A stretch of DNA of 33,957 bases from Limisphaerales bacterium (GTDB lineage Bacteria > Verrucomicrobiota > Verrucomicrobiia > Limisphaerales > AAA164-E04). Below, piece after piece: positions 1-33,957 of this stretch. Numbering within the stretch: position 1 is the first letter of the stretch; the number at the start of each line of letters is the position of its first letter. A model generated the notes under the pieces. That model was given only the letters and a program-made list of their open reading frames with translations, was not told the DNA's origin and ran no database searches. Position numbers and translations under genes: made by a program. The stretch covers positions 1 to 33,957 of the forward strand of contig JAMASS010000045.1 in the NCBI GenBank assembly GCA_024761205.1, in the 5' to 3' direction.

Positions 1-2
1 CG

Positions 3-126
3 GACAAGCTCTTTGTCGGCCAGGACTTGCTCTATTGCGCAATGCCAGATCGAGATAAAATCTTCACCCTGGCCTACCAATCCAAAAGAATATCCTATCT
101 GAAACGATTCAAGTTTGGAGGAACAA
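3..126 (+). pseudogene. Topoisomerase IV/gyrase A-like fragment
   Basis: An open frame entering from the left edge reads DKLFVGQDLLYC, then DRDKIFTLAYQ, then YLKRFKFGGTI. This pattern (a short 'D..xIYTLxY' strand followed by 'YxKRFxxGG') is what I associate with the C-terminal part of ParC/GyrA-like topoisomerase subunits in Bacteroidetes and PVC bacteria. The similarity ends at about 126, exactly where IS1595-transposase-like sequence begins in another frame, and the frame stops with TAG at 189-191. It is therefore a truncated fragment rather than a working gene. Identification is by motif memory only; another beta-pinwheel-like protein is possible. Confidence 0.45.
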
Positions 127-127
127 T

Positions 128-695
128 ATGGGCGGCAAGGAGAAGAATAAGCACGCTCGTCAGAAAGCTCGAGCAGGACGAGGCGCGGTAGGGGAAGATA
201 CCCATCTTGGGTATGCGTGAGAGGGGCGGGCAGATGCGCGCCTTCCCTGTCCCTAACACCACCAAGTCCTGTTTGCAGCGGCTCATCAAGAAGCACGTCC
301 GTCCAGGTTCACGGATTTACACCGATGAACACCGATCCTATCTCGGCTTGAATGAAGATGGCTATGAACATGAATCGGTGGATCACCATAAGGGTGAATA
401 TGTCCGAGGGGAAGCCCATACCAACTCCTTTGAATCCTTCTGGGCTTTGCTCAAGCGAGGATATCATGGCACTTTTCACTAGTTCAGCCCGAAGCATATG
501 GCCAGTTATGTGAGGGAATTTGCCGGGAGACTGAATCTCGGATTTGACAGCACGACTTGTTTGGATACATTGTTACAAGGGATGCTTGGCAAGCGTCTCA
601 CTTGGAAACAACTGACACAGGCAACACTGCAACTATACCCGAACAGACATGATCCAGAAAAAAGAGACCAACCCGCTCTATGGCAGGTTCAGTGA
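128..695 (+). pseudogene. Broken IS1595-family (ISXO2-like) transposase
   Basis: The translation matches the catalytic half of an IS1595/ISXO2-like DDE transposase. GGKEKNKH opens it in one frame (from 131). An apparent extra G in the G-run at 191-194 shifts the frame, after which MRERGGQ, YTDEHRSY (catalytic Asp) and the NSFESFWALLKRGYHGT block with the conserved Glu follow. An in-frame TAG at 480-482 interrupts the conserved stretch just before FSPKH, probably where a Trp or similar codon stood; the frame continues to GKRLTWKQL and ends at 693-695. The N-terminal zinc-ribbon part is missing, replaced by the topoisomerase-like fragment. With two lesions and a missing 5' part it should be inactive. 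I could not identify terminal inverted repeats. Confidence 0.8.
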
Positions 696-831
696 CATCG
701 TAAAATCTCTCATGCAGGAGCGGCCAAGCAAACTCCCTTCTCTTCCGCCGATGCCTCGTAAAAAGCGGGGCAAATCGGAGGAGGAAGAACCTGTGTTCCT
801 CAAAGGCATCGCCCCTTGGGTGAAGGATTAA
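649..831 (+). CDS. Small hypothetical protein at the IS remnant's 3' end
   Basis: A 60-codon frame overlaps the last codons of the transposase remnant in a different frame. The product is basic and proline-rich in the middle (KLPSLPPMPRKKRGK), then has a run of Glu and ends GIAPWVKD. There is no clear Shine-Dalgarno before the ATG, and no family is recognised. It may be a conserved tail gene of the IS, the end of the disrupted host gene, or a chance frame. Confidence 0.25.
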   Translation: MIQKKETNPLYGRFSDIVKSLMQERPSKLPSLPPMPRKKRGKSEEEEPVFLKGIAPWVKD

Positions 832-911
832 ATTAAAAACCTGAAACTTTCCGTCACTGTCGACATTCATTTTTAAATGGAATTTACTGAATTTTAAAAA
901 GAGGAACACCG

Positions 912-1379
912 ATGAATGACAGCAAACCGGCTGAATTGGTTGAAGATCAGATTTTGTGGTTACGAAAAGAGCTTTGCACGACGCCCATGCAGCTCATCAA
1001 GCTAGTCTATATTGCCCATGGATGGATGTTAGGGCTGCATGGGCGTTCTTTAATATCGGAACATGTTGAAGCATGGACATATGGCCCTGTTATTCCGAGC
1101 ACGTATCGCCGCTACAAATCATTTAGAGGAAGCAAGATAACGAGTGATCCTGTTGACCGGACTAAGGATTTTACAGAAGAGCAATCCGAGCATATTCAGG
1201 AGGTTGTTGATGCTTACCTCGAGTATAGCGGGATTGTGTTATCCGCTATTACCCATCAAGAAGGAACGCCTTGGGAGGTCACTTGCCGAGAATTCGGAGA
1301 CGGATGCATCATCCCTAATGAAGTGATTAAGCGATACTACAAAAGATTAGCCGATGAAGGGATCAGAAAATCGAAATAA
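912..1379 (+). CDS. Panacea-domain (DUF4065) antitoxin-like protein
   Basis: This 155-residue soluble protein shows the Panacea/DUF4065 (SocA/GepA-type) layout. An N-terminal helix carries MQLIKLVYIAHGWML (the usual 'KLLYLAQGWHL'-type block, residues about 27-41). It is followed by EHVEAWTYGPVIPSTYRRYK (the 'EAWxxGPVxxxxY' block) and a C-terminal helix with VVDAYLEYSG and THQEGTPWE (the 'TH..GPW' signature). In this family the domain neutralises many unrelated small toxins in two-gene PanAT operons. GAGGA at 903-907 is a good ribosome site for the ATG. The next gene starts inside this one (26-bp overlap), as expected for a coupled toxin-antitoxin pair. The surrounding DNA is AT-richer than the core genes, suggesting transfer. 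Domain call is firm; the antitoxin role is inferred from family and context. Confidence 0.8.
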   Translation: MNDSKPAELVEDQILWLRKELCTTPMQLIKLVYIAHGWMLGLHGRSLISEHVEAWTYGPVIPSTYRRYKSFRGSKITSDPVDRTKDFTEEQSEHIQEVVDAYLEYSGIVLSAITHQEGTPWEVTCREFGDGCIIPNEVIKRYYKRLADEGIRKSK

Positions 1380-1665
1380 ACCTCCTGTTTCACCGGAGAA
1401 CCAAGAGGTTTCATTAGATTTAGCTACATGCGAAGATAGAGAAATGAAGTATTGTGCATTCGATCATGAATCAAAGCATTATGCTACGAAGGCCGAACTC
1501 CAGGAATTGAGAACAGAAATTCAAAAAGAGGGAAGAGAAGTTGAAAAAGCGTTAAGAGAATCTGAAAAAAGAATTACTAGTGCTCTTACAAGGATACTAG
1601 TCGCGATAGTTATTGCGGGAATAGTGTTCGTATTCAAGGATTCTTTACTAAATCTATTCTCTTGA
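1354..1665 (+). CDS. Coiled-coil, single-TM protein; candidate PanT toxin
   Basis: This 103-residue protein begins within the 3' end of the Panacea gene. Residues 1-40 are polar. Residues about 44-80 form a charged amphipathic stretch (YATKAELQELRTEI onward), typical of a coiled coil and reminiscent of short DUF1640-like proteins. The last 25 residues form one hydrophobic segment (ILVAIVIAGIVFVF) ending DSLLNLFS. Some toxins paired with Panacea antitoxins are small membrane proteins, so a membrane-acting toxin is a reasonable inference. No catalytic motif is visible. It could instead be a harmless partner or an accessory membrane protein. Translation probably depends on coupling to the upstream gene, because no strong Shine-Dalgarno is seen. 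Confidence 0.6.
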   Translation: MKGSENRNKPPVSPENQEVSLDLATCEDREMKYCAFDHESKHYATKAELQELRTEIQKEGREVEKALRESEKRITSALTRILVAIVIAGIVFVFKDSLLNLFS

Positions 1666-1700
1666 CATCCCCCTCTATTCAAGTTAGTAGTTCCCTAAAA

Positions 1701-1870
1701 TATACATTATTCTGTCGCGATGTCAAAGAGAAGAACACCAAGACGGAACTCGTTCTTTTGATCACACCGCGATAAGCCTCCCGCCGAAGACTGCGCCATC
1801 ACGGAAAAGCGTTTGAAGGAATTACCCGAACATCCACATCACCAGAGGGAACCAAGCGTTGACAAGGCCG
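1701..1870 (+). pseudogene. Remnant of a secretin gene 3' end
   Basis: From 1701 one frame reads LFCRDVKEKN then TKTELVLLITPR before a TAA at 1773-1775. This is the characteristic C-terminal end of GspD/PilQ secretins ('..LF....TELVIFITPHI'). A neighbouring frame then reads EDCAITEKRLKELPEHPHHQ, resembling the Glu/Lys-rich tail that follows this strand in some secretins, so a frameshift near 1775 is likely. Only the last 50-odd codons remain. It is not the intact secretin gene at 9251. Confidence is moderate because the match is short and from memory. Confidence 0.4.
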
Positions 1871-1936
1871 AAGACCACCTTTCACGCGAAAGGCGGGAAG
1901 ATACTCTGCTAGTTTACGCGACTTGGCCGCTTCATA

Positions 1937-4633
1937 CTACCCAACCACCAAGTTCACCAGTTTCTTCGGCACTACAATCACCTTGCGCACCGGCTTGTCT
2001 TCGATAAACGACGCCACTTTCGCGTCCTTCAACGCGAGCGCTTCGATCTCATCCTTCGAGGCCGTCTGACTCACCCTCAAGCGCGCCCGCAACTTCCCGT
2101 TCACCTGAACCGGGATTTCGAGGGTGCCTTCGACCAGAAGAGATTCGTCGTAATCCGGCCATTCGCTGTAGGCGAGCGTTCCCGCCTCACCCCCAATCAA
2201 CTTCGAGTAAAGCTCCTCCGCTAAATGCGGTGCAAACGGTGCCAACAAGCACAAGAAGGACCGCAGCACCGATTTCGGCCGCACCTCCCAATGACTCGCT
2301 TCGTTGGAAAGGACCATCAGTGCTGAGATGGCCGTATTAAAATGCATCGCATCCAAATCCTCCGTGACCTTCTTAATGCACGTATGTAGCGCCTTCGCCT
2401 GCTCGGGGGTAGGCTCGCAGTCTTGAATGTTCTTCGAAAGCGCGATCGCACCGAGCAGCTTTGTCGGATCACTCTCCTCCATCGCCAGATTCTGATTGAA
2501 CTCCTTGTCACTATCGGGATCCACAAAGAGACGCCAGACACGCCCCAAGAACCGGTAGACACCTTCCACACCTCCACCCTTGGACTTGCCCTTGGGATTA
2601 GGATTCCAAGGCTTCACCATTTCAAGAGGCCCCATAAACATCTCATACAAGCGAAACGCATCCGCGCCGTAGTCTCTGATGATGTCGTCAGGATTGACTA
2701 CGTTGCCCCGAGACTTGGACATCTTCCGTCCGTCCTCGCCTAAAATGAGCCCCTGATTCACCAGCTTATAAAATGGCTCTGGCGTTGAAACATGCCCTAA
2801 GTCGTACAAAACCTTGTGCCAAAAACGTGCATAAAGGAGATGCAGCACAGCGTGCTCAGTACCGCCGACATAAAGATCGACCCCTGTACCGCCCCCCATC
2901 CAGTATTTCTCTACCTCAGGATCGCAGAATTGTTCATCATTCATGGGATCCAAGTATCGGAGATAATACCAGCAACTCCCCGCCCACTGCGGCATCGTAT
3001 TGGTCTCTCGGCACAGGCCGCCGCCAGCCCGGCACCATTCTTTGGCTCGGGCCAATGGCGGGTCGCCCTCCGGTGTTGGCTTGTAGTCGTCCAAGTCCGG
3101 CGGCAGCAACGGCAATGCCCACGCATCAATCGCCTCGTGGGACTCGCCTCGCCAGACGATAGGAAAGGGTTCCCCCCAATAACGCTGGCGGCTGAACAAC
3201 CAATCGCGCAGCTTGTAATTGATGATCTTCCGGCCTTTACCCGTCTCTTCCAGCCAAGTGGTGATTTTCTTTTTGGCCTGCGCGCTAGGCAAATCATTCA
3301 AGAAATCGGAATTGACCGAGGTGCCTTCCCCGATGAATCCAATCGACCCTACCCCGTCCGGTGCTTGAACGACCTTCTTCACCGGCAAATTGAACTTCTT
3401 GGCAAATTCCAAGTCCCGAGAATCGTGGGCCGGCACGGCCATGATGGCTCCCGTGCCGTAAGTCGCGAGCACATAGTCCGCAATCCAGATAGGAATCTCC
3501 TCACCGTTCACCGGGTTTATAGCAAACGCACCGGTGAAGACACCCGTTTTCTCCTTCGCCAAATCCGTCCGCTCGAGATCACTCTTGTTGGCGGCTTCCT
3601 CACGATAGGCAGCCACGCTTTCCTGACAATCCGCCTTGGTGATCGAACCCACCAAAGTGTGCTCCGGTGACAAGACCATATACGTTGCCCCGAACAAGGT
3701 ATCGGGGCGGGTGGTAAAGACCATGATCGAGCCCGTTCCCTCGGCCAGAGGAAACGTCACCTCCGCACCCTCGGAGCGACCGATCCAATTTCGCTGCATT
3801 TCCTTCAGCGAGTGACTCCACTCAACGCCCTCCAAATCCTCCAGCAACCGGGCGGCATACGCCGTGATCCGCAGCATCCACTGACGCATCGAGCGGCGCA
3901 CCACCGGGTAATTCCCGACCTCACTCCTGCCATCGACGACCTCCTCATTGGCCAACACCGTCCCCAGCTCGGGACACCAATTCACCGGAGCTTCCGCCAC
4001 ATAGGCGAGCCGAGCCTCTCGCAAATAGGCCTCACGCTCCGCCTCACTAGACACATTTTCCGGGTAAGTCAGACTTCCAATCCGCTCCGCCCGATTGGTC
4101 TTTTCATTGAACCAACTGCCATAGATTTGCAGAAATATCCATTGCGTCCACTTGTAGTATTTAGGGTCTGTCGTATTGACCTCGCGACTCCAGTCATAGC
4201 TGAATCCTAGTCTCTGAATCTGCCTTCGAAAATTAGCAACATTCGCCTCCGTGGTCTCACGCGGGTGCTGCCCCGTCTTAATCGCATATTGCTCCGCCGG
4301 TAACCCGAATGCATCCCAACCCATCGGATGCAACACATTAAACCCGCGCGCCCGCTTATATCGGGCCAAAATATCCGTTGCCGTGTAACCCTCAGGGTGT
4401 CCGACGTGAAGGCCATCTCCAGACGGATAGGGGAACATGTCGAGGATATAGTATTTAGGCGGAAGCTCTTGAGCCGAAACCTTTCCCTTAAGCTGGTGCC
4501 GGATCGAAAAAGGATGCGTGCCGGCAATCTCATCGCCCGGATTCCAAGCTTTGAAGGTCTCTTGCTGCAACCAACGTTGCTGCCACTTGGGCTCGATGAG
4601 GTGAAACGGATACGACTTCCGTACAGTCGACAT
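1937..4633 (-). CDS. leuS: Leucyl-tRNA synthetase
   Basis: The 898-residue cytoplasmic class Ia synthetase charges tRNA-Leu with leucine. The HIGH signature is HVGH (residues 76-79), preceded by [10 protein letters not shown]; the KMSKS loop is KMSKS at 637-641 in [13 protein letters not shown]. The editing (CP1) domain shows [12 protein letters not shown] and [13 protein letters not shown], the threonine-rich and Asp motifs of the hydrolytic site. The length is somewhat above the usual 800-880, partly from an N-terminal insert around residues 31-57. The ATG at 4631-4633 is the only start codon after an upstream in-frame stop. The best Shine-Dalgarno (GGAGGTGA on the minus strand, 4655-4662) lies unusually far away, 21 nt, with a run of seven C between. 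The gene stands alone on this strand. Confidence 0.97.
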
Positions 4634-4654
4634 AAGGGGGGGATATTGAGAAAA

Positions 4655-4662
4655 TCACCTCC
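4655..4662 (-). promoter_or_regulatory. Distant Shine-Dalgarno of leuS
   Basis: The minus strand reads GGAGGTGA, near-perfect to the 16S 3' tail, but 21 nt separate it from the leuS ATG. The spacer holds a C7 run (4636-4642). No alternative start codon exists between this site and the ATG in frame. Either spacing is relaxed here or initiation is weak or regulated. Confidence 0.4.
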
Positions 4663-4779
4663 AGTCCGCAATCAACTTTTCAAATGAATCGAGTCAAGTT
4701 AACTAAAGAAAAGTCTGCGGCCTAGATTGCGTCCGCCTTGCTGCCGCAGTCCAGGAGCTTCCAAATCCAGCAATCTCAC

Positions 4780-4807
4780 TTGACAAACCAAACCACACAA
4801 TTAGCCT
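4780..4807 (+). promoter_or_regulatory. Possible sigma70-like promoter of the cytochrome pair
   Basis: A perfect TTGACA (4780-4785) is followed after 16 nt by TAGCCT, a poor -10 element. It lies about 95 nt upstream of the cytochrome start, in the only intergenic gap before it. Support is the -35 match and position alone. Confidence 0.25.
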
Positions 4808-4901
4808 GCCGCCGTCATCACCAAAGAAAACCCTAACCCATTGTCATTCTTCAGGCTGGAGCTCCAAGCCCACGGAAGAAGCAGTCGGGATTTACCCAGG
4901 C

Positions 4902-5711
4902 GTGGACGGCAAGAAACAGTCTGAAGGCTATCGGCAATGGCTGCCATTTTCCCTCGTTGCGATCAGCTCAATCGTCGCGACGCTGACCCTCTCTTCCTCG
5001 TGTTCGTCGCTTCCAGATTCGGTCGTCGTCCCGCCAAAAATTGACGGTGCCCATTATGTGGGCAATCAAAAATGCGTCGATTGTCATGAAGATATCACAC
5101 GAACCTTTCATGGCAGTGTCCATTCCCGATTTTTCAAAGACGACGCCAGTTACCATGGTGTCAGCGGATGCGAATCTTGTCATGGCGCCGGGAGCAAACA
5201 TATCCAAGCAGGCGGCGGCCAAGGGGTTTTTATCCACAACCCCGGACGCGACCCACAGCCCTGCCTTAATTGTCATCGGGATAAACATGCCGAGTTTAGC
5301 CTCCCACAACATCATCCGTTACTGGAAGGCCAAATGAACTGCGTTGATTGCCACGAGCCTCACGGCCGCGAGATCTTCAAGCAACCAGGCGGTCTCGGCT
5401 TGGCCCGTCGAGATCAACAGTGCGCTCAATGCCATCGCGAACAAACCCGAAACTTCATCTTCGTGCACGAGGCGATGCAGGACGGCTGTACGACTTGCCA
5501 CCAGCCTCATGGCTCGGTCCATGACAAACTCCTCGTTCAGCGCGATTCGAATCTCTGCCTCCGCTGCCATTCCCAAATGCAATTCGATCCAGCGCAGACA
5601 TTGATGGGAAAGCTCGACCACAGTGCCTTCTTCCAGATGGGAACCTGCTGGACATCGGGATGTCACACGGCGGTTCATGGCTCCATGGTGAACCCAAGGT
5701 TACTTTACTAG
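4902..5711 (+). CDS. Multiheme c-type cytochrome (DmsE/MtrA-like), lipoprotein
   Basis: This 269-residue exported protein carries seven CXXCH heme sites (Cys58, 90, 121, 147, 174, 196, 219) plus a C-terminal CX4CH, CWTSGCH (249-255), giving seven or eight hemes. Paired His in CHEPHG and CHQPHG, and other scattered His, could serve as distal ligands. The N-terminus has a hydrophobic stretch (residues 15-33) ending SSSC34, a loose lipobox, so it is probably a lipoprotein or otherwise signal-peptide-exported. The spacing resembles periplasmic DmsE/MtrA/PioA cytochromes, which usually have ten hemes and about 300 or more residues; this one is shorter. The start is GTG (4902). The next gene, 14 nt downstream, encodes an outer-membrane barrel, the classic partner. 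The role in passing electrons across the outer membrane is inferred from this pairing. Confidence 0.88.
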   Translation: MDGKKQSEGYRQWLPFSLVAISSIVATLTLSSSCSSLPDSVVVPPKIDGAHYVGNQKCVDCHEDITRTFHGSVHSRFFKDDASYHGVSGCESCHGAGSKHIQAGGGQGVFIHNPGRDPQPCLNCHRDKHAEFSLPQHHPLLEGQMNCVDCHEPHGREIFKQPGGLGLARRDQQCAQCHREQTRNFIFVHEAMQDGCTTCHQPHGSVHDKLLVQRDSNLCLRCHSQMQFDPAQTLMGKLDHSAFFQMGTCWTSGCHTAVHGSMVNPRLLY

Positions 5712-5725
5712 CGTCGGACGGAAGC

Positions 5726-8140
5726 ATGATTCCTCACGAACGCCTCTCATCGCTCCCCCGACAAGCCATGATCGGCGGCACGGTTGTAGCCGCTTCATTG
5801 GCGATCGGCCAAGACACAAATTTACCCCAACTCCCAGCGGCAGCCGACCACACCATCAGCTTCAAAGAGGACGTGCTCCCAATTTTGGAAGGACATTGTT
5901 TCCAATGCCATGGGGATGAACGCCCCAAGAGCGGTTTCAACCTCAGACACCGTGAAACCGCCCTCAAAGGCGGAGACCATGGGGAGGACATCATTCCGGG
6001 TGACAGCGCGAATAGCCCCCTCATTCACTACGTAGCCTACCTGGAAGAGGACATGGAAATGCCGCCAATCGGAAAAGCGGAACGGTTGACGAGCCAACAG
6101 GTAGCCACTCTCCGAGCTTGGATCGATCAAGGCGCCGCCTGGGACGCTCGCGAAGATGATAGTTCGTTACAATATATTTTCGAGCCAACCATCGGCTATG
6201 TCACCGTTTCCGGTGATGAACGCAAGTTCCGCGAGCACTGGTGGCAAGACGATGGCTTCACGGGGGGCATCGCGGAACTGAGTCTGAAGGATCAACTCAA
6301 GGAAGGTACCCGGGTCGAACTCCATTCGCGCTCGATCTTCCAAACCGAGGACCATGAAATTGAACTTTCCTTCCGCAAGCCGGACCTCGGCATCATCCAA
6401 TTCGGTTATGACCAATTCCGCCGCTACTACGACGATACAGGAGGCTATTACGAAGCCTTGGGCCAAGACGCGCCCTCCCTCAATCGGGACCTCTACCTCG
6501 ACAACCGTCGCGCCTGGATTGATGTTGGGCTAACGCTCCCCAACTGGCCCACGATCGTCCTCGGTTACGAATATCAGCATCGCGACGGCGAGAAATCGAT
6601 GATCCACCAGGGCCTAGTCTTTCCCACATCCCCACCCGGAGCGGCTGGCAAGGGCATTTTCCCCTCCTCGAAGCACATCAACGAAGAAACTCATATCATC
6701 AAATTAGACGTGCAGCATGAACAGAGTAGCTGGCAGTTCGAGAACTCCTTCCGCGGCGAGTTCACAGAATTCGAAACACGCCGCGAGACGGCCGACTTCG
6801 TCGACGCTGGTTCGACCGTCCCCGCCTCAGCGACACGGGTGGAAGAAGACTACGATCACTTCAATGGCGCCAACACCATTTATGCGGAAAAACAAGTCAA
6901 ACCTTGGTGGCTCTTGTCCGGTGGTTATCTATTCTCCGATCTCAGCGCGGATGCGGGATTCAACCTCGAGACCTTTCTACCGGCCGACCTATCCGCAGCA
7001 CCCTTTCAGGGGGACATCAGCCGGGGCATTATCCTGGACCGCGACTCGCACGTCATCAATGTCAATTCACTCTTTGGTCCGTGGGACGGGCTGAGCTTTT
7101 TCGCTGGCGTGCAGAACGATTGGACGAGCCAGTCCGGTGACGGCGACCTACTCCTCTTTGGCACTATCCCCACACGGCTTGGTTCGAATCTCGACCAAAT
7201 CACGACCGAAGAAAATTTTGGCCTCCGATACACCAAACTCCGCAACACTGTGGTCTACGCCGACGCCAAATTCCAACAAGTGGATATCGGTCAAAAGGAA
7301 AATCAATTTGTCGACGACGGTTTCCCGGCAGACAACGACTTCATGCGGGACACCAACGCCACAATCGATCACAAAGAGTATCGCACGGGGCTGACCTACT
7401 CCCCCTGGCGTTGGGCCTCGATCGACGCCTGGCACCGCCGCCGACTGCGCCAAAACGACTACAACCACGCGCTAGATACAGACCTCGGCACGTTCGCACC
7501 GCCTGGGAATGGATTCTCGGCATTCATTCGATCGCGCAACGTGGATACCGACGATTTCCAGGTCAAGTTAACCTTGAGACCCGCAAGTCGGGTTCGAACC
7601 ACTCTCTCCTATCGCCTTACAGCAACCGACTACGACATCGCAACCGATCCGGTCGTCGATGTGTTCGGAACAGCGTTCTCAGCTGGTCGGTCCCATTCCG
7701 GCAACTACGATGCCCACATCTACACCCTGTCGAACACAATCCAACCGTCGCAACGCATCCGCCTGACCGGAACCACCACCATCAGCGACCTCCGAACCGT
7801 CAGTGAGCTTACAGATAGCACACTCTTGGCGCCCTACGAAGGACAAATCTACACGTTTCTTGGCACAGCAAATGTCATCGTGAACAAAACGCTGACCTGG
7901 GATACCACCTATTCCTTCTCCAAAGCGGACTTTAGACAGAATGATACCGGACTCAACCTCCCTCTGGGGATTGATTATGATCGACACGGTGTGATCACCG
8001 GTTTTTCCCAGCAACTCAACGACACCAGCTCGCTCCGATTGCATTACGGATTCTTCAAATATGATGAACCCAGCTTGGTCGAAGCCAACGATTACACTGC
8101 CTACGGCCTGTTCGCGACCTTTCGGCGGAGCTTTCAATGA
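5726..8140 (+). CDS. PSCyt1 heme domain fused to MtrB/PioB-like outer-membrane barrel
   Basis: The 804-residue product (start chosen at the ATG at 5726, just before a signal-like segment MIGGTVVAASLAIG, residues 15-28) has two parts. Residues about 43-140 are a Planctomycete-type cytochrome c (PSCyt1) module: DVLPILEGHCFQCHGDERPK with one heme site C58-H62, then GGDHGEDIIPGDSANSPL and MEMPP with candidate Met ligands, ending LRAWIDQGAAWD. Residues about 150-804 are rich in alternating aromatic/polar strands (YVTVSGDERKF, FGYDQFRRYYDD, YGLFATFRRSF) typical of large transmembrane beta-barrels of the MtrB/PioB type. An earlier in-frame ATG (5660) would overlap the preceding gene and give a worse N-terminus. 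With the upstream cytochrome it would make a porin-cytochrome conduit. Barrel assignment rests on pattern and neighbour, not on alignment. Confidence 0.8.
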   Translation: MIPHERLSSLPRQAMIGGTVVAASLAIGQDTNLPQLPAAADHTISFKEDVLPILEGHCFQCHGDERPKSGFNLRHRETALKGGDHGEDIIPGDSANSPLIHYVAYLEEDMEMPPIGKAERLTSQQVATLRAWIDQGAAWDAREDDSSLQYIFEPTIGYVTVSGDERKFREHWWQDDGFTGGIAELSLKDQLKEGTRVELHSRSIFQTEDHEIELSFRKPDLGIIQFGYDQFRRYYDDTGGYYEALGQDAPSLNRDLYLDNRRAWIDVGLTLPNWPTIVLGYEYQHRDGEKSMIHQGLVFPTSPPGAAGKGIFPSSKHINEETHIIKLDVQHEQSSWQFENSFRGEFTEFETRRETADFVDAGSTVPASATRVEEDYDHFNGANTIYAEKQVKPWWLLSGGYLFSDLSADAGFNLETFLPADLSAAPFQGDISRGIILDRDSHVINVNSLFGPWDGLSFFAGVQNDWTSQSGDGDLLLFGTIPTRLGSNLDQITTEENFGLRYTKLRNTVVYADAKFQQVDIGQKENQFVDDGFPADNDFMRDTNATIDHKEYRTGLTYSPWRWASIDAWHRRRLRQNDYNHALDTDLGTFAPPGNGFSAFIRSRNVDTDDFQVKLTLRPASRVRTTLSYRLTATDYDIATDPVVDVFGTAFSAGRSHSGNYDAHIYTLSNTIQPSQRIRLTGTTTISDLRTVSELTDSTLLAPYEGQIYTFLGTANVIVNKTLTWDTTYSFSKADFRQNDTGLNLPLGIDYDRHGVITGFSQQLNDTSSLRLHYGFFKYDEPSLVEANDYTAYGLFATFRRSFQ

Positions 8141-8185
8141 CGCCTGCCCACGCCCCGAAAGCGTCACGGCAACCGCCTGCCCACG
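8141..8185 (+). repeat. 12-bp direct repeat after the barrel gene
   Basis: CGCCTGCCCACG occurs at 8141-8152, right after the stop codon, and again at 8174-8185, 33 bp apart. Function unknown; it may be a trace of local duplication. Confidence 0.5.
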
Positions 8186-8330
8186 TTTCCAATTCAAAAG
8201 TGGAATTATAGGCGCATTCGGGCAAAATCCTGGATAGCTTCCTCCTTTTGGAAAAAATTAATGAATTTGAAACTTCTGATCGTCAATTGAGGTAAAACAG
8301 ACAATCAGCCGCCAATAGAAAGGTTCAAAA

Positions 8331-8936
8331 ATGATGGACATCACCGCAGAAGCCCTTTTGGGAATGATGATTGGACTCGGACTCAGCGCCGCTTGCGGCT
8401 TCCGGGTTTTCGTCCCACCACTCGTTGTGAGCATCGCCGCCTACGCTGGACATCTCGAACTGGCCGAAGGATTTGAATGGCTCGGCAAGCATCCCGCATT
8501 AATCGCCTTCGGCATTGCCGTCGGGTGTGAGGCGGCCGGTTATTGCATTCCTTGGGTCGATAACGCGCTCGATGCAGTTGCCACGCCCGCCGCGGTCGTG
8601 GCGGGAATCGTCCTTTCCGCCTCCATGATCACCGACGTCAGTCCGTTAGTTAAATGGAGCTTTGCCGTGATCGCCGGCGGGAGCGCCGCGGGAATCTTCC
8701 ACACCACAACCGCCATTTTGAGAGGCGGATCGACCTTGACCACCGGCGGATTGGGCAACCCACTCTTAGCGACCATGGAAATGGGCGGGGCGGTGACGGT
8801 CTCCATTCTGGCCATTCTGGTTCCCGCCCTCGCCCTATTTATCGTGCTCGGCGTAATCGCCTTTGCCATCAAGAAATGGATCGGAGATCGGCGTCAACTC
8901 TCTCAGCCCCCAAGTCCCATGACCGGCGCCCAATAA
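8331..8936 (+). CDS. DUF4126 family membrane protein
   Basis: This 201-residue protein is strongly hydrophobic, with about five to six membrane segments. It shows the family's features: an N-terminal GLSAACGFRVFVPPL helix, then ...CIPWVDNALDAVATPAAV ('E..A..IPwvDn.lD.i.tP' block), a Gly/Thr-rich region with GGLGNPLLATMEMG, and a final long helix (LVPALALFIVLGVIAF). The C-terminal tail is basic and proline-containing. DUF4126 has no established function. The start follows an AGGTTC-containing leader at about 8321. It is monocistronic as far as the spacing shows (190 bp after the barrel gene, 314 bp before the secretin gene) and is followed by a hairpin. Confidence 0.85.
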   Translation: MMDITAEALLGMMIGLGLSAACGFRVFVPPLVVSIAAYAGHLELAEGFEWLGKHPALIAFGIAVGCEAAGYCIPWVDNALDAVATPAAVVAGIVLSASMITDVSPLVKWSFAVIAGGSAAGIFHTTTAILRGGSTLTTGGLGNPLLATMEMGGAVTVSILAILVPALALFIVLGVIAFAIKKWIGDRRQLSQPPSPMTGAQ

Positions 8937-8981
8937 AGCGGCATATTTCGTCAGCTGCGGCCCAAATGCATCACCCATTGG

Positions 8982-8999
8982 GAAACCCCGGTGGGTTTC
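8982..8999 (+). terminator. Hairpin downstream of the DUF4126 gene
   Basis: GAAACCC (8982-8988) pairs with GGGTTTC (8993-8999) around a four-base loop. The following bases (TCATTTCCC) are only moderately T-rich, so termination efficiency is uncertain. Confidence 0.5.
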
Positions 9000-9250
9000 T
9001 CATTTCCCAAGAGCGCGGACAATCTTTTCCTCGCCCCTGCCCTCAACTTTTTTCGGCATTCTCCACAAATTGATGTATAATAATATTTGGTACTCTGGAC
9101 CAAATGAATGACAGCTTAGCCAAATGCGTCCAAATCAGATCGGAACGTCATGAAAACGCATCGCAGCAACCCACAAACAGGGAATGGAAAACCCTCCCCT
9201 GCCCGACCGATATCCCCCGCACAGATAACCTCAAAGTCACACGGTAACGA
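9000..9250 (+). promoter_or_regulatory. Leader of the secretion operon with a -10-like box
   Basis: Between the hairpin and the secretin start there is no gene. A perfect TATAAT sits at 9076-9081 in a short AT-rich patch; the T-run around 9048-9053 could hold a poor -35. This would give an untranslated leader of about 165 nt. Nothing else is recognised here. Confidence 0.3.
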
Positions 9251-11275
9251 ATGGGCAATCTTCGCCACTCGCCGGTGTCCGGTTTGAATTGCCGCCTGAT
9301 TTTCAATCGGGTGTCTCCCATTTGGCCTGCGAACGGACAGAGACCGCTCCTCCTAGCCACCCTGCTCTGCCTGGCCGGCTGCCAGAGCACCAAATCACCC
9401 TCGCCTCAAGAAGCTCGAACAGTCGCTCCAGAGCCGGAAGCAACATCCCTCGCAGAGACGCCTAGCTACAGCATCGAACACGACAAAGAAATCAAACAGA
9501 TCTTTGTCCTGGCCAAACAAGATCGCTGGGAGGAAGCAAAGGTGACCGCAGACCAACTCCGGGAAAAAGACCCCAAGAATGCCACCGTGCTCCGCCTCTA
9601 CGAGTGGGTCGATAAACAGCAAGAACTCCTCCGAAACCAAGCGATCGAGGACACCATTCGCCGGATCGACTCTCAGAATTCCGTGTTTAGTCCGACTGTG
9701 AAAAGCCTCCTCACCGAACAAGCCGACCGCGGCCTCCCCCCACGAAAAGACCTCCGGGACGCAGTGCTTGACATCGAAGCCAACCCCTACGTTCCCAGCT
9801 CCTATAACCAAAAACTGACTCGATCCGCACCCATGTTCGACTTCAAGAACCAGACCGGACGGATGGCGAAGGAGTTGGACAAGGAGTTTTCCGTCAAACT
9901 CGACGATGTCACCCTTGAAGCCATCATCTTTCAGATCGGTGAAGAGGAAGACATCAATTTCGTCGCAGACCAGTCCCTTGAAGCCTTCAAAGAAAAACTA
10001 AGTCTGAACTTCGACAACGTCCGCTTAGGCGAGTTTCTGAACTACATCTCGAGGAACTTCAATCTTCAGTTTCAAGTCGGCGATGACCTGATCTGGATTG
10101 TGGACGGCAAGGACAAGCAGAAAACAATTGAAGAAACACGCATCTACCGCTTACGCAAAGGCTTCATTCTCCCGGCCATTTTCGGCGCCGACGAGATACA
10201 AAAGACCGAGACCAAAGCCAAAGACGGAACAGTCACCACCGTGACCACTCAGAAAGCGAAAACTTTCGTCCGTGACGGGGTTTCCACTACGCCGTCCATC
10301 GAGAGAGCCATCCAAAAATTTTTCAAAGGCTCCCAGTATGAAATCGACTACGAACGCAATATCATTCTGGCCACTGGCACCCGCGAGCAACTCGAAGTGC
10401 TCGAAAGAATTATCGAGGAGTATGATCGACATCTCCAACAAGTATTGATTGAAGCCCGTTTCATTACAGTCTCGGAAGCGGCGTTTATGCAATTGGGCGC
10501 CTTTTGGGAAACCGAACGCTCTTCAGAGACCGAAGACGACCAAGAAGCGAATGATTTTCTCGGATTCGGCACTGAAAACATCGGCCGCGGCCTCCAAGAG
10601 ACTTTCACCGACATCCTCAGCCGCGACAATCTGAGTGTCACCCTGACAGCCCTAGAACAGCAGGGAGAAACCCAGACCTTGAGCGCCCCCCGAATTACTG
10701 TAGTCAACAACCTGCCAGCTCGAATCTCCGACGGTAAGATCCAAAACTACTACGAGGAATACACGGTCACACAGACGATCAATGAGCGTACTATCGTGTC
10801 GACACTCGTCCCCAGCGGCACCCCCAAAGAAATCACCTCCGGCGTCTCACTCGAGGTGATGGCGAGCATCGGTGGCGACGGCAAGACGATCTACTTAGCC
10901 CTCCATCCGGAAGTCAATCAGAACGTCCAGTTGGTCCCCCTCGGCGGCACGGTTAACAACCCCGGCAGGGGCTCCTTTAAGATCGTCCTTCCGGAGTCTC
11001 GTACGCAAACCCTGAACACCCGCGTCATTGTCCAGTCAGGCCAAACCGTCGTCATGGGCGGCGTCCTGGAGCGAGAACAATCCACCTATGTGGAATCGGT
11101 TCCCGTGCTAGGTAAAATCCCGTTCATCGGCTCCGTCTTCCGAAGGCGCACAGAGGTGAACAAACCGCGATACCTCCTCATTTTCGTCACAGCAACGCTG
11201 TTATCCGAGACTGGCGAATTCATCGAAATCCAGGATTCCCCCGCGCCTTCGCCAGAGCCCTCGCTCACGCCGTGA
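9251..11275 (+). CDS. Secretin lipoprotein (GspD/PilQ-like)
   Basis: The 674-residue protein would form the outer-membrane channel of a type II secretion or type IV pilus-like machine. The signal peptide ends in a good lipobox (LAGC, Cys44). A TPR-like helical stretch follows (residues about 70-115), then N-domain repeats (LEAIIFQIGEEEDINFVAD, LGEFLNYISRNFNLQF, and YEIDYERNIILATGT with LEVLERIIEEYD, the last typical of secretin N1/N3 folds). The C-terminal secretin domain has VLIEARFITV, TLSAPRITVVNN and the signature VPVLGKIPFIGSVFRRR, ending LLIFVTATLL. A Pro-rich tail closes it. GTG of the next gene overlaps the TGA (GTGA), so it leads a translationally coupled operon. Residues before about 30 may be untranslated if a later start is used. 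Confidence 0.93.
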   Translation: MGNLRHSPVSGLNCRLIFNRVSPIWPANGQRPLLLATLLCLAGCQSTKSPSPQEARTVAPEPEATSLAETPSYSIEHDKEIKQIFVLAKQDRWEEAKVTADQLREKDPKNATVLRLYEWVDKQQELLRNQAIEDTIRRIDSQNSVFSPTVKSLLTEQADRGLPPRKDLRDAVLDIEANPYVPSSYNQKLTRSAPMFDFKNQTGRMAKELDKEFSVKLDDVTLEAIIFQIGEEEDINFVADQSLEAFKEKLSLNFDNVRLGEFLNYISRNFNLQFQVGDDLIWIVDGKDKQKTIEETRIYRLRKGFILPAIFGADEIQKTETKAKDGTVTTVTTQKAKTFVRDGVSTTPSIERAIQKFFKGSQYEIDYERNIILATGTREQLEVLERIIEEYDRHLQQVLIEARFITVSEAAFMQLGAFWETERSSETEDDQEANDFLGFGTENIGRGLQETFTDILSRDNLSVTLTALEQQGETQTLSAPRITVVNNLPARISDGKIQNYYEEYTVTQTINERTIVSTLVPSGTPKEITSGVSLEVMASIGGDGKTIYLALHPEVNQNVQLVPLGGTVNNPGRGSFKIVLPESRTQTLNTRVIVQSGQTVVMGGVLEREQSTYVESVPVLGKIPFIGSVFRRRTEVNKPRYLLIFVTATLLSETGEFIEIQDSPAPSPEPSLTP

Positions 11276-12990
11276 TCTCTGCCTTTTCCAAACTCACCAG
11301 AATCGCCCATTGGTCGTTCTGGATGGTGGAACGAGTGATGATCATTGATCCCGGAGAATCCGCCACCCTCATCCTCATTGCCGAGCGCATCCTGCGGCAG
11401 GTCCAAATCCGAGAACACATCACCATCCCGACCAAGCTGGCCTCATCAAACTCCCTCATCGCGGAAACCCTCGAAGAACTACGATCACAGCACGACCCGA
11501 TCCGCGTCTACTTGATCATCCCGCAATCCGAAACCGTCTCCCAACGCATCACGCTCGATCAAAAGACCATCGACGAATTCATCACTACCGAAGCAAATCA
11601 GTTCCAAAAGATCGAAGGCACCGAACCGGTCTTCGACCATCAACCGCTTGCCGAGACCTCGGAGAACACCCACTGGCTCACCTATTGCCAAGAACCGGCC
11701 ATCAAACAGCGCCTGCATCATCTGGGCCTGAACTTCGACGATATCGACGACGTCACCAGTGCCGCCCAGGGGCTTTGGGGCGTCTTCGAGAACATCCGGC
11801 CCTCCAATGACAACACCTTTATCATTGATCTTGGCCGACACCACACCGCTCTAATGCAAATCTGTGACGGACAACCCCAATACGCGACCAGTTTCTCCTC
11901 TCCACTGCCACCCAACAACGCCATCCCGGCAAACGAACACCTCAAGCGCTGGTTTCACCATCTCTGCAAGGCACCCTCCAACCTCAGCGGGAATCCCCAG
12001 GAAACGCTGCAACTGACCACTCAAGATCATCTCATTCTCATCGGTGAGAAGGCGCTGATCGAGCCCACCTCAAATTACCTGCGAGAGGAGATCGAATCCG
12101 AAGTGACCGTTGTGGAATCCTCCGCCGATGAACGCCACATGCCCCCTGAGTTTGCCACCGCTCTCGGCGTTGCCCGATCCTCGCTGCGGCTCACCAAACT
12201 CCAAATATCACTTCTGCCCAAAGCCTACCAACATCAAAAAAAACAGAAATTCTTCTGGAACCGTCTGCGAGGCTGGACCAGCGCTCTCGCTCTCACCACA
12301 ATCATCTTTCTGCTCATTGGCACCTGGCAAAAAATCACGCTGTTCCGAATCAAAGACGACCTGCTGAAAGCCACGCAGGCGGCAATCGCAAAAACGTCGG
12401 CTACGGAAGACACCCTGGCAGCGTTCGCCAAGCAATATGAGCTGGTGCGCCCTATCCTGCGATATCAACAAGAAACGACCGAGCTCATCGAAACATTCAC
12501 CGCCCTCCAACCCGTTGCCAAAGACCCATCCTACTGGCTCGTCCTTTTGGCAGATTTTGATTCCTACTACTCCAAGACAACCATTCCGATTTCAACCAAC
12601 GACCCAGAACCCGTCAATAACGTCACCTATTCCAATCGCTTCACCGGCAACCCCGGGTTCGTCGCCGAATTCAGTTTCCTCGATCAGGGCGAAGCGATGA
12701 GAAGCAAGCTGCTCTCACTGGTAAATCGTCTGAATGAAAGTAAAACCTATTTGAACGTCGATACCCTGGCTGAGGACATTCGCCGGCCTCTGGCCAAGAC
12801 CAATGTCTTATTGGCAGATCGGCATATCGCCCTCGCACTCGAACTGCATCGAAACTACTTCACGCAGAAGCTCAGCCTAGGCGCTACAGAGACGGCATCC
12901 GCTTTGGAGAAGGCCAACCCCAGCCCCAATACGAGCCCGTCGTTCAACGATCGCAACGGCCGGATCGAGCCTCAAAGGGAAGCGCCATGA
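11272..12990 (+). CDS. PilM/GspL-like assembly protein, probably PilM-PilN fused
   Basis: This 572-residue protein has an N-terminal actin-like half: MIIDPGESATLILIAE near the start, a central IIDLGRHHTALMQICDG (residues about 184-200, the second phosphate-like motif), and FATALGVARSSL around residue 300. A single membrane helix follows (about 333-355, ALALTTIIFLLIG), then a long periplasmic coiled region. PilM (cytoplasmic) and PilN (membrane) are separate in classical pili but joined in GspL, so this is GspL-like in architecture. It would tether the ATPase at the inner membrane. GTG start overlaps the secretin stop; the true start may be an ATG at 11323 or 11338. Its own stop overlaps the next ATG (ATGA). 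Confidence 0.75.
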   Translation: MISAFSKLTRIAHWSFWMVERVMIIDPGESATLILIAERILRQVQIREHITIPTKLASSNSLIAETLEELRSQHDPIRVYLIIPQSETVSQRITLDQKTIDEFITTEANQFQKIEGTEPVFDHQPLAETSENTHWLTYCQEPAIKQRLHHLGLNFDDIDDVTSAAQGLWGVFENIRPSNDNTFIIDLGRHHTALMQICDGQPQYATSFSSPLPPNNAIPANEHLKRWFHHLCKAPSNLSGNPQETLQLTTQDHLILIGEKALIEPTSNYLREEIESEVTVVESSADERHMPPEFATALGVARSSLRLTKLQISLLPKAYQHQKKQKFFWNRLRGWTSALALTTIIFLLIGTWQKITLFRIKDDLLKATQAAIAKTSATEDTLAAFAKQYELVRPILRYQQETTELIETFTALQPVAKDPSYWLVLLADFDSYYSKTTIPISTNDPEPVNNVTYSNRFTGNPGFVAEFSFLDQGEAMRSKLLSLVNRLNESKTYLNVDTLAEDIRRPLAKTNVLLADRHIALALELHRNYFTQKLSLGATETASALEKANPSPNTSPSFNDRNGRIEPQREAP

Positions 12991-13850
12991 AGACCGCCAT
13001 GCGCACAATTATCCGCTGGGCCCAATCAAACCAAGGGTGTCTCGTGCTCACCGGCATCATTAGCCTCTACTTCCTAGCCATCTATCGACCACTACTAGCG
13101 AGAACCGAACGCCTGGATGGCCCCCTGCAAAACGCTTGGGACCAGCTGGCCGAAATTAACCGAAAGAGCCTGACCCCCGACCGGCTCGATCTCGACAACA
13201 TCTCCCGAGGCCTGACCCAACTGGAACTCAATCTAACCAACGTCACAAACGCAAATGAGACCCTCCTTTCAAGAATCGAAATTGACCCCTTTTACCAAAG
13301 CAAAACCACGGAGACATTTCAACTGATTGACTACCAAAACCAACGGCAAAGCCTGATTGAATCTCTTGGCGAAGTCGCTCACAGCCGAAACGTGAAGATC
13401 GAACCCGCCGTTTTCGAAGGATTCCCCACCCATTTGAGCGATCAACCTCGCCCCAGCTTTCTCTGGGCCGAACTCATTCAAACCCACCATCTGATTCAAT
13501 CGTTGATCTACGCCAAAATCGATTCCATCCAAAACCTTTCTGTGCGGCGTCAACGTGTTCCGATCCTTAGCACCGCCCACCCTCCGGCCCTAACACCGGT
13601 GATCAGTGAGGTGAAGTTTAGCTGCAACTCTGCCCGCCTCGCCCGCCTGCTGCTCATGCTACCGCTCCACAGCGGCGAGATTAACCAAAGACTCGCTCTC
13701 GACTACCCGCCCCACAAACCCAGTCTGTATGTCGATCAAATCTTGATTCAAAAGGACTCGCCCGAACGAACATCGAACGTTACGGTCTGGATGAAGACGG
13801 TGGGGTTTGTTCTTCCGTCCGCTCAACCCGTAAAATCCCAGGAGGGCTAG
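12987..13850 (+). CDS. PilO/GspM-like inner-membrane protein
   Basis: The 287-residue protein has a short cytoplasmic N-terminus, one membrane helix (residues about 16-37, CLVLTGIISLYFLAIYRPLL), a helical periplasmic stretch, and an alpha/beta C-terminal part, the shape of PilO/GspM ferredoxin-fold proteins. Sequence similarity in this family is always weak, so the call rests on topology, size and position between the PilM/L-like and PilP/C-like genes. ATG overlaps the upstream TGA by four bases. Confidence 0.6.
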   Translation: MKTAMRTIIRWAQSNQGCLVLTGIISLYFLAIYRPLLARTERLDGPLQNAWDQLAEINRKSLTPDRLDLDNISRGLTQLELNLTNVTNANETLLSRIEIDPFYQSKTTETFQLIDYQNQRQSLIESLGEVAHSRNVKIEPAVFEGFPTHLSDQPRPSFLWAELIQTHHLIQSLIYAKIDSIQNLSVRRQRVPILSTAHPPALTPVISEVKFSCNSARLARLLLMLPLHSGEINQRLALDYPPHKPSLYVDQILIQKDSPERTSNVTVWMKTVGFVLPSAQPVKSQEG

Positions 13851-13865
13851 TCAACTCATCCAAAC

Positions 13866-14384
13866 ATGTCTGCACGAATGCGACAGAACACGCTGGTAAC
13901 GGTTCTTTCCCTAGGCCTTCTGGCAGCCGTCCTAGGGGCAGTTGTCGTCAGCTTGGGCGGCGACATTCCGCCCCTGCCAAATCTCGAAACTCAGAACCGG
14001 TTTCCCGACGACGAGAACGTCAATGAACGAATTCAATCATTGTTTACTATCTCGGCACCGCCTGAACTCCTCACCCAAGACGCCGCAGCATCCCCCTTCT
14101 TTACCCGCCACTTCGCGCCACCCCCGAAACCACAACCAGCGCCGCCCCAAAAAACCAAGAAAGTTAAAATCGACTTCCAGGGCATCTACACCAACACCAA
14201 AGAGACCCAAAAGGCATTCCTGCGAGTAGACGGAGAATTGAAGGCAGTCAAAGTCAACGAATTAATCGTGGCAGACCTTCGCCTCATGAACCTCGACAGC
14301 AACACGATCATGGTGGGTTCAACCGAAGCGGATCAACAAAGCGTCGGGTTTCGGCAATCCGCTACTTTCGAAATTCCTCAATAA
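13866..14384 (+). CDS. GspC/PilP-like periplasmic protein
   Basis: This 172-residue protein has one N-terminal membrane anchor (residues about 9-30), a disordered Pro-rich linker (HFAPPPKPQPAPPQ), and a small beta-rich C-terminal domain (KIDFQGIYTNT, KAFLRVDGELKAVKVNE). That fits the homology region of GspC or PilP, which links the inner-membrane parts to the secretin. It lies 15 nt after the PilO-like gene and 7 nt before the ATPase gene. Confidence 0.65.
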   Translation: MSARMRQNTLVTVLSLGLLAAVLGAVVVSLGGDIPPLPNLETQNRFPDDENVNERIQSLFTISAPPELLTQDAAASPFFTRHFAPPPKPQPAPPQKTKKVKIDFQGIYTNTKETQKAFLRVDGELKAVKVNELIVADLRLMNLDSNTIMVGSTEADQQSVGFRQSATFEIPQ

Positions 14385-14391
14385 ATCGCTG

Positions 14392-16119
14392 ATGACCGGA
14401 AACCAACTTCAAGATGTCGGCGATCTCCTGCGCTCAAAGGACGTCATCAACGAAGATCAACTTCAGATTATCCGAGGGCACCAGAATCACCGAAATCTAC
14501 CCGTTCATCGACTGATTCTCGATCTGAATTTCGCTTCCGAGCGCGACACGATTCAGGCCTTGGCGGAAATTCACTCTGTTGAATTCCGGCATCTCGAAGA
14601 CTACATCATCCCTGAAGACTTGCTCGAAATCGTTCCCTTGAAACTGATCTTCCACTATCGCTTCATCCCGCTCTCTCGCAACAACGACGTAATCACCATC
14701 GCTTACGGCGATGTTCCAAGCAGCCTCGAATTGGCCAATCTTCGCCTCCTGCTCAAACAGGAAGTCCAATTCGTGCTTACCACGCCGAGCTGCATTGACG
14801 CCATTATCAAATCCCAATTCGGCCTCGGCGCGGAGACAGTGCAGAAACTGCGGGAATCCAAGGGCCATCTGCTCAATGATCACGAACTGATCTTCGATCT
14901 CTCAGACTCTTCGAAGGACAGCGCGGTGGACGGCACCATTTCCGATCTCGTCGCCCAAATCCTCGCAGAGGCGCTTCGTCTGCAGACCACGGATATCCAT
15001 TTCGAACCTTATGCAGATTCGATCAAACTACGTTACCGAATCGATGGAATTCTTCAGTCTATCCCCGTTCCGGGAGAACTTCGACCACTCTATGCCGCCA
15101 TCACCTCACGCCTCAAAGTCATGGCCGAATTAGACATCAGCGAACGTCGGATACCTCAAGACGGCCGCATCTCAATGAAGACCGAAGGTGAAGCCTACGA
15201 CCTCCGGGTATCCGTCATTCCCACGAAACACGGAGAAGCCCTCTGCCTTCGAATTCTCGGACGCCAGAGCCTCCTGCTCGGATTCGAACAACTTGGCATG
15301 CTCCCCAACCAAGAAGCATTGTTTGGTCAAATCACTTCTCTCCCCCAAGGCCTTATCCTCATCAGCGGCCCGACCGGCAGCGGCAAGACCACCACCTTGT
15401 ATGCGGCCCTTGGTCGGGCCAATGACGAACAACGAAAGATCATTACCATTGAAGACCCCATCGAATACCAAATCGAAGGGATCACCCAAATGCAAACTCA
15501 CGACAGAATCGGCCTCTCATTCTCCAAAGGTCTCCGTTCAATCCTCCGACATGATCCCGACATTGTTTTGGTCGGCGAGATTCGCGACAAGGAAACCGCA
15601 GAAATCGCCGTGCGGGCGTCCCAAACAGGTCACCTGGTCTTCTCAACGATCCACGCCAACGATAGCTTGAGCACCATCCCCCGGTTGATCGACATGGGAG
15701 TCGAAACCTCAACTCTCAGTGCTTCGCTAAACTGTTCCATTGCCCAACGACTGGCCCGGAGGACCTGCAACCGCTGCATGAACGCCGACCCAACAGCTCA
15801 ACCAGAAATGATCCGAGAGATGGCCGAAGCCCTCAATCTCCCTGATGACCAACTCAGAATTCACCGTGGCGAGGGCTGCGTCGAATGCCAGCAAACAGGC
15901 ATCAAGGGGCGGATAGCCATCTACGAGTTCGCGCCGATCGATGAATCTCTGGCTGAGGCCATCTATTCTCGAGCCAGCCTCACTCAATTGCGACGAGCAG
16001 CAAAATCGATGGGGTGGAAACCGCTGCGTCAACTCGCTTTCCACCGCATCCAAGACGGCACGATCTCCCTGGCAGAACTCCAACGTGTGACCTGGAGACT
16101 CGACTTCAGCCAAATATAG
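14392..16119 (+). CDS. GspE/PilB-type assembly ATPase
   Basis: The 575-residue cytoplasmic ATPase powers type II secretion or pilus-like assembly. An N-terminal MshEN/GspE_N-type region (about 1-150) precedes the ATPase core: FEPYADSIKLRYRIDG, Walker A GPTGSGKT (G326, K332), Asp box IITIEDPIEY, Walker B VLVGEIRD (E396), and the His box GHLVFSTIHAND. The zinc tetracysteine CNRC (459, 462) and CVEC (496, 499) is present, marking the extension-type ATPase rather than PilT. It is the last gene of the five-gene set; no GspF/PilC platform gene follows. Confidence 0.95.
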   Translation: MTGNQLQDVGDLLRSKDVINEDQLQIIRGHQNHRNLPVHRLILDLNFASERDTIQALAEIHSVEFRHLEDYIIPEDLLEIVPLKLIFHYRFIPLSRNNDVITIAYGDVPSSLELANLRLLLKQEVQFVLTTPSCIDAIIKSQFGLGAETVQKLRESKGHLLNDHELIFDLSDSSKDSAVDGTISDLVAQILAEALRLQTTDIHFEPYADSIKLRYRIDGILQSIPVPGELRPLYAAITSRLKVMAELDISERRIPQDGRISMKTEGEAYDLRVSVIPTKHGEALCLRILGRQSLLLGFEQLGMLPNQEALFGQITSLPQGLILISGPTGSGKTTTLYAALGRANDEQRKIITIEDPIEYQIEGITQMQTHDRIGLSFSKGLRSILRHDPDIVLVGEIRDKETAEIAVRASQTGHLVFSTIHANDSLSTIPRLIDMGVETSTLSASLNCSIAQRLARRTCNRCMNADPTAQPEMIREMAEALNLPDDQLRIHRGEGCVECQQTGIKGRIAIYEFAPIDESLAEAIYSRASLTQLRRAAKSMGWKPLRQLAFHRIQDGTISLAELQRVTWRLDFSQI

Positions 16120-16139
16120 GCCAAGCTATCCCCAGGATC

Positions 16140-17204
16140 ATGAATCGACAACATCACCTAATTTCGCCGCCTCACCTGTCGAACTTTCGAGCCGCCCTAG
16201 CCGCATGGAGCGGAATGATCGCCACCGGCACATCCCTGCTTGTTGCAAACCCCCCGGATTCATCGTGGAGTGAATCATCGGAACAGAAAATCGACACCGG
16301 CCAATACAAACACCCCTTGCGCCTTACCGAACTCGCAAACGGCGATCTCTACCTCACCCGCTATGGAGGCAACAGTCAATATAACCAAGACACCGCCGCT
16401 GTGTCTCGATTGATCAAGGGCGGCAAACAATGGAGCTACCCCGCACCGATCGCCAGAAACCCATTTCAGTCCATGAATCCCGTCGTCTGGCAATCCGCAA
16501 ACAGAAGAGTTTGGTTCTTCTTCGTTCACTTTGGCGCCACTTGGCCGAGCGCCTTTCACGTTTCGCTGGAAGAAGGCGCCATGATCCGCAGACGCCCGAT
16601 CCCGACACCTGAAGGGCATTACATCTTACCGATCTATCACGAAACCGACAGCAACACCAAAAAAACCAGTCCCAACGCTCCACCAATGTTCCTCCGCTAC
16701 GATCCCCAACAAAAACAGCGGACACGTTCAAACAAGCCCTACTCTCGCCTCGGCAACCTTCAGCCCTCCGCCATCGAGCTTTCGCCCGGACACCACTTGG
16801 CCTTCTGTCGGCGCGGAGGTGGCTACGAGCCGGGCAATGACGGCTTTGTGGCTCAAACCAAATCCCACAATGACGGACGAACCCGGCCCCAGTCCCAAGG
16901 AGAAGAGACGCCCTTCCCCAATCCAAACGCTGCCATCGAACGCATCAAGCTCAAGAGCCGCAACCTGCTCTTTATTTTCAACGACCGCGTGATAGATCGC
17001 ACGCCTCTCACAGCGGCCGTTTCCAAAGACCAGGGCAAAACCTTTCGAGTCAATCTGAGAGAAGGTCCCCACTCCTTCGCCTATCCAACCCCCATTCAAA
17101 CCCAAGACGACAATATCCACATCTGCTACACGACAGACAAACGTACGACGACCAGCCGCAGCGCGATGACTGAGGCGGCATCCCTAATTCCCAGCAGTCG
17201 ATAG
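16140..17204 (+). CDS. Sialidase-like BNR-repeat protein, exported
   Basis: The 354-residue protein has an N-terminal hydrophobic segment (residues about 18-37) consistent with export. It shows a six-bladed sialidase-like pattern: PLRLTELANGDLYLTRYGG, an MNPVVW strand, FPNPNAAIERIKL, LLFIFNDR, and the Asp-box-like SKDQGKTF, ending IHICYTTDKRTT. This fits the BNR/exo-alpha-sialidase-like family common in Verrucomicrobiota and Planctomycetota; substrate is unknown and true sialidase catalytic residues cannot be confirmed. The ATG at 16140 with AGGA just upstream is preferred over a longer in-frame extension into the ATPase gene. It sits 20 bp after the ATPase and 33 bp before the kinase. Confidence 0.7.
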   Translation: MNRQHHLISPPHLSNFRAALAAWSGMIATGTSLLVANPPDSSWSESSEQKIDTGQYKHPLRLTELANGDLYLTRYGGNSQYNQDTAAVSRLIKGGKQWSYPAPIARNPFQSMNPVVWQSANRRVWFFFVHFGATWPSAFHVSLEEGAMIRRRPIPTPEGHYILPIYHETDSNTKKTSPNAPPMFLRYDPQQKQRTRSNKPYSRLGNLQPSAIELSPGHHLAFCRRGGGYEPGNDGFVAQTKSHNDGRTRPQSQGEETPFPNPNAAIERIKLKSRNLLFIFNDRVIDRTPLTAAVSKDQGKTFRVNLREGPHSFAYPTPIQTQDDNIHICYTTDKRTTTSRSAMTEAASLIPSSR

Positions 17205-17237
17205 CCTTTGAAGGGTCAAAACCCTTGGCGCCATTGA

Positions 17238-20200
17238 ATGATCCCATCGCCTCCACTCAACCCGTGCCAACTGCTCATCTTAGGCGCGCTCTGCTTCCTA
17301 GGCGCAAACGTGGTGGGACAGAATGCCTTTAACTGGCGCAGCTTCACCACCGCCAACGGCCTCACCAATTCAGCGATCAACTCCGTCACCATCGGCCCAA
17401 AGGGAACAGTCTGGCTCAAGCACGATGACCTCTCCGCCGTCACCCGTTTCGACGGCTATCAATTCGATACCTACCACTATCCGAGCTCCACTCCCAGCCG
17501 CGTTTTTGAGGGGCGCTCAAGCCAGCTCTGGGCAGTGGACAAAGACGCCGTACTCCAACAGTCCGGCGGCCCCTGGCTCCGGTTTCCCCTCGCTCCCATC
17601 CACCAGGAATACCGTCAGAATATTCGACGCGTGACCCAACCCATTTCAATGATCCCCTTGCGCATTAACAAAGTTCTCATCCTCTTATCCGATCAACTGA
17701 TTCGCTTTGACTCGCAGGAAAATCAAATGACCCAGCTCAAACACGTCGGGAAGACTCAACTCGGCAAATTCAAGGACATGATCGAACTCAAGAACGAGTC
17801 TTTGTTTGTCACCGGTGAACTGGGCATCGCCCAAATCCATAGCGACTCACGTTCCTTAACCCCGGATGCCGATTGGACCGAGCTAACGTTCCAGGCCGAT
17901 GCCAAGCTTCGCGATTTTCAGCGCCCCACGGAAAACCTAGACGGCTCGGTCTCCATGATCGCCACCGGTGAAAATCAAACCCGATACATCGCCACAGTCC
18001 AGAACCACCAATGGCAGATCCAAAGCGTCGACCGACTCAAACTCCGCTTCGCCTGGAAACGACCGGGCGGTTACTGGGGCCAATCCTACAACTCTATCTA
18101 CCGCATTACTGAGGACGGCGCGACAGCAGTCGGCCAAGATGAAGTCTCGGCGGGGCTATTCATGGACGTCGCCGTGGAATCCCCTGACATCTTTCTCGTC
18201 GCCAGTTCGGAAGGTCTCTTTCGGCATGCGCCGTCCTGTTGGCAAAAACCGCTCCCCCTGGCGGACATCGATTCCTCCGCTCACGGCATTCTCGAGGATC
18301 GTCAACAAAGACTCTGGTTTCTGAGTTCCGATGCCCTCCTCAAGCGGACCGACAAAGGCTGGCAGCGATTTCCCTGGCCCGACGATGCCGAAGTGCTCTT
18401 TCGCTCCACCGCCACGATCTTCGAACTCGACGACGGCACACTCCTGATTAGCAACCAAGGCCCGCCCCTAGCCTTCAATCCTGCTACAGAGCGGATCACT
18501 CGCTTCGTAGCAGCGAACGGCGAAGTAATTCAAAAAGTGCTGGGCCTCACTCAAGACCAAAAACCGATTGTCTTGTGGAAGCCGTCGCCCGACGATGAAT
18601 CTCCCAGTTCCCTGGGACAACTTGAGGGCCGCCGGATCCAACCCTTCCCACCGTTCCCAGATCCTTGGCCCGAACCCACTGAACTCAATTTCATTACCGA
18701 AACAAGCAGCGGCAAAGTTTGGTTCGGCGACCAAGCTGGCATCGGAATCATCGAAGATCTCGCAGTGCAACGCTTTGGCTTCGAACAGGGGCTTCCCCGA
18801 GACCGAGCCACCTCTCTCGTCAAACTAGACAACGGTCTGATTTGGGCGGGACTCGGAGCTGGAATCTACGAATACGACGGCAAACGCTGGAAAGGATTGT
18901 TCTTCGCCCAAGATCGCATCAACGCGATAGTCCAGACCGCCGACGAGAGCATCTGGGTGGCCAGCAACCAAGGCTTACACCGCTATCACTACAACTCCTG
19001 GGTCTCGCTAACCATCCAAGACGGTCTGGCCGGCAACGCCATCTACTCCGTAGCCGAGGACCAAAAAGGGCAGATATGGGCCGCCGCCGCCCGTGGGATC
19101 AACCGTTACTATCCCGACGCGGATATCGATCCCCCTCGCTCCAGCATTCGCATTCTTGCCCATGCACCAGACCCGAGGGGTTCCAACACCAAATGGGCGG
19201 TTTTCGATGCTCAGGACAAATGGGATTCCACCCCAAAAAAACGACTACTCTTTTCCTACCGACTTGACCAGGGTCCCTGGAGCCCCTACACAGAAAAGAA
19301 CGATCTGATCCTGAAAAATCTAGCCGGAGGGCAACACCGATTAGAAGTCCGGGCCATGGATCGCAATTGGAATGAAGAATCCATCGCCTCCGACTGCGAA
19401 TTCATGTGGATCATTCCCTGGCACCAGGACCCACGACTGCTCATCATCTCCGTCATCGGCATCGGGGTCATCATCCTGCTAGCGGGTTTGGCGATCAATC
19501 GCCACATCCAGCTGACCCGCAGCTACGCCCAGGTCGAAAAAATCGTCGCCGTTCGAACCGCTGAGCTCGAAGCCGCGAATCGTGAACTCCTCCAAACCCA
19601 AAAAATGCGTGCCCTCGGCACACTCAGCGCAGGAATTGCGCACGATTTCAACGGAATCCTGAACATCATCAAAGGCTCCACTCAAATCATCGAAGCCAAT
19701 CTTGAGAACCGAGAGAAGGCTCTCACACGCCTGCAACGAATCCGACTCGTCGTCGATCAAGGCGCCGGGGTTATCCGTGCCATGTTAGGCCTAGCCCGCA
19801 GTAACGACGAAAAGCACTTGCGAACCGCGGATATCAACCAAGTTGTCCAGACTACCATCCAATTGATGGACGATCGGCTGCCGAAGGAACTCAAAATCAA
19901 ATTCCTTCCGACCCCCGACTTGCCTTCCGTCCAACTAGCGACGGATCTGCTGCAACAGACTCTAGTCAACCTCATTTCCAACGCCTCAGATGCTATGGAC
20001 GGCCAAGGAAGCGTGCTGATCAAAACAGGGCAGCTAGACCGGTTTCCCCCCGGACTCATCCTCCAGCCCGGTGCCGCTCAATCCTACAACTACATTTTTG
20101 TTCAAGATACCGGCTACGGCATTCCGGAGGAAATACTCCCTCGAATCTTTGAACCCTTCTTCACCAGCAAATCCTTCTCCTCCAAACGCGGCACCGGCCT

Positions 20201-20330
20201 AGGACTCTCCATGGTCTACGAAATGGCCCGCGAACTCCAAACCGGCCTATCTGTCGAATCCACCGCCGGCAAAGGCAGCAAATTCGCCCTCTACATCCCC
20301 GTGGCAGCATCGCCCGAAGTGAACCCGTAG
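17238..20330 (+). CDS. Periplasmic-sensor histidine kinase (Reg_prop/Y_Y_Y)
   Basis: The 1030-residue membrane kinase starts with a signal-like segment (residues 10-27), followed by a two-propeller periplasmic sensor. Reg_prop-type repeats include FTTANGLTNSAINSV, GIIEDLAVQRFGFEQGLPRD, GLIWAGLGAGIYEYDG, and SIWVASNQGLHRY. A Y_Y_Y domain follows (LLFSYRLDQGPWSPY to VRAMDRNWNEE), then a membrane helix (about 733-757), a coiled linker, a HisKA box LSAGIAHDFNGILNII (His802), the N box LVNLISNASDAM, and G boxes DTGYGIP (D957) and GTGLGLSMVYEM. No receiver or HTH domain is fused and no response-regulator gene is nearby. Position directly after a sialidase-like gene suggests glycan sensing (inference). 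Confidence 0.92.
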   Translation: MIPSPPLNPCQLLILGALCFLGANVVGQNAFNWRSFTTANGLTNSAINSVTIGPKGTVWLKHDDLSAVTRFDGYQFDTYHYPSSTPSRVFEGRSSQLWAVDKDAVLQQSGGPWLRFPLAPIHQEYRQNIRRVTQPISMIPLRINKVLILLSDQLIRFDSQENQMTQLKHVGKTQLGKFKDMIELKNESLFVTGELGIAQIHSDSRSLTPDADWTELTFQADAKLRDFQRPTENLDGSVSMIATGENQTRYIATVQNHQWQIQSVDRLKLRFAWKRPGGYWGQSYNSIYRITEDGATAVGQDEVSAGLFMDVAVESPDIFLVASSEGLFRHAPSCWQKPLPLADIDSSAHGILEDRQQRLWFLSSDALLKRTDKGWQRFPWPDDAEVLFRSTATIFELDDGTLLISNQGPPLAFNPATERITRFVAANGEVIQKVLGLTQDQKPIVLWKPSPDDESPSSLGQLEGRRIQPFPPFPDPWPEPTELNFITETSSGKVWFGDQAGIGIIEDLAVQRFGFEQGLPRDRATSLVKLDNGLIWAGLGAGIYEYDGKRWKGLFFAQDRINAIVQTADESIWVASNQGLHRYHYNSWVSLTIQDGLAGNAIYSVAEDQKGQIWAAAARGINRYYPDADIDPPRSSIRILAHAPDPRGSNTKWAVFDAQDKWDSTPKKRLLFSYRLDQGPWSPYTEKNDLILKNLAGGQHRLEVRAMDRNWNEESIASDCEFMWIIPWHQDPRLLIISVIGIGVIILLAGLAINRHIQLTRSYAQVEKIVAVRTAELEAANRELLQTQKMRALGTLSAGIAHDFNGILNIIKGSTQIIEANLENREKALTRLQRIRLVVDQGAGVIRAMLGLARSNDEKHLRTADINQVVQTTIQLMDDRLPKELKIKFLPTPDLPSVQLATDLLQQTLVNLISNASDAMDGQGSVLIKTGQLDRFPPGLILQPGAAQSYNYIFVQDTGYGIPEEILPRIFEPFFTSKSFSSKRGTGLGLSMVYEMARELQTGLSVESTAGKGSKFALYIPVAASPEVNP

Positions 20331-20405
20331 GCGCGCCCGGACACTCGTGTCCTCAAAAGCGTAAGTATAATAGTATAAAAACGCAGACAGGGGTGTCCGC
20401 GCTCC
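20331..20405. repeat. Inverted repeat between convergent genes (possible bidirectional terminator)
   Basis: GGACACTCGTGTC (20339-20351) is an imperfect inverted copy of GACAGGGGTGTCC (20386-20398); GCGT (20359-20362) pairs with ACGC (20381-20384) inside, flanking an AT-rich centre. It lies between the stop codons of the kinase (plus) and ileS (minus), where a shared terminator is expected. The right arm, 20381-20405, matches the minus strand of the element at 24964-24991 at 19 of 25 positions, so it is probably an interspersed palindromic element recruited as terminator. Confidence 0.6.
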
Positions 20406-20406
20406 G

Positions 20407-23292
20407 CTATGCCTCAACCGAAGACATATTTCTCTCGACAGCGTCAACGCAACGAGGACAAATACCCGGATACGCCGCCTCCACCCCGATATCCGACTCC
20501 CAGTGCCAACAACGCTCGCACTTGCGCATTCCCAGATCCTTGGCCGCAAACACGTAAATCCCCTCCGCTTCGCCAATCTCGACGGATTGCCCATTGAAGG
20601 TTCGCTGACCAGGCGCATCCCCGGAAACAAACTCCAGATGCGAAACATTGAAAATCTCCCGCAAATCCTTTCCCCCATCAGCTAACGCCAACTCTGCGGC
20701 ATTACTCGTCCGAATCACCACCAAACCCTCAAGCGCCTTCCCAATGACCTTAGATTGACGTTTCGCTTCCAATTCCATCAAGACCCGGTCACGAAGCGCG
20801 AACAAGGTATCCCATTGCGACAGCTCCTGCTCTCCAACCGCCAGCGGTGTGGGTTGCACATGGGAAAGATGCACCGATCCATCGGAACCAGCACCAGGAA
20901 TGAACTCCCAAACCTCGTCCGCGGTAAAGACCAGGATCGGCGAGAGCAGCTGACTTAAACGGATGACCAACCGATGAAGCGCCGTCTGCGTCGAACGCCG
21001 CTTCGGATGATCGGCCGCTAAGGTATACAGACGATCCTTGACCACATCGTGGAATACCGCTGAAAGATCGACCGCCGCAAACTGACCCAGTTTCTGATAA
21101 ACCGTGTGAAATCCATACTGCTCGTAAGCCTTCAAAACTTCCGCCTCGACTTCCCCCAATCGCCACAAAATCCAGCGATCTATATTACTCAGCTCAGCAT
21201 CCGGCACTCGGTTCCGTTCCGGATCAAAGTCGTAGAGGTTCGAAAGCTGATAACGAAAAGCATTGCGAATTCCGCGATACGTCTCGCCGACCTTCTTGAT
21301 ACGATCCGCACTGACGATAATATCATTTCGAAAATCTTGCGACGCCACCCAAAGCCGCACAATGTCCGCGCCATAGTCCCTGATATAGGCCTCTGCAGTC
21401 TGCGGCTTCTGATAGCCACCCTGCCCTTGCTTACTCTTGGAAATCTTCTCCCGATCGGCATCGACCATAAAACCGTGAGTCAACACCGACCGATAAGGTG
21501 CCGCCCCGTTGCTTGCGAGAGAAAGCAACAGCGAAGACTGAAACCAACCTCGATGTTGATCGCTGCCCTCCAGATAAAGATTTGCTTGAAATCCTTGCCG
21601 ATCATCGCCGGCGCCACCCTTCAACTGCTTATTCTTTAGAATCACCGAACGCGAGGAAGAGCCGGAGTCGATCCAAACATCCAGCGTGTCAGTGGATTTC
21701 CTCTCTGCCTCAGAACCCGTCCAATCAGCCGGTCGAACCTGACTCCAGAGCGCCGCACATTCCGCCTCAAACCACACGTTCGACCCTTTTTCCTCGACCA
21801 GATCCGCGGTGTTCCGAATCACCTTGGCATCAAGAATCGGCTGACCATCCGCAGCGTAAAACGCCGGAATCGGCACCCCCCACGTGCGCTGGCGAGAAAT
21901 GCACCAATCCGGTCGCGACTTGACCGCGCCTTCAAGGCATCTTTTCCTCCAGTACGGAACCCAATTTACTTTATCGATCTCAGCCAAGACCGTCTCCCGA
22001 AACCCTTGATGATCCATCCCGATAAACCACTGATCCATCGCCCGGAATACGACCGGAGTCTTGCTTCGCCAACAATACGGATAACTATGTGGATAAGCTT
22101 TGTGATAGAGCAGCATCTCCCTCGACCTCAGCAGTTCCAGCACCGCCTCGTTGGCCTCACTCTTACCTTTCTTCTCCAGGACCGATTTACCAACGAGATC
22201 GTCGCCGATCTGTTCAGATTCAGGAAAATCGTCCGTTCGCGCGAGCCGCCCCTCATCATTAACCGGCGAGTAAATCGGCAAGCCTTGGGCCATACCCAAG
22301 CCATAGTCCTCCAAACCATGCCCCGGAGCGATGTGGACAAAACCCGTACCCGTCGTATCTTCAACGAAATCCGCGGGATACAACCTACCCACTCGGTTAC
22401 AGAACGGATGCTGATACTCAATCTGTTCCAACTGTCCGCCATCCAGCGTCCGCACAATTTGGTGATCCGTCCATCCGCATCTCTCCGCCAGTGAGTCCAA
22501 GAGTCCCCCAGAAACCAGGTAAGCATCATCCTCCACTTGCACCTGAGCGTAGTTGAACCTAGGATTGAACGCAACCGCCAAATTAGCCGGCAAAGTCCAG
22601 GGAGTCGTCGTCCAAATCACCACAAACATTCGGGGCACTCCAACCACCGGAAACTTCACGAAGATGCTTTGACTGACATGATCCTGGTACTCCACCTCCG
22701 CCTCCGCCAGCGCCGTCCGACAAGGAATGCTCCAATAGACCGGCTTCTTACCTCGATAAACGAAACCCTGCTCAACAATATCGGCAAACAACCTTAGCTC
22801 CTCCGCCTCGTAAGCCTTGTCGAGCGTCAGGTAAGGCGATTCCCATTCACCGAAGACGCCCAAACGTTTGAACTGCTCCCGTTGAAGATCGATACAGCGC
22901 CGTGCGTACGCATCGCACTGACGACGGACCTCCGCCGGACTAAATTCCCTTTCACCGGCCTTCCACATCTCTTGCGTGACTTTAAATTCAATCGGAAGAC
23001 CATGACAGTCCCAGCCGGGGACATAAGGCGCATCTCGGCCAACCAGTGTTTGGTACTTAACAACGATATCCTTGAGCGTCTTGTTAAGGGCGGTTCCAAT
23101 ATGCACATCCCCGTTGGCAAATGGCGGCCCATCATGAAGAACAAACCGGGGCATGCCAGATCGACCTTCGCGAATGCGCCCGTACAATCCCATTGACTCC
23201 CAATGCGCCAATCGCAAGGGTTCCCGGTTAACCAAATCAGCCTTCATCGAAAAACTCGTCTTCGGCAGATTCAGCGTCTTCTTATATTCCAT
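20407..23292 (-). CDS. ileS: Isoleucyl-tRNA synthetase
   Basis: The 961-residue class Ia synthetase charges tRNA-Ile. HIGH-like HIGT (residues 64-67) follows HDGPPFANGDV; the second signature is KISKS (616-620). The editing domain shows WTTTPWTLPANLAV. The C-terminal zinc knuckle has CERC (925, 928) and CPRC (945, 948), so this is the zinc-containing bacterial type. I chose the ATG at 23292 (MEYKKTLNLP), which is preceded by AAGG, over an in-frame start 41 codons upstream that adds an unconserved segment. It converges on the kinase gene and diverges from the DUF418 gene. Confidence 0.96.
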   Translation of the reverse strand: MEYKKTLNLPKTSFSMKADLVNREPLRLAHWESMGLYGRIREGRSGMPRFVLHDGPPFANGDVHIGTALNKTLKDIVVKYQTLVGRDAPYVPGWDCHGLPIEFKVTQEMWKAGEREFSPAEVRRQCDAYARRCIDLQREQFKRLGVFGEWESPYLTLDKAYEAEELRLFADIVEQGFVYRGKKPVYWSIPCRTALAEAEVEYQDHVSQSIFVKFPVVGVPRMFVVIWTTTPWTLPANLAVAFNPRFNYAQVQVEDDAYLVSGGLLDSLAERCGWTDHQIVRTLDGGQLEQIEYQHPFCNRVGRLYPADFVEDTTGTGFVHIAPGHGLEDYGLGMAQGLPIYSPVNDEGRLARTDDFPESEQIGDDLVGKSVLEKKGKSEANEAVLELLRSREMLLYHKAYPHSYPYCWRSKTPVVFRAMDQWFIGMDHQGFRETVLAEIDKVNWVPYWRKRCLEGAVKSRPDWCISRQRTWGVPIPAFYAADGQPILDAKVIRNTADLVEEKGSNVWFEAECAALWSQVRPADWTGSEAERKSTDTLDVWIDSGSSSRSVILKNKQLKGGAGDDRQGFQANLYLEGSDQHRGWFQSSLLLSLASNGAAPYRSVLTHGFMVDADREKISKSKQGQGGYQKPQTAEAYIRDYGADIVRLWVASQDFRNDIIVSADRIKKVGETYRGIRNAFRYQLSNLYDFDPERNRVPDAELSNIDRWILWRLGEVEAEVLKAYEQYGFHTVYQKLGQFAAVDLSAVFHDVVKDRLYTLAADHPKRRSTQTALHRLVIRLSQLLSPILVFTADEVWEFIPGAGSDGSVHLSHVQPTPLAVGEQELSQWDTLFALRDRVLMELEAKRQSKVIGKALEGLVVIRTSNAAELALADGGKDLREIFNVSHLEFVSGDAPGQRTFNGQSVEIGEAEGIYVFAAKDLGMRKCERCWHWESDIGVEAAYPGICPRCVDAVERNMSSVEA

Positions 23293-23575
23293 GACCTTAA
23301 TAAAGCGGGCCAACGTATCAACCCCCCAAAGGGATGTCAACGAACCCACGAAACAAAGGGACGTCACCCACCTTACTTCCCTCGTCAAATCCGCTGCGGT
23401 CATACGCGGCTTCACCGTAGCTCCAGCTTGCAGGCAAGACCGAACGGAACAACCCCAGTTTTCGGATCACGAAATCACTCCTAAAGCCCCACTCCTCTCC
23501 ATTTCCTCCTGTTCAAAACCGACAAACACTGATTGACTCGGCCCCCAGTTTTTTCATCCAGACCGGCACACTCCC

Positions 23576-24769
23576 TTGAAGACATCCCAACAGGCGAAAC
23601 GAATCAACTATCTTGATACGCTTCGGGGCTTTTCGCTCCTGGGAATCCTCGCGGTTAATCTTCCCTGGTTTAGCCACAACATCCTGGCAGACCCTGCGGT
23701 CGCAACGACAGCCGACCGGATGGCAGTTTGGCTGGTCGCGTTCGCTGGACAGGCAAAATTTTTCGTTTTGTTCTCCTTCCTGTTCGGATACGGCATGGCG
23801 GTTCAACTGGAACGCAGCATCGAAGACGGCCAACCCCTCGGGCCACGATATTTCCGTCGCCTCACCGGTCTCTTCCTGTTTGGACTGATTCACGCTGTCT
23901 TTCTCTTTCTCGGCGATATTTTGATCTGCTACGCCATCTTGGGAACGTTCCTCTGGTTCTGCCGCAATTGGTCCATTCGCAACCTCCTCATCGCGTCAGC
24001 CATTGCATACTTTCTTTCCATCCCAGGCTATGGACTCCTCGGAGCCATCAGTGCCCTCGACGCGGGTCCCGAATGGGACAACTGGCTTGCCCAAGGCGAC
24101 GAAGCCTACCTCGGCTCATTCTGGGACGCCGCTCGGCAACGGACTCTCGACTACTTTCTCTTTGTCCTACCGATCATGATTCTTTTCAACTGCGTTCCAG
24201 TCATGGCGATGTTCGCCCTTGGTCTGGCAGCGGGTAAAGCAAGGTTCTTTCAATCTGTGGACCAACACCTGCCGCTCCTGAAGCGCTTGCTGCCCTGGAC
24301 GGTGATCGTCGGTGTTATCGGCAACGCGCTTTATGCTACCGTCTTTACGGACTTCGGGTCAAACGCTATGCCCGCTTCCATCTGGAGCGGCGTGCTAGCC
24401 ATGACCACTCTAGCCCTTTCTTGGCCTGCCCTCGCCTATTCCTATATGATCGGCATCCTTCTGCTTGAGCGACGGACGCCCGCCTTTCGATTCCTTCAGC
24501 CGTTACGATCCGCCGGACACATGTCGCTTACGAACTACATGAGCCAATCCGTTCTGGCAGGCTTTGTCTTCCTGGGCTGGGGATTAGGTTTTTACGGCAA
24601 AGTTGGCCCCATGGGATGCCTGCTCTTGACGCCCGTCATCTACGGTATCCTCATTGCGTTTAGCAGCATCTGGCTCCGCTACTTCCACAACGGTCCCGAA
24701 GAATGGTTGTTGCGTTGTTGGACCTACTGGAGGTGGCAGCCCTTTTGTAAGCCGACAAAAACGCCTTAG
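23576..24769 (+). CDS. DUF418 (YeiB-like) membrane protein
   Basis: The 397-residue polytopic membrane protein has about nine to ten hydrophobic segments. It begins with the family's 'RxxxLDxLRGFALLGI' pattern (INYLDTLRGFSLLGILAVN) and has FSFLFGYGMAVQLER, where DUF418 proteins carry 'lfSlLFGxG'. The C-terminal third holds GHMSLTNYMSQS, the conserved 'G+mALTNYLxQS' block, and NGPEEWLLR near the end ('GPlEWLWR'). The family is distantly related to acyltransferase-3 proteins; function is unproven. The start is TTG (23576), needed to include the conserved N-terminus. No operon partner is evident. Confidence 0.9.
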   Translation: MKTSQQAKRINYLDTLRGFSLLGILAVNLPWFSHNILADPAVATTADRMAVWLVAFAGQAKFFVLFSFLFGYGMAVQLERSIEDGQPLGPRYFRRLTGLFLFGLIHAVFLFLGDILICYAILGTFLWFCRNWSIRNLLIASAIAYFLSIPGYGLLGAISALDAGPEWDNWLAQGDEAYLGSFWDAARQRTLDYFLFVLPIMILFNCVPVMAMFALGLAAGKARFFQSVDQHLPLLKRLLPWTVIVGVIGNALYATVFTDFGSNAMPASIWSGVLAMTTLALSWPALAYSYMIGILLLERRTPAFRFLQPLRSAGHMSLTNYMSQSVLAGFVFLGWGLGFYGKVGPMGCLLLTPVIYGILIAFSSIWLRYFHNGPEEWLLRCWTYWRWQPFCKPTKTP

Positions 24770-24877
24770 ACCGCCATCGATCGAGATTCGCCGCAACCAA
24801 CGCAATCGATCAAATGCGGGCAAGCCCATCTCACATGATCCAGCTCCGCCTGCTGCGAAGCCTCACCAAATTTGTCC

Positions 24878-24994
24878 TCAGTCCTCAGCCCTCAGCGCCA
24901 GGATCACGATCCCCTCGCACAACTGGCCGAAACCTCCGACAATGTTCATGAAATACATCCCTAGGAACGCGAAACCTCCTGTCCGCGTTCCCAT
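24878..24994 (-). CDS. Possible 38-residue hydrophobic microprotein
   Basis: The minus strand encodes MGTRTGGFAFLGMYF followed by MNIVGGFGQLCEGIVILALRA, ending ED. It is Gly-rich and hydrophobic, like one or two short membrane segments. There is no ribosome site before the first ATG, but AGGAGG lies inside the codons, in the loop of a hairpin (24964-24991), 16 nt before an internal ATG. It sits just beyond the terminator of the small secreted protein gene. It may be chance. Confidence 0.25.
   Translation of the reverse strand: MGTRTGGFAFLGMYFMNIVGGFGQLCEGIVILALRAED
24964..24991. repeat. 8-bp perfect hairpin, member of a palindromic repeat family
   Basis: GGAACGCG (24964-24971) pairs perfectly with CGCGTTCC (24984-24991) over a 12-nt loop. 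Read on the minus strand, the element matches 20381-20405 at 19 of 25 positions. Confidence 0.6.
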
Positions 24995-25003
24995 AAACTA
25001 AAA

Positions 25004-25029
25004 AACCGCTGAAGAAACCTTCAGCGGTT
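25004..25029 (-). terminator. Rho-independent terminator of the small secreted protein gene
   Basis: AACCGCTGAAG (25004-25014) pairs perfectly with CTTCAGCGGTT (25019-25029) across a four-base loop. The A-run on its left becomes a U-run on the minus strand, so it terminates transcripts from the gene at 25053-25361, 23 bp after its stop. Confidence 0.9.
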
Positions 25030-25052
25030 GCCAAACATCTCAACTGACAATT

Positions 25053-25361
25053 TTACTTGCTAGCCAAGGCGATCACGTAATCAATCTTGCCATGTTCGCT
25101 GACCACCGAAACCTTCTTGCCAACCAGACCGTCAATCTTGTCCTTGGCAATCACTCTGCTGTTCGGAGTCATGGTCAACTTCGCCGTTTTGGTTTTTACC
25201 TGCTTCGGATCACTGGAATCCACAACTTTGATGGTGACCGACTTGGTCGCTGCATCAAACTTTTCTAACTGACCGATACTGGCCACCTTTTTGCCACAGC
25301 CAGCCTGCGCGGAAGTCGCTGCCAAAGCCAGGGCAGCCACGATGGAGAGGAGGTATTTCAT
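25053..25361 (-). CDS. Small secreted protein with a beta-rich domain
   Basis: The 102-residue protein starts with a textbook signal peptide (MKYLLSIVAALALAATSAQA, cleavage after residue 20). The mature part is about 82 residues, basic, with alternating beta-like strands: GQLEKFDAATKSVTIKV, a TKTAKLTMTPNSRV strand, and a final DGLVGKKVSVVSEHG then KIDYVIALA. This resembles DUF5666-like small barrels, but I do not recognise a named family. A single pair of Cys cannot form, since only one Cys (22) remains after cleavage. A strong terminator follows directly, so it is transcribed alone and perhaps highly. Confidence 0.8.
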   Translation of the reverse strand: MKYLLSIVAALALAATSAQAGCGKKVASIGQLEKFDAATKSVTIKVVDSSDPKQVKTKTAKLTMTPNSRVIAKDKIDGLVGKKVSVVSEHGKIDYVIALASK

Positions 25362-25474
25362 GGTAATTTAAAACATTTAGGGTTACACCAGGCAATTGAT
25401 AAGCCAATCCCCTGGACAGTCTTAGTCTTCCCTTCAGCCGAGGATTTTCAACCTTTTTTCTTTACCCAAACGAA

Positions 25475-25484
25475 GAAAATTTTC
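25475..25484. promoter_or_regulatory. GAAAATTTTC palindrome in a divergent promoter region
   Basis: A perfect 10-bp palindrome lies in the AT-rich gap between the divergent small secreted protein and HupE-like genes, 23 bp before the GTG of the latter. It could be an operator; short AT palindromes also arise by chance. Confidence 0.2.
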
Positions 25485-25507
25485 AATTTACCCTCCAATC
25501 TCAGCTT

Positions 25508-26692
25508 GTGAACCATTTTATCCCCATTCTGCTAGCCGTAACCTTCGATTTCACCGTTTTTGGCCATCCCATTCCCGATCTCCCGGTGCGGTCGTCATTC
25601 CAACCGGACGGCTCAGTGACCATCCAAGTCGAAGTGGACCCCCGCTGTTTCGCCGCCGACCCGCTGAATGAACCCTACCTCGAAAACGCGATCCTCCAAG
25701 ATTACACCAACGAGCAGAAGGCGGAACTCTTCAAAAAGGCCAAACAGCTCATTGAGAATTACGTTGAATTCTGGATGCACCCTCTGGGACAGGTGCTACC
25801 GCACTTCGACATGAGTTTCACCACCTTCGCCAACAAAGATCTGACCTGGAATTCAGAGACTCCCGAAACCAATAGCATCGAATGCGCCGAGACCCCTGTG
25901 GTGATTACGGCAGAATGGAAAACCAACGCCCCAAAAATGTCCGGTTACCAGATCAAAGCGACCGAGGAAGGCACATTCAGTGTCTATTTCATCAATCACT
26001 TAAACGGCGAAAACCAACCCCTCAACGTCCTTTTCCCGGGTGAAGATAGCTATATCCTGGATCTGGAACCTTGGTCCCAAGCCATCCAAACCGAATCGGC
26101 GCCGCAAAGCGCAAAAAAAGAATCACGCCCCAGTAAACTAGACACTTTTCGCGATTTTATCCGACAGGGATACGCCCACGTTCTGCCCCTAGGCTGGGAC
26201 CATGTTCTGTTTGTCGTCGGTCTGGTACTGCTCTCACGACAGCTCCGTCCTCTGATTTACCAGATCTCCATCTTTACCGTCGCGCACACGGCAACCCTGG
26301 CCTTGGCCACCTTTGGCTGGGTCAAAATACCGCCCGAGATCATTGAGCCCATCATCGCTTTGAGCATCACTTGCGTGGCCATTGAGAATATCTTCAAAGA
26401 GACCTATTCGCACCGACGACTGATCATCGTTGGCATCTTCGGTCTCATCCACGGTCTTGGCTTCGCCAGCGTCTTGGCCGAGAAAAATCTCCCCGTCCAG
26501 GACCTAGTCATCGGGCTCCTCGGTTTCAATTTAGGGGTCGAGCTTGGCCAACTGACCGTGGTCCTCGGCATCGTTCTCCTCACCTTGAAACTCGATCAAA
26601 AGAGCTACCGCAAATACTGTTCGGTCCCAGGATCTGTCCTGATTGGGATGATCGGAATCTATTGGACGATCAAACGCGTATTTCTCGGCTAA
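25508..26692 (+). CDS. HupE/UreJ-type membrane protein with exported domain
   Basis: The 394-residue protein has a short N-terminal signal-like segment, an exported domain of about 190 residues, and a C-terminal membrane domain (from about residue 220) with about six helices. The latter shows the HupE/UreJ_2 features: GYAHVLPLGWDHVLFVVGL (the 'GxxHxLxGxDHxLFv' block with metal-binding-type His), FTVAHTATLALA ('FTxAHSxTL'), ALSITCVAIEN, and LIHGLGFASVL ('GLIHGxGFA'). HupE/UreJ proteins are linked to nickel or cobalt handling; this large variant is widespread without a proven substrate. The start is GTG 25508. No hydrogenase or urease gene lies in the window. Confidence 0.88.
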   Translation: MNHFIPILLAVTFDFTVFGHPIPDLPVRSSFQPDGSVTIQVEVDPRCFAADPLNEPYLENAILQDYTNEQKAELFKKAKQLIENYVEFWMHPLGQVLPHFDMSFTTFANKDLTWNSETPETNSIECAETPVVITAEWKTNAPKMSGYQIKATEEGTFSVYFINHLNGENQPLNVLFPGEDSYILDLEPWSQAIQTESAPQSAKKESRPSKLDTFRDFIRQGYAHVLPLGWDHVLFVVGLVLLSRQLRPLIYQISIFTVAHTATLALATFGWVKIPPEIIEPIIALSITCVAIENIFKETYSHRRLIIVGIFGLIHGLGFASVLAEKNLPVQDLVIGLLGFNLGVELGQLTVVLGIVLLTLKLDQKSYRKYCSVPGSVLIGMIGIYWTIKRVFLG

Positions 26693-27585
26693 TTACCGCC
26701 TACGAGCAGATGATTCGAACTGAGTGCAGGATCAGAGAACAACGGCCGCCGCAACAAGTCCAAAACGGTGAAGAATCGCCACGCTCCAAAATCTGGCGAC
26801 ATCACCTAGACCTCCGATCTCTCGATAGCATCCCGTTCGTCATCCCAAGCCTCGGCAAAGGATGAGAGTGCGATGATCCTTCGCCGCTTTCCCCGCTCAA
26901 GATTTCCGTCTTTCAAAAAACGCTTTAATCGCCGACATGCCTCCGAGGAACTCACAACGCAACAGATACCCACCGCCATCAAGTGTGGCCAGACTCCTCC
27001 TCCTTTGAACACTCCGTTCCTCCTGCTCAAATCCCCTCAAGCCAACTTCAAAACCGCTCCTGTTTTCGCCGCCAAGGCATCATCCCCCGCCTCCGCCGAT
27101 TGCATGTGGCTCCAGCATGCCTAGTGTCGGTTTAGTCACTGTATCACTATGTAAGTCGATCATATAACCCCCAGGTCACTCTCAATCACGGAGAGAAGCT
27201 ACCATCCCATCACCTCCCCTCACAACCAAGCAAGATCACCTACGTATCGCGAAGGCGGTCACTAAATACTACGAGAGCAGCAGCGGATCTGATAGACCGT
27301 GCGAAAAGCAGAATTTGCCGGATATCCCGAACGTTTTCATCATGCAGGCAGGTTAAAAGCGACAACCCCGCTCTCGCACTCCAAAACCTGGCGGAATGGC
27401 GAGAGCTCTTGAAGTGTTCTTGAAGTGTAAGAGCAGAGTTGTGCTTTGGTTATGGCTGACGAGACATCAACGACAGGTATTTCACGCAGCCCGATGAACC
27501 GCCTTTTGGAGACATTCGCCCTACCCGTTTTGTTGTGCCGCCCCATTTCCCCGCTTCATACTTGCTACCATGATAGATCACCAAA
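26693..27585. other. Gene-free stretch
   Basis: About 890 bp without a recognisable gene. It contains one copy of an interspersed repeat (26760-26789). Short frames here have no convincing ribosome sites or family features. It may hold eroded coding DNA too changed to recognise. Confidence 0.5.
26760..26789 (-). repeat. Interspersed repeat, copy 1
   Basis: Read on the minus strand it begins TTGGAGCGTGGCGAT and runs on to CACCGTTTT. It matches the plus-strand copy at 29762-29789 at 25 of 28 positions, including the first 15 in a row. Confidence 0.7.
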
Positions 27586-28170
27586 AGGTCTCAAAGAAAA
27601 GACCGCCCGATCCTGGATGAAGCCGAAGATCAGCCCGTCGAGGTCATCGTTGAGCGATTTGTCATTGAGCGGGATATCGATAAGCAAGTGATCACCTCCC
27701 TAGAGCATGGGATGCAGTTGAGCGACAGCCACCTCGACTTCCAACCCTCTCTTTCCGCCAAACTTTCCAAAAAACAACACAGCCGGATTCAGCTGTCCCC
27801 AACATGCACTCGTGGCCAGGGCGATAAATCGCACACAATTCACCTCAACGATCCCGCCGGTGTTTGCCCAACTTGCGCCGGGATTGAAACGGCCATGAGA
27901 GTGCACCCATAGCTATTATTACCGGACCCAAAATGCACTCTCCGAGACAGCGCAATCGTCAAAGGAGCCTTCAGCAACAGCCGTGACAGTTGGAGCAGCC
28001 GAATGAGGTGGAAATTGGCCGCACACTACGACTTTGACATCGATCAGCCTTGCAAAGAACTACCGGGCAAGGTTCGGGATATCCACTTCTATGACACGGG
28101 CAGCGAGAAATTCAAGATCGTCATCCCAAAAGGCGCGAGTCAAGGAACATTAGATCGGGCCACTTCCTGA
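27586..28170 (+). pseudogene. Remnant of a uvrA-like gene
   Basis: One frame carries clear UvrA features: VEVIVERFVIERDID then SLEHGMQLSD (compare 'VEVVVDRFKVR..L...ETAL.L.dG'), HTIHLNDPAGVCPTCAGI (the 'FSFNxPxGACPxCxGxG' zinc block), IVKGAFSNSRDSW, and HYDFDID..CKELPGKVRDIHFYDTG ('FdldtPwkdLp.kvr..ilyG'). A TAG at 27910-27912 interrupts it where an acidic codon would be expected (one base from GAG). Upstream, two stops at 27571-27576 close the frame, and it ends with TGA at 28168-28170. Only about 195 of the usual 930 or more codons remain, with no Walker motifs. It is a dead fragment of a UvrA or UvrA paralogue. Confidence 0.85.
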
Positions 28171-28703
28171 CCATTGATCCAGTCGACGAAGCCATCGTCG
28201 GATCGAACGGAGAGGAGGAAGCCATCAAATAGATTGAGATCGCTGACATCAAAGCATCTTCGCAGAAATACCGGTGGATCGGGACATGTCCACTACGGTG
28301 GGGCCGTCGAAATTTTCGGTTCTAAAAAGGGCCGGCCCCGTCCTACAAGCGGAATCATCGAAGCCGGATTGGCCCATTCCGTGGAATCTTGCTCGGCTCG
28401 GCGATGCCGTCTTGTGGTAGCGCCACAAGGATTCTGCGGGCACCAGATCAATTGTGCCCGCCGAACAAAAGGGCGACGATGAAAAAGAGGAACCCGATGA
28501 GAAGCTGTTCGAAGGGGGTGGACTGTTCGCATAGAGCTTGGTGGTACACAATGCCTGCTACCGGTCGAGTCCGTCCAATCGGCGCGAGGTGTGTCCGCAA
28601 GTCCAAGTCAAGTGCAGATTGCCGCAAGCACTGATGAAGTGCCCGTGGGAGTTTTGATGATTTCGGTTGGAGGATGCTTGCATCGATCCAGCATTTGCTT
28701 TCT
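28171..28703. other. Unassigned stretch with an interrupted frame
   Basis: A plus-strand frame from 28298 to 28534 is open except for one TAG (28418-28420). It reads KFSVLKRAGPVLQAESS, then WPIPWNLARLGDAVLW, and after the stop RHKDSAGT and a Glu/Lys-rich end. I do not recognise it. On the minus strand the same DNA encodes a hydrophobic run FEQLLIGFLFFIVALLFG, so the coding strand is unclear. Confidence 0.3.
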
Positions 28704-29060
28704 GACTAGCCATCCGCAAATCCGTTGACACCAGAGCGATCATGATATTTGAGGTAGCCGCCAAACAAGGATTACTTCGGATTGAGGAGCAGCAACCGAT
28801 TCATGGCATCTTGCAGTAGGTTTCGAAGCCCCGGCTACCCAGGTTAGAATTCCGTAAGTGCCGTTATTGTTCCTAACCATTTCGTCCTCCGAATCAATGG
28901 CGTAGAGATTCCAGATAATCGCCAATTGCTTCATGTTATTGATGCATTTGACTGGTGGACTTTGCCCTTTGCTTTGGTGAAGGCGGGAAGGAGCATTCCG
29001 GCGAGAATCGCGGTGACGATTAGTAACTCTATCGGGGCAAATGCGGCAAGTTTGAGGATG
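28704..29060 (-). pseudogene. Decayed pseudopilin (prepilin-type N-terminal domain)
   Basis: On the minus strand the N-terminus reads AFAPIELLIVTAILAGMLLP, then AFTKAKGKVHQ. This is the prepilin methylation helix ('[22 protein letters not shown]..AKEKA', with the key Glu). After a frameshift (near 28945) it continues KCINNMKQLAIIWNLYA, DSEDEMVRNNNGTYG, LTWVAGA, as in Verrucomicrobiota pseudopilins. A further shift leads to DAMNRLLLLNPK, a stop, then SLFGGYLKYHDRSGV ('NT.LLLNPKySLFapYLKS'). With at least two frameshifts and two stops it is a pseudogene. Confidence 0.8.
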
Positions 29061-29190
29061 GGTTTGGAAAACGTGGCTTTCAGGTAGAGTTTAATGACGG
29101 AATTAAGTCGAAAATGAAATAAAATAGCGACAATAAATTTGCACTGAGTGCTTCTTCCATTGCCCGGAGTAGCCTCGGGGCGGTAGCGAC

Positions 29191-29212
29191 GGGAGCCGTT
29201 CGGAATGCTCCC
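29191..29212. repeat. Perfect 6-bp hairpin
   Basis: GGGAGC (29191-29196) pairs with GCTCCC (29207-29212). Its loop and right arm contain TTCGGAATGC (29199-29208), which recurs inverted at 29353-29362. Confidence 0.5.
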
Positions 29213-29761
29213 GGGGCGATCGCTCCTCTCCCGTCGACCGGGTTGTTGGGGGCGCTCCAGAGGGATGCACTCCAGCCGGAGGCTGAGTCAACGCCACTAA
29301 ATCGATCGCCAACTCCAGCCGTTCAGACTCGGACAGCCAAGAGCGGTCAGAGGCATTCCGAATGGCGCGCGCGCTTCACAAGGGTGTCCGTTGCCCTAGG
29401 CGGCACAGGTGCGCTGGCGAATCTCACCCGCCACGCAGACACAAGGAGCTCCCGCTGGCTCAGCGAATCCTGGGCGCTCTCCAGCAGGGCGCCTTCCTTT
29501 CCACTGATTCGTCTCTTCATCTCGGCGCTATCGGCGTCCCGGTTAATGAAGCGGCGCCCGGTTGAGCGATCTTCCAGCCCCTCAGTGTCTTCTCTAAGTC
29601 AGCTGTGGGGAAACTGTTCTTCGCCTCGCTCCGTGGATCGTGGCTCCTCCACTCATCGCGCCCGCTCCGCCCGTTCATCGGATCGCCCCCCTTTCTGCGG
29701 GATCGCCGCGGTGCAGCCTCATGGAGTCGGTCATTTCGGTTGCCCTTGCTAGGCAGAGGTC

Positions 29762-29790
29762 TTGGAGCGTGGCGATCTTTCACCGCTTTT
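29762..29790 (+). repeat. Interspersed repeat, copy 2
   Basis: It begins TTGGAGCGTGGCGAT, followed by CTTTCACCGCTTTT. Matches copy 1 (26760-26789, opposite strand) at 25 of 28 positions. Confidence 0.7.
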
Positions 29791-29924
29791 TCCTGCTGTG
29801 TCACGAGTGTCTGCGCTGAGTTTGTGCCCTTTTCCAATCACACACCGGCCCTACATCCAGTGGATTTTGTTCTTAACGGGCCCGATAGGAATGCGGTAAC
29901 GTCTGCAGCTCGCGGAATTTATTC

Positions 29925-31130
29925 ATGAAGAAACCATCACTTTTAGTCATCTTTCTGACGGTTTTCATTGACCTGATCGGTTTTGGACTCGTTTTGCCGC
30001 TGTTGCCTCGATATGCTGATCGGTTTGGAGCGCCGGGCTGGGGTATTGGACTGATCATCAGTTCTTACTCGATTATGCAGTTCTTCTTTACGCCTTGGTG
30101 GGGTAAGCTTTCGGATCAGATTGGTCGTCGGCCGGTTATTCTCGTGAGTACGACTGGCTCGACCATTTCTTATGTTTTGTTTGCTCTGGCTTCGGGGATG
30201 GAGGGAGCGTCCGGTTTATGGATGCTGTTGGTATCGCGGGTGTTTGCTGGCATTGCGGGCGCTAATTTGTCAGTGGCGTCTGCGTACATCGCTGACGTTA
30301 CGACAAGGGAGAATCGTTCGAAGGGCATGGGGTTAATTGGTGTCGCGTTTGGTCTTGGGTTCATGATTGGGCCGGCGATTGGGGCTTTCAGCGCGAAATT
30401 GTTTGGGTTAACAGGACCGGGATGGGTCGCGGCAGCGATCTGCGGTACCAACTTTATCTTGGCCTGCGCGATTCTGGCCGAAAGCCGGAAATCGTCGAGT
30501 GAACCGGTTCCGGATCGTCCCAAGTTTGATCAGTGGCTGCATACGCTGCGTCAGCCAAGGCTCGGGTTTTTGATCGGTGTCTTTTTTCTGGCGGCATTTT
30601 GTTTCGCTTGTTTTGAGACCACCCTATCGCTGCTCTTGGGTCGAACGTTTCAATATGATGAGACGCGTTTGGGTTACCTCTTTGCTTATTGCGGATTGAT
30701 TTCTATTTTGGTGCAAGGCGTGATGGGGCGATTGGTGAGGCGGTTTGGTGAGCCGGGCTTGATTTGCACTAGTTTGGTGGGGATAGGTGTGAGTTTGGCG
30801 TTGCTGCCTTTTATGGGGAGTCTTTTGACCATGTTGATGGCGCTGGGATTGTATACAATTTTTTCGAGTATTAACCGCGCACCGACCATGGGAATGATTT
30901 CGATGAACGCTCCCGAGAATGAGCAGGGAAATACTTTGGGGGTGGCACAGAGTGCGGGAACCTTGGCACGAATTTTTGGCCCGATCTTTGCCGCCTGGCT
31001 TTACAGCTTTAGACCGGCTTTGCCGTATGTCATTTGCGCCGGTGTCGCCGTGGTGGCTGCGGTGCTGGCATGGTTTTACTTGATTCGTGGGGATCGATCC
31101 GTCGAGATGTCGACGGCAAATCCGGCTTAG
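29925..31130 (+). CDS. MFS transporter, DHA1/TetA-like
   Basis: The 401-residue inner-membrane protein has 12 predicted helices. The first helix has FLTVFIDLIGFGLVLPLLPRY, as in TetA-type drug/H+ antiporters ('D..G.GlilPvLP'). Loop 2-3 holds the MFS motif A, GKLSDQIGRRP. Helix 4-5 shows RVFAGIAGANLSVASAYIAD and GLIGVAFGLGFMIGPAIG (motif C-like 'GxxxGPxxGG'). The substrate is unknown; family members export tetracyclines, other drugs or metabolites. The plus strand here is G/T-rich, unlike the C-rich genes to the left, hinting at inversion or transfer. The start is ATG 29925 with a weak ribosome site. Confidence 0.92.
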   Translation: MKKPSLLVIFLTVFIDLIGFGLVLPLLPRYADRFGAPGWGIGLIISSYSIMQFFFTPWWGKLSDQIGRRPVILVSTTGSTISYVLFALASGMEGASGLWMLLVSRVFAGIAGANLSVASAYIADVTTRENRSKGMGLIGVAFGLGFMIGPAIGAFSAKLFGLTGPGWVAAAICGTNFILACAILAESRKSSSEPVPDRPKFDQWLHTLRQPRLGFLIGVFFLAAFCFACFETTLSLLLGRTFQYDETRLGYLFAYCGLISILVQGVMGRLVRRFGEPGLICTSLVGIGVSLALLPFMGSLLTMLMALGLYTIFSSINRAPTMGMISMNAPENEQGNTLGVAQSAGTLARIFGPIFAAWLYSFRPALPYVICAGVAVVAAVLAWFYLIRGDRSVEMSTANPA

Positions 31131-31183
31131 CTGACTTCTTTTTTTGGCGGACAGTGCGGGAATGTTCGGTTAGACGTTTTTCT

Positions 31184-32590
31184 ATGCCGAAACTGTCTGA
31201 CATTTGCCCGAAAGCCGCGTTCCTTTATTTCTTGCCTGTCGACACGCGAGTGCCCTTGAAGTTTGGAGCTGAGGTCACTACTTACGTGACGGTGGCCCGG
31301 GTCCGGGTCACGGTGGTAACCCGTGATGGCCGGTCGGCCGATGGGTGGGGTGAGACGCCGTTGAGTGTGCAGTGGGTGTGGCCTCAGGAAGGGAATTTTG
31401 AAGAGCGGGATCAGTCGCTGAAAGACTTTTGTGCTCAGTTAGTCACTGCGTGGGCTCGTTTCGAACACTATGGGGATCCAGTGGATGTGGGGATTACGTT
31501 TCAAGAGCAGGTGCTGCGGCCCCTGCATGCGGCATTCAATCGTTCCCGTGCCGACGACGATCAAATGCCGTGGTTGGCGGCGCTCGTTTGTTGCTCGCTC
31601 TTTGACCTTGCGGTTCATGATGCCTTTGGCAAGGCACTTGATCGACCCGTTTATCAGACCTATTCCGGACAGTATCTGAATCGCCCATTGTCGGATTACC
31701 TAGAGGCGGTGAATGATGCGCGACAGCCTTTTCACGATCGCTTCCCCTGCGATTTTTTGGTCGATCGGCCGACCTCGTCTCTTCCTGCGTGGCATTTGGT
31801 AGGGGGCCTGGATCCGGTGGAAGCAGCCGAGTTGAGCGGACACGAACCTGATGATGGGTATCCGGTTTTGCTGCGGGACTGGATTGAGCGTGATGGGCTT
31901 ACCTGTTTGAAGGTCAAGCTCCGGGGAGACGATTTCGATTGGGACTGCCAACGCTTGGTTGCTGTCGGACGAATCGCCATTGAAACAGGTGTGAGGTGGT
32001 TGACAGCTGACTTCAATTGTTCCGTCACCGTGCCAGAGTATGTGGACGAGATTCTTGATCGCTTGCGTGATGCAGAGTCGCGGATATATGGAATGCTGTT
32101 GTACGTTGAGCAGCCGTTTCCCTATGATTTGGAAGCCAACCCCATCGATGTTCACAGCGTATCCGCTCGGAAGCCGTTGTTTTTAGATGAGAGCGCTCAC
32201 GACTGGCATCTGGTTCGCTTGAGGCGTGAGTTGGGGTGGACAGGGGTTGCATTGAAAACTTGCAAGACACAATCCGGCGCTCTGCTGAGTGCTTGTTGGG
32301 CGAAGGCTCACGGGATGACCCTGATGGTACAGGACTTGACGAATCCAATGCTGGCACAGGTGCCGCACGTACTGCTCGCTGCCAATGTGGGCACCATCAT
32401 GGGCGTGGAGACCAATGCCATGCAGTTTTATCCGGACGCCTCTCAGCCTGAGGCGATCGTCCATCCGGGGCTCTACCGACGTCGGGAGGGACGATTGAAC
32501 CTATCCACAATTGGCGGACCGGGTTTTGGTTATCGGGAGAGTGAAATCAAACGGGAGTTGCCTGAAGTGGCGGCCGCCGATGGAAATTGA
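31184..32590 (+). CDS. Enolase-superfamily enzyme (MR/MLE type)
   Basis: The 468-residue protein is a mandelate racemase/muconate lactonizing-type enzyme, a Mg-dependent TIM barrel that abstracts a proton next to a carboxylate. Visible active-site elements in order: K-x-K on strand 2 (K243, K245 in CLKVKLRG), metal ligands D276 (TADFN), E309 (YVEQPF) and D335 (FLDES), and a second lysine motif K358-x-x-K361 (ALKTCKTQSG). That set matches the MLE/dipeptide-epimerase subgroup. It is about 100 residues longer than typical family members, with extra sequence between about 100 and 240. The ATG at 31184 is preferred, because the longer frame overlaps the MFS gene by 97 bp. Separated from the MFS gene by 53 bp, possibly co-transcribed. 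Confidence 0.85.
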   Translation: MPKLSDICPKAAFLYFLPVDTRVPLKFGAEVTTYVTVARVRVTVVTRDGRSADGWGETPLSVQWVWPQEGNFEERDQSLKDFCAQLVTAWARFEHYGDPVDVGITFQEQVLRPLHAAFNRSRADDDQMPWLAALVCCSLFDLAVHDAFGKALDRPVYQTYSGQYLNRPLSDYLEAVNDARQPFHDRFPCDFLVDRPTSSLPAWHLVGGLDPVEAAELSGHEPDDGYPVLLRDWIERDGLTCLKVKLRGDDFDWDCQRLVAVGRIAIETGVRWLTADFNCSVTVPEYVDEILDRLRDAESRIYGMLLYVEQPFPYDLEANPIDVHSVSARKPLFLDESAHDWHLVRLRRELGWTGVALKTCKTQSGALLSACWAKAHGMTLMVQDLTNPMLAQVPHVLLAANVGTIMGVETNAMQFYPDASQPEAIVHPGLYRRREGRLNLSTIGGPGFGYRESEIKRELPEVAAADGN

Positions 32591-32658
32591 CAATCTGCCG
32601 TTCCCTCGCCGGAAGTGAACACGATCTGAGCTATTCTTCCATCGGAGCCTTGCCCTTA

Positions 32659-33086
32659 TCAACAACTTGGAGAATCGCTTTCCGGCAATAGTATGGGTGC
32701 TATCGGCAGCAAAGATGAAGGGAAAGATTGCCACCGTTCTTTCGGGCCTTCAACTCGGATGAAATTACCGTCCTCATCATAGATGCGGGTAGCTTGTCTG
32801 GATTGCGCCCCCCCTCCTCGGTCTCCTGCAAAAACCGTTCTGCTGACGTACCTCTCGGCCGCCCTCAATACCAGGCTTTGGCGGCTAAAAAATCTTCGTC
32901 CCGCCAGTCTTCATCGGTGTAGAATTTATCTCCTGGCAAGATGCTCAACCAAGTGTCGGTGATGAGCTCTTCATTCATTTCCAAGTCGAAAAGCTCAATG
33001 GACAGCAGTCCGCCAATCAACTCCGGTTCCGTGAAGCCCTTCCACTGAAGACCGACTCGAGCAGAGTTTCTGCCGCTTCTTCTCAT
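32659..33086 (-). pseudogene. Unrecognised protein, probably frameshifted
   Basis: On the minus strand a 73-codon frame (33086-32865) encodes an acidic protein with ELIGGLLSIELFDLEMNEE, WLSILPGDKFYTDEDW and RDEDFLAAKAWY. Directly after its stop, another frame (32868-32659) reads AERYVSRTVFAGDRGGG and ATRIYDEDGNFIRVEG. The abutting frames suggest one gene broken near 32865, but two unrelated chance frames cannot be excluded. No family is recognised. The rest of 32591-33207 holds nothing clear. Confidence 0.35.
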
Positions 33087-33207
33087 GTTGAAGAAACTGT
33101 TTGTGTAAGTCAGCTCATGCTGATATCATCCCTCAATTCCCTACTTAGCGTAACGTGCCATATATCTCCAAGTTTGCATCTAAATTGGACTGTAATGCAA
33201 TGATAAA

Positions 33208-33957
33208 TTAGAGGCATAGAGAGCCTTCGGCGCTGAGCGTCAGCTGCCCCTGCTTGGACCCACGTGCGGCGGGCGCCTCCGGCAATGTGAAGCGGCGTCC
33301 CGCCAAAATGTCCGGCACGCACAGCAGTTGCAGACGGGGGCAGTGTTTGCCCTTCATCTCTCCGGCCATTGCCATCTCTCGGCTGAAGGCGGCTTTCTGC
33401 TGCGGCTTCAAATTGCGCATAGGATCAGGCCGGCCATATCGGCCTCTTCACGTTCCAAGACGCTTCGCAACTGGCGCACCACGCTGATATTGACATTCTC
33501 GCCGCCCTTCACCTCCAACACCATCGAGCGCAACTTCTTCCTTGACCGCCCGAAGTAGATGCGTCCGTCAATGCCCCGTTTCGTCGTGACGAAACCGTCC
33601 ACCTCCTCTCTACCACCCATTTCTGGAAGTGATATGCGTCTCGCTTCCATAAATCAATGGCGCCTTCAAGCGTGCTTGGCACGCTATCAATGGTGAAGTC
33701 AACCCCTTCCTTCAATCCGAGCCGATCATGCAGACGAGCCGTAGCCACGCGCTTGATGGCGTGGATGGCGATGTCGCTTCCGATCCGGCGGCGTTTCAAG
33801 CTATGCGCCGCCTCCAAGGTAGTGGCGCACCCACAGAACGGGTCGAACACCACATCACCTTCATTCGATCTCGCCTTGATGATCCTCTCCAGCAACGCCA
33901 AGGGCTTCTGCGTAGGATAGCCGAGGCGTTCTTTAGATATATTGATAATGGCTTTTA
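33208..33957 (-). pseudogene. DNA methyltransferase/restriction endonuclease fusion, frameshifted, truncated by the window edge
   Basis: The minus strand enters from the right edge with INISKERLGYPTQKPLALLE, then the amino-methyltransferase AdoMet motif VFDPFCGCATTLEAA ('DPFxGxGTT') and RIGSDIAIHAIKR. After HFQKWVVE a frameshift (about 33617-33625) leads to VDGFVTTKRGIDGRIYF and MVLEVKGGENVNISVVRQL, a PD-(D/E)xK nuclease core of Mrr type (Asp in GIDG, Glu-Val-Lys). A second shift near 33420 leads to PMRNLKPQQKAAFSREMAMA and ILAGRRFTLPEAP. The normal gene would be a bifunctional modification-restriction enzyme; this copy is split into three frames. The N-terminal part lies outside the window. 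The identity of the parts is clear; whether the shifts are real or sequencing errors is not. Confidence 0.82.

Follow-up and report, generated by a model that had tools for sequence, protein, structure and literature searches.

In the MtrAB-type conduits described so far, the barrel is an insulator without a redox centre, and the periplasm is spanned by separate proteins. The route of the electrons over this periplasmic gap is an open question. In the Shewanella MtrAB(C) complex (6R2Q), the N-terminal hemes of MtrA project into the periplasm, and the first strands of MtrB are short and its first loop is capped by a helix (PMC7198977). About 30 residues precede the barrel of MtrB (PMC5971433). 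The PioAB(C) and MtoAB(D) systems serve electron uptake. They work without a surface multiheme cytochrome, and each uses a small, separate periplasmic carrier (the HiPIP PioC and the monoheme MtoD, respectively). In the case of Cyc2, an N-terminal monoheme domain is fused to an outer-membrane barrel on the periplasmic side; this barrel has 16 strands, and no multiheme wire is present (PMC8406198). In Verrucomicrobia, a cluster of a novel porin and an octaheme cytochrome was reported from six MAGs, Opitutus terrae and others. Some of these clusters contain an extracellular multiheme gene, and humic substance reduction was proposed as the function (He et al., 2017, mSphere; PMC5615132).

The locus described here consists of an MtrA-homologous octaheme cytochrome and an MtrB-like barrel, and a monoheme PSCyt1 domain is fused to the barrel. 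The fused form of the barrel is called type A, and the unfused form is called type B.

The locus and its features

The analysed stretch of DNA (the window, 33,957 nucleotides) is a contig of the 4.94-Mb genome of a Limisphaerales bacterium, which its nearest named relatives place in the Verrucomicrobiota. The two genes lie on the plus strand, and they are flanked by leuS (minus strand) and a DUF4126 gene. The gap between the cytochrome gene and the barrel gene is 14 nt. The coordinates, gene order and gap given in the initial annotation of this DNA are all correct. The features are as follows; heme sites 1 to 7 and the CFQCH motif were assigned according to the motif and the homologue alignment.

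4902..5711, plus strand: octaheme c-type cytochrome, MtrA/DmsE-like (269 aa, GTG start), a predicted outer-membrane lipoprotein
5001..5003, plus strand: Cys34, predicted lipidation site ending the signal peptide (C19 of the alignment, invariant in 45 homologues)
5073..5087, plus strand: heme site 1, CVDCH
5169..5183, plus strand: heme site 2, CESCH
5262..5276, plus strand: heme site 3, CLNCH
5340..5354, plus strand: heme site 4, CVDCH
5421..5435, plus strand: heme site 5, CAQCH
5487..5501, plus strand: heme site 6, CTTCH
5556..5570, plus strand: heme site 7, CLRCH
5646..5666, plus strand: heme site 8, CWTSGCH (CX4CH type), invariant and aligned with the last heme of MtrA
5726..8140, plus strand: PSCyt1-barrel fusion protein (804 aa), exported
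5726..5809, plus strand: probable Sec signal peptide, residues 1-28 (by inspection: basic N-terminus, hydrophobic core, then small residues ahead of QD)
5897..6067, plus strand: PSCyt1 domain core (Pfam PF07635), residues 58-114 of the 804 aa (80-136 of an 826-aa frame)
5897..5911, plus strand: heme attachment motif CFQCH (C58-H62)
6059..6061, plus strand: Met of EMPP, probable distal axial ligand of the PSCyt1 heme (M85 of the alignment, invariant)
6170..8134, plus strand: 26-strand outer-membrane barrel, MtrB-like (AlphaFold2 model, fold search)

An in-frame ATG is located at 5660, upstream of the barrel start. The 826-aa frame starting there would overlap the cytochrome gene. No Rfam match, no tRNA and no further redox partner besides the pair were found in the window.

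The octaheme cytochrome and the fused barrel

Eight heme sites are present in the cytochrome, seven of CXXCH and one C-terminal CX4CH (CWTSGCH), and all of them are invariant in the alignment of 45 homologues. The initial annotation had counted seven or eight hemes; with the CX4CH site included, the number is eight. The octaheme profile matches the MtrA chain 6r2q_A of the solved Mtr complex with an E value of 4.9e-41 (the molecule name printed for this chain A is wrong), and the last hemes of both are aligned end to end. The window cytochrome matches the NCBIfam models GSU2203 (5e-46) and DmsE (2e-39), both under the curated cut-offs; the score against the DmsE/MtrA model TIGR03508 is 135 bits, and the family cut-off is 192 bits. 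This model matches all 45 octahemes at E <= 1e-3, and the GSU2203 decaheme model also matches 45 of 45. According to these matches, the octaheme is homologous to MtrA, but it carries two fewer hemes: ten hemes are expected for MtrA and PioA, and eight invariant sites were found. The single-chain AlphaFold2 model of the octaheme showed a pLDDT of only 49.7, and it was set aside.

Judging from the alignment, lipidation is the best explanation for the invariant Cys that ends the signal peptide. In the window cytochrome itself, the lipobox (SSSC) is weaker than most.

The barrel protein matches PF07635 with an E value of 7e-16 (59 bits, cut-off 22), and the same domain is matched in 31 of 31 type A members. 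There is no variation at C58, C61, H62 or the EMPP methionine among these 31 proteins, which are the window protein and 30 fused relatives. The invariant CXXCH and Met suggest His/Met ligation of the PSCyt1 heme. Thus, the N-terminal PSCyt1 heme module noticed on the barrel in the initial annotation is confirmed. A free exported monoheme relative with 46% identity and a shared start sequence is encoded in the same genome. A plasmid search gave PSCyt1 domains only.

The AlphaFold2 model of the barrel protein, based on 48 sequences, has a mean pLDDT of 89 and 26 strands, in agreement with the 20 or more strands expected earlier. In the Foldseek search of the PDB, MtrB was the best match (E 8.8e-16, TM 0.71 by target). 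In the VIA-align comparison, MtrB showed a Z score of 21.7 with 3.5 Å over 556 residues, and the next best Z score was 14.1; TonB receptors are among the matches at 14.1 and below. In the model, the first strands have only 10-15 residues, against 20-27 in most of strands 7-20, and the loop that joins strand 1 to strand 2 forms a helix (residues 138-145). Short first strands, this helix and the number of 26 strands are shared with the Shewanella complex, as are the tight turns on the periplasmic side (6R2Q; PMC7198977). The 26-strand model and the MtrB fold match rule out a chance barrel call.

On the side of the termini, the mean turn length is 3.3 residues, and the opposite side has loops of 10.2 residues on average. 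The short turns indicate that both chain ends and the heme domain are periplasmic, so the model supports the side on which the heme had been placed. In the linker (residues 114-117) the model confidence falls, and the placement of PSCyt1 against the barrel mouth is not fixed by the model.

In sequence, the similarity to MtrB is at or below detection. The MtrB/PioB family models PF11854 and TIGR03509, a check suggested in the initial annotation, gave no match to the window barrel protein. Among the 48 barrel relatives, PF11854 matches four (best 5e-6) and TIGR03509 matches two (5e-4). No Pfam match besides PSCyt1 was found in the remainder of the window protein, and the barrel sequence profile gave nothing in the PDB at E <= 1. 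Therefore, the link to MtrB rests on the fold and on the weak family matches in the relatives. With an MtrA homologue beside an MtrB-like 26-strand fold, the arrangement is like that of MtrA/MtrB and PioA/PioB, as had been proposed.

Fused and unfused relatives

The barrel was found in 44 of 58 sampled relatives. A scan with the octaheme profile, using one genome per species, gave 80 loci, among which 66 are type A and 12 are type B. Limisphaera MAGs (L115 and L121) are among the genomes with type A. These 12 and 17 from the sampled relatives make up a type B set of 29; the 66 type A loci overlap in part with the 30 fully aligned fused relatives. The octaheme gene adjoins the barrel gene in all type A loci for which sufficient sequence is available. 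The same fusion thus recurs beside the same octaheme in dozens of independent assemblies, and chance is excluded. An assembly or frameshift artefact is likewise excluded by the 30 aligned relatives and the 66 further loci.

The two types differ in their neighbours. Among the 29 type B loci, 22 have another gene with at least three CXXCH motifs nearby; among the 66 type A loci, none has one, within flanks of up to 8 kb that were often ended by contig ends. Fisher's test gives a p value of about 1e-15, which is not a true probability because the loci are kin and the flanks are cut. The window also contains no gene with at least three CXXCH motifs besides the octaheme. The reported lack of an adjacent surface cytochrome of the MtrC/OmcA type therefore holds for the window and for the type A loci as a whole. 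Eight genomes (G004, G013, G020, G021, G023, G024, G034 and G056) have both types, which indicates that types A and B are not interchangeable. On the octaheme tree, one change between the types is required by parsimony (two on an earlier quick tree); thus, the fusion probably arose once. In an even sample across the phylum, the barrel is present in 17 of 288 genomes, and the window is the only clear type A, leaving aside three further open frames of 808-870 aa.

About 18 of the 66 type A loci (about a quarter) have a gene for a secreted cupredoxin upstream or downstream of the pair; in most cases, Ig domains follow the cupredoxin. Nine tested cupredoxins pass the Pfam cut-off, and the others were assigned by the copper-site motif or lower scores. 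A fusion of SCO1 and CusF (copper chaperone) is present at 11 of the 66 loci, and an ECF sigma factor gene is present at sixteen. Synteny with the downstream pilus/secretin operon was not seen among the commonest neighbours of the 66 loci.

The Verrucomicrobia clusters of He et al. (PMC5615132) likewise pair a periplasmic cytochrome of eight hemes with a porin that has at least 20 strands, and they very probably correspond to the type B family. Compared by description, their text does not speak of a heme domain in the porin, whereas type A is defined by the PSCyt1 fusion; an extracellular multiheme cytochrome occurs in several of their clusters, whereas type A has no such neighbour. The kind of system is therefore known, and the distinct type of extracellular electron transfer suggested in the initial annotation is limited to the fused variant, as the plain octaheme-porin conduit had already been published. 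In the literature searched, a scope outside which most subscription journals lie, there was no report of the PSCyt1 fusion, of the clade-wide missing surface cytochrome or of the cupredoxin neighbours.

Role of the fused heme and direction of electron flow

The pair probably forms a conduit of the MtrAB/MtoAB/PioAB type with a tethered PSCyt1 heme; this estimate does not include the direction of flow. The octaheme would be the wire, held at the outer membrane by its N-terminal lipid. By homology, it should lie inside the 26-strand barrel, which would insulate it across the outer membrane. PSCyt1 would be a His/Met monoheme on the periplasmic rim, where the first hemes of the wire emerge. Since the N-terminal hemes of MtrA are periplasmic and PSCyt1 is on the same side, a tethered exchange partner is the simplest role for the domain. 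Electrons would pass through it between the wire and soluble periplasmic carriers, and it would take over the job of the separate shuttles MtoD, PioC and STC. The PSCyt1 unit is probably a docking point on the barrel for the internal electron carriers of the cell. At its outer end, the conduit may pass electrons straight to or from small or soluble partners; the secreted cupredoxin could be one of them in some relatives.

The differences from the known systems can be stated for each protein. Compared with Shewanella MtrAB(C), the cytochrome has eight hemes instead of ten, its last motif is CX4CH, and a lipid anchor is predicted. MtrC, the surface decaheme of MtrCAB, has no counterpart at the locus. 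In place of the short segment before the barrel of MtrB, the barrel here has its own heme domain. The conduit shares the missing surface multiheme cytochrome and a small periplasmic carrier with PioAB(C) and MtoAB(D); their carrier is a separate protein, whereas the monoheme domain here is covalently part of the barrel. The fusion of a monoheme domain is shared with Cyc2, whereas the barrel here has 26 strands and an MtrA-type octaheme partner. As the conserved fusion of a monoheme and the sheath fixes one partner, the question of the periplasmic gap becomes testable. The fusion also suggests that electron exchange with the outside takes place in many Verrucomicrobiota, among them lineages of lakes, soils and the sea for which metal respiration is not known. 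An outer partner of another kind is suggested by the clade-wide missing surface multiheme cytochrome and, at some of the loci, by the nearby cupredoxin and SCO1 genes.

The genome of the window encodes two heme-copper oxidases, one of aa3 type and one cbb3-like, and it gave no match to the NapC/NrfH/CymA family. Quinol oxidation at the inner membrane is also possible by proteins other than CymA. A His/Met heme usually has a higher potential than the bis-His hemes of a wire. We slightly favour a net inward flow, in which an extracellular donor would be oxidised and the electrons would end on an aerobic oxidase. This preference is based on the analogy to PioAB and MtoAB, on the presence of aerobic oxidases without a CymA family match in the genome, and on the His/Met heme, whose potential is likely higher. 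We likewise lean towards electron uptake rather than an unknown terminal acceptor.

Outward flow is possible, though somewhat doubtful. Under anaerobic or micro-oxic conditions, periplasmic carriers would deliver electrons through PSCyt1 to the octaheme, and from there directly to humics, Fe(III) or other extracellular acceptors. Humic reduction was proposed for the homologous porin-octaheme system of Verrucomicrobia (He et al., PMC5615132), and wires of the MtrA type can run both ways (PMC6831781). However, type A has no surface multiheme cytochrome, and Fe(III) reduction by Shewanella needs MtrC or a paralogue. The genome also lacks a NapC/CymA family protein, and the first step from the His/Met heme to the bis-His wire would usually be uphill.

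We regard a copper-linked conduit as unlikely. Here the secreted cupredoxin would replace MtrC as the surface partner, and electrons would move between the periplasm and a copper protein or enzyme outside the cell. The cupredoxin-plus-Ig protein and the SCO1/CusF neighbours agree with this. The presence of the cupredoxin changes state about 11 times on the octaheme tree, which indicates that the association recurs, and cupredoxins, like MtoA, are induced on magnetite (PMC12016527). However, most type A loci have no cupredoxin, no more than nine of the proteins tested pass the Pfam cut-off, and their surface location is presumed. In the window's genome, neither a PF00127 match nor a homologue of the cupredoxin neighbour protein was found. 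A proposal with a similarly low chance is that, in one clade of Verrucomicrobiota, the sheath itself became redox-active, and the tethered high-potential heme would make it a one-way inlet biased to uptake in aerobes, with copper proteins outside.

It is very improbable that the PSCyt1 heme is purely structural, or that it blocks the pore or gives a signal as long as the octaheme is not in place, without relaying electrons. A single heme carried by the sheath protein where the pore probably opens would suit the gate suggested in the initial annotation, but its ligands are invariant like those of ordinary electron-transfer cytochromes, the free monoheme relative is exported in the same genome, and type B barrels manage without PSCyt1. 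An ordinary large porin or transporter beside a cytochrome gene by chance is largely refuted and hardly conceivable: TonB receptors do turn up in the fold search, but far below MtrB, and the MtrA homologue adjoins the barrel wherever a type A locus is sufficiently covered.

The conduit with the tethered heme would thus be the preferred reading, although surface cytochromes could be encoded away from the conduit locus. The genome also encodes a hexaheme protein and two octaheme proteins whose C-terminal parts are long and repeat-like.

Gene neighbourhood of the conduit

The following genes flank the conduit (the octaheme cytochrome gene and the PSCyt1-barrel fusion gene) in the window.

1937-4633: leuS
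9251-16119, downstream of the conduit: a secretin gene and further genes resembling pilM/N/O and an assembly ATPase gene

A leuS gene is also found no farther than about 8 kb from the conduit in 10 of the 66 type A loci, in which the octaheme gene lies beside a PSCyt1-fused barrel gene (e.g. L061, L066, L071 and L080). This proximity suggests that the conduit has been inherited vertically over a long time at a fixed chromosomal place. The genes at 9251-16119 look like those of a type IV pilus or a type II secretion system, and this set is not a common neighbour of the conduit in the relatives.

In nine type A loci (L072, L077, L079, L082, L083, L090, L092, L095 and L107), the octaheme gene is located in one common gene order: secreted Ig-domain protein, SCO1-CusF fusion, octaheme, PSCyt1-barrel. 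The secreted Ig-domain protein is a cupredoxin in most of these loci. A divergent ECF sigma factor gene is present upstream in most of them, and it is accompanied by a second, anti-sigma-like gene in several.

Type B octaheme-barrel pairs, in which the barrel is unfused, were detected at L127 and L130 on contigs of MAGs labelled Deltaproteobacteria, another phylum. These pairs may reflect either horizontal transfer or misbinning.

Other cytochromes in the same genome

Further heme proteins are encoded on other contigs of the genome of the window (G000).

L161, contig C34, 4005-4442 (-): free monoheme PSCyt1 protein, exported, 145 aa
L151 and L154, contigs C13 and C56: two large octaheme proteins whose C-terminal regions are long and repeat-like
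L152, contig C7: hexaheme protein

The free PSCyt1 protein shows 46% identity to the N-terminal PSCyt1 domain of the barrel protein, and the two start similarly (LPAAADKEVDF and LPAAADHTISF, respectively). The free protein probably models the ancestral form of the fused domain. The products of L151, L154 and L152 are further multiheme cytochromes.

Other regions of the window

At the left end of the contig, an IS1595-type transposase fragment and a SocA/Panacea antitoxin-like gene were observed (207-479 and 912-1376). Neither strand of the 3.2 kb stretch 26693-29924 carries a convincing gene, and searches of it gave no Rfam match or tRNA. The GC skew switches sign within this stretch, at around 28.5 kb. 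Inverted repeats of 33 nt (85%) are located close to both ends of the stretch (26762 and 29757).
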